DNA of 41,595 nucleotides from Armatimonadota bacterium. GTDB taxonomy: Bacteria; Armatimonadota; Chthonomonadetes; Chthonomonadales; CAJBBX01. Position 1 is the first letter of the stretch. Each line of letters begins with the position of its first letter. A model generated the notes under the pieces. That model was not told the DNA's origin. It was given only the letters and a program-made list of their open reading frames with translations, and did no database searches. Shown here piece after piece: positions 1 through 41,595 of this stretch. The position numbers and the translations under genes were made by a program. The stretch spans positions 1 through 41,595 of the forward strand of contig JAPLCQ010000093.1 in NCBI GenBank assembly GCA_026392115.1. The letters run 5' to 3'.

Positions 1-808
1 GACGATGGGCTTCGAGCCGACCAGACCTTCTGCGATCTTGTAGTCGATGGAGGCGACCCCGGAGGCGTTCGTCGTCGGGTCCGGACTCAACGCCGTGCCC
101 GCCACCGTGAAGTGAAGCGCCTTGCCCGGCAGCGCCGCGCCGTCGCTCTTGCGAGTGAGGGTCGCGGTCAGCGCGACCGTCTGCCCGACGGCGCCGGCCT
201 GGTTCGGAACCGTGATCGCCGTGTTCGCCTTGCTGACCGTGAGCGTGCCGCTGCCGGAGCCATCGTTGTAGTTGGCGTCAGCCGTGAAGGTGACGACGAT
301 GGGCTTCGAGCCGACCAGGCCTTCCGCGATCTTGTAGTCGATCGAGGCCACGCCGCTGGCGTTCGTCGTCGGGTCAGGGCTCAGCGGCGTGCCCGCCACC
401 GTGAAGTGAAGCGCCTTGCCCGACAACGGCGCGTTGTCGCTGTTGCGAGTGAGGGTCGCGGTCAGCGTGACCGTCTGGCCGACGGCGCCGGCCTGGTTCG
501 GAACCGTGATCGCCGTGTCCGACTTGCTGACCGTGAGCGTCCCGCTGCCGGATGATCCGTAGTAGCCCGCGTCCTCGGTGAAACTGACAGCGATGGACTG
601 CGAGCCGACGAGTCCCTCAGCGGTCTTGTAGTCGATCGAGGCTACGCCGGCGGCGTTCGTGGTCGGGTCAGGGCTGATCGGCGTTCCGGCCACGACGAAG
701 TGAAGCGCCTTGCCCGACAGCGGAGCCCCGTCACTGGACTTGGTGAGCGTGGCAGTCAGTGTGATGGTCTGGCCTACGGCGCCCGTCCTGTTCGGCACGG
801 TGATCGCC
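1..808 (-). repeat. 294-bp tandem repeat encoding 98-aa Ig-like domains (about 2.75 units in window)
   Basis: The same sequence recurs every 294 bases: the block starting GACGGCGCCGG is at 187 and 481, with a diverged copy at 775, and the block starting GACGATGGGCTTCGAG is at 1 and 295. The two units nearest the window edge are almost identical; the unit at about 515-808 is more diverged. The period is exactly 98 codons, so copy number can change without a frameshift. The array continues past position 1. Confidence 0.9.
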
Positions 809-2217
809 GTAGCGGCCCTGCCCGTGCCGCCGGTCACCGTGAACGGTAGCGCGTTACTCGTCTGCTCCCCCATGATCGGGCAGACCACCGTGATGGAGTA
901 GGTGCCAGCTGTGGTAAGGTTGCCGGCAGGGATAACAGCGGTCAGTTGCGTCGGTGAGATGTAGGCCGTTGCCAGCGCCGCGCCATTCCACCGGGTCTCG
1001 CAGTCCGAGTTGAACCCCGTCCCGGTCAGCGTTATGGTGGTCGCACCGCTGCCGGCGGGCGCCGACTCCGGGCTGGCTGACATGAGCGCCGGTGGACCGA
1101 ACACCATGATGTCATCAACGAACCAGCCGGTGCCGCCGTTGTATCCCCCAACGTGATGCAGGGCCACACGGATCCGTTTGCCGGCATACGGAGTCAGGTT
1201 GACAACAGGGAATGATGTTCCAATGTACTTCCATCCTGTAGATGTGCCTAAATAGGATGTCGTCGATGCCTGTATCCAATCACTCCATGTCATTTTTGCG
1301 GTGTTCCACTCAGAAACTTCTACGACACCGTAACCAGAACCATTAGGACTTGCATCAAGATTGAACCACGTCCAGAGGACGACTCCGATGGATGCGTTGG
1401 GATCGGAGATCACAGGCAACGTCACCGGGGCGGAGACCAACCGGCTATCCTGCCCGTTCGGATACGGCGCCGACAACCCGCTGCCCGCGCACCGGCTTCC
1501 CTGGTGAGCCGCGCCGGGCCCAAGGACCGTGGTGCCAATATCCCACACCCCGGAGTCCGCGGACCACCCGCGCCAGTCGGTCGAGGTGGTATCCTCAAAG
1601 CCGATCCACTGGTTGTAGGCCGCGTCCGGCACTGCTCTGACGCCGACCTCATCGATGAACCAGCCCACGCCTCCATTGTAGCCGCCATAGTGCTTGAACG
1701 CAATCTGAATGCGCTGTCCAGCATACGCTGTAATGTCAACGCTGCAGTAGCTCCAAATACTAGTGCGTGAAACCTCCCTCGATGCCCCCACCCAGGCAGA
1801 CCATGATGTCCCGCTCCAGGAGCGCACCTCGACGGTTCCGTAGCCCCTGCCGTTAGGCGACGTGTCGTAGCTGAACCACTGCCAGAAGCCGAGCTGAAGG
1901 CTCTGGCCCGACGGCGCCGACGGCAACGTGATCGAGGGACTGATGAGCCGGCTTTGCCTCGAGCCCGGGTAGGCAGCGGTTAGCCCGCTGCTCGCGCACT
2001 GGCTCCCCTGGCGAGCGCCGCCGGGCCCTCTGGTGGTGCTCCCCACGTCCCAGACGCCGTTGTCGGCGGTCCAGCCGCGCCAGTTCGTCGGCGTGAAGCT
2101 CTCGAAGTCCCAGTATTGGAGTGTGGTCTGTGCTCGCGCTGGGACCTGGCCCAGGCAGGCCAGAAGCGCCAGTACAACCAGGTGGATCCCTACGGCGTGA
2201 CGTACGCTGCGTCGCAT
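1..2217 (-). CDS. Secreted multidomain surface protein (jelly-roll x2, IPT/TIG, Ig-like repeats), 3' truncated
   Basis: The frame is open from an ATG at 2217 through position 1 (739 codons), so the C-terminus lies outside the window. A G-rich Shine-Dalgarno (GGGGGG) sits 5 bases before the ATG. Residues 1-28 form a signal peptide ending in ARA before QTT. Two similar domains (about 33-203 and 204-375) have the W.FE...W...W.DVG start and a GWF(I/V)D(E/D) end, as in MAM/concanavalin-like 'choice-of-anchor' jelly-roll domains. Residues about 376-465 look like an IPT/TIG domain. From about 471 onward come near-identical 98-residue Ig-like repeats starting TAITVPN and ending GTLTVSK. It is probably an exported adhesive or carbohydrate-binding surface protein. 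No catalytic domain is visible, and any sorting signal would be downstream. The domain families are judged by eye. Confidence 0.85.
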   Translation of the reverse strand, partial: MRRSVRHAVGIHLVVLALLACLGQVPARAQTTLQYWDFESFTPTNWRGWTADNGVWDVGSTTRGPGGARQGSQCASSGLTAAYPGSRQSRLISPSITLPSAPSGQSLQLGFWQWFSYDTSPNGRGYGTVEVRSWSGTSWSAWVGASREVSRTSIWSYCSVDITAYAGQRIQIAFKHYGGYNGGVGWFIDEVGVRAVPDAAYNQWIGFEDTTSTDWRGWSADSGVWDIGTTVLGPGAAHQGSRCAGSGLSAPYPNGQDSRLVSAPVTLPVISDPNASIGVVLWTWFNLDASPNGSGYGVVEVSEWNTAKMTWSDWIQASTTSYLGTSTGWKYIGTSFPVVNLTPYAGKRIRVALHHVGGYNGGTGWFVDDIMVFGPPALMSASPESAPAGSGATTITLTGTGFNSDCETRWNGAALATAYISPTQLTAVIPAGNLTTAGTYSITVVCPIMGEQTSNALPFTVTGGTGRAATAITVPNRTGAVGQTITLTATLTKSSDGAPLSGKALHFVVAGTPISPDPTTNAAGVASIDYKTAEGLVGSQSIAVSFTEDAGYYGSSGSGTLTVSKSDTAITVPNQAGAVGQTVTLTATLTRNSDNAPLSGKALHFTVAGTPLSPDPTTNASGVASIDYKIAEGLVGSKPIVVTFTADANYNDGSGSGTLTVSKANTAITVPNQAGAVGQTVALTATLTRKSDGAALPGKALHFTVAGTALSPDPTTNASGVASIDYKIAEGLVGSKPIV

Positions 2218-2312
2218 GTATTCCCCCCAAGAGGTCCGAATGTCCAGTGTCGCCCGGTCCGCGACACCGCCGGCATCGCGCGGCGTCGGAGAGCGGGCTT
2301 ACAACAGGCATA

Positions 2313-2337
2313 GATGCCGATTGCGCCCCGACCTAGC
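2313..2337. promoter_or_regulatory. Shared intergenic 25-bp motif, copy A
   Basis: Plus-strand GATGCCGA, seven bases, then CCGACCTAGC. Copies at 6464-6488 and 11255-11279 have the same 10-base core and identical spacing. It sits 96-120 bp upstream of the minus-strand surface-protein start (2217), in the 237-bp gap after the lipoprotein gene. On the minus strand it reads GCTAGGTCGG then TCGGCATC, so it could be an extracytoplasmic-type promoter or a regulator binding site. The role is unproven. Confidence 0.5.
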
Positions 2338-2454
2338 CGTCCCGCGGCCAAATCGGCAAAGATCGTGCACGATCCGGCCCAACGTTGTGCGGGCCGCCGC
2401 CGCGCGACGCAACGGCGGCCCTCCAACCCGATGGTCTGCGATGCTCAGCGGCCG

Positions 2455-3315
2455 CTATCGCTTGGCGCCGGCTCCGATTGCCAGACCCACCGCGTGTGGC
2501 CCGGCCACCGATCCTGACGCGGTAGCGGCGGGGGCGCGGCTCGGAGCGCCGGACTGAACCCGATCGAGGGTTGCGGTATCGGTCCCGATCATAGTGAACG
2601 GATAGCCGTTGTAGGTACCGGCGGCCTCACCGTGCCCGACCGACGTGAAGTGGTTCTGGTCGGTGATGTCGACCACGAACGTGATGTTGTTCTTCGTGTA
2701 GCGGACGCCGTCCGCGGCCATTCCGAAGGGGCCCGACATCGTCAGAGTGTTGCCGGAGATGGAGCCCGTCCGCGCAACGCTCGTGCCCGGAACCGTGTAC
2801 CGTATGTTGGCGCCGTCCTGCTGGAGGGCGATCCTCCCGGCCCCGGAGTTTGTTTGGGTCTGGCTCTGACCATCGATCGTGATCGTCAGCGTGAGCTCTT
2901 CGTCAACGTCATACGTGCCGGCGATGTTGATGTACTTGCTGCGCGACAGGCTGGCCGCGGCGGTCAGAGCGCCACGCGCATTCGTGCCGGTGAGTGAGAG
3001 CGTGGCCGCGTTGGTGGCCAGGGCCAACGTGCCGTTGTAGCGCTCGCCAGGGGCCGTCACGCTGAGCGACGACCGTGTGCCGCCCACCGTCAGGACCACT
3101 CCATCGGTCTTGCGGAAGATGGTGCCGCTGACCGGATCCTGCGACGAGGTCAGTACCAGGTCGATGGGCGCCGTCGAGTTCGCTCCGCCCTGGCTAATGT
3201 TGAGCCCGCCGGAGTACACGGCGTTCTTCGTCTGTATCTCGCCGCCTCCGCCCCCGCCGCATCCGGCAGCAGCGAGGACACCGAGGACCGCCGATAGAAT
3301 CATTACGCGCTTCAT
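2455..3315 (-). CDS. Putative exported lipoprotein, beta-rich, function unknown
   Basis: A 286-aa protein starting with ATG at 3315, preceded by AAAGGAG at 9 bases. The N-terminus MKRVMILSAVLGVLAAAGC is a lipoprotein signal peptide with lipobox AAAGC (lipidated Cys19), followed by a run of glycines typical of a flexible linker. The mature part is rich in Thr, Ser, Gly and alternating hydrophobics (for example SGTIFRKTDGVVLTVGG and AGTYDVDEELTLTITIDG), consistent with a beta-sandwich or lipocalin-like fold. I do not recognise the family. The last 30 residues are Ala/Gly-rich and probably disordered. It follows the LpoB-like gene by 322 bp and precedes the surface-protein gene by 237 bp on the same strand, so separate promoters are likely. 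Confidence 0.8.
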   Translation of the reverse strand: MKRVMILSAVLGVLAAAGCGGGGGGEIQTKNAVYSGGLNISQGGANSTAPIDLVLTSSQDPVSGTIFRKTDGVVLTVGGTRSSLSVTAPGERYNGTLALATNAATLSLTGTNARGALTAAASLSRSKYINIAGTYDVDEELTLTITIDGQSQTQTNSGAGRIALQQDGANIRYTVPGTSVARTGSISGNTLTMSGPFGMAADGVRYTKNNITFVVDITDQNHFTSVGHGEAAGTYNGYPFTMIGTDTATLDRVQSGAPSRAPAATASGSVAGPHAVGLAIGAGAKR

Positions 3316-3600
3316 GTCTCGTCGCTCCTTTCAAGAGCATGTACCGTGTCGTTACAGCCGGCCTCCATCCGCCCGGGGTCGCCGCGTCCTCGAGCCGCCC
3401 GCGTGATGCACCAGGGGCTCCCGCCGTGCTCGGCGTCCGGCCCCGTAGACACGCGTTGACCGGGCCGAACCGGTGAAGGCCGGCGCGCGGCCGTTGCGCG
3501 GGCGGACAACGAGCGGGCGGCTCTGCCGGGTCACCTGCCTGGACAACCTCTCGCGTCCCAGCGTCGCACGATCAGCCATGGGCTGCGGGCGGCGCGCCCG

Positions 3601-3625
3601 TAGCCCGATCACACGCCGAGCTAGG
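3601..3625. promoter_or_regulatory. Shared intergenic motif, degenerate copy D
   Basis: TAGCCCGA, seven bases, CCGAGCTAGG: 8 of 10 core bases and 5 of 8 outer bases match copies A-C, with the same 7-base gap. It lies 286-310 bp upstream of the lipoprotein gene start and 13 bp past the stop of the preceding minus-strand gene. It overlaps a GCCGAG/CTCGGC hairpin, so it could be only a coincidental match. Confidence 0.3.
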
Positions 3626-3633
3626 GCCTCGGC
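3615..3633 (-). terminator. Short hairpin after the LpoB-like gene
   Basis: GCCGAG, 7-base loop, CTCGGC, beginning 5 bases past the stop codon at 3638. There is no T-run on the exit side, so a rho-independent terminator is only weakly supported. Confidence 0.25.
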
Positions 3634-3637
3634 AGAG

Positions 3638-4225
3638 CTACTTCACGATCTTGTAGGGCTTCATGAAGTCCTTCAGGGCTCTGTCCACCGCCAGCGGCAG
3701 GGCGCGCTTCATTTTAGGCATATTGAATGCGGTTTGAGCCCTAGATAGTCCTTCGAAGACTTTAGCGCTTAAGTACGGCTGATTCGTCTTGGCGTCGAGC
3801 AGCCAGACCTTGATGGACGCCACCATGCCCTGGATATCCTTGCCCTTGTCCATGATCACGACGAAGACCACCAGGTCCGCTCCGGCTTCGCGGCCAATCT
3901 CGATCATCCTGGCGCGTTTCCGCTGCTCCTCATCCGACATGTCGGCTTCGAGCTTGGTCATGGCAGCGGCGACGACCTGCGGCTCGAGGATCTGGAAGCC
4001 GCGGTCACGGAACTGGCGCTGCAAGGCATCCGTCACGTACTGGCACTGCTCCAGGGCGGTCTTCTCGCGCTTCTCTCCGCTCTCGTTCACTGCGGGCAGA
4101 ATCGCGACCCTGGTCGACGTGGGCGTGAGAAGACCATCACTCGTCTGCGCCGCACCGGCTGACGGGCCCTGAAGCGCCGGCCAGAGCAGTACGGAGAGAA
4201 ACGACATGAACGCTAACGGTCCCAT
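3638..4225 (-). CDS. Exported LpoB/CsgG-like protein, paralogue 3
   Basis: A 195-aa protein. ATG at 4225 is chosen because AAAGGAG lies 7 bases upstream and a signal peptide follows (residues 1-25, cleavage near AGA/AQ); a longer upstream frame lacks both. The mature protein opens with TRVAILPAVNESGEK (38-52), then a helical stretch with QFRDRGFQIL, a D.SDEEQRKRA segment and GREAGADLVVFVVIMDKG (111-128), then WLLDAKT. This VAILP..N.SG...L...GF.V......GADLVV pattern resembles the periplasmic LpoB/CsgG-type alpha/beta fold that assembles on or under the outer membrane. It has two closely similar paralogues at 4279 and 5056. The molecular function is unknown; the family call is by pattern. Confidence 0.8.
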   Translation of the reverse strand: MGPLAFMSFLSVLLWPALQGPSAGAAQTSDGLLTPTSTRVAILPAVNESGEKREKTALEQCQYVTDALQRQFRDRGFQILEPQVVAAAMTKLEADMSDEEQRKRARMIEIGREAGADLVVFVVIMDKGKDIQGMVASIKVWLLDAKTNQPYLSAKVFEGLSRAQTAFNMPKMKRALPLAVDRALKDFMKPYKIVK

Positions 4226-4278
4226 TGGGCTCTCCTTTCGGCCCGCCATACCGGTGTATCCGGCAGTCGGGCGGCGGG

Positions 4279-4917
4279 TCACTTGTCGGCGTCCGGTCGG
4301 ACGAACGGGTACTGCTTGAGTACACGCTCGAACGCACGTATGACGGCGGTGCTGCAGTTCCTCTCGGCCTTGGTGGTCTGGCGGTTGGCCCCAAAGGCGA
4401 GATTCTCCGATTCGGCGGTCTCTACCTTGGCGCCCATGATGGGGCGGCCCGACTTCACATCCAGCAGCCAGCACTTGATCTTGACTGCCGCCCGGGCGGC
4501 GGAGAGCCACCCACTGGAGTCGCTGTCCGTGTTGACATCCACGATCACGACGAACGCGACAAGGTCGGCCCCGACCTCCTGACCGACCTGCAGCATCACA
4601 GCCCGCTTCTGCTGCTCGATGTCGGTGAGGTCGATGTGGAGCCGTGACAGCGCTTCCTCGATCGGCTTGCCGGTGATCGTCTTGAAGCCCCTGCCGGCGG
4701 TCTGCTTCAGCAGGGCGCTCATCGCCGCCTTCGCGAGATTGGCCTGGTGCCCGTCGCTCTTGGCCCCGGTCGTGTTGGCCACAGGCAGGATGGCCACCGA
4801 GGTCGCCGACGGCACGTACGTCTTGTCCGAGCCCTGACCACGCGCAATGCCATGCGCGGCAAGCGCGCAGCAGACCAGAGCGGCAATGCCGCGCACCCCA
4901 CTCAAGAGTCCACTCAT
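4279..4917 (-). CDS. Exported LpoB/CsgG-like protein, paralogue 2
   Basis: A 212-aa protein. ATG at 4917 is preferred over the in-frame ATG at 4959 because GGGAGG sits 9-10 bases before it and a signal peptide then begins at once (MSGLLSGVRGIAALVCCALAAHG). The mature part repeats the paralogue pattern: TSVAILPVANTTGAKSDG (39-56), a GRGFKTI segment, IDLTDIEQQKRA, then QEVGADLVAFVVIVDV, and KCWLLDVKSGRP. It lies 53 bp upstream of paralogue 3 and 138 bp downstream of paralogue 1, so co-transcription is likely. The paralogues differ most in the last third. Confidence 0.8.
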   Translation of the reverse strand: MSGLLSGVRGIAALVCCALAAHGIARGQGSDKTYVPSATSVAILPVANTTGAKSDGHQANLAKAAMSALLKQTAGRGFKTITGKPIEEALSRLHIDLTDIEQQKRAVMLQVGQEVGADLVAFVVIVDVNTDSDSSGWLSAARAAVKIKCWLLDVKSGRPIMGAKVETAESENLAFGANRQTTKAERNCSTAVIRAFERVLKQYPFVRPDADK

Positions 4918-5055
4918 GCCGGTCGATCCTCCCGCACACGGGTTGGCGTGCCAGACCATCTGGCTCGCCGTACCGATGCCCCCATGCCGGCCAGACTCCG
5001 CGCCGCGGTTCCCGGCCGACGCTCATACGAACGTCTGAACAAGGCCGATCCCCCC

Positions 5056-5679
5056 TCATCGGCCCGACTGCTTGGACGCCGGGTACGGCTTCAGGGGCGC
5101 ATCGAGGACCTCTCGAACGGCCTTCCCGCAGGCGGCGAGAATGTTTGCGCTGCCCTTGGTGGTGGCGACGATCTCTCCCGCCCCGGCCTTGACCTCTTTG
5201 ACCGTGGTCTTGATGAACGGCGCGCTCTTCTTGACATCGTACGCGGCCAGTGTGATCCGCGCGCGGCCTTCAAATGCAACGGTAAAGAAGCTTCTATTAA
5301 TCTTCTGAGAGACCTTCTCGATAACCACCATGACGACGAGGTCGGCCTTGGCGTCGGCCCCAATCCGCAGGTAGGAGGCGGACGACCTCTGCTCCTCGTC
5401 GGTCAGTTGGATGCCGGCGCCCGCGATCGCGTCGCTGACGGCCTTGTCGTCCACCACCGTGAAGCCGCGCGAGGCGAACTGCTTGTTCAGTTCATCGCTC
5501 GCCGCCCTGGCCTGCTTCTCCGCCTGCGCCGCGTCCTTCTCGCCGCTGGCGTTCACCACAGGCAGGATGGCCACCCGGGTCTCAGCCGGTACATAGTTCT
5601 GCGCCCAGGATGCGCTGCACAGGAACACCAGCGCCAGGAGCGCCGCCGCCGACACCGTTTTGCTGAATATGCTCACCAT
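5056..5679 (-). CDS. Exported LpoB/CsgG-like protein, paralogue 1
   Basis: A 207-aa protein. Two in-frame ATGs lie 6 bases apart (5685 and 5679); the GGAGG element is only 2 bases from the first but 8 from the second, so the start is taken as 5679 (MVSIFSKTVS). The signal peptide runs to about residue 27 (SASWAQ). Then come TRVAILPVVNASGEKDAA (34-51), ELNKQFASRGFTVVDD, IQLTDEEQ, and GADAKADLVVMVVIEKV. It is the most complete match to the three-gene family consensus. It is followed 138 bp later by paralogue 2. The fold suggests an envelope assembly or regulatory lipoprotein-like partner, but no lipobox is seen. Confidence 0.8.
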   Translation of the reverse strand: MVSIFSKTVSAAALLALVFLCSASWAQNYVPAETRVAILPVVNASGEKDAAQAEKQARAASDELNKQFASRGFTVVDDKAVSDAIAGAGIQLTDEEQRSSASYLRIGADAKADLVVMVVIEKVSQKINRSFFTVAFEGRARITLAAYDVKKSAPFIKTTVKEVKAGAGEIVATTKGSANILAACGKAVREVLDAPLKPYPASKQSGR

Positions 5680-5828
5680 TGTCATGCCCTCCGGGCGCCG
5701 GTCGCTCGCAGGTTGGGTAACCAGTGCCCTGTGTGCGTGCCGCGCCGCTCCACCAGCGAGCTACGGCAGAAGACGGGGCCGCCCGGCCCGACTATGTGGC
5801 CAGAATCCGGGCGGCGTTGCTGCTGCGG

Positions 5829-6284
5829 CTAGATTCTCAGGCCGATGGCCACCTCCGGCAGGAACGGCACCACGCCGTCACCACCGACGGGGAACATCAG
5901 CCCGATGCGGCCGACGACGTTGCCGCTGGGCCGCGAGACGTAGAAGACGCCGGGCGCGAGGTAGGTGCCGGCGCCGGTTCCGATGCGAAGGTTGGTGGCG
6001 AGGCCCGCGTTGTTGCCCTGCGGGTAGAACATCCCCTCGACGATGAAGCCCGTCTTGATCTCGTTGCTACCCGTGGAGTAGTCGGTCGAGTCCAGCATGA
6101 CCGGGCCCACGCCGAGGCCGACGGAGAACTTGCCCTCCTGGCTCGGGTGGAAGTGGAGCACGGCGGGACCACCCAGCCACGCGGTCACCTTCTTGCCGTT
6201 GCTGATCTCCGACTCGGCCCTCGCCGTCCCAAGCCCGAGGACACATCCAGCCATTGCGAGCACGACTGCCAGCTTACGGACCAT
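5829..6284 (-). CDS. Small exported beta-rich (outer-membrane-like) protein
   Basis: A 151-aa protein. ATG at 6284 follows AAGGAGGG at an 8-base gap, the strongest ribosome site in this block, and a signal peptide MVRKLAVVLAMAGCVLGLGTARA begins immediately. The mature protein has alternating hydrophobic strands rich in Gly and aromatics (KFSVGLGVGPVMLDS, GLATNLRIGTGAGTYLAPG, PFLPEVAIGLRI) and ends in a hydrophobic strand, as in small outer-membrane barrels. It is too short for a canonical porin; an 8-strand barrel or a non-barrel beta protein would fit. It is the first gene of the minus-strand run leading into the LpoB-like paralogues (149-bp gap). Function unknown. Confidence 0.75.
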   Translation of the reverse strand: MVRKLAVVLAMAGCVLGLGTARAESEISNGKKVTAWLGGPAVLHFHPSQEGKFSVGLGVGPVMLDSTDYSTGSNEIKTGFIVEGMFYPQGNNAGLATNLRIGTGAGTYLAPGVFYVSRPSGNVVGRIGLMFPVGGDGVVPFLPEVAIGLRI

Positions 6285-6312
6285 CTGTAGTTCCCTCCTT
6301 AAGTCACTACCG

Positions 6313-6325
6313 AGTGTCAGACACT
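6313..6325. promoter_or_regulatory. 13-bp palindrome, operator candidate
   Basis: AGTGTC-A-GACACT, perfect arms of 6 with a one-base centre, about 30 bp upstream of the ATG at 6284 and just upstream of its ribosome site. This is typical of a dimeric repressor site, though it could also form an RNA hairpin in the leader. Confidence 0.4.
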
Positions 6326-6383
6326 GTCTCTGATCCGGACACGCACCAGCGCTGCGACCGATCTGATCGGCTATCAACCCAAT

Positions 6384-6405
6384 CATCCGGTATACTCGCC
6401 GGATG
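6384..6405. promoter_or_regulatory. Inverted repeat flanking a TATACT box
   Basis: CATCCGG, 8-base spacer beginning TATACT, CCGGATG. The arms are perfect complements. The placement around a -10-like hexamer suggests an operator overlapping a promoter in the divergent region. Confidence 0.35.
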
Positions 6406-6463
6406 TGCGCAAGCACCGCGCCGTCGGTTTCATGCCGCCAGTGCGGGTCCGTTATCTGAGACT

Positions 6464-6488
6464 GATGCCGACTCCGGCCCGACCTAGC
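6464..6488. promoter_or_regulatory. Shared intergenic 25-bp motif, copy B
   Basis: GATGCCGA, seven bases, CCGACCTAGC. The outer 8 and inner 10 bases are identical to copy A at 2313. In this copy the core extends to the dyad GACC-TAGC-GGTC (6481-6492). It lies 180-204 bp upstream of the beta-rich protein gene (minus) and about 185 bp upstream of the TPR-CHAT gene (plus). Confidence 0.5.
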
Positions 6489-6672
6489 GGTCATCCGCGA
6501 AAAAGCCCAAAAATAGCCCGGCACCGCCGGTGGAAGGCCGCCGCGGGCCTCGCGCCCCGCGCCGCCGAGCCGGGCAGTCGCTGAGGGCCTTGACGACCAC
6601 GGTGAGCGAAAAGTACGGTTTAGGTGAACGGAAGCATCTGTCTCTGAAGCTGATATATATGGGAGGCATGGA

Positions 6673-9600
6673 ATGGGTGGGATCGCCGTATTCCTCTCGT
6701 TGATTGCCCTGTCACTGCAGACCGGGCCGACGCCTGAACCGCCTGCGCCGAAGCCCGGCCCGGCCCATGCCGCGCTCTTGGATCGGGCCAGATCCGCGTC
6801 TGATGGCCGTGCTTTGGCCGAGACGCTGCTCTCGGCAACGACCGCGGCTTCGACTGCGGAGCGTGACGGTGACTGGATCGGGGCGGCGGCATGCCACAGT
6901 GCGTGCGCTCTCATCCTGGTCAAACAGAGCCGACCTCGCGACGCCTCGGCCGCGTGGACCAGGGCGGCGCTGGCATGGGAGCGGGCCGGCGACGGCCCGT
7001 GCCGAATCAGTGCGTTGTGCGAGGCCGCTCAAGTCCTGATCGCCGAAAAGCTCGAGGGGGCGCGCCCGTTGCTGGACCAGGCGCTGGCGGCGGGCAAGGC
7101 CGAAACGGCACGACCGCTGACCGCGGCCGAGGCCCTCTTCGCCGTCGGTGTCGCGCTATCGAACGGCCGCAAACCCGACATGGCGCCCGACTTCGCTCAA
7201 GCAGGGATGGCGGTCCGCGAGCGGCTCGGGTGCGAGCCCCCGGCGATCGCTCAGGCGCTCGAATACCTCGGTGCGTTCGAGATCCGAGCGCGGCACATGC
7301 CGGACGCAGAGAGCTGCTATAGGCGAGCGCTGGAGATATACGAGCGGCGCTCGAGAGAGTCCGCCGATGTGGCTCGAGCCCTCCACGGCCTGGCCCAGGC
7401 AGTCAGTGGCTGGGGGCGTTACGACTATGCGGCGGCGAAGCAGTACTACGGTCGCGCCTATGCCATCCGTCAGAAGCTGGCCCCCGACTCCGTTCCGGTT
7501 GCGGACAGCGTTCGAGCCCTCGGAGACACGGCGTACAATCAGGGCGAGTACGCCGCGGCTGAGGTCCACTACGTCCGCGCCCTGGCCATCTACGGGAACC
7601 TGGCGCCCGGCTGCGAAACCATGGCCAGGTGCCTCTGCCACCACGCTATGGCAGCCTATCAGCAGAGCAAGATCGCGGAGGCCGAGTCACGCCATAGGCA
7701 GGCGCTCGCCCTGTTCGCCCAGCTGGACACGAGGTCCGCTGACATGGCCCTGAACCTCCAGGGGCTTGGAGACGCGGTCTTCAGTGCCGGTGACCTTACG
7801 GAGGCCTATGCCTGCTACCGAAGGGCGCTGGAAATCCGCGAGTACCTCAGTCCCGGCTCGCTTGAGGTGGCCGAATCGCTGAACCAGCTCGGAGGCATCT
7901 CCTGGGCCCGAGGTGACCTTCCTGCCGCGGCGCGCTCCTTCGAGCGTGCGATCGATATTCCCGGGCGACTGGGCTATCAGGTTGAGGAGGGCGAGTACCT
8001 GAGCCGGCTCGCTGTTGTGGTCAAGGCCCAAGGGCATCCAGGCACGGCTGAGACCTACCTGAAACGTGCGCTCATTCTGGTTGAGCGTTGGTTGCCTGGC
8101 TCGCTGAACGTCGCAGGTGTGTTGACCAGGCTGGGTGACCTGTACCTGAGCCGCGGCGCGCCCGTGGGCGCGGAGGCCTACTACAGGCGTGCTCAGGCCA
8201 TCCAACGCAATCTGGCGCCCGGCTCGCTGGAAGAGGCGCACACGCTGCATGGCCTCGGCGGCGCCGCGCAACGCATGGGGGACCTTGGCGCCGCCCGGAC
8301 CCTCTACATGGAAGCCATGGCCATCCGTATGAGACTGGCGCCGGGCTCGCTGGAGGCGGCGGAGAGCCTCCAGAGCCTTGCCGGACTCGACATGGCCCAG
8401 AAGAGATGGAGCCAGGCGGCCGCGCAGCTGGAACAGGCCGCGGCCATCGTGGAGGCCCAACGCGGGCAGATTGCCAATCCCGAGGCGCGGGCCCTGCTCA
8501 TGGAGCGCAACGCGGGCCCATTCGACGACCTCCTAGTGGCCTATGTACGGATGGGAAGGCCGGGTAAGGCGTACGAGACGCTGGAACGGCGGCAGGCGCG
8601 CAGCCTTGTTGACGCCGTGTCTGAGCGCGGACACGGTGCGACTACGGACCTTGCGCTCGGCGCGCCCCCGCAACTGGTCCAGAAGCGGCGCGGCCTCGTC
8701 CTCGAGCGCCTTGCATGCATGAAGCGGCAGAGCTCTCCGCCCGCCGCCGGGCTGAGGGCCGTGGCAGATGTCGACGCCGACCTGCGGCAGGTGGAAGACG
8801 ACATCCGCCGAGCGGCGCCCGGGTTCTCTGGCCTTCGGTACCCGAAGCCGCCGACGCTGGCGCAGGCGCAGGCGGCGCTGGATCCGGGCACGCTCCTGCT
8901 GGCGTACGCGGTTCAGGAGCGCGAGACCATCCTCTTTGCCGTCACGCGTACCGTGTGTCGCGCATACCGCGTCCGGATGGGCTCTGCACGGCTGGCGAGC
9001 CGGGTTGACGCGTTGCGAGGGGCGCTCACCACGCCCGACGCCGCCTACACCGCCGCGGCGGAGGCCGTCTTTGGCTCACTGGTGAGGCCCGCCTGGAAGG
9101 AGGCCGCCGCCGCGAGCCGACTGCTGATCAGCCCCGACGGTCCTCTGCATCTGCTGCCCTTCAGCGCGCTGGTCGCATCGCGGCGAGGGACGCGGCCCGT
9201 GCATCTGGCCGAGCTCAAGCCCATCCATACCGTGGCCTCGTTGGGGCTGTACCGCCTCGTCCGCGCCATGCGCCGGGCCCCGGCGGCGGGCAAGGTGGTG
9301 GCGCTGGCCGATCCGGCCTATGCGGCCGGGCCCGGCGTGGCATCGTCGCCGATGCAGGCGCACACCCTTGCGGCTCAGGAGGTGGGCTCGCGGGGGCTGC
9401 GGCTGAATCCGTTGCCGGCGACCCGCAAGCAAGTCGGCTCCCTGCGCGAGCTGTATGGGGACCGGGTGGTCGCCCTCGTCGGCCGCAACGCCACCATCGC
9501 CGCGCTCAAGCGCGAGTGCGTGGACGCCCGGGTGGTCCACCTCGCCTGCCACGGCCTGGCCGACAATGTAGACCCCCTCTCCTCGGCGCTGGCGCTCAGC

Positions 9601-9966
9601 CCGGGGCCGGGCGACGACGGGCTGCTCTTCGCATTCGAGGTGCTCCAGAGCGTCCGCTTGCGACGCACCGACCTGGTCATGTTGTCAGCCTGCAGCACCG
9701 GCCTGGGCAGGAATACCAGGTCCGAGGGCGTCGTCGGCCTGACACGCGCCCTGATCTACGCCGGATCGCGTACTGTCGGCACGACCCTCTGGTCGGTCGA
9801 ACTAGACAGCACCACTGCGCTGATGCAGTCGTTCTACCGTGCTTGGAACTCCGGAGCCGCCAAAGACGAGGCCCTCCGCCGGGCCCAGCTCGCCGTGATG
9901 CGGCAGGATCGATGGCGGCACCCGTACTACTGGGCAGGGCTCCAACTCGTTGGTGACTGGAAGTAG
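6673..9966 (+). CDS. TPR-CHAT caspase-like protease with exported-looking N-terminus
   Basis: A 1097-aa protein, ATG at 6673 with GGGAGG 6 bases upstream. Residues 1-17 (MGGIAVFLSLIALSLQT) are a hydrophobic signal or anchor followed by a Pro-rich linker, suggesting the protein works outside the cytoplasm. About residues 100-600 carry many 42-residue TPR repeats of the kinesin-light-chain type (A...Y.RAL.I...L.PGS...A..L..LG). The C-terminal third (about 760-1097) is a CHAT domain: HLACHG holds His960 and LSACSTG holds Cys1007, the expected peptidase-C14-like dyad, and the end WAGLQLVGDW is typical. In known CHAT proteins the TPRs sense a partner and activate cleavage. It ends 8 bp from the convergent anti-sigma gene. 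No known CHAT substrate such as a gasdermin is adjacent. Substrate unknown. Confidence 0.9.
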   Translation: MGGIAVFLSLIALSLQTGPTPEPPAPKPGPAHAALLDRARSASDGRALAETLLSATTAASTAERDGDWIGAAACHSACALILVKQSRPRDASAAWTRAALAWERAGDGPCRISALCEAAQVLIAEKLEGARPLLDQALAAGKAETARPLTAAEALFAVGVALSNGRKPDMAPDFAQAGMAVRERLGCEPPAIAQALEYLGAFEIRARHMPDAESCYRRALEIYERRSRESADVARALHGLAQAVSGWGRYDYAAAKQYYGRAYAIRQKLAPDSVPVADSVRALGDTAYNQGEYAAAEVHYVRALAIYGNLAPGCETMARCLCHHAMAAYQQSKIAEAESRHRQALALFAQLDTRSADMALNLQGLGDAVFSAGDLTEAYACYRRALEIREYLSPGSLEVAESLNQLGGISWARGDLPAAARSFERAIDIPGRLGYQVEEGEYLSRLAVVVKAQGHPGTAETYLKRALILVERWLPGSLNVAGVLTRLGDLYLSRGAPVGAEAYYRRAQAIQRNLAPGSLEEAHTLHGLGGAAQRMGDLGAARTLYMEAMAIRMRLAPGSLEAAESLQSLAGLDMAQKRWSQAAAQLEQAAAIVEAQRGQIANPEARALLMERNAGPFDDLLVAYVRMGRPGKAYETLERRQARSLVDAVSERGHGATTDLALGAPPQLVQKRRGLVLERLACMKRQSSPPAAGLRAVADVDADLRQVEDDIRRAAPGFSGLRYPKPPTLAQAQAALDPGTLLLAYAVQERETILFAVTRTVCRAYRVRMGSARLASRVDALRGALTTPDAAYTAAAEAVFGSLVRPAWKEAAAASRLLISPDGPLHLLPFSALVASRRGTRPVHLAELKPIHTVASLGLYRLVRAMRRAPAAGKVVALADPAYAAGPGVASSPMQAHTLAAQEVGSRGLRLNPLPATRKQVGSLRELYGDRVVALVGRNATIAALKRECVDARVVHLACHGLADNVDPLSSALALSPGPGDDGLLFAFEVLQSVRLRRTDLVMLSACSTGLGRNTRSEGVVGLTRALIYAGSRTVGTTLWSVELDSTTALMQSFYRAWNSGAAKDEALRRAQLAVMRQDRWRHPYYWAGLQLVGDWK

Positions 9967-9974
9967 GGGGGAGA

Positions 9975-11198
9975 TCAGGGGCGAGGGGCTCGGCGCGACC
10001 GCGCGACGGCTAGCTCGGATTCCGCCAAGCCGGCCAGCATCTTCCGAGGCAGCCGAGAGGATGGGTTGGCCCGCTTCAGCCGCTCGAGTCGCTCCCGGGC
10101 CTCGTCGAGCAGACCCGCCTCGGCGTATAGCACGGCCATGGAGAGCGTCGAGCCGGCGTTCGCGTCGAGCTTTGCCGCAGTCGGCGCGTCGAGCACGCGG
10201 AACCTGGCAGGCGGGTAGCCCTCAGCCCACGACCTACCGATGACCCTTGAGCCGGCGAAGGCCGTCACCTGCCACGAGTAGACGTGGCCCCGTACCAGTG
10301 GCGATGCGACCCGACGTCGGTCGGACGGACCCACGCTGCAGGCCGGCAACTCGGTTCCAGTGGTCTGGTCGGTCAGCTGAATCTCATGCCGCGTGGCCCC
10401 GGCCGGCCGCCGCCACTGGAGGGTCGGGGTTGCTGACGCCGTGATGCAGGCCACAGGCGCCGTCAGCCGGATCACGGGGGGCGCCGAGTGTTCGGGCCCC
10501 AGCGTCACAGGAGCCGATGAGCCAAGCTGAGCAAGGGCGCTCAGGGCGGCACTGGACGGGGTAAGGTGGCCGGTTCGGACGGCGCGCGCGACCTCGATCG
10601 GCAGGCTCTGAACGCGCACCAAGCTCCCGTCGCCCGTTGCGGCGATCTTGCCGCCGGCGTCCTCCACCAGTACGGCGCCGTCCGCCAGGCTCCGCTCGGG
10701 ACCGACGGCAGGCGCGGGGCCGCCGCGAGCCTGTGCGAGATCACGCCTCAACAGCACGGTTGCCATGTCGGCCCTGTCGGCACGAAGGCGTTCCTGCCGC
10801 CATCCAACCGCGGCCGCCAGGATCACGGCGCAACAGACCGCGAAGGTGAGCCGCGGCGGAACGCGCAGGCCCGCAAGCAGGCGGCCCGCCCGGCTCAAGA
10901 CCGATGCGCCGGGGTCGGGCGCGGCGGCGGAGGTCAGCGGTTCCATCACGACGACCTCGGCCAGAGCCGCCAGGTCGCTGCGGCATGGCTCGCAGGCGCC
11001 TGTGTGCAGGATGATCCGGCGGCGCTCGGCGGCATCGGCCTCGCCGTCCACGAACGAGGCCATCCGCTCATAGCTCAGATGGTCTGTTCCGGCCGGGTCC
11101 AAGAAGAGCGCCCGCTCGAGCGCATCCAGCCCGCCGTCTGCCGATAGGCTCAGTTCGCCGTGTTGTTGATGTTCCGTCTCAGTCGCATGCTCGGGCAC
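9975..11198 (-). CDS. Membrane-bound anti-sigma factor (zf-HC2 type) with Ig-like/TPR exterior
   Basis: A 407-aa protein, GTG start at 11198 with GGAG 6 bases upstream. Residues 40-75 form an anti-sigma zinc-finger helix with His65-x3-Cys69-x2-Cys72 (HTGACEPC). A single membrane span follows at about 117-133 (LTFAVCCAVILAAAVGW). The exterior part includes a stretch around 160-215 (LADGAVLVEDAGGKIAATGDG), an Ig/Fn3-like domain at about 240-340 (PTLQWRRPAG...YSWQVTAF), and a helical TPR-like tail. It lies 117 bp downstream of the sigma-like gene on the same strand, the usual sigma/anti-sigma order, with copy C of the 25-bp motif in the gap. The large exterior part could be the sensor. The pairing is inferred from motif and position. 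Confidence 0.8.
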   Translation of the reverse strand: MPEHATETEHQQHGELSLSADGGLDALERALFLDPAGTDHLSYERMASFVDGEADAAERRRIILHTGACEPCRSDLAALAEVVVMEPLTSAAAPDPGASVLSRAGRLLAGLRVPPRLTFAVCCAVILAAAVGWRQERLRADRADMATVLLRRDLAQARGGPAPAVGPERSLADGAVLVEDAGGKIAATGDGSLVRVQSLPIEVARAVRTGHLTPSSAALSALAQLGSSAPVTLGPEHSAPPVIRLTAPVACITASATPTLQWRRPAGATRHEIQLTDQTTGTELPACSVGPSDRRRVASPLVRGHVYSWQVTAFAGSRVIGRSWAEGYPPARFRVLDAPTAAKLDANAGSTLSMAVLYAEAGLLDEARERLERLKRANPSSRLPRKMLAGLAESELAVARSRRAPRP

Positions 11199-11254
11199 AT
11201 CGCGCTCCAGACCGGGCTCTATGGCCCGCCTCGTACTCCCTGATACTGGCTATA

Positions 11255-11279
11255 GACGGCGAAACGTGGCCGACCTAGC
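11255..11279. promoter_or_regulatory. Shared intergenic 25-bp motif, copy C
   Basis: GACGGCGA, seven bases, CCGACCTAGC: the core is identical to copies A and B, and the outer part has two substitutions. It is located between the sigma-like gene stop (11316) and the anti-sigma start (11198), 57-81 bp upstream of the latter. It may let the anti-sigma gene be expressed separately. Confidence 0.5.
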
Positions 11280-11315
11280 GTTCGGCGCAAGCAGTCCGCA
11301 AAACCTGTGACACGC

Positions 11316-12374
11316 CTATGGCCCGTCCCCCGGCCAGTACGCCGTCTCGCGGATTCTCAGGCGTCGACGGGCCGAGAGGCGCAAGGTGGCGATACGCGTC
11401 TCGGGCTCCCCGAGCAGGTCCGCGATCCGGGCGTCCGTCCACGGCAGGCTCGCCCAGACCGCGGCCAGATGATCCGACGACAGCCCCATCACCTCGGCCA
11501 GCCTCGTCTGGTTAGTCTTCCAGACCCTGGCGGCTACCGCGATCTCGGCATCCATACCCAGGAGCAGGGCGGCCGCGTGGCGGGGCGGCAACTCCTGAAT
11601 CTCCTGCCAGGCGTGGCGCAGTCTCTCCCGGACCGTGACGCGGTGATAGACGGACGGCGCAGGGTCGCGATGCTCCTCCATTGTGTCACACCCGCCATCG
11701 CCGTCGATGGAGGAGGCTACGGCGATCTGCACCTCCTGGATCCCGAGCAGTCCGTAGATCGCCCGGGTCAGCGCCTTCAGTGGCACGGGACGCCCGATGT
11801 GCTTGAGGTACCCGAGCACGATGGCGCCGTGTTCTGGTTTCTGTGCTTCGGCCAGATGGGTGAGTCCGGCGGCCGCCTCGGCGAAGACGGGCTCGCAACC
11901 AGTAAAGGACGCATGCGACGCGTCAGACGTGACGGCGTCGCGCCAGTCTGCAAGGCCGACCATGAAGTGGGGCGCCTCACCGCAACCGAGGCGCCGGTTA
12001 TGCTCCGCGACATAGCGAATCTGGCCTGCCAGCCTGTGGAACTGCGGGGCCCTCGTACGGTACGTCGCGTTAATAAAGTTCACGGCGGCCCGGGCCGCGT
12101 AGGTGGCCGGGTCCTTGACGGTCGCCGGTCCGGAGCCGCAATGGGCGCGACGGAGACGCCTGACCACGCTGCAGAGCGCGTTCAGCTCGGCATCTGCCAG
12201 GTCCTCAGCAGTCAGGCCGGGGTGCGCCCGGCCATATACCACGGTCCTGACGGCGGGTTCAACGATGTCATGTACCAGGGCATCGAGACACGCGTCATCG
12301 TGCTGGCCTGTTGGGCCCGGGCCGCCAGCATCCGTATGGTAATCCTCTGATCGGCGCGGCCCGTCGGCATCCAT
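11316..12374 (-). CDS. Sigma-70-like (ECF-type) transcription factor
   Basis: A 352-aa protein from ATG at 12374, which follows a TGGGGGT element. A longer in-frame start at 12479 would add a Cys/Arg-rich leader with no ribosome site. Residues about 28-112 resemble sigma region 2 (LVHDIVEPAV...GLTAEDLADAEL...DPATYAARAAVNFINA). Residues about 265-345 resemble region 4, with a helix-turn-helix-like ARIADLLGEPETRIATLRLSARRRLR. The middle about 130 residues are unusual: ECF factors are commonly near 200 aa, so this one is long, with an extra central domain and a duplicated HTH-like segment (RLAEVMGLSSDHLAAVWASL). It precedes the zf-HC2 anti-sigma gene. The sigma assignment is by pattern and context; a non-sigma HTH regulator remains possible. 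Confidence 0.65.
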   Translation of the reverse strand: MDADGPRRSEDYHTDAGGPGPTGQHDDACLDALVHDIVEPAVRTVVYGRAHPGLTAEDLADAELNALCSVVRRLRRAHCGSGPATVKDPATYAARAAVNFINATYRTRAPQFHRLAGQIRYVAEHNRRLGCGEAPHFMVGLADWRDAVTSDASHASFTGCEPVFAEAAAGLTHLAEAQKPEHGAIVLGYLKHIGRPVPLKALTRAIYGLLGIQEVQIAVASSIDGDGGCDTMEEHRDPAPSVYHRVTVRERLRHAWQEIQELPPRHAAALLLGMDAEIAVAARVWKTNQTRLAEVMGLSSDHLAAVWASLPWTDARIADLLGEPETRIATLRLSARRRLRIRETAYWPGDGP

Positions 12375-12589
12375 GGCAGACCCCCAGGTGTATTGACGTA
12401 CACGGCATATTCGACAGCAACTGCCCAAACACCTGCTGAAGGTAGAGCGACCGTGCGGAGTGCGGCAAAGCAATGGCACGACTGCCGAACGAGACCAGGG
12501 GTTTTATGGCATTCGGGGCTCGCCCAAGGTCGGTTTACGTGTCTATCGGGCGCCGTGACTTCGGGCGTACCATGGGGCCGCCTGCTGCG

Positions 12590-12595
12590 TATAAT
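12590..12595 (+). promoter_or_regulatory. -10 box candidate for the aldo/keto reductase gene
   Basis: A perfect TATAAT, 54 bp before the ATG at 12649. No good -35 is visible at 16-18 bp, so an activator may be needed. It is followed by a leader hairpin at 12605-12622. Confidence 0.4.
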
Positions 12596-12604
12596 GCCAT
12601 GGCC

Positions 12605-12622
12605 CGGCGCTTTGGAGCGCCG
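12605..12622 (+). other. Leader hairpin before the aldo/keto reductase
   Basis: CGGCGCT, loop TTGG, AGCGCCG: a 7-bp perfect stem with a tetraloop between the -10 box and the ribosome site. It could stabilise the 5' end or modulate translation. No known riboswitch is recognised. Confidence 0.35.
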
Positions 12623-12648
12623 CAGCCGCCATACGGGAGGAAACCAAT

Positions 12649-13602
12649 ATGCAGTATCGCCATCTGGGCGCCAGCGGCCTTCGCGTCAGCGAGGTCTGCC
12701 TCGGGTCGTGGCTCACCTACGGCAACGCCACCGACGACAGCACCGCAGAGGCCATCGTCGACAAGGCCTTCGAGCTTGGCATTAACTTCTTTGATTGCGC
12801 CAACGTCTACGCCGGCGGCGAGGCGGAGAAGGTCTGGGGACGCGTCTTCAACAAGTTCGACCGAGACGACTACGTCATCGCCACCAAGGTCTACTTCCCC
12901 ATGGGCTCCGGCCCGAACGACCGCGGCCTGAGCCGCAAGCACATCCGGGAGCAGTGCGAGCGGAGCCTGAAGCGGCTGAACCTGGACTACGTCGACCTCT
13001 ACCAGTGCCACCGCTACGACGGCGACACGCCGCTGGAGGAGACGCTGCGGGCCATGGACGACCTGGTGACCGCCGGCAAGGCGCTCTACGTCGGCTTCAG
13101 CGAGTGGCCGGCCAGCCGCATCGCCGAGGCGGTGGGGATGCAGCAGCGGCTGAACCTGGATCGCTTCGTCTCCAGCCAGCCCTACTACAACATGACGGGC
13201 CGCGGCATCGAGCGCGAGGTGATGCCCACCTGCAAGCGCGAGGGCATCGGGCAGATCGTCTTCTCGCCTCTGGCCCAGGGCGTTCTCACCGGCAAGTACC
13301 TGCCCGGACAGCCCGTGCCCGCCGACAGCCGCGCCGCCGACCCCAAGCAGAACATGTTCCTGAACCAGGGCCGCCTGGATGACGCGATGCTGGAGAAGGT
13401 GCAGCTGCTGAAGCCCATCGCCGTGCGCGAGGGCCTGAGCCTGGCGCAGCTGGCATTGGCCTGGATCCTGCGGAACGACAACGTCAGCTCCGTCATCGTT
13501 GGCGCCACCAAGCCAGATCAGCTTGTCGACAACGCCGGCGCATCGGGCAAGGTCCTGAGCCCCGAAACGCTGGCCGAGATCGACGCCCTCTTCCCGCTGT
13601 AG
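12649..13602 (+). CDS. Aldo/keto reductase (Kv-beta-like subfamily)
   Basis: A 317-aa NADPH-dependent oxidoreductase of the (beta/alpha)8 aldo/keto reductase family, cytosolic. ATG at 12649 follows GGGAGGA at 8 bases. The start MQYRHLGASGLRVSEVCLGSW is characteristic. The catalytic tetrad is intact: Asp49, Tyr54 (FFDCANVYAGG), Lys80 (ATK) and His121 (QCHRYD). The cofactor-binding end is present (SSVIVGATKPDQL). FSPLAQGVLTGKYL is typical of the potassium-channel beta-subunit and YajO-like branch. Length is normal. It stands alone, divergent from the sigma-like gene and convergent with the Rpn-like gene. Substrate cannot be told from sequence. Confidence 0.95.
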   Translation: MQYRHLGASGLRVSEVCLGSWLTYGNATDDSTAEAIVDKAFELGINFFDCANVYAGGEAEKVWGRVFNKFDRDDYVIATKVYFPMGSGPNDRGLSRKHIREQCERSLKRLNLDYVDLYQCHRYDGDTPLEETLRAMDDLVTAGKALYVGFSEWPASRIAEAVGMQQRLNLDRFVSSQPYYNMTGRGIEREVMPTCKREGIGQIVFSPLAQGVLTGKYLPGQPVPADSRAADPKQNMFLNQGRLDDAMLEKVQLLKPIAVREGLSLAQLALAWILRNDNVSSVIVGATKPDQLVDNAGASGKVLSPETLAEIDALFPL

Positions 13603-13617
13603 GCCGGTCGCCGGTTC

Positions 13618-13650
13618 CCCGCGCCGTTCGGTGGCTCCGGGCGGCGCGGG
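13618..13650. terminator. Bidirectional terminator-like hairpin between convergent genes
   Basis: CCCGCGCCG (13618-13626), 15-base loop, CGGCGCGGG (13642-13650): a perfect 9-bp stem in the 55-bp gap between the stops of the aldo/keto reductase and the Rpn-like gene. No T-run on either side. Confidence 0.45.
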
Positions 13651-13657
13651 CACTGCG

Positions 13658-14716
13658 TCAGTTGGCGTACAGGCGACGCAGGTCGGCGGGGGAGGCCGCC
13701 GTGGCGATGGCGTCCTTGACGCGGCCAAGCGTCTCCAGGCTCTCGATGCGCCCGAGCTCCTCCATGTGCCCGAGTGCAGCCGCCTGGCCGAACTTGAGCT
13801 CCAGGCCCAGCCGAAGCGCCTCCATCAGACCCTTGCGGAGGCCCAGCGCCTCACCCTTGGCTACGCCCATCGCCTCACCCTTGGCGACACCCAGCGCCTC
13901 GCCCTTGGCGACGCCCAGCGCCTCACCCTCTTGCCTTCCGAGCAGCACACCCTCCTGGCGGCCGCGCTCCATGGCCTTTTGCTCAAACCTGGTTACATAC
14001 TGCATCGCCGTGTCACCCTCTTCCTCGCGGACCTCGCTCCAGAACCGGTCGTCCAGCTCCTCGGGGAGTTCGAGGACCCAATCCATGAACGTCATCAGCG
14101 CAGACGCCTTGTCTTGTGATACCCCCAACCGGCGCATGTCGCGATAGAGCGCCTTGCGCTGGTCGAACCGCGAGCCCGGCCGCCGGCCGGTGGCCAGGGC
14201 GGCAAGGTGCGCGGCCACCGCGATGCCGAATGGGTTCCCGCCCCGCAGTAGCTCCGCCGTCCTCCCTTCCCAGTCGGTGAGCTTCACCATCGGGAAGTCG
14301 AGCCGGGCCGAGCAGTCCCAGCGCGAGTAGCCGAAGCCCTGCGGGCGCCATGCGGGCTCGGGATCGGCCAGCAGGGCGATACTCACCGGCTCGCGGTCGA
14401 AGTGGTCGAAGATGCGCAGGTGATACCGGTACATACGGCGTGCGAACAGGGCATCGCGCTGGGCCTGAATCTCGATGTGGACCAGAACCCAGGTCGCCGA
14501 ACCGTCGCGCAGGGCCACCTCGACCAGTTGGTCGACTGCCCGAGACCCAACTCGCGCGCCGCGTGTCGCCTGCCGGAACTCCTTGTCGAGGAACAACGGC
14601 GCGACAGCCCAGTCAATGTCCGCATATGCGTCCGGCACGAAGAGCTGCAGAAACTCCTCGAAGAGCGCTTCGAGGACGGTCTTCCACGGGCTGTCGAACC
14701 TGCGTCGGCCTGCCAT
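13658..14716 (-). CDS. Rpn/YhgA-like PD-(D/E)XK family protein
   Basis: A 352-aa protein. ATG at 14716 is fixed by AGGAGGT 5 bases upstream; in-frame codons farther up lack a ribosome site. The N-terminal 110 residues match the nuclease-fold 'transposase/recombination-promoting nuclease' family: SRAVDQLVEVAL with Asp62, then WVLVHIEIQAQRD with Glu82 and Gln84 (the E-x-Q/K active-site pattern), then FARRMYRYHLRIFDHF. A helical middle part is followed by a low-complexity GVAKGEAx array (259-290) and a C-terminal helical tail. Such proteins are often numerous in Chloroflexi, Cyanobacteria and related genomes. Whether this copy cuts DNA is not shown. It lies convergent with the reductase and divergent from the exporter operon. 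Confidence 0.75.
   Translation of the reverse strand: MAGRRRFDSPWKTVLEALFEEFLQLFVPDAYADIDWAVAPLFLDKEFRQATRGARVGSRAVDQLVEVALRDGSATWVLVHIEIQAQRDALFARRMYRYHLRIFDHFDREPVSIALLADPEPAWRPQGFGYSRWDCSARLDFPMVKLTDWEGRTAELLRGGNPFGIAVAAHLAALATGRRPGSRFDQRKALYRDMRRLGVSQDKASALMTFMDWVLELPEELDDRFWSEVREEEGDTAMQYVTRFEQKAMERGRQEGVLLGRQEGEALGVAKGEALGVAKGEAMGVAKGEALGLRKGLMEALRLGLELKFGQAAALGHMEELGRIESLETLGRVKDAIATAASPADLRRLYAN
13847..13942 (-). repeat. 24-bp in-frame tandem repeat (GVAKGEAx)
   Basis: Units at 13847, 13871, 13895 and a decayed fourth at 13919, each starting CGCCTC on the plus strand and encoding eight residues GVAKGEA(L/M). The length can change by whole units without breaking the frame. It is not a CRISPR: there are no spacers. 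Confidence 0.85.
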
Positions 14717-14821
14717 CGGCGACCTCCTGGGTCGGGCCGCGCCATGGCCGGGCGGCCCATGCGAACAATGTAGCATAGGCGCGGCGATGCGGCGATCACA
14801 GGCGTCTGCCACAATGACCGA

Positions 14822-15619
14822 GTGAACGCCCGCGCCCTGACTGCCGCCTGCCGGCGCACCTCGGCCCTATCGGCCGGCGCCATGCTGGGCGAGAACCCGC
14901 TCTTCCTTCTCACCTACCTGCTGCGCCTGCTCCGACTGGCGGCGCTGTTGGCGATCTGGCGCGCCGTCTTCGCCGCGCGGGGCCAGGTGGGCGGCATGGC
15001 CGTGGACCAGGTCCTCACCTATACGCTCCTGGCGGGCATCCTGGCCGAGCCGCTGAACTGCCGCACCGGGCTCGACCGCTCGCTCTGGGAGGGCGCCATC
15101 GTCACCCGAATGCTCCAGCCCATGGGCCTCGTGGCCTCGTTCGTCTCGGAGATGGCGGGGCGGTGGGCCGTGGGCTTCGCGTTCTGCTCGCTGCCCATGC
15201 TGCTGCTGGCCCCCTTGCTGGGAGTTGACCCGTGGCCCGCCTCCGCCTCTGCCGCGGCGTGGTTCGGGCTGAGCCTGGCCCTGGCCATCGTGGTGGGCGT
15301 TGCGCTGGACTTCCTCTACGGCGCCGCCATCGCGGTCCTGAAGACCGACATATGGATGCTGGACGGCATGCGCCATGCCGTGGCGCTGCTCCTCTCCGGC
15401 GCGGTGGCGCCGCTGGCCCTGCTGCCCTGGGGCATGGGCCGATGGATGCAGTGGCTGCCCTTCGGCGCGCTGGCATCGGCGCCGCTGCAGATCTACACCG
15501 GCGCGGGCGACGCCCCGATGCTGCTGGCGCTTCAGGCCTTCTGGGCCCTGGCGCTCTGCCTCTTCGGGCGTTGGGTATGGCGGGTCACGCGGGAGAGGAT
15601 GGTCAGCTATGGCGGCTAG
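14822..15619 (+). CDS. ABC-2 type exporter permease, subunit 1
   Basis: A 265-aa integral membrane protein with about six hydrophobic segments (for example LLRLLRLAALLAIWRAVF, FAFCSLPMLLLAPLLGV, LSLALAIVVGVALDFLYGAAIAV, AVALLLSGAVAPLALLPWG). The pattern fits the ABC-2 permeases of the COG4587/COG3694 pair, uncharacterised or multidrug-type export systems. The start is taken as GTG at 14822; no strong Shine-Dalgarno is visible, so an internal start such as the ATG at 14881 is possible. It overlaps the next permease by 11 bp and is followed by the ATPase, so all three are one operon. Cargo unknown. Confidence 0.85.
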   Translation: MNARALTAACRRTSALSAGAMLGENPLFLLTYLLRLLRLAALLAIWRAVFAARGQVGGMAVDQVLTYTLLAGILAEPLNCRTGLDRSLWEGAIVTRMLQPMGLVASFVSEMAGRWAVGFAFCSLPMLLLAPLLGVDPWPASASAAAWFGLSLALAIVVGVALDFLYGAAIAVLKTDIWMLDGMRHAVALLLSGAVAPLALLPWGMGRWMQWLPFGALASAPLQIYTGAGDAPMLLALQAFWALALCLFGRWVWRVTRERMVSYGG

Positions 15620-16442
15620 AATCCTTCGGCTCTGGGCCCTCTACGCCACCCTCGACGGCATGTGGATCGCCCGCGACTTCCGCAGTTTCATCTTCTACTA
15701 CCTGGCCGACGCCGTCACCGCCGTGGCGTCCGTGGCGGGCGTGTTGCTGCTGGCCCAGCGGTTCGACGGCATCCCGCCCTGGACCCGCGACCAGGTGGTC
15801 TTCCTGCTGGGCTTCGGCATGGTGGCTCGGTTCGTGCCGGACATGCTGGGGAACTACAACGTGCTGCATATCAGCCGCCGGATCGGGCGGGGGCAGCTCG
15901 ACCACATCCTGGTCCAGCCGCAGCCGGTCTGGATGGCCCTGCTGACCGAGGGCTTCGCGCCCTTCTGGGGCCTGCTGAGCCTGGCGCCCGGCGTGGGCCT
16001 CATGGTCTGGGCAGGGCAGCGGATGGGTCTGGAGGCGACGCCGCCCTGGCTGCTGGCGTTCGCTCTGAACCTGGCCGGAGCCTCGGCGGCGCTGACAGCC
16101 TACGCGGCGCTATGGGGCTTCGCCGCCTTCTTCCAGCCGAGAGCGGCCGAGGAGATCAGCGGGAGCGCCGTGGACCTGATGACGGACCTGAAGGGCTTCC
16201 CGCTCGATGCGCTTGGGCCCGGCCTGCGCACCGCCCTGGTCACCGTGATCCCGGCGGGCCTGATGGCCTGGTACCCGTGCCGCGCCCTGCTGGGGCTTGA
16301 CCACGGGATCGCCGCCCTCTGGGCCACACCCGCCGCCGCCGCCGCGCTCTGCTGCGCGGCTTGCCTGACGTTTCGTATGGGAATGAAGCGCTATGCACAG
16401 GTCGGATCGAGCCGGTACACCAGCTTCGGGCACCGTCGTTGA
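15609..16442 (+). CDS. ABC-2 type exporter permease, subunit 2
   Basis: A 277-aa membrane protein whose ATG (15609) lies inside the end of subunit 1, so translation is coupled. It has six predicted spans, with the conserved cytoplasmic stretch YYLADAVTAVASVAG...VVFLLGFGMVARFVPDMLGNYNVLHISRRIGRGQLDHILVQP, where the R-I-G-x-G-x-L-D-x-I/L-L-x-Q/R-P block is typical of this permease family. The C-terminal end is overlapped by 50 bp by the ATPase gene. It probably forms a heterodimeric pore with subunit 1. Confidence 0.88.
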   Translation: MAARILRLWALYATLDGMWIARDFRSFIFYYLADAVTAVASVAGVLLLAQRFDGIPPWTRDQVVFLLGFGMVARFVPDMLGNYNVLHISRRIGRGQLDHILVQPQPVWMALLTEGFAPFWGLLSLAPGVGLMVWAGQRMGLEATPPWLLAFALNLAGASAALTAYAALWGFAAFFQPRAAEEISGSAVDLMTDLKGFPLDALGPGLRTALVTVIPAGLMAWYPCRALLGLDHGIAALWATPAAAAALCCAACLTFRMGMKRYAQVGSSRYTSFGHRR

Positions 16443-17430
16443 GTGCCGCGCCGTCTGCAAGGCGTTCCGGCAGAGGCAGCCCTCTGAGCGGCCTCGCGAC
16501 CTGCTGCGGAACCTGCTCCACCCCCGGTTCCGCACGATCGAGGCCCTGCGCGATGTGAGCTTCACGGTGAACCGGGGCGAGGTGGTGGCCTACGCAGGCC
16601 CCAACGGCGCCGGGAAGAGCACTACCATCAAGCTGCTCTTGGGCATGCTGGCGCCCACGTCGGGTAGCGTCCGCGTGCTGGGCATGGACCCGGTGGATGA
16701 TCGGACGCGCTACGTCGGGCGCATCGGGGTGGTCTTCGGCCAGCGCACAGAGCTATGGTGGGACCATCCCGTGGCGGCCAGCTACGAGTGGAAGCGCGTC
16801 GTCTGGGACATCCCCCGGGAGCGCTTCGACCGGATGTGCGGCGTGGCCAGGGAGCTCCTCGGCGTGGGCGAGAGCTGGAACACCCTCGCCCGGGAGCTGA
16901 GCCTGGGCCAGCGGATGCGTGCCGACCTGGGCATGGCCATGCTGCATGAGCCCGAAATCCTCTTCCTCGACGAACCGACGCTGGGCCTTGACGTTCTGGC
17001 CAAGCGGAGCATGACCCGGTTGGTGCGGCAGCTCAGCGCCACAGGTTCCGTGACCGTGATGGTTACCAGCCACGACATGAACGAACTGGAGCAGCTTGCC
17101 GGCCGCGTCATCTTCATCGAGTCCGGCAACCTGGCCTACGACGGCGACTTCGCCAGCCTGCGCCGCGAGTTCGGCGACCTGCGGCGGCTGGTCCTGGAGA
17201 CCGACAGCGCCACGCCGCCCAGCCTGCCCGGCGCGGAACTGGTCGGCTCGCATGGCCTGCGCCACGAGTACCGGTTAGCCGGGGGAGGCGCTGACGTGGC
17301 CTCGTTGCTCAGCCTGGCCGGGGAGCAGTGCCGGGTGCTGGACGTGGAGACGCACAGGGCGCCCATCGACGAGGTGATCGCCGGTATCTACGAGCACTGG
17401 GGCAGGACCAGGCCCGCGGGTACCCCATGA
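16393..17430 (+). CDS. ABC-2 exporter ATP-binding subunit (COG4586-like)
   Basis: A 345-aa ATPase that powers the two upstream permeases. Walker A GPNGAGKST at 69-77, signature LSLGQ at 169-173, Walker B ILFLDEPTLGLD with Asp193 and Glu194, and the switch His in TSHDMNE. The Q-loop FGQRTELWWDHP is characteristic of the COG4586 branch, and there is a C-terminal extension of about 90 residues, as in drug-export ATPases. The ATG lies 50 bp inside the second permease gene. The N-terminal about 45 residues before the ABC core are longer than usual but conserved in style (V.K.F......LLR.LL.P....IEAL..VSF). Confidence 0.93.
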   Translation: MHRSDRAGTPASGTVVECRAVCKAFRQRQPSERPRDLLRNLLHPRFRTIEALRDVSFTVNRGEVVAYAGPNGAGKSTTIKLLLGMLAPTSGSVRVLGMDPVDDRTRYVGRIGVVFGQRTELWWDHPVAASYEWKRVVWDIPRERFDRMCGVARELLGVGESWNTLARELSLGQRMRADLGMAMLHEPEILFLDEPTLGLDVLAKRSMTRLVRQLSATGSVTVMVTSHDMNELEQLAGRVIFIESGNLAYDGDFASLRREFGDLRRLVLETDSATPPSLPGAELVGSHGLRHEYRLAGGGADVASLLSLAGEQCRVLDVETHRAPIDEVIAGIYEHWGRTRPAGTP

Positions 17431-17471
17431 TGACGCGTTGGGCCAATACCTGAACTCGCCAGTACTGTGTA

Positions 17472-17501
17472 TGGACAGGGCAGTGGGCGCATGGGTATAA
17501 T
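17472..17501 (+). promoter_or_regulatory. Sigma-70-type promoter of the TetR gene
   Basis: TGGACA (17472-17477), 18-bp spacer, perfect TATAAT (17496-17501), after the exporter operon and 153 bp before the TetR ATG. The leader contains a GGGCTC/GAGCCC hairpin at 17536-17556. Confidence 0.6.
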
Positions 17502-17654
17502 GTGGCTGTGCATGGTTGGGCCCACGCGGCCCTTCGGGCTCATGACTTGCGAGCCCCGGCGCGACTGCCGCTCCGCGCCCACGGAACACCGATGGCCCTC
17601 GGTGAGCCCGGGCGCGGAGGACGGCGGACGCCGCGAGGCATGTTCGGAGCGCTG

Positions 17655-18269
17655 ATGGACTCCTTACCCCTGAAGGAGCGGCTACGCCAGGTTCGGCTGG
17701 ACGCGATCCTGGAGGCCGCCCAGGAACTGCTGGCCGAGAAGGGATACTCCGCCGCCACGATGGAGGACCTGGCGGCTCGCGTCGGCGTCTCCAAGGCGAC
17801 CCTCTACCAGTGCTACCACACCAAGGAAGAGCTGGCCGTTCAGGTCGTCCTCCGCCACATCCAGTGCCTCGAAGAGTATATCGACGCCCTGCCCCCGGAT
17901 CTGCCGCCGCTGACCCGCTTGGAGCAGGTGGCCGACACGATGATCTCCAGCCGCCTCAACAGGGCCAAGAGCCTCTGGCGCCCCGGTACCTACGGGCTCA
18001 TGCCCGCCATCCTGGCCGATGAGAGCTTTCGGCATGCGCAGTCCACGATGGTTGCCAAGATATGCGCCCTGGTCCGCGAGGCCCAGGAGGCAGGCGACGC
18101 GCACCCGGACCTCGAGCCCGCGGCGGTGGTGCAGATGCTCATCAGCATTCTGCGCGACCCCGGCTACGAGAGCATGGTGACCGAAGACCCCGCCGCAGTG
18201 GACCGGCTCCGCGCCACTCTGGTCACGGTCTTCATCCACGGCGTCCGGGCCAAGCGCCGCAAGCACTGA
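17655..18269 (+). CDS. TetR/AcrR family transcriptional regulator
   Basis: A 204-aa protein. ATG at 17655 is chosen because GGAG lies 5 bases upstream and the N-terminus then has normal TetR length; the in-frame ATG at 17640 is the alternative. The N-terminal DNA-binding domain reads ILEAAQELLAEKGYSAATMEDLAARVGVSKATLYQCYHTKEEL, with the helix-turn-helix at about 35-54. The rest is the variable helical ligand-binding domain. It lies directly downstream of the ABC-2 exporter and has its own promoter. By analogy with drug-efflux loci it may repress the exporter, but no operator can be assigned from sequence. Confidence 0.92.
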   Translation: MDSLPLKERLRQVRLDAILEAAQELLAEKGYSAATMEDLAARVGVSKATLYQCYHTKEELAVQVVLRHIQCLEEYIDALPPDLPPLTRLEQVADTMISSRLNRAKSLWRPGTYGLMPAILADESFRHAQSTMVAKICALVREAQEAGDAHPDLEPAAVVQMLISILRDPGYESMVTEDPAAVDRLRATLVTVFIHGVRAKRRKH

Positions 18270-18281
18270 GGCCCGCTCCGC

Positions 18282-19004
18282 TCAGTCGAAGGCGGAAGTC
18301 GCCGAGGCGGTCTCCACCATCCGGCCGTCGGGCAGGCGCAGCAGCAGCAGGCCCTCGTCGCTGATCCCAGCCGCCTCGCCGCACACGGTCCCCTCGTCGG
18401 TCTGCGCCCGGTAGCGCGTCCCCGCCGTCGGGTCGCGAAGCCGCCACGCCGCCACGAGTTGGTCCCAATGCCCCTGAGCCAACAGAGCGCGCCAGGCGTC
18501 GATCCGCGCGCGCAGGGCCTCCTCAAGCCGGTCGCAGACGGCATCGTCGGCTTCGGCGAGCAGCGCACCGGCGCCGGGAGGGCCCGGTGTGCCGCATCCT
18601 CCCACGTTGATGCCTACGCCCAGCAGCGCCACGTCGCGGGCAGGGGCCTCGAGCAAGAGCCCGCCCACCTTGCGCCCGGCCAGCAGCAGGTCGTTGGGCC
18701 ACTTCAGGCCGCACGCGGTCCCGCAGGTCGCGTCGCACGCCTCGGCGGCGGCCACGCCCGCAAGGAGGGCCAGCCGGTGGCGCACGTCCGCCGCGCAGTC
18801 CGGCCCGCGCAGGATGTACGTCACCAGCAAGCGCGAACCCGGCCAGTCCATCCACGCCGCCCCTCGGCGGCCCCGTCCCTGCGTCTGCCGGGCCGCCCGC
18901 ACACCGACGATGCGCGGACCGTCCATGGCGGCGCGCGCCTCATCCATGGTGGATGCGACGGCAGGCAAACGGCGGACCAGGCCGGATGCGAGCGGATGGG
19001 TCAT
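18282..19004 (-). CDS. birA: Biotin--[acetyl-CoA-carboxylase] ligase, monofunctional
   Basis: A 240-aa enzyme that joins biotin to the carboxylase carrier protein through biotinyl-AMP. The biotin-loop motif is present as TQGRGRRGAAW, followed by LKWPNDLLLAGRKVGGLLLE with the catalytic Lys, and a short C-terminal domain ending GRMVETASATSAFD. There is no N-terminal DNA-binding domain, so this is the class I (non-repressor) form. ATG at 19004 has GGAG 6-7 bases upstream; the frame continues farther up only through dispersed repeat DNA. It is convergent with the TetR gene at a 12-bp gap. gene_symbol follows the family; some genomes call class I forms bpl. Confidence 0.92.
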   Translation of the reverse strand: MTHPLASGLVRRLPAVASTMDEARAAMDGPRIVGVRAARQTQGRGRRGAAWMDWPGSRLLVTYILRGPDCAADVRHRLALLAGVAAAEACDATCGTACGLKWPNDLLLAGRKVGGLLLEAPARDVALLGVGINVGGCGTPGPPGAGALLAEADDAVCDRLEEALRARIDAWRALLAQGHWDQLVAAWRLRDPTAGTRYRAQTDEGTVCGEAAGISDEGLLLLRLPDGRMVETASATSAFD

Positions 19005-19055
19005 GGGCGGCTCCGCGGTAGCGAGACATGCGCGCATCGCTCCGCCGTGGCCGGT

Positions 19056-19119
19056 GCCGTCGTGCTGAACGCAGTGAAGCACCCCGGCTCGTGCGCTGCG
19101 GTGGCTTGCGCGAGAAGCC
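19056..19119 (+). repeat. Dispersed 64-bp repeat, copy 1
   Basis: Starts GCCGTCGTGCTGAACGCAG and ends GCGAGAAGCC; identical to the copy at 19227-19290 except one base. It lies in the gene-free 304 bp between birA and the glycosidase gene. Confidence 0.85.
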
Positions 19120-19180
19120 CGGCGGCGTCCCACGCCTTGCGCTTCGCGCCGATGTACGAAGGTGTGGCGGCGGAGTCGGG

Positions 19181-19206
19181 GCCCTTCGCTTCGCTCAGGG
19201 CGACGG
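19181..19206 (+). repeat. Dispersed repeat element of the 'PERSEG' type
   Basis: GCCCTTCGCTTCGCTCAGGG followed by CGACGG. Read in the minus direction it gives the peptide PERSEG, often found as a spurious translation of intergenic repeats in environmental bacterial genomes. It lies between the two 64-bp copies, so the whole interval is a small repeat cassette. Confidence 0.6.
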
Positions 19207-19226
19207 CGGGGGCGTCCGGTGCTGTA

Positions 19227-19290
19227 GCCGTCGTGCTGAACGCAGTGAAGCACCCCGGCTCGTGCGCTGCGGTGGCTTGTGCGAGAAGCC
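19227..19290 (+). repeat. Dispersed 64-bp repeat, copy 2
   Basis: Direct repeat of 19056-19119, offset by 171 bp. It ends 18 bp past the glycosidase stop codon, so it would be the 3' end of that transcript. Confidence 0.85.
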
Positions 19291-19308
19291 CTCCCCCAGC
19301 CCTCTCCT

Positions 19309-22300
19309 TCACCGCCCGCCCGTCGGCGCAATCCCCAACGCTGCGGCGGCCGCCCGGTGCTGCTCGGGCGTGGACGGGCCCTGGGTGGCCAGGATCCATG
19401 ACCGCGCCATGGATGCGTCGAGGCGGAGGCGGCCGGCGGCGGGGCGGACGGTCTCATAGGTCTTCCACGCCCGGTTCACGATCTCGCCCACGGAGCAGGT
19501 GGCCTTCGCCAGAGCCCGCTGGAGCCAGACTGATCCTGCGTCGTCGGGAAGCAGTACGACGGTGGCGCTTTGCGACAGGTCTTGGCCGTCCAGCGAGACG
19601 GCGGCCAGGCTGTGCTCGGCCGCCCAGAGCTTCGTCCCGGCCACCTCCACCGTCGTGCCTTCAGCGGCGGTGACGCGACCTTCGCCGTCGAAGGCCACGT
19701 AGCCGCAACCGCCGGGGGCGAGCCAGATCTCCACGGGCTTCGGCAGGTCCATGATCTGCACCTTGAAGGGGATGCCGAGCGTGTTCACAAGGACGTGCGC
19801 TACGGAGCCGCCGAGGCCCTGGACGCGGAACGACTGCACGGTAGCAGCGTCGGGCGCGAGCCGGTGGCGGGCCAGGCGGTCGGAGGCGCAGGCGCGGACC
19901 AGCTCGGCGCGGAGGGCGTCCGGCTCGGACTTCGGACGGACCTGGACCCACGCGCCGCCGGAAGCCAACACCCTTGCCCGCAGGTCGGCGGCTGGGCCGG
20001 CGGGCTCGTCGCTGCCCGCCCAGACCGCCAGCTTCGGCGCTCCCCGCACCTGTGGAATCTGGTCGTCGGGTAGCGTGGTGAAGTCCACGTGCAGCCCCAG
20101 CAGGGCCTCCGTGGCGCGGTCCATGGCCGCCAGCGCTCCTGGGCGGCGCGCGCTGAGACGCTCGGCTGTGGGCAGCACGAGCCAGACGTCGGGCTGGACG
20201 TACCGCGGCCGGAAGGCGCGGAAGAGCGCCCCGGCGTTGCGGTAGGCCTGCAGCCGGTCGCGCAGCGAGCCGTCGGAGAGGAGCGCGCCGCAGGGGAAGA
20301 TGTCCTCCACCGGGTCCTGCCAGTGCCAGCTCGAGCTGAAGAGGGCCCCGGCGCCGAAGCAGAGGTGCGGCACCGTGCCGTAGCGGAGTTTGCCCGAGGC
20401 TTCGCTCTCGTAGACGAAGTGGGTCTTGAGGCCGGGGTGGCTGGTGAAGCCGAACTCGCCGGTGGAGGGCGCCTTGCCCAGCAGGCGCAGGTCGATCTGC
20501 TTCAGCTCGCCCGCGAACTGGCTGAACGCGCCGTAGTAGTGCCGGTTCGTGAAGTCCTGGTCCAGCGAAGCGTGGATGGGGTCCCACACCGCGGTCGTGT
20601 TGCCGAAGCCCTGCAGGTAGCCGACGCTCACCAGGCGTTTGGGAGCCACGGTGCGGACGGCGGCGCGGGTCTCGGCGGCCCACTTACGGAGGGCGTCGGC
20701 GCCGGTGCGTAGGGGGTCGGGCGTGTCGGCAGGCTGTGTCAGCGTGGGCTCGTTGCGGATGTCGACAAAGAGGCCTGGCGCGTTGCGGTAACGCCCGGCC
20801 ATGGTGGCGCCGTGGCTGTTCCGCTCGCGGACCACGGCCGGGTCCGCGCTGGGCCAGGAGAGGCCCTCGTAGAAGAGGTTGATCCCGGCCTCCTGCGCGA
20901 GCTGAACCATGGCGTCGCGGGAGCGCCAGGCCTCCTCGGTCTCGCCGCCGGGCACGTTCATGAAGGATCGGGCCACGGAGATGCCGTTATCCGCCATGGC
21001 CGCGAGCTGCGTGTGCCATCGCAGGGGATCGGTCCCCGCCACGGAGCCGTTGCCCCAGTAGATCTGGCTGCCCAGCAGGAACTCCGGCCCCCGCCCGCGG
21101 TCCATGACGTTGTCGCGGTAGGCGAGGGTCGCGCCGATCTGCTGCCGCTTCGGGCTCCAGAGCGCCACGCCGCACTCCAGCGCGTTGCCGGGCCCGTCCG
21201 GCACGGTTACGGTGAAGGCCAGTCGCAGCAGCCCCGCGGGCGCATCGGCAGGGGCTCCCACGTCGAACCGGACCGGGGCCGCGCCGTGCGCCGGGAGCGT
21301 GACGGCCAGCGACCGGGAGGCCACAAGCGTCGCTCCGCAAGTCGCCCGTAGGCGCACCACGGACTTGCGCGGCCAGGCCGCCACGTTGCCGATCATGGCT
21401 GAGACGCGGACCGTCTCGCCGGGCCTGGCGCAGGCGGGCGCGCCCTTGGCCTCGAAGAGGAAGACGCCCCGGGTCATCCGATCCAGCGCCGCCTTGAGCA
21501 GCGCCTGCCCCGCGGCGCCGGGGGCCAGCAGGTTGCGGTCGCTGATGCCCGAATAGGCCCAGACCGAGCCGGGATAGCTGCCGGCGAAGTTCCACATGAC
21601 GCCGAACGCCGTGCCGCGCCGCCTGCCGTAGCGGTCCACCGCCCGGGCCAGCGGCTCCCAGCGGGACTTCAGCGGCGCGCCGGGGACGCCTTGCCCCGTC
21701 TGGCCGATGGCGGACCATCCCCGCGCCGCGCCCGCCAAGCGCCAGGCTGCGCCGAGATCGGACGCGCCGGGGTCGGGCAGGATCGCGGCCACGTCGGAGA
21801 GGGGCGCGCCGGCGTCGCAGATGGAGACGGCGCCGGGGTCGGTCTCGAGGAAGGTGGCGGGGTTCACGCCGCCCTCGGCCGAGTTCAGGCGCGCATGGCG
21901 CCACGACACGGGCTGCACCGCGCTGGTCCAGACCTGGCCCACCAGCGCCTCGTAGGGCTGGGCGGCCTTGACAAACTCGGTGGTGATCCCGAACCGGATG
22001 GCCGTGATGTCGGCCGCCTTGGGCCGATCGCCCGCGCCGCCGCGGCCGGTGGAGGGGTTGTCCTTCCAGTACTCCATCTCGGCCAGCGAGACCTGATAGA
22101 GGCGCCAGCGGTTCGTGAGCGTCAACGTCGAGCGCCAGCGCGCGCCGTCGCGCTCCAACATCTCCACGGCGACATACAGCTCGGGCTGCGCCGATCGGGC
22201 CTCGAAGGCGACGGCTACGGCGTCGGCTGGGAGACCCTTCAGCTCGGGGCTGCCGAGGGTGACCCAGCCGCCGGAGGGCATGGCGGGCGTGCCGAAGGCG

Positions 22301-23358
22301 GCGCAGGCTCGGCCGGCGTCGGTGCGGATGGCGGCGGGCGCCTCTGGAATGTCACGGCCTCCCGCCGACCAACCCGCGCCGGGCGCAGGGGTCATGAAGG
22401 GACGCAGCGACGCGCGGTCGGGCTCGGCGTCGCCCGCCTGTACCCAGCCCTTGGCCGTGCGGACAAGGGGTTTGTCGAACGGATAGCCGCCCACGCTCAG
22501 CAGGCCGCCGCCCTGTTCCAGGAATGCGCGGATGTTTTCGGCCGCCGCCGCCGGGTAGGCGCCGCCGTAGGGCATGGCCAGGGCGGCGAAGCGCGAGGCG
22601 TTGAGGCGCCGGGGATCGGCCAGGTCGGCGGCGGTGAGGAAGGCCGGGGCCGCGCCGGCTGCCGATGCCATGCGGGCCAGCGCTGCCGGGTCGGAGGGCG
22701 TCCCCGACGCGGGCAGGTTGTCGCGGAGGATGGCAAGGCCCGGCCGTCCGCGTCCCTGTGCGCCGGTAACGGCGGCCTCCTGCGGCGCCCAGGGGGTGTC
22801 GGAAGAACCCAGGGTGGCTTGCATTCGGTCGAACCAGGCGTCGCCGTGCCCGTGCAGCACCAGGTTCAGCTCCACGCGGGCCGTTCCCGGCGGCACGGCG
22901 AAGGGCATCGTCAGGCGCGTCCAGCCGCTGTCGCCGGTCACGCGTCCGGGCGAGTCCTGCCAGCTCAGCCGCACGCCGGCGGCGTCGAAGTAGTTGAACC
23001 CCAGGTAGGCCCCGCTGCCCCCGACCGCGCCGCGGGTGCGGACCTGGCCGCAGAGCAGGCCGGTGTCGTCGGACTTCAGGCCGCGGACGATCTGCCGCGC
23101 GATGTACCATGTCGCCTCGGCGGAAACGGGCGCCGAAATGTGGTGGCACGGCCCGCCCTCCACGCCCTCGGCATCGGCGCGGGAGTTGACGCCTCCCTCG
23201 GCGATGCGGGTCGCGGCCCAGCCGTCAGCAGGTCCGTCGGAGGCGAAACGCACCGTGAAGTCCGAGTTGCGCACCAGGTTCAGCGGCGCGGCCAAGGACG
23301 CTGACGCCAGGCCCAGGAACAGCCCGACGACCGCGGGGATCGAGATCGAGGTTGCCAT
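19309..23358 (-). CDS. Large secreted multidomain glycoside hydrolase, clan GH-A-like
   Basis: A 1349-aa protein, ATG at 23358 with AAGGG 8 bases upstream. Signal peptide about 1-24 (LASASLAA). Next comes a carbohydrate-binding-like beta-sandwich (25-185, NLVRNSDF...WTRLTMPF...DAWFDRMQA), then an alpha/beta ThuA/glutamine-amidotransferase-like part (about 200-300), a second beta-sandwich (350-500), an Ig-like region (about 640-750) and a TIM barrel. The barrel has DIRNEPT with Glu870 (acid/base) and STGEFGF with Glu968 (nucleophile), 98 residues apart, as in clan GH-A retaining enzymes. The tail (1100-1349) holds another alpha/beta part and a beta domain. It lies 21 bp after the permease gene, so it is probably the last gene of a sugar operon. 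I cannot assign a GH number or substrate. Confidence 0.85.
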   Translation of the reverse strand: MATSISIPAVVGLFLGLASASLAAPLNLVRNSDFTVRFASDGPADGWAATRIAEGGVNSRADAEGVEGGPCHHISAPVSAEATWYIARQIVRGLKSDDTGLLCGQVRTRGAVGGSGAYLGFNYFDAAGVRLSWQDSPGRVTGDSGWTRLTMPFAVPPGTARVELNLVLHGHGDAWFDRMQATLGSSDTPWAPQEAAVTGAQGRGRPGLAILRDNLPASGTPSDPAALARMASAAGAAPAFLTAADLADPRRLNASRFAALAMPYGGAYPAAAAENIRAFLEQGGGLLSVGGYPFDKPLVRTAKGWVQAGDAEPDRASLRPFMTPAPGAGWSAGGRDIPEAPAAIRTDAGRACAAFGTPAMPSGGWVTLGSPELKGLPADAVAVAFEARSAQPELYVAVEMLERDGARWRSTLTLTNRWRLYQVSLAEMEYWKDNPSTGRGGAGDRPKAADITAIRFGITTEFVKAAQPYEALVGQVWTSAVQPVSWRHARLNSAEGGVNPATFLETDPGAVSICDAGAPLSDVAAILPDPGASDLGAAWRLAGAARGWSAIGQTGQGVPGAPLKSRWEPLARAVDRYGRRRGTAFGVMWNFAGSYPGSVWAYSGISDRNLLAPGAAGQALLKAALDRMTRGVFLFEAKGAPACARPGETVRVSAMIGNVAAWPRKSVVRLRATCGATLVASRSLAVTLPAHGAAPVRFDVGAPADAPAGLLRLAFTVTVPDGPGNALECGVALWSPKRQQIGATLAYRDNVMDRGRGPEFLLGSQIYWGNGSVAGTDPLRWHTQLAAMADNGISVARSFMNVPGGETEEAWRSRDAMVQLAQEAGINLFYEGLSWPSADPAVVRERNSHGATMAGRYRNAPGLFVDIRNEPTLTQPADTPDPLRTGADALRKWAAETRAAVRTVAPKRLVSVGYLQGFGNTTAVWDPIHASLDQDFTNRHYYGAFSQFAGELKQIDLRLLGKAPSTGEFGFTSHPGLKTHFVYESEASGKLRYGTVPHLCFGAGALFSSSWHWQDPVEDIFPCGALLSDGSLRDRLQAYRNAGALFRAFRPRYVQPDVWLVLPTAERLSARRPGALAAMDRATEALLGLHVDFTTLPDDQIPQVRGAPKLAVWAGSDEPAGPAADLRARVLASGGAWVQVRPKSEPDALRAELVRACASDRLARHRLAPDAATVQSFRVQGLGGSVAHVLVNTLGIPFKVQIMDLPKPVEIWLAPGGCGYVAFDGEGRVTAAEGTTVEVAGTKLWAAEHSLAAVSLDGQDLSQSATVVLLPDDAGSVWLQRALAKATCSVGEIVNRAWKTYETVRPAAGRLRLDASMARSWILATQGPSTPEQHRAAAAALGIAPTGGR

Positions 23359-23379
23359 GGTTTCGCCCTTCCGGCGGGA

Positions 23380-24735
23380 TCAGGCTCCCGCCTTGCTCCA
23401 GCGTCTGCGCTTCAGCATGTCCAGCAGTACCGCGCCCAGGATCACGAGGCCCAGCACCACCTTCTGCAGGTAGGGTTCCACATCCATCAGGTTCATCCCG
23501 TTGCGGATGACGCCGATGATGAGCGCACCGATCAGCGTGCCGAAGATGCGCCCCTCGCCGCCCGAGAGGCTCGCCCCGCCCACGACGACCGCGGCGATCA
23601 CGTAGAGCTCGTACATGGCGCCGTAGGTGGCCGAACCCGCCCGAAGCTGGCTCGTGGTGATGACGCCGCCCACGCCGGCCATGATGCCCGAGATGGAGTA
23701 GACCAGCATCAGCACCTTGCGCGTGCTGATGCCCGAAAGCCGCGCCGCCTCGAAGTTGCCGCCCAGCGCGTAGATGTTCCGCCCGATCCGCGTCTGCGAC
23801 ATCACGATGTGGGCCGCCACGTAGATCAGCGCCATGAGCGCCACGGCGTTCGGGATGCCGCCCAGGTCCGCGCCGCGGCCCAGCCAGACGAACGACTTGG
23901 GGATATCGAAGATGCTGAGCCCGCCGGAGACGATGAAGGCGAGACCGCTGGTCACCTGCATCATGGCCAGAGAGGAGATGAACGGCGGCACCTTGAAGAG
24001 GGTCACCATGGCCCCGTTGACGCTGCCCACGAGCCCGCAGAGGAGGATCGTGGCAAGCGAGGCGACGATGAGCGCACCCGGTCCGGCGGCGACGCCACCC
24101 ATATGTGCGATCATCCACGCGGCGGTGACCGAACCGAAGGCGAGCAGGCTCCCCACGGAGAGGTCGATGCCGCCGGTGATGATGACCAGCGTCATGCCGA
24201 CCGCCATGATGGCGATCACCGAGATCTGGTCCGCGATGTTGCGCAGGTTGCTTGACGAGAGGAAGGTGCTGCCCCGGACGGTGCGGGGCGTCACGACCTC
24301 CAGCCCGGCATAGGCGCCCCCCTCGGACTTCAGCGCCTCGAAGAGGGTCCAGTCGGCGCATGACCGGGTGGTGGCGACCACGCCCAGCGGCTCCGCGGCC
24401 GCCACCCGCTCCAGCGCGGCGCGGACCGTGGGCGGATCGCCGCTCAGCGTGCCGCGCGCGGGCGTGCCCGCCTTGGTGAGCGCCTCCTCAAGGCTCCGTG
24501 CGAAGGCCTCGCCCTCGCTGTCCTGGCTCTGGACGATGATGACGCCCGTTCGGCCCTTCAGGTCGGCCGCCAGGGCCGTCCCGGCGGCGGCGCCTGTGGG
24601 GTTCTCGTCATGGTAGGTCGCCAGGGCGAAGAAGGCGCAGAGCAGCGCCAGCACGGCCAGCATGCCGTAGGCGTTGGCGAGTTGGGCCGCGGCGCTGCGC
24701 CGGCCCGCGGCCCGTGTCTCGGGGGACTGCGTCAC
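23380..24735 (-). CDS. RbsC-like sugar ABC transporter permease with large periplasmic insertion
   Basis: A 451-aa protein of the ribose/galactose permease family (BPD_transp_2), moving a sugar across the inner membrane. Hallmark GGIDLSVGSLLAFG at 188-201. The first span (about 23-40) and the second are separated by about 115 extra residues (43-155, including GRTGVIIVQSQDSEGEAFA); typical RbsC is about 320 aa, so this is an insertion resembling part of a binding-protein lobe. GTG start at 24735; its GTGA overlaps the stop of the binding-protein gene by 3 bases, indicating coupled translation. No RbsA-type ATPase is adjacent. Confidence 0.92.
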   Translation of the reverse strand: MTQSPETRAAGRRSAAAQLANAYGMLAVLALLCAFFALATYHDENPTGAAAGTALAADLKGRTGVIIVQSQDSEGEAFARSLEEALTKAGTPARGTLSGDPPTVRAALERVAAAEPLGVVATTRSCADWTLFEALKSEGGAYAGLEVVTPRTVRGSTFLSSSNLRNIADQISVIAIMAVGMTLVIITGGIDLSVGSLLAFGSVTAAWMIAHMGGVAAGPGALIVASLATILLCGLVGSVNGAMVTLFKVPPFISSLAMMQVTSGLAFIVSGGLSIFDIPKSFVWLGRGADLGGIPNAVALMALIYVAAHIVMSQTRIGRNIYALGGNFEAARLSGISTRKVLMLVYSISGIMAGVGGVITTSQLRAGSATYGAMYELYVIAAVVVGGASLSGGEGRIFGTLIGALIIGVIRNGMNLMDVEPYLQKVVLGLVILGAVLLDMLKRRRWSKAGA

Positions 24736-25682
24736 GGCTTCTTCAGGCTCGGATCCTTGTCGGCGTCGGCCTTGCGGTAGAGCTCCGTGGGGATCAGCTC
24801 CTCGCCGTAGACGCGCTTGCCGGCGAAGTAGGCCGCAATGGACTCGATGGTCTTGGCACCGATGCGGTCGGGGAACTGGACGGGCTCGGCGTAGATCTTG
24901 CCGGAGCGGACGGCTTCCTTGGCCTCGGGCTGCCCGTCGAAGGAGATGACCTTGATGCGGCCCGTGCGGCCGGCCTTCTCCATGGCCGCCAGGGCGCCCA
25001 GCGCGGTCGGGTCGTTGATGCAGAAGAGGCCGTCGAGGTCGGGATGCTTCTCCAGGACGTCCTGCGTCGCCTTATAAGAGGTATCGCGAAGGGCGCCGCC
25101 GGGCACTGAGGAGACGATGCTCATGCCCTTGTGCTTGGCCAGCACCTCGCGGAAGCCCTTGGTGCGGAGCATGACCGACTCGATCTCGGGATGGTCGATG
25201 ATCGCCACCTTGCCCTTGCCCTTGAGCGCCTCGACCATGGCCTCGCCGGCCAGCTTGCCGCCGCTGTAGTTGTCTGTGGCGATGTGCGAGACGACCTTGG
25301 CGTTCTTGGCCAGGCACTGGATGTCGGCGGTGAAGACAGGGATGTCGGCCTTGTTGGCCTCCTGGATCGAGGTGCCGATGGAGGTGGAGTTGCAGGGGCA
25401 GAGGACGATGGCGTTCACCTTCTTGACGATGAAGTCGCTCACCTGGTCTTTTTGCCGGCTCGGGTCCAGCTCGCCCGAGGTGACGATGACCTCGTAGCCG
25501 CGCTTCTTTCCCTCGGCCTGCATCGAGTCCGCCATCACCTTGAAGAAGGGGTTGGCCAGCGTGAGGACGGAGACGCCGATCACCTTCTGGCTCTTCGCCT
25601 CCTTCTTCTCGCCCGCGCATCCGGCCATCGCCGCCAATGCCAGAACCGCCGCGGCCATCGCGGCCGGCTTCCTGTAGCTCAT
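24732..25682 (-). CDS. Sugar-binding lipoprotein of an ABC transporter (RbsB-like)
   Basis: A 316-aa periplasmic binding protein. ATG at 25682 follows AAGGAG at 7 bases. Lipoprotein signal with lipobox AMAGC (Cys22). The mature sequence fits the Peripla_BP_4 fold: VIGVSVLTLANPFFKVMADSM, ELDPSRQKDQVSDFIVKKVNAIVL, ATDNYSGGKLAGEAM, INDPTALGALAAMEKAGR, VISFDGQPEAKEAVRSG. It delivers a sugar to the permease encoded immediately downstream. A palindromic operator candidate sits just upstream of the ribosome site. The ligand is not predictable; many members bind ribose, xylose, galactose or inositol. Confidence 0.95.
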   Translation of the reverse strand: MSYRKPAAMAAAVLALAAMAGCAGEKKEAKSQKVIGVSVLTLANPFFKVMADSMQAEGKKRGYEVIVTSGELDPSRQKDQVSDFIVKKVNAIVLCPCNSTSIGTSIQEANKADIPVFTADIQCLAKNAKVVSHIATDNYSGGKLAGEAMVEALKGKGKVAIIDHPEIESVMLRTKGFREVLAKHKGMSIVSSVPGGALRDTSYKATQDVLEKHPDLDGLFCINDPTALGALAAMEKAGRTGRIKVISFDGQPEAKEAVRSGKIYAEPVQFPDRIGAKTIESIAAYFAGKRVYGEELIPTELYRKADADKDPSLKKP

Positions 25683-25694
25683 GTGTTGTCTCCT

Positions 25695-25707
25695 TGGTTC
25701 CGAACCA
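25695..25707. promoter_or_regulatory. 13-bp palindrome, operator candidate of the sugar operon
   Basis: TGGTTC-C-GAACCA, perfect 6-base arms, 13 bp upstream of the ATG at 25682 and next to its AAGGAG. Position and symmetry fit a LacI/GntR-type repressor site. No such regulator gene is in the window. Confidence 0.4.
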
Positions 25708-25814
25708 TGGAGATAACATACCGCGCAGCCGCCCCGAGTTCCTCCTGCGTGGCGGAGAGCCGGTGACCATCACCGGACGCCTCGATGCCATCCCACAGCC
25801 GCTTCGGCGCCCCC

Positions 25815-26867
25815 TCAGCCGTAGGCCAGCCCCGCCTCGCGCATGGCCAGGATATTCGCCAGCGGGATACCGTCGTGCAGGGAGTGGTCGGATGCGAGCA
25901 CGTAGCCGCCACCCGGGGCCGCCACGCGCAGGGCCTCGCGGACCTCGGCCTCGACCTCGGTCGGAGTGCCGTAGGGGAGCGTGCGCGAGGAGTCGATGTT
26001 GCCGATGAGACAGAAGCGGGTCCCGTAGTTGGCCTTCATCCATGCCAGGTCCATGCCCGCCGTCCGCTGCATAGGGTGGATGGCCGCGATGCGCGTCCGG
26101 GCCAGGTCGGGCAGATAATCGGTGATGCGCCCGCAACTGTGCAGGAGCATGGGAAGGCCCAGCTTGTCGACGGCGTCGGTGAGCTCCACCAGGTGCGGCA
26201 GGTAGAGATTGCGGAACGTGTCGAGCCGCAGGAAGCCGTGGGTGCTGTCGCCCAGGTCCTCCGAGGCCCAGATGGCGTCGCAGCCCGCGGCGGCGCACTG
26301 GCGGGCGGCCTCCATGTTGTACTCGTTGCACATACGGAAGATGTCGGTGAGCAGATCGGGCTCGTCGTAGATGGCGTAGCAGATGCGCTCGTAGCCCATC
26401 AGCATCCAGCAGGCGGTGAAGGGCCCCGCCACGCCTCCGGTGATCGCCGGCCCGTCGGTCGCCAGTCCGGCGGCCGCCTCGATCTCGGCGGCGCGTCCGG
26501 GCAGCGTGGGATCCGGCGCGCGGTAGGCGTCCAGGTCGGCCCGAGATGTGATGGGGTAGGCCACCGGTGCGTCGATGGGCCACGAGCTGGCGTTGGTGCG
26601 GAACGTGGCGCCCCACTCGTCGACGTAGGTATCGGCGTTTATGAACTCGGGTTGGAAGCCGCTGAACCCGCCGTAGGGCAGCCAGACGGCGTCATGCTGC
26701 AGCGCCAGCGCCAGCGCCAGCGCCACGGCGTCGCGGGCGTTGTATGCCGCCGGCGTCCGGCCGATCAGCGCCTCGTACATGGGGCGCTGGAACAGGAAGT
26801 CGAACAGCGGCACGCGGTCCGGGATGCCACCGCGCACGGCGGTCAGGAAGCGTTCTCGTCGAGTCAT
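25815..26867 (-). CDS. Uroporphyrinogen decarboxylase (URO-D) superfamily enzyme, non-HemE
   Basis: A 350-aa protein, ATG at 26867 after GAGGTGAGGG. The start MTRRERFLTAVRGGIPDRVPLFDF and the later LLHSCGRITDYLP (His243-x-Cys245) and CLIGNIDSSRTLPYGTP are typical of the MtaA/URO-D family, in which the H-x-C pair binds zinc for methyl transfer. True HemE has different substrate-binding arginines near the N-terminus; this protein lacks the usual HemE fingerprint. It precedes the sugar-binding protein gene by 132 bp on the same strand. URO-D-like genes beside sugar transporters and glycosidases recur in Planctomycetota and Armatimonadota, with unknown chemistry. Specific reaction not assigned. 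Confidence 0.82.
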   Translation of the reverse strand: MTRRERFLTAVRGGIPDRVPLFDFLFQRPMYEALIGRTPAAYNARDAVALALALALQHDAVWLPYGGFSGFQPEFINADTYVDEWGATFRTNASSWPIDAPVAYPITSRADLDAYRAPDPTLPGRAAEIEAAAGLATDGPAITGGVAGPFTACWMLMGYERICYAIYDEPDLLTDIFRMCNEYNMEAARQCAAAGCDAIWASEDLGDSTHGFLRLDTFRNLYLPHLVELTDAVDKLGLPMLLHSCGRITDYLPDLARTRIAAIHPMQRTAGMDLAWMKANYGTRFCLIGNIDSSRTLPYGTPTEVEAEVREALRVAAPGGGYVLASDHSLHDGIPLANILAMREAGLAYG

Positions 26868-26998
26868 ATGCCCTCACCTCTCGATCCGGCGATTTTATGA
26901 GACTCCTCCTCTGCGGCGTTCCGGTTTCACGCGCCTCGCGCGAGTACCATCTAGAGCGACGGCGCTTGTTCCGGCCACGCCGCGAGGAGGAGAACCCC

Positions 26999-28282
26999 TT
27001 GTTCCGCTTTGTGCATGCAGCCGACCTGCACCTCGGCGCCGCCTTTCGCGGCATCCGCACCGGCTCGGATGAGATCGCCGACCAGCTCTCCATGGCAACG
27101 TACCGCGCACTGGACCGTATCGTCAAGGTCGCCCTGGACGAGACGGTCGCATTCGTCGTCTTCTCCGGCGACCTCCTGAACGCCGCCGACGGCAATCTCC
27201 GCGCCTGGATGGAGCTGCGCCGCGCGGCCGAACGCCTGGCCGACGCGGGGATCGCCACCTTCTTCATCCGCGGCAATCATGACCACCTGGGCGGGCGCAT
27301 GCCGCCGCTCGCCTGGCCCGGCGCCTGCACGTGGTTCGGCGCCGACGAGGTCGAGCCGCGGAGGCTGGAGGCGGGTGGAGGAACGGCGCAGGTCGCCGGC
27401 CGGAGCCACTCCAGACAGGCCGTTGCGGAGAACCTGGCGCTGGGCTACCCCCGCCCGGACCCGGCCCTCTTCTCCGTGGCGTTGCACCATACGAACTGCG
27501 GCTCCAACGCGGAGCACGCCTCGTACGCGCCATGTTCCCTGGCCGACCTGCGCGCTACGGGCTACCGGTATTGGGCTCTCGGCCACATCCACAAGCGGGC
27601 CATCCTGCAGGATGCCCACCCGCTGGTCGCCTACGCGGGTTGCCCGCAGGGCCTCAATCCCAAGGAGACCGGGCCGCGCGGCTGCTTGCTCGTGACGGTC
27701 CAGGACGACCTGAGCGCCGCCGTCGAGTTCCGCGAGACCGACCACGTCCGATGGCACATGGAGAGCCTCGACATCGGCGGCATGGTCGTCGTGGATGACC
27801 TGGAGGCTGCGGTGGCGGGGCTGCTGGAGCGCCTGAGTCCGGAGGATGCGAGCCGCTCGGCCATCGTCCGCGTCCGGCTAACCGGACGCGGTCGCCTCGA
27901 CCCGGTTCTCCGCAAGCCGGGCGCAGTGGCGGACCTGCTCGCGGCTTCCCGCTTGGATGGCGCCGCGGCCGGGCAGGTCTGGGCCGAATCGATCGAGGTA
28001 GCCACAGGCCCCGAGGTGGACCTGGAGGCCATGGCCACCGGCGACAGCTTCGGCGGAGACTTCCTGCGGCGCGCCGCCGCGCTGGCGGGCGATCCCGCGG
28101 CGCAGGCCGACCTGCGAGGCGCGCTGGAGCCGCTGCTCGTGCACAAGGCGTTCGGAGACGCCATGCGGGCCTCGGGCGATGCGCCGGAAGCGCTCTGGTC
28201 CGATGCGCGCCTGGCGGAGCTGGTGCAGCAGGCCGTGGCCATGGGGATCGACCACCTGGCGGCCAAGGAGGGCGCGGTATGA
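26999..28282 (+). CDS. SbcD/Mre11/YhaO-like DNA repair exonuclease
   Basis: A 427-aa calcineurin-like phosphoesterase. The TTG at 26999 is the best start: GAGGAGGAG lies 6 bases upstream and the protein then begins directly with the first metal motif FRFVHAADLHLG. Others follow: VVFSGDLLN, IRGNHD (92-95), VALHHTNCG and GHIHK (195-198), which together bind the two-metal centre. The C-terminal half matches the capping region and ATPase-binding tail of YhaO-type proteins. It overlaps the ATPase gene by 4 bp (ATGA), so the two form an SbcCD/YhaON-like complex that trims DNA ends. Divergent from the URO-D gene across 131 bp. Confidence 0.9.
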   Translation: MFRFVHAADLHLGAAFRGIRTGSDEIADQLSMATYRALDRIVKVALDETVAFVVFSGDLLNAADGNLRAWMELRRAAERLADAGIATFFIRGNHDHLGGRMPPLAWPGACTWFGADEVEPRRLEAGGGTAQVAGRSHSRQAVAENLALGYPRPDPALFSVALHHTNCGSNAEHASYAPCSLADLRATGYRYWALGHIHKRAILQDAHPLVAYAGCPQGLNPKETGPRGCLLVTVQDDLSAAVEFRETDHVRWHMESLDIGGMVVVDDLEAAVAGLLERLSPEDASRSAIVRVRLTGRGRLDPVLRKPGAVADLLAASRLDGAAAGQVWAESIEVATGPEVDLEAMATGDSFGGDFLRRAAALAGDPAAQADLRGALEPLLVHKAFGDAMRASGDAPEALWSDARLAELVQQAVAMGIDHLAAKEGAV

Positions 28283-31200
28283 GGATCGAGCGGCTGACCG
28301 TGAATGGTTTCGGGGTCCTCAGCGATATGGTGTCGCCGGACTTCGGACCGGGCCTGAATGTGATCTACGGCGAGAACGGGGCCGGTAAGAGCACGCTGCT
28401 GGAGTTCGTGCGGGCCATCCTCTTCGGCTTCCGAGGAGCCGGGGGCCTGCAGTACAAGCCGGTCTCCAGCGGTCGCCATGGGGGCGAGATCCATGTCGCC
28501 ATGGCAGACGGCCGGCGCATCCGCATCAGCCGGGAGCCGGGCAAGCCCGTCGCCGGGATCGCGACCGCCACGCTGGAGGGCGCGCCCCTCAGCCTTGAGG
28601 CGCTGCTGGGCGGCGCCACGCGCGATCTGTTCGAACACGTCTTCGCGTTCAGCCTGGCCGACATTGACGAAGCGGGCGCGCTCAACGAGGGCGACCTCCA
28701 GAACCGCATCTACGCCGCCGCAGCAGGTACCGGGGCGGCGGGCGCCCCCGCCATCGTTGCCCGGCTGAACCGCGAGATCGAGGAGATTTTCAAGCCCAAC
28801 GCCTCGAACCCCGCGATCAACGCCATGCTCGCCGCCCACAAACGCCTGGCGGAGGAGCGCAAGCGGTTGGCGGGCGGCGCCGATCGTTACGCCGAGGCGA
28901 TGGAGGCGTTGCGCCGGGCCGTGGATCGGCTGCGCCTGGCGGAGGAGGCCGAGCGCGCGACCGCCGCGTGGCTCGACCAGGTGGACCTTCTGAGCCGGGC
29001 CCACGGAATCTGGCTCGCCGCCGAGGAGCTGACCATCCGCATCGAGGACCACGAGGGTCCGGACGCCCTGCCGCCGGATGCCAGGGAGCGGCTGCGCCAC
29101 TGGCTGACCGAGTCCGAGCGGCTCCAGAAGGCGGTCGGAGAGGCCGAGCAGGAGTTGGGCGGGCTGCAGAGCAGGCTGGCCGTCGTTCAGGTGGACGAGG
29201 CGCTGCTGGAGCAGCGGGGCGCCGTGGCCGACCTGACCGGTAGCCGCAGCGAGCTGGAGCAGGCGCTCCAGAAGCTTCCCGAGCTGGTGGCCAAGCTGGA
29301 GGCCGAAGAGGGACGCGTCGCCCAGCAGGTGGCCGAGCTCGGAGAGGGCTGGACGCTGGACCGGGTGGCTGCCCATGCGGCGACCGTGGAGCTCACCGAA
29401 GGCGTCGCGGAGCGGGCGAAGGAGATCGAAACCGCCGAGCGGAGCGTCGCCGCGGCGCGTGAGATGGCGGACCGCCTCTCCGCCGCGGCAGCGCAAGCCG
29501 AGGGCGAGGCCGATGCCGCGCGCGATGGTTTCGGGCAGACCTGGCCCGGCGAGCCGACGGATGAGGCCGTCGTGGCCGAACGGCGGAGCGACGTGGCTGC
29601 CACGCGCGAGGACCTCCACGGCCGCACGGCGGTGGAACTGCAGATCGTGCCTGCGCAGGCTAGGGTGCGCGAGCTGGAGCAGCGCACCGCAGGCGTGACG
29701 AACCCCGCGCAGGCGGCCGACCGCACCGCGCTGTGGCTCATCCCGGCGCAGGCGGTCGCGGTCATCCTGCTGGTGCTGGCGCTTGGCCCCACGCTCCTGG
29801 CCGGCGTTGTGGCGGCCGCGGCCGTGGCGGCCCTGGGCATCGGCGCCCACTTGATGCGGCGCGGCGGGTCGGCCCAGGCGGTCCATGTCGCCGAGGCCGC
29901 CGCTCGGGCCGACGGCGACACGGTCACGGCCCGGGCAGAGCTGGAGCGCCTGCGCTCCGCGCTGAAGGAGCTTGACGACCGTATCGCCCTCCGCGCCTGC
30001 CGGCTCGGACTGCCGCCCTTGCCCTCCCCGGCCGATCTTGACCAGAAGGAGCGGCTGCTCGACGGTCTGGCCAACGCGGCAGCCGCCCGAAGCAACGCGC
30101 AGGCCGAGGCGCTGACCAAGGCCGCCGCGGCCAGGACCGCACGGGCCGCATCCGACGAGCAGGCCCGGCGGCTGACCGACGCGCTGGCCGCTCTGGCGGT
30201 CCTTGCCGACGCCTGGCGGGCATGGGCCGCGCGGCACGATCTCAACCCGGCGCTCTCGCCCGCGGGAGCCCGGGCCCTGTTGCAGGCCGCGGGCAGCGCC
30301 AAGCAGATGGCGCTCGCCGCCGAGGAACTCCGCAAGCAGCGCGACTCCGCCGCAACGACGATCACCCGCATCATGGCCGCAGCCGGCTCCCTGGCGTCGG
30401 CGCTCGGCGAGGAGCCGCCGACGGAGGGCGGCTGCGGCGCGGCGATCAGCGCGTGGCACACCCGAACGCAGGCCGCCGACCGGGCTGCGGCGGAGCGCGC
30501 CGGGCTCAACGGCCAGGTCAAGGCCCGGCAGGCGTCCATCGCGGAGCTGCAATCCAGGCTCACGGAAGTGCGCGATGCCCTCGCGGCGCTGCTTCGGGAG
30601 GCCGGGCGCCCCACGGTCGAGGACCTGCAGCGGCTGATCTCCCTGTATGATGACAAGTGCAAGCTGCGGGAAGAGCTTCGGCAGCGCCGAACGGAGCTGC
30701 TGGTGGTCTACCGGACCGAGGAGGCGCTGGCCTCCGCCCGAGGAGCCCTGGAGGCCGCCAGGGCCGATGACCTGCCCCGGCGGCTGGAGGAGGCGCGGGC
30801 CGAGCTGGCCCGCCTCCGAGCCGATCTCGGAGCCGCCCAGACCGACGTGGGCAAGCGCCAGACGTCGGTGGAGCAGTTGGAGACCGCGGTCGACCTCGAG
30901 CGCACGGGCACGGAGTTGGCCGACACCCAGCGGAAGATGCAGGAGGCGGCCGACCGGTGGATCGTGCTGCGGACCTGCAAGTGGCTCATGGAGCAGGCCA
31001 TCAAGGTCCACGAGACCACCCGTCAGCCCGAGGTGCTTCGTTTGGCGGGCGACCACCTGAGGGCCATCACCGCCGGCCGGTACCGGGGCATGTTCACGCC
31101 CGTGGGCCAGAGCGATGTGGTCCTGCAGACCGACGCCGATCAGCCGAGGGCCTCTTGGACCTGGAACCGCGGCCTCAAGGAGCAGGCCTACCTGGCGCTC

Positions 31201-31455
31201 CGGCTGGGCTTCATCCAGAACTACTGCGCGTCCTCTGAACCGCTTCCCATCGTCATCGACGACGTACTCGCCAACTCCGACCCCGACCATGCGCGTCGGA
31301 CCGCCGAGAGGCTCTGCGGGATGGCCGAGACGCTGCAGATCATCTACCTCACCTGCCATCCGGAGACGGTGGAGGAGTTCAGGCAGGTGGCGGGAGGTCG
31401 ATCAGCCTATCTGACGCTCAGCGGCCGGAAGCTGTACGAGCTCCCGGCCGCCTGA
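28279..31455 (+). CDS. SbcC/Rad50/YhaN-like AAA ATPase
   Basis: A 1058-aa SMC-like ATPase. Walker A GENGAGKST (31-39), long coiled coils (about 180-480 and 530-900), and Walker B LPIVIDDVLANSDPDHARR (Asp994, Asp995). The usual signature loop (LSRGTREQLYLALR in YhaN relatives) appears as WNRGLKEQAYLALRLG, lacking the Ser. A hydrophobic hairpin at about 485-528 (LWLIPAQAVAVILLVLALG, then LLAGVVAAAAVAALGIGAHL) interrupts the coiled coil. A similar mid-protein hairpin is a trait of YhaN and suggests membrane attachment. No zinc-hook CxxC is seen. Start ATG overlaps the nuclease gene stop. Length suits YhaN (about 960 aa). Confidence 0.9.
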   Translation: MRIERLTVNGFGVLSDMVSPDFGPGLNVIYGENGAGKSTLLEFVRAILFGFRGAGGLQYKPVSSGRHGGEIHVAMADGRRIRISREPGKPVAGIATATLEGAPLSLEALLGGATRDLFEHVFAFSLADIDEAGALNEGDLQNRIYAAAAGTGAAGAPAIVARLNREIEEIFKPNASNPAINAMLAAHKRLAEERKRLAGGADRYAEAMEALRRAVDRLRLAEEAERATAAWLDQVDLLSRAHGIWLAAEELTIRIEDHEGPDALPPDARERLRHWLTESERLQKAVGEAEQELGGLQSRLAVVQVDEALLEQRGAVADLTGSRSELEQALQKLPELVAKLEAEEGRVAQQVAELGEGWTLDRVAAHAATVELTEGVAERAKEIETAERSVAAAREMADRLSAAAAQAEGEADAARDGFGQTWPGEPTDEAVVAERRSDVAATREDLHGRTAVELQIVPAQARVRELEQRTAGVTNPAQAADRTALWLIPAQAVAVILLVLALGPTLLAGVVAAAAVAALGIGAHLMRRGGSAQAVHVAEAAARADGDTVTARAELERLRSALKELDDRIALRACRLGLPPLPSPADLDQKERLLDGLANAAAARSNAQAEALTKAAAARTARAASDEQARRLTDALAALAVLADAWRAWAARHDLNPALSPAGARALLQAAGSAKQMALAAEELRKQRDSAATTITRIMAAAGSLASALGEEPPTEGGCGAAISAWHTRTQAADRAAAERAGLNGQVKARQASIAELQSRLTEVRDALAALLREAGRPTVEDLQRLISLYDDKCKLREELRQRRTELLVVYRTEEALASARGALEAARADDLPRRLEEARAELARLRADLGAAQTDVGKRQTSVEQLETAVDLERTGTELADTQRKMQEAADRWIVLRTCKWLMEQAIKVHETTRQPEVLRLAGDHLRAITAGRYRGMFTPVGQSDVVLQTDADQPRASWTWNRGLKEQAYLALRLGFIQNYCASSEPLPIVIDDVLANSDPDHARRTAERLCGMAETLQIIYLTCHPETVEEFRQVAGGRSAYLTLSGRKLYELPAA

Positions 31456-31484
31456 GGTTTGCCGTCCGCGGGGGCGGGCGCGCG

Positions 31485-31697
31485 TCAGCGGCGACCGAAG
31501 CCGCCGGTCCGCAACTGCTCCCGCATCTTGTTGATGTCGACCTTCACCGAGCCGCTGGCCGGCGCGGTGATCGCCGCCCTACGGGCGCTGACGGCGCCCC
31601 AGATGATCAGGGCGAGCAGCACGGCCGCCGCCGCCCCGATGGCGGCGGGCGACTTGATCAGCGTCTCCCATGGGGACTGCTTCTTGCGTTTTCGCAC
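31485..31697 (-). CDS. Small single-span membrane protein following prepilin gene 1
   Basis: A 70-aa protein with a Lys/Arg-rich cytoplasmic start (MRKRKKQSPWETLIKSP), one membrane span (about 19-36, AIGAAAAVLLALIIWGAV) and a short polar exterior ending GGFGRR. The GTG start lies 3 bp after the prepilin gene stop, with no strong Shine-Dalgarno, so it is probably translated by coupling. A protein with the same layout follows the second prepilin gene (33747), which supports both being real. Function unknown; an accessory to prepilin handling is one possibility. Confidence 0.6.
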   Translation of the reverse strand: MRKRKKQSPWETLIKSPAAIGAAAAVLLALIIWGAVSARRAAITAPASGSVKVDINKMREQLRTGGFGRR

Positions 31698-31700
31698 GGT

Positions 31701-32534
<834 letters not shown>

Positions 32535-32651
32535 CTTGCGCTTCTCCTTCAGAAGTTGGCCCGCTCCCGAGCGCCGCGGCGCCCGGCCAGGTCCGGGTCT
32601 GGACATGATGCTGTACGTAGAATCACCCGAACTACCTCCAAGGCCGACACC

Positions 32652-32680
32652 ATCATACGACGGTTGCGCCCGGGTGTCAA
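32652..32680 (-). promoter_or_regulatory. Consensus promoter of prepilin-like gene 1
   Basis: On the minus strand TTGACA (32680-32675), 17-bp spacer, TATGAT (32657-32652). The leader to the ATG at 32534 is about 110 bases. A perfect -35, optimal spacing and a 5 of 6 -10 match make this one of the best promoters in the window. Confidence 0.75.
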
Positions 32681-32733
32681 TGCGGGGCCGCCGGCCGTCG
32701 TCCGAACGCGCGGGATTGGGCGCCGGGAGCGCA

Positions 32734-32762
32734 TTGACAGGAGGACATCGTACTCGTACAAT
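32734..32762 (+). promoter_or_regulatory. Consensus promoter of prepilin-like gene 2
   Basis: TTGACA (32734-32739), 17-bp spacer, TACAAT (32757-32762), 77 bp before the ATG at 32840. Confidence 0.75.
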
Positions 32763-32839
32763 GGCGGATGGAGTGGGCGACCCACCCCCTGCCCAGCGCA
32801 TGCTGGCGCAGAAGGCAACCAGGCCCGAAGGAGATGTAA

Positions 32840-33649
32840 ATGCCATTGCGTAGACGCGGCGGCTTCACTCTCATCGAACTACTCGTGGTAATCGCGATCA
32901 TCGCCATCCTGGCGGCGATCCTCTTCCCGGTCTTCGCCAGGGCCCGAGAACAGGCGCGCAAGACGACCTGCCTCTCCAACCTGAAGGAGATCGGGCTCAG
33001 CGCACTCATGTATGTCCAGGACTATGACGAGCAGTTCCCCTGGCTCATGCAGGACGGTCGCACGAACGACGAGGCCACGGGCTTCAGCAAGGGCCTGCCC
33101 AACGGCGCGCCGCTCTACTCCGTCGACATGAACAACAAGCGCGGCCTCTTCATGGAGTACGCGTTCCAGCCCTACACCAAGAACTACGGCCTCTTCGGCT
33201 GTCCGACGCTCCGCCCGGACCCGGTCCGCCTCGGCGCCGACAACCTGCCTCTGAACGAGTTCGGCTCGTACGGCTACGCGTTCGGCGGCGTGGGCATGGT
33301 CCCATCGCCCTCCTGGACGCGCATCCCGCTGGAGATCTTCTGCCGATACGCCGCAGCCGGCGTCGCCCCGCTGAGCTCCCTGCCCGCCGAGTACAAGACC
33401 GGCGATCCGCAGCGGTACTTCATCGCCGGCCAGGCGCTCTCCGCCATCGGCTCGCCCTCGTCTGCCGTGGTGGCCTTCTGCAACAGCTACGGTGCGCACA
33501 TGGGCATCACCGACGATCAGGTCGTGCCGCCTCCGTTCGGCGCGGGCAACGAGACCGGCGCCACCCTGGCGGTCTTCTCCGACGGCCACGCCAAGTACAG
33601 CAACGGCAAGTTCCTCGACCTCGTCAAGCTGGTGATGAGCCCGCTGTAG
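32840..33649 (+). CDS. Prepilin-like DUF1559 protein 2
   Basis: A 269-aa protein, ATG at 32840 after AAGGAGAT. Leader MPLRRRGG, then [19 protein letters not shown] and [23 protein letters not shown] as in the neighbour. The end reads [20 protein letters not shown]: the D-G-H-A-K part of the DUF1559 signature is kept but the His of H-x9-D-G is replaced by Glu. The central part differs strongly from protein 1, so the pair is an old or fast-diverging duplication. Followed by a strong hairpin and then a small membrane-protein gene. Confidence 0.92.
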
Positions 33650-33683
33650 CCTTTCGGTGCGACAGCGCGATGAGCCGGTCATC

Positions 33684-33709
33684 GAGGGCGCCGCGTGATC
33701 GGCGCCCTC
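33684..33709 (+). terminator. Strong hairpin between prepilin-like gene 2 and the small gene
   Basis: GAGGGCGCCG, loop CGTGAT, CGGCGCCCTC: a perfect 10-bp stem starting 35 bp past the stop codon, followed by TCCCCC rather than a T-run. Probably a terminator or attenuator that lowers expression of the small gene at 33747. Confidence 0.6.
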
Positions 33710-33746
33710 TCCCCCGCGTAAGCGGCCCCAAAGGGACGCAAAGCCC

Positions 33747-33917
33747 ATGAAGAAAGAGATCAACCCCGTCGTCGCCGGCGTCGTCCTGGCCGTGGTGGTG
33801 GCCGTCATCGGCTACTTCGTCTACACCAGGTCCGCCGGAACCACGTTCAGCAAGAGCGAGTCCCGCGGCATCCAGTTCGACGCCAGCAAGGCCAAGCTGC
33901 CCAACTCGGGCCAGTAG
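33747..33917 (+). CDS. Small single-span membrane protein following prepilin gene 2
   Basis: A 56-aa protein: Lys-rich start MKKEINP, membrane span about 8-26 (VVAGVVLAVVVAVIGYFVY), then a Ser-rich polar exterior ending LPNSGQ. ATG at 33747 with AAGGGA about 10 bases upstream. It has the same architecture and position relative to a prepilin gene as the 70-aa protein at 31485, although sequence identity is low. It lies beyond the hairpin at 33684. Function unknown. Confidence 0.6.
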   Translation: MKKEINPVVAGVVLAVVVAVIGYFVYTRSAGTTFSKSESRGIQFDASKAKLPNSGQ

Positions 33918-33959
33918 GCGCTCCCGCCCGGCCGGCCCCCAAGCCGGCGGACCGGCCGG

Positions 33960-33965
33960 TATAAT
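33960..33965 (+). promoter_or_regulatory. -10 box candidate for pyrG
   Basis: A perfect TATAAT 103 bp before the pyrG GTG, just after a GC-rich stretch (CCGGCC repeats) that could terminate the upstream transcript. No recognisable -35. Confidence 0.4.
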
Positions 33966-34068
33966 GCTGAGGGGCGGTCTTGCGTGCGGCCCCGGGGCGG
34001 CGTCCGCGCGGCGTCGCCATCGCCCTCGCGGCGCGAAGCACGCGTCTCTCGGCGAAGGGGGTACCTCG

Positions 34069-35715
34069 GTGACCAAGTACATTTTCGTGACCGGCGGCGT
34101 GGTCAGCTCGATCGGCAAGGGCATCGCGGCGGCCAGCATCGGGCGCATCCTGCGGAACCGAGGCTTCTCGGTGACGATGCAGAAGCTCGATCCCTACATC
34201 AACGTCGATGCCGGCACCATGAACCCCTTCCAGCACGGCGAGGTCTTCGTCACCGACGACGGCACCGAGACCGACCTCGACCTGGGCCACTACGAGCGCT
34301 TCATCGACGCCAACCTCAACCGCTACTCGTCGGTGACCACGGGTTCCGTCTACAGCGAGGTCATCGCCAAGGAGCGCCGCGGCGACTACCTGGGCGGCTG
34401 CGTGCAGATGATCCCGCACATCACCAACGAGATCAAGGACCGCATTCGCGCCGCCGGGGCCAATCCGCCGGTTGATATCGTCATCGGCGAGATCGGCGGC
34501 ACCGTGGGCGACATCGAGGGGCAGGTCTTCATCGAAGCCATCCGCCAGTTCCGAAAGGAAGTGGGCAACAGCCACTGCCTCAACGTCCACGTCACCCTGA
34601 TCCCCGAAGTCGGCCCCTGGGGCGAGATCAAGACCAAGCCCACGCAGCACTCGGTCATGAAGCTCCGCGAGATGGGCATCCAGCCCGATATCCTCATCTG
34701 CCGGACCAAGCGGCCCATCAGCGACGAGATGCGCGAGAAGATCTCCCTCTTCTGCGACGTCAGCAAGGAGGGCGTCGTCGAGTCGATGGACGTGGACTCG
34801 ATCTACGAGGTGCCGCTGGTCTACGAAGACATGGGCCTCACGTCGCTGGTCGTGAGCCGCCTGGGCCTGCCGGACCGCCCGGCCAACCTCGAGCAGTGGC
34901 GGGAGATCGTGCGGCGCATCAAGGAGCCGACCTACGAGGTCACCGTGGGCGTCGTGGGCAAGTACACCGACAACGGCGACGCCTACATCTCCATCGGCGA
35001 GGCGCTGAAGCACGGCGGCATCGCCAACGACGCCAAGGTGAACGTGCAGTGGATCGACAGCGAGATTCTGGACGACGGCGACGTGTCGGCCACGCTCTCG
35101 GGCCTCGACGCGGTCGTCGTGGCGGGCGGATTCGGCAAGCGCGGCATCGAGGGGAAGATTCGCTCCGTGCAATACGCACGCGAGACCGCGACGCCCTACC
35201 TCGGCCTCTGCCTCGGCATGCAGATGGCCGTCATCGAGTTCGCCCGAAACGTCTGCGGCATCGGCGCCGCCAACTCGGAGGAGATGGACCCGGCCACGCC
35301 GGAGCCGGTGATCCACATCCTGCCGGAGCAGAAGCTCGTGACCGATATGGGCGCCACCATGCGCTTGGGCGAGTACCGCTGCCAACTCGTGGCCGGCACC
35401 CTTGCCGAGCGGGTCTACGGCGAGCCCGTCGTCATGGAGCGCCACCGCCACCGCTACGAGTTGAACAACGAGTACCGCGAGCGGCTGGCCAAGGGCGGCA
35501 TGATCTGCTCGGGCCTCTCGCCCGACTACCGCCTGGTCGAGATCGTTGAAGTGCCCGACCACCCGTACTTCATCGCAACCCAGTTCCATCCCGAGTTCAA
35601 GTCGCGGCCCAACCGCGCGCACCCGCTCTTCCATGGCGTGATCGAGGCGGCCGTCAAGCACTCGGCATCGCGCAAGCGTCGCTCGGCTTCGGACGCCGCC
35701 GGCGAACCGGCCTGA
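34069..35715 (+). CDS. pyrG: CTP synthase
   Basis: A 548-aa glutamine-dependent enzyme converting UTP to CTP in pyrimidine synthesis, cytosolic. The GTG at 34069 gives the canonical start MTKYIFVTGGVVSSIGKGIAAASIG after AAGGGGG; a longer frame upstream is not conserved in style. The synthetase domain (1-270) has DPYINVDAGTMNPFQHGEVFVTDDG. The glutamine amidotransferase domain (about 290-535) has the catalytic triad Cys381 (GLCLGMQ), His507 and Glu509 (FHPEF). Length matches the family (about 545). The C-terminal about 15 residues (SRKRRSASDAAGEPA) are a basic/Ala tail. A hypothetical gene follows after 5 bp. Confidence 0.98.
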   Translation: MTKYIFVTGGVVSSIGKGIAAASIGRILRNRGFSVTMQKLDPYINVDAGTMNPFQHGEVFVTDDGTETDLDLGHYERFIDANLNRYSSVTTGSVYSEVIAKERRGDYLGGCVQMIPHITNEIKDRIRAAGANPPVDIVIGEIGGTVGDIEGQVFIEAIRQFRKEVGNSHCLNVHVTLIPEVGPWGEIKTKPTQHSVMKLREMGIQPDILICRTKRPISDEMREKISLFCDVSKEGVVESMDVDSIYEVPLVYEDMGLTSLVVSRLGLPDRPANLEQWREIVRRIKEPTYEVTVGVVGKYTDNGDAYISIGEALKHGGIANDAKVNVQWIDSEILDDGDVSATLSGLDAVVVAGGFGKRGIEGKIRSVQYARETATPYLGLCLGMQMAVIEFARNVCGIGAANSEEMDPATPEPVIHILPEQKLVTDMGATMRLGEYRCQLVAGTLAERVYGEPVVMERHRHRYELNNEYRERLAKGGMICSGLSPDYRLVEIVEVPDHPYFIATQFHPEFKSRPNRAHPLFHGVIEAAVKHSASRKRRSASDAAGEPA

Positions 35716-35720
35716 GCCAG

Positions 35721-36293
35721 ATGGACCACACGGGCTTCGACGGCCCGCAACTGCGGCTGCCCGGACTGACGGACGCCGACCTGGCGCGCTGGCCGGTCTG
35801 GGACTTCCCGTACGCCTCGTCCGTCGACGTGGTCGGCGTGGAGCCGGTCACCCTCTTCCGCCTCTCGGGCGTTGGCGCCGGCGTCCCGCCCCCGCGGGAG
35901 GTGCGCCGGGCGCTGTTCATGGCGCTGCGGCGGTTGGCCTGCCGCAAGTCCATGCGCCTGCGTGAGACGGCCTTCACCTTCTTCTGGAGCGCGGATGAGG
36001 ATGGCGGGTTGCTGGGGCTCGGCCCCATGCCGCAGGGCTGTCTGATCTCCATCCAGCGGAGGCTGGAGCGCGTCGGCGCGGCGCCGGCCGGGCAGGGCCT
36101 CAGCGAGGGCATGGCCGCCCTCTGGCGCTATGACCACCGCTATGTGATCGAATACGGCGACCCGGAAGACGCCGGAACCACCTATGTGGATGGCAGGGGG
36201 CGCTCGGGCACCGAACTGACCATCTGGCGCCGGGCCGCCGTGACCGCCGAGGAGGCCGACCTCCCCGCCCGCTACGGCAAACTCCGTCGCTGA
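35721..36293 (+). CDS. Hypothetical protein downstream of pyrG
   Basis: A 190-aa soluble protein with no signal peptide or membrane span; ATG 5 bp after the pyrG stop. It is rich in Arg, Gly and aromatics (DLARWPVWDFPYASS, AFTFFWSADEDGGLLGLGPMP, ALWRYDHRYVIEYGDPEDA). I do not recognise the family. The tight spacing to pyrG suggests co-transcription. Codon use is like the neighbours and the stop falls 15 bp from the convergent gene, which supports it being real. Confidence 0.7.
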   Translation: MDHTGFDGPQLRLPGLTDADLARWPVWDFPYASSVDVVGVEPVTLFRLSGVGAGVPPPREVRRALFMALRRLACRKSMRLRETAFTFFWSADEDGGLLGLGPMPQGCLISIQRRLERVGAAPAGQGLSEGMAALWRYDHRYVIEYGDPEDAGTTYVDGRGRSGTELTIWRRAAVTAEEADLPARYGKLRR

Positions 36294-36308
36294 AGCCGTC
36301 CGCGGCGC

Positions 36309-37541
36309 CTACCGGGTGATGAGGCCCGCCTTCACCAGATCGCCGGCGATCACCTCGGGCGGCTGCGGCCCGACGTAGTAGCTCACCAGCCTGCCCGCGC
36401 GGTCCACGACCGCGAACGTGGGGATACCATAGACATCGAATGCCAGCGACGCCTTGCCCGACTGATCCGTGTAGATCGGGAAGCTGTAGCCGTTCGCCTT
36501 GCAGAAGGCCTCGGCCGTCGCCCGATCCTCGTTCGTGATGGCGAGCACCGCCAGCCCGCGCGAAGCGAACCGCTTGTGGAGCTTCTGGGTGTCGGGCAGG
36601 CTCTCGCGGCAGGGCGGGCACCAGGTCGCCCAGAAGTCCAGGAACACCACCTTGCCCCGGAAGTCGGCCAGGCGGACCGGCTTGCCGTCCGGCCCTTCGA
36701 CGGTCAGGTTCGGCGCCGGGTCGCCCAGCGGCGCCGGCGGCTTCGGCGCCTCGCCCCGGGAATCCTGGGCGCCGGCCGTCTTCGTTCCGGCCGGAGGTTT
36801 GGTCTGGAACTCGTCCGGCGCCGTCGGTTCGTTCACCCGGATGTCGCGGTACTCCTCTACCGTTTCCATACTGAACGAGGCGACGGAGCTGTGCGTTGCG
36901 GCCGCTGCGGCCTTGACCGTGGGCTCACTGTCATACGTGATGCGCCGAACCAGACCATCCTCGGCGCCGGCGGAGACCGTGGCGTTGCCGAAGTCGTCGA
37001 CGGCGCGGAACTTCACCGTGCGGCACCGAACGCCGTCCACCGTTGCGTCGTCGCCGAAGACGATGGATCCCTTGGCCAGCTGGGCCACGTCGGCCGGCTC
37101 GGCGCCGGGCGATAGGAACGCATAGAGCAGCGAGCCGCAGAACATGGGGTGCTTCATCTGCATGGAACCAACGTCGCCGATCGTGGCGGGGGCGGCGTAG
37201 GTCGAGGCCTGCGAGTCCGGCAAGGTGTTGTACTCCAGCAGGCTGACGCCGTCGCAGACGCAGGTCATCGAGACCCCGTCCCTGGGCGAGGCGACCACGC
37301 GGAAGTGGTTTGGGCGCTGGTATACGACCGTCCGGCCGCCACTCAGCTCGGTTCGGTCGCTGCCGCTGCCGACGGAGACGACCGTCCAGGTCCCGTGGGC
37401 CCGATAGGTGCGGACGGCCGACATGCGCTGCATCGACAGCTCCAGGAATGCCGCCGGGTCTGCCGGGCCCGCCTCGCGGCACCCGCCCGAAAACACCGCG
37501 ATCGGCGCGAGCAGCGCCGTCGCACGAACCCAGGTTCGCAT
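36309..37541 (-). CDS. Lipoprotein with LolA/DUF2092-like domain fused to a TlpA-like thioredoxin
   Basis: A 410-aa protein, ATG at 37541 with GGAGGGTGATC upstream. Lipobox SGGC (Cys21). Residues about 30-250 look like the LolA/LolB-like DUF2092 domain (MQRMSAVRTYRAHGTWTVV, YQRPNHFRVVAS, DGVRCRTVKFRA). Residues about 275-410 are a redoxin/TlpA domain: DFRGKVVFLDFWATWCPPC with Cys308-Pro-Pro-Cys311, and the cis-Pro motif GIPTFAVVD. The pairing of these two domains is known in Planctomycetota and related phyla. Likely a periplasmic thiol reductase attached to the membrane; client proteins unknown. Divergent from the glycosidase-like gene. Confidence 0.88.
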   Translation of the reverse strand: MRTWVRATALLAPIAVFSGGCREAGPADPAAFLELSMQRMSAVRTYRAHGTWTVVSVGSGSDRTELSGGRTVVYQRPNHFRVVASPRDGVSMTCVCDGVSLLEYNTLPDSQASTYAAPATIGDVGSMQMKHPMFCGSLLYAFLSPGAEPADVAQLAKGSIVFGDDATVDGVRCRTVKFRAVDDFGNATVSAGAEDGLVRRITYDSEPTVKAAAAATHSSVASFSMETVEEYRDIRVNEPTAPDEFQTKPPAGTKTAGAQDSRGEAPKPPAPLGDPAPNLTVEGPDGKPVRLADFRGKVVFLDFWATWCPPCRESLPDTQKLHKRFASRGLAVLAITNEDRATAEAFCKANGYSFPIYTDQSGKASLAFDVYGIPTFAVVDRAGRLVSYYVGPQPPEVIAGDLVKAGLITR

Positions 37542-37713
37542 GATCACCCTCCGTGGCGTTCGCCGTCTGGCGCGGCGCTGCCATTGCCCGTTGCAGTATA
37601 CGGTATGGCGGCGGCCGATGATCCACGGGGCGGTACGTGGCGGGCCGCCATCCGGGCCCTTCGGATGTCCGAGGCGCATGCCCGGACGTATGACACCCTG
37701 GAGGTGACCACAC

Positions 37714-38790
37714 ATGCGAAGATCGGCGGTCTGGCTTGCGGCGGCGGCCCTGCTGGCTGCGTCCATCGGGGCGGGGGCCTCGAAGCGGACCTTCCGCATG
37801 GGGTTCACGCCGTGGCCGTCGGAGATGTCGGCTGCCGGACTGGCCACGTCGGCCTCGTTCATCGAGAAGCACGCCGACCTGGTCTCCGTCATGATGATCG
37901 GCGGCCTGCCCTGGCAGGAGGCGCTGGACGGGAAGCCCTTCCCACCCGACGTGATGCGGCAGTTCGCGGTCAAGCCGCCCGCCGGGCATCGCGTCTTCCT
38001 CTCCATTTCGCCGCTGGCCATGGACCGCAAGAGCCTGGCTCCGTACTGGGGTGTGCGGGACAACATGCCGTTGCCGCGGGAGTGGGCCTCCCGGCGCTTT
38101 GACAGCCCGGAGGTCGTGAAGGCTCTCACGAGCTTCACCCTCCGTGCCGTGAAGGCCATGGAGCCGGCATACCTGGCCATCGGCGTGGAGAGCAACGCGC
38201 TCCTGTCGCACGACCGGACCGCGTGGCAGGACTACAAGCGGCTGCACCGGAGCGTCTACGCATCGGTCAAGCGGCTCTACCCCCGCCTGCCGGTCTTCTT
38301 CACCACGGAGGTGAACCACTACCTGGAGCGGGCGAGCGAAGCGAAGGGCTCCGGACAGGCCGCCGAGGTCGCCGACCTGATGCGCCACAGCGACCTCTTC
38401 GCCATGAGCTACTATCCGCATATGTCGTACGACACGCGCTGGCCGATCCCGGCCGACTTCTTCACATTCGCCCGCAAGTTCGGCAAGCCCATCGCCGTCA
38501 GCGAGACCGGCATGCTGTCGCAGCCCGTCACGGTCACGGGAATCCGCCTGCGCGGCTCCGAGGCCGACCAGGCCCAGTACTACTCCGTACTGCTGGCAGC
38601 CGCCGCGAAGGACGGCTACCGCTTCGTCGTGACGTTCTGCACCACGGATTACGAGAGGCTCCTGCCCGCGATCCCCGAGTCGGCGCGGGAGATCGCGAAC
38701 ATCTGGACCTACACCGGGCTCCAGACCAGCGCCGGCCGGCCGAAACCGGCGCTGGGCCTCTGGGATCGCGCCCTCGCGGCGCCTCTGTAG
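37714..38790 (+). CDS. Exported TIM-barrel glycosidase-like protein (GH-A-like, unassigned)
   Basis: A 358-aa protein, ATG at 37714 with GGAGGTGA upstream. Signal peptide about 1-22 (LAASIGAGA). The barrel-like pattern includes FRMGFTPWPSEM, HADLVSVMM, HRVFLSISP, YLAIGVESN (Glu159), PVFFTTEVNHY, LFAMSYYPHM, IAVSETGM (Glu264) and FVVTFCTTDYE. Two Glu residues about 105 apart at the ends of strands 4 and 7 fit a GH53/GH-A-like retaining active site, but the usual Asn before the first Glu is missing (V-E-S rather than N-E), so activity is uncertain. It stands between a thioredoxin lipoprotein (divergent) and a hybrid kinase. Confidence 0.75.
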   Translation: MRRSAVWLAAAALLAASIGAGASKRTFRMGFTPWPSEMSAAGLATSASFIEKHADLVSVMMIGGLPWQEALDGKPFPPDVMRQFAVKPPAGHRVFLSISPLAMDRKSLAPYWGVRDNMPLPREWASRRFDSPEVVKALTSFTLRAVKAMEPAYLAIGVESNALLSHDRTAWQDYKRLHRSVYASVKRLYPRLPVFFTTEVNHYLERASEAKGSGQAAEVADLMRHSDLFAMSYYPHMSYDTRWPIPADFFTFARKFGKPIAVSETGMLSQPVTVTGIRLRGSEADQAQYYSVLLAAAAKDGYRFVVTFCTTDYERLLPAIPESAREIANIWTYTGLQTSAGRPKPALGLWDRALAAPL

Positions 38791-38873
38791 GGAATCCCCG
38801 CAACTCCAGCGCCCCGGCAGGATTGGACGCGGAAGCGCCTAACTTATCCGTGGAACAGCTCAGGAGACCGCCC

Positions 38874-41252
38874 ATGTCGTCCATACCCATGGACATTCCA
38901 CCGCAGAACCCTCAAGGCATCGCCGATGCGGCGGCCCAGTCCGACTCGGATGCCGCCGAGATTCTCGGCCTGCGCGCCATCCTTGAGAGCACCGATGACC
39001 GGGTCTGGATTGTAGGCCGGGACTTTTGCCTCGTGCTCGCCAACGAGGCGTTCCATACCCACGTCTCCATGACGATGCGGCGCCGCCTGCACCGGGGCGA
39101 CACGCTGGTGCCCGATGACATGCCGACCGGCATCAGGGATACCTGGGTCCGCCTGTTCGAGCGCGCCCTCTCCGGTGAGACCTTCACGCATGTGCTGACC
39201 ACGGTCATGACGCCTGCGCCCAGGGTCGTCGAGTACCGGCTGAACCCGGTGCGAGGACGGGACGGCGCCGTGACGCGGGTGGTGGTGCGCGCCCGGGACA
39301 TCACGGAGGCGCGCCGGGCGCAGGAGGCGCTGCAGGCCGGTGAGCAGCGCTATCGAGCCTTCGTGGACGCCAACGACGACATGGTCTTCATGAAGGACGA
39401 CCAGTTCCGGTACGTCCTGGTGAACCGCCGCAACTGCGAGTACTTTGGCCTGCCGGAGGCCGACATCATCGGGCGGACCGATGAGGAGTTCATGACGCCC
39501 GAGGCGGCCGCGGCCTGCCGCGCCGGCGATCTCGCGGCGCTCCAGCGCGGCGGCCTCGTACGGGGCGAGGAACTGGCCGGCGGCCGCACCTACGAGACGC
39601 TCAAGTTCCCCGTGCCGCTCCTGGACGGGTCCACGGGCGTCGGCGGCATCGTGCGCGACGTCACGGACCAGAGGCAGGTCGAGCAGGCCTATCGGCGGAG
39701 CAGCCAGATGTTCCGCGACATGGCCGAGCAGGTGACGGACGTGCTCTATACCACCGATACGGCAGGCGTCATCACCTACCAGTCGCCGTCGTGCCGAGCG
39801 CTGTTCGGCCGATCGCCGGAGGAGATGATCGGCCGGCCCTTTGCCGAGTACCTTACGCCCGGCGGCGCGCCCGCGGCCATGGCCGCCTTTGAGGCGATGC
39901 TGGCGTCGGGGCAGCCGGTCAGGGCCATGCGCATCAGCATCCGCGGGGCCGACGGTCAGCCCGTCCACGCCGAACTCAACGGGGCGCCCCTTCAGAGCGA
40001 CGGTCGCGTGGTCGGGGCGATCGGCACCATCCGGGATGTCACCGACCAGGTGCAGGCGGACATCGAGGCCCGGCGCCGCCACAAGCTCGAGGCGCTGGGA
40101 ACGCTGGCCAGCGGGATCGCGCACGACTTCAACAACATACTCCACGGGGTCCAGGGCATGGCGGAGGACCTGGAGGAGGATCTCGGCCACGCGGGCCCGG
40201 GCGCCGAGAAGGTTGCGGCGATCCGTGCGGGTTGCGGCCGAGCCACCGAGCTGATCGACAAGATCCTGGCTTATGTGCGCACCTCGGAGCAGGTGCGGTC
40301 GCCGCAGCCCTTGCAGCAGGTGGTCGCCGACACCGTCAAGCTCGTTCGCGCCTCCATCCCTCGCTCCATCAAGGTCGTCGACCGGATCGACGCCGGATGC
40401 GGCCCCGCCCTGGTGGATGCCGGTCAGGTGCATCAGGTGGCCATGAACCTCTGCACCAACGGTTGGCAAGCGATGCGCTCCGCCAACCGGGGCGTGCTTA
40501 CGGTAGCCCTTGAGCCCGTTAGGAACAGTTCGGACGATGCCCGCACGCTGCGCCCCCTGGCGGTGGCGGGCACCGAGGCCTCGCTCCGCGAAGGGGCCTA
40601 CACGAGGCTGCGCGTGTCGGACACCGGAGTAGGTATTCCCGATCATCTGGTTGAGCGCATCTTCGACCCGTACTACAGCACTCGGAAGGACCAGGACGGG
40701 TCGGGCCTGGGCCTCGCGACCGTGCTCAGCGTGGCCCGGTCGCACGACGCCGTGGTGCTGGTCGAGTCGCGCCCCGGTGACGGCAGCGCCTTTTCGGTCT
40801 ACTTCCCGGTCGTCGCCGCGCCCGAACGCCCGTCCGAGCCGCCGGCGGAGGCCCCCGCCGCCCTCGATCCGCGGGGTTCCGAGCGGATCCTGTTCGTCGA
40901 CGACGAGGAGGTGATCATCAAGGCGGTCCGGGCCGGGCTGGGCCGCCTCGGCTACCGCGTGACGGCGTTCGCCGATCCGGTCGCCGCCCTGGAGGCGTTG
41001 CGGGCGGCCCCGGGGGAGTTCGACGTCCTCGTGTCCGACCTGGCCATGGTGGAGATGTCGGGGCTGGCTCTTGCCGCGGAGGCCAGGGAAGTGAGCCCGG
41101 ACCTGACCATGCTGCTCTGTACCGGCTACTCCGCTCCGGAGGACAGCCGGGCGGCTCTGGAAGCGGGCATCCATGCGGTCCTGAAGAAGCCCATCCTGAC
41201 CAAGGCCCTGGCCCTGGCGATCCGGGAGGCGCTTGCGTCTAGGGGAGGCTGA
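38874..41252 (+). CDS. Cytosolic hybrid histidine kinase: three PAS domains, HisKA, HATPase, receiver
   Basis: A 792-aa protein. ATG at 38874 is set by AGGAG 8 bases upstream. PAS domains lie at about 31-155, 160-275 and 279-400. HisKA holds LASGIAHDFNNIL with phospho-acceptor His417. The ATPase has DTGVGIPDHLVERIFDPYYSTR and GSGLGLATV. The C-terminal receiver (about 665-785) has LFVDDEE and VLVSDLAM with Asp722, and Lys in LKKP. No membrane span or signal peptide, so it senses a cytoplasmic cue. The N-box (HQVAMNLCTNGWQAM) is slightly atypical, with T in place of the usual N. No separate response regulator is adjacent. Confidence 0.93.
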   Translation: MSSIPMDIPPQNPQGIADAAAQSDSDAAEILGLRAILESTDDRVWIVGRDFCLVLANEAFHTHVSMTMRRRLHRGDTLVPDDMPTGIRDTWVRLFERALSGETFTHVLTTVMTPAPRVVEYRLNPVRGRDGAVTRVVVRARDITEARRAQEALQAGEQRYRAFVDANDDMVFMKDDQFRYVLVNRRNCEYFGLPEADIIGRTDEEFMTPEAAAACRAGDLAALQRGGLVRGEELAGGRTYETLKFPVPLLDGSTGVGGIVRDVTDQRQVEQAYRRSSQMFRDMAEQVTDVLYTTDTAGVITYQSPSCRALFGRSPEEMIGRPFAEYLTPGGAPAAMAAFEAMLASGQPVRAMRISIRGADGQPVHAELNGAPLQSDGRVVGAIGTIRDVTDQVQADIEARRRHKLEALGTLASGIAHDFNNILHGVQGMAEDLEEDLGHAGPGAEKVAAIRAGCGRATELIDKILAYVRTSEQVRSPQPLQQVVADTVKLVRASIPRSIKVVDRIDAGCGPALVDAGQVHQVAMNLCTNGWQAMRSANRGVLTVALEPVRNSSDDARTLRPLAVAGTEASLREGAYTRLRVSDTGVGIPDHLVERIFDPYYSTRKDQDGSGLGLATVLSVARSHDAVVLVESRPGDGSAFSVYFPVVAAPERPSEPPAEAPAALDPRGSERILFVDDEEVIIKAVRAGLGRLGYRVTAFADPVAALEALRAAPGEFDVLVSDLAMVEMSGLALAAEAREVSPDLTMLLCTGYSAPEDSRAALEAGIHAVLKKPILTKALALAIREALASRGG

Positions 41253-41346
41253 TCTCGACCGCCAGGGGCCGCTGCGCCGGGCGCGCTCTGGGTCCTTGGT
41301 GGGATATACTCGGGCAACCACCCGTCAGAGGAGCCATCCAAGCGCC

Positions 41347-41595
41347 ATGTCCACATCCGCCGCCGCCAAGCCCTTCAAGCTCGCCCGCGTGGGTAACGGG
41401 CCGATCCTGACCCCGCGGGCGCACATCCCGTGGGAAGAGAGCGCCGTCCTGAACACGGCCGCAATCCACGACGGCGAGCTGTTCCACCTCTTCTACCGGG
41501 GCATCACCCACTCGCCCGCGCGCAACCGCTCCTGCATCGGCCACGCGTGGAGCCGCGACGGCGTCGCCTTCGAGCGGGCCGACGAGCCCGTCATC
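41347..41595 (+). CDS. GH130 family beta-mannoside phosphorylase/hydrolase, 5' part only
   Basis: The first 83 codons from ATG at 41347; runs off the window. The N-terminus RVGNGPILTPRAHIPWEESAV, then LNTAAIHDGELFHLFYRG, and RSCIGHAWSRDGVAFERADEPVI match the five-bladed propeller of GH130 (NP(V/I)L.P...WE...V.N.A.....LLYR..........A.S.DG..F.R). Known GH130 enzymes split beta-mannosides, often by phosphorolysis. AGAGGAG is about 13 bases before the ATG, a bit far; a TATACT at 41305-41310 may be its -10 box. Confidence 0.82.
   Translation, partial: MSTSAAAKPFKLARVGNGPILTPRAHIPWEESAVLNTAAIHDGELFHLFYRGITHSPARNRSCIGHAWSRDGVAFERADEPVI

Follow-up and report, generated by a model that had tools for sequence, protein, structure and literature searches.

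A permease of the RbsC-like CUT2 class, encoded in the 41,595-nucleotide stretch of Armatimonadota DNA analysed here (the window), was found to carry a domain of about 115 residues between its first and second transmembrane segments (TM1 and TM2), with both the fold and the sequence profile of the C-terminal lobe (C-lobe) of a ribose-class substrate-binding protein (SBP). Our favoured reading, held at a probability of roughly 0.6, is that a type I ribose-class (Peripla_BP_4) C-lobe was captured once, no longer binds sugar and has been retained to help a separate SBP dock or to gate the pore. The origin taken alone, i.e. that the insert is a PBP-I ribose-class SBP C-lobe captured into a CUT2 permease, we consider very likely. 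Features of the locus are listed in Table 1.

Table 1. Position of the insert-bearing permease, its parts and its neighbours in the window.
Feature	Position	Strand	Details or basis
RbsC-like (CUT2, BPD_transp_2) permease with inserted domain	23380..24735	minus	451 aa, GTG start
TM1 of permease, residues about 21-40	24616..24675	minus	read from sequence
Inserted domain, residues 42-158 (extent of model and alignments)	24262..24612	minus	alignments, AlphaFold2
Insert core matched to SBP C-lobe (permease 46-148 vs SBP 136-246)	24292..24600	minus	hhalign
BPD_transp_2 transmembrane part, residues 164-435	23431..24246	minus	Pfam
Ribose-class substrate-binding lipoprotein (Peripla_BP_4, lipobox Cys22), presumed partner	24732..25682	minus	Pfam, NCBIfam, RbsB alignment
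URO-D / MtaA-CmuA-like protein, upstream on same strand	25815..26867	minus	Pfam, NCBIfam
1349-aa ORF, 21 bp downstream of permease, weakly matching cellulase (GH5)	19309..23358	minus	Pfam

The permease gene and the SBP gene upstream of it overlap in the letters GTGA, which contain the start codon of the former and the stop codon of the latter. Residues 164-435 match PF02653 (E = 3.8e-44, 151.3 bits against a cut-off of 26.8), which assigns the protein to the CUT2 permease class by Pfam, and sugar transport as a homodimer with an SBP and an ATPase is the predicted function. No Pfam match was found N-terminal of residue 164, and position 38 of the NCBIfam RbsC model aligns with residue 156 (240 bits, the cut-off of 398 not being reached), hence the permease possesses more than 110 extra residues, located between TM1 and FLSSSNLRNIADQI, the segment leading to TM2. 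The initial annotation had placed an insertion of about 115 residues at positions 24265-24615 (residues 41-157) and held that a typical RbsC has no such domain. The insertion is real and the two model alignments agree with the second statement; the strings quoted for the insertion are also present, with GRTGVIIVQSQDSEGEAF at residues 61-78, ALERVAAAEPLGVVATT at 107-123 and a last strand, LEVVTP, at 145-150. Arginines R8, R12 and R13 precede TM1 and the motif HDEN follows it, which suggests that the N-terminus lies inside and the insert outside, and fits a position of the insert-bearing TM1-TM2 loop on the outer (periplasmic) face. The window's own insert gave no credible Pfam or NCBIfam match, a Toprim match at E = 0.1 being regarded as chance, and a sequence search of the PDB with the full permease returned no matches.

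Structure prediction, the check originally proposed for this region, yielded an ordered PBP-I-like domain, and neither disorder nor unrelated helices were obtained. The AlphaFold2 model of the insert (seven aligned inserts as input; pLDDT 82, pTM 0.72) opens with a helix and follows the element order H-E-H-E-H-E-H-E, the alternating alpha/beta fold of a PBP-I C-terminal lobe. Block pLDDT values of 83-89 were obtained for the same region in a model of the full-length permease; that model is poor overall, membrane part included (pLDDT 58, pTM 0.43), and the lobe cannot be placed on it. All 50 of the Foldseek matches listed for the insert model are PBP-I folds by name, with a best E of 1.1e-3 among them and none below 0.001. 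VIA-align gave Z-scores of 9.6-10.8 over 104-115 residues among the 50 matches listed, and E. coli RbsB entries were matched over residues 100-243, boundaries which we take to be those of the C-terminal lobe. The earlier description of the insert as an alpha/beta domain resembling a binding-protein lobe therefore holds, and is narrowed to a C-lobe of the Peripla_BP_4 type by the fold search, together with the decoy-controlled hhalign comparison and the Pfam register given below.

The hhalign comparison did not become significant until the alignments were deepened to 57 inserts and 46 SBPs; an earlier, shallow comparison of 22 inserts with 15 closely related SBPs gave probabilities of 0.4 and 0.9 percent, which are not significant. 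The deep insert alignment represents 57 of the 63 genomes with an insert (62 from three phylum samples plus the L059 genome); G032, G276 and G277 were left out, as were G909 and G1044 (partial matches) and G044/L035 (failed the end-to-end filter). In this deep comparison the insert profile matched the SBP profile with a score of 37.5 (E = 2.2e-5 as one comparison), rising to 44.5 (E = 2.2e-6) in the opposite direction, and the match spans 93-107 columns in C-lobe register. When the SBP was split by half, the C-lobe scored 37.3 and the N-lobe 20.8. Decoys, comprising reversed profiles and 200 column-shuffled SBP profiles, scored 14.9 (reversed SBP), 15.8 (reversed insert) and, at the top of the 200 shuffles, 17.5. 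Peripla_BP_4 was also the commonest family in Pfam scans of single inserts (7 of 50 members). The planctomycete inserts L156 and L159 map to Peripla_BP_4 positions 105-193 (E = 2e-7) and 105-190 (E = 2.5e-6), respectively, and among the 20 members scanned in detail three further inserts map weakly inside positions 103-207 of 258, i.e. in the C-terminal lobe, with L144 mapping to the N-lobe part (E = 0.071). No member scanned reached the Pfam gathering score for Peripla_BP_4 (best 31.3 vs 35.1 bits), and the window's own insert gave no Pfam match to this family.

Plain HMM searches gave another ranking. When the PDB was searched with the insert profile in HMMER, designed Rossmann proteins and flavodoxins ranked above entries of binding-protein type, such as LivJ (E = 0.15) and a ribose repressor (E = 0.82). 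An insert HMM was also run against 2099 ORFs from the loci, of which 123 are SBPs, and its best non-insert matches were not SBPs. The top of the PDB lists speaks for an unrelated Rossmann-like domain, flavodoxin- or receiver-like, which merely resembles an SBP lobe. Most of these matches, however, span 35-70 columns, against the 93-107 aligned by hhalign in C-lobe register with decoys far lower; Peripla_BP_4 is the Pfam family matched by the largest number of members, and the fold lists consist, among the matches listed, of PBP-I folds. An unrelated Rossmann domain is accordingly the most improbable of the explanations considered here, and a C-lobe origin is favoured since the plain-HMM results are outweighed by the decoy-controlled hhalign comparison, by the match in fold and by the register of the Pfam matches.

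The upstream SBP and the insert differ at the sugar-contact positions that can be aligned. SBP residues R173, N223, D249 and Q269 align with R141, N190, D215 and Q235 of RbsB, presumably the ribose contacts of its C-lobe, and are invariant in 15 aligned SBPs. The SBP thus keeps most RbsB sugar contacts, but Ile121 replaces Arg90 of RbsB, so that its ligand may be one other than ribose. The column of SBP Arg173 (98% R) corresponds to Phe78 of the insert (84% F) at a posterior of 0.50, and the columns of Asn223/Asp224 (84/87%) are variable in the inserts at a posterior of about 0.95, while D249 and Q269 (RbsB D215, Q235) lie outside the range aligned to the insert. As the alignable sugar-contact positions, R141 and N190 of RbsB, are replaced, the captured lobe should no longer bind sugar in the RbsB manner. 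Compared with ribose-class SBPs such as RbsB, the insert therefore shares the C-lobe fold and sequence profile but is a single lobe with a truncated end, has lost the aligned ligand residues and is located in a permease loop within the permease ORF, with no second lobe, signal peptide of its own or secretion.

The inserts of 22 permeases from Armatimonadota, Planctomycetota and Verrucomicrobiota can be aligned over their full length, F37, W88 and F117 (insert numbering) being invariant, which indicates more than chance. At fixed insert positions, W, F, P, R and G residues are also nearly invariant in all three phyla. A profile of these 22 inserts detected the domain in 23 of 291 Armatimonadota genomes, 29 of 392 genomes of the Planctomycetota phylum and 10 of 387 of the Verrucomicrobiota phylum, the three samples from outside Armatimonadota being drawn evenly from larger groups. 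The third of these, from the phylum of Seinonella, had the insert in none of 398 genomes; as it contains no known positive, we make no claim of absence there. The source genome possesses a single insert (other matches at E of at least 0.18), although 21 of its stretches match PF02653. Some loci have unusual reading frames: in L219 (G026) and L216 (G032) the insert permease is split over two overlapping frames, owing to a frameshift or an assembly error, and in L078/L042 (G057) it lies within a stop-to-stop frame of 1415 residues, which is either a real fusion or a long GC-rich open frame.

A tree built from the transmembrane part only, without the insert, groups 59 insert permeases in one clade against 25 permeases lacking it, with a support of 100/100, and none of 500 label shuffles gave a value as low as the observed insert grouping (the empty row L014_0m was excluded). 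A single origin of the captured C-lobe is therefore well supported in the sampled tree. Armatimonadota supply most of the insert-free rows, Planctomycetota two and Bacillota one, so that the clade might yet be divided by broader sampling.

The insert is under purifying selection, which is looser than in the transmembrane part. In two comparisons within the genus dN/dS was 0.26 for the insert vs 0.03-0.06 for the transmembrane part, with 10 and 7 residue changes in the 117 positions of the insert and 4 and 9 in the 293 of the transmembrane part. This faster evolution, together with shorter inserts of 108-111 residues in L035, L042 and L152, would suit a C-lobe relic or fold-stabilising spacer, derived from an accidental fusion and needed for folding or dimerisation with no role towards the SBP. 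Such a relic sits less well with a dN/dS far under 1, with near-invariant residues at set positions in three phyla and with retention of the insert in 59 of 59 clade rows, though rows were picked for having the insert. We consider it unlikely, although it ranks first among the less likely explanations, ahead of a regulatory lobe and of an unrelated Rossmann domain.

Ligand-sensing PBP-I lobes occur in LacI and in mGlu receptors, and proteins of this kind fill the Foldseek and VIA-align lists, hence the insert might instead use its old cleft face to bind a small molecule or another protein and regulate transport. Several of the most strongly conserved positions, namely Gly99, Pro101, Arg105, Trp129 and Pro150, follow strands, as such a binding face would suggest, but conservation at the cleft-facing strand ends is only suggestive, since 11 of 108 circular shifts reach the observed level and the clustering is not significant. 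One lobe alone is moreover unable to close on a ligand, and the RbsB contact residues are lost where they can be aligned. A regulatory lobe of this type is improbable in our view, slightly more so than the structural relic.

We therefore return to a docking or gating piece, which is favoured because the insert is located where SBPs dock, an SBP gene lies next door, the domain is shaped like an SBP lobe, its checkable contacts are lost and it is under selection. Judging from its position and conservation, the insert probably helps the separate SBP to dock or helps to open the pore. Of the 22 other Armatimonadota genomes for which flanking sequence was available, 19 have an SBP match on the same strand upstream of the permease (L077 with one intervening ORF). 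The URO-D / MtaA-CmuA-like gene possibly belongs to the same operon as the SBP and permease. The 1349-aa ORF on the other side of the permease is retained, at 89-94% identity, in two further genomes from this genus. Its long N-terminal part has no Pfam match, and two direct repeats (19045-19138 and 19216-19309, 94 bases each, 85% identical and 171 bases apart) are present at the end of this GH5-like ORF.

A neighbouring RbsA, usual but not universal for CUT2 systems, is missing from the Armatimonadota loci. None was seen beside the window permease, and the 22 other Armatimonadota genomes with flanking sequence likewise have none next to the insert permease. In the other two phyla the insert permease has an RbsA neighbour at 6 of 10 loci (Verrucomicrobiota phylum) and at 18 of 27 (Planctomycetota); flank lengths vary among these counts, and G909, G993 and G1009 (of 29 Planctomycetota) and the duplicates L055 and L056 were left out. 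A double ATPase of the RbsA type is encoded elsewhere in the source genome, on a different contig (G000:C68:25683-27338; L098:6684-8342, minus strand; L220). It is 54-55% identical to the verrucomicrobial partner, and the roughly 6 kb around it contain neither an SBP nor a permease match. SBP-permease pairs lacking an adjoining RbsA occur in the same genome on C21, C85, C124, C71, C8 and C169. In 20 of the 22 insert-bearing Armatimonadota genomes searched, this one included, the best RbsA match lacks any permease or SBP match in its flanks (at most 1.5 kb, or about 6 kb in the source genome; L221-L239). By analogy, the orphan two-domain ribose-type ATPase looks like the shared ATPases MsmX and MsiK; CUT2 and RbsA are mentioned nowhere in the available portion of a paper on multitask ATPases (PMC7658222).

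Under the proposed mechanism, a C-lobe would have been captured once by a CUT2 permease, entering its TM1-TM2 loop on the periplasmic side. The chain would leave TM1 and join the lobe at the point where the SBP crosses its hinge (the 'DN..GG..A' helix), pass through four strands with intervening helices and exit near the position of the SBP 'FDG' hinge, leaving out the last strand and helices of a complete C-lobe. CUT2 permeases act as homodimers, so two lobes would be located over the pore entry, and the pair may serve as a built-in docking or gating piece which receives the lipoprotein SBP encoded just upstream. A more specific version, which we regard as tentative and doubtful, is that the two lobes of the homodimer form a permanent half-SBP collar over the pore, which would do part of the docking and in which the free SBP would be held by lobe-lobe contacts of the kind through which PBP-I proteins dimerise while sugar is released, and that in Armatimonadota one orphan RbsA-type ATPase would be shared by several SBP-permease pairs.

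Compared with other RbsC/CUT2 permeases, the window permease has the same transmembrane part (PF02653; NCBIfam RbsC, 240 bits) and an adjoining ribose-class SBP gene, but differs in its TM1-TM2 domain of about 115 residues, in scoring below the RbsC cut-off and in the missing RbsA at the Armatimonadota locus. Binding proteins normally visit the permease and then leave; importers of the OpuA type tether them whole, and GlnPQ is a type I importer with covalently fused substrate-binding domains. In OpuA, the transmembrane subunit is reported to carry a tethered SBP-derived domain at its outer face (PMC11065425). The insert permease resembles OpuA and GlnPQ in having an SBP-derived domain tethered in this way, but those importers carry whole ligand-binding domains, whereas the insert is a single in-loop lobe without the aligned contacts and the complete SBP is separate, hence no complete ligand-binding domain is fused to this permease. 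No description of such a permease was found in matching titles or abstract openings.

A permease with half an SBP and without checkable sugar contacts, which forms one clade yet occurs in three phyla, constitutes a natural experiment on the roles of the lobes in docking. As no permease of the CUT2 family was found in the PDB with the profile used, a structure of the insert permease would inform the whole family. If the collar were true, a half-SBP collar transporter would define a docking class that is new within the type I importers.
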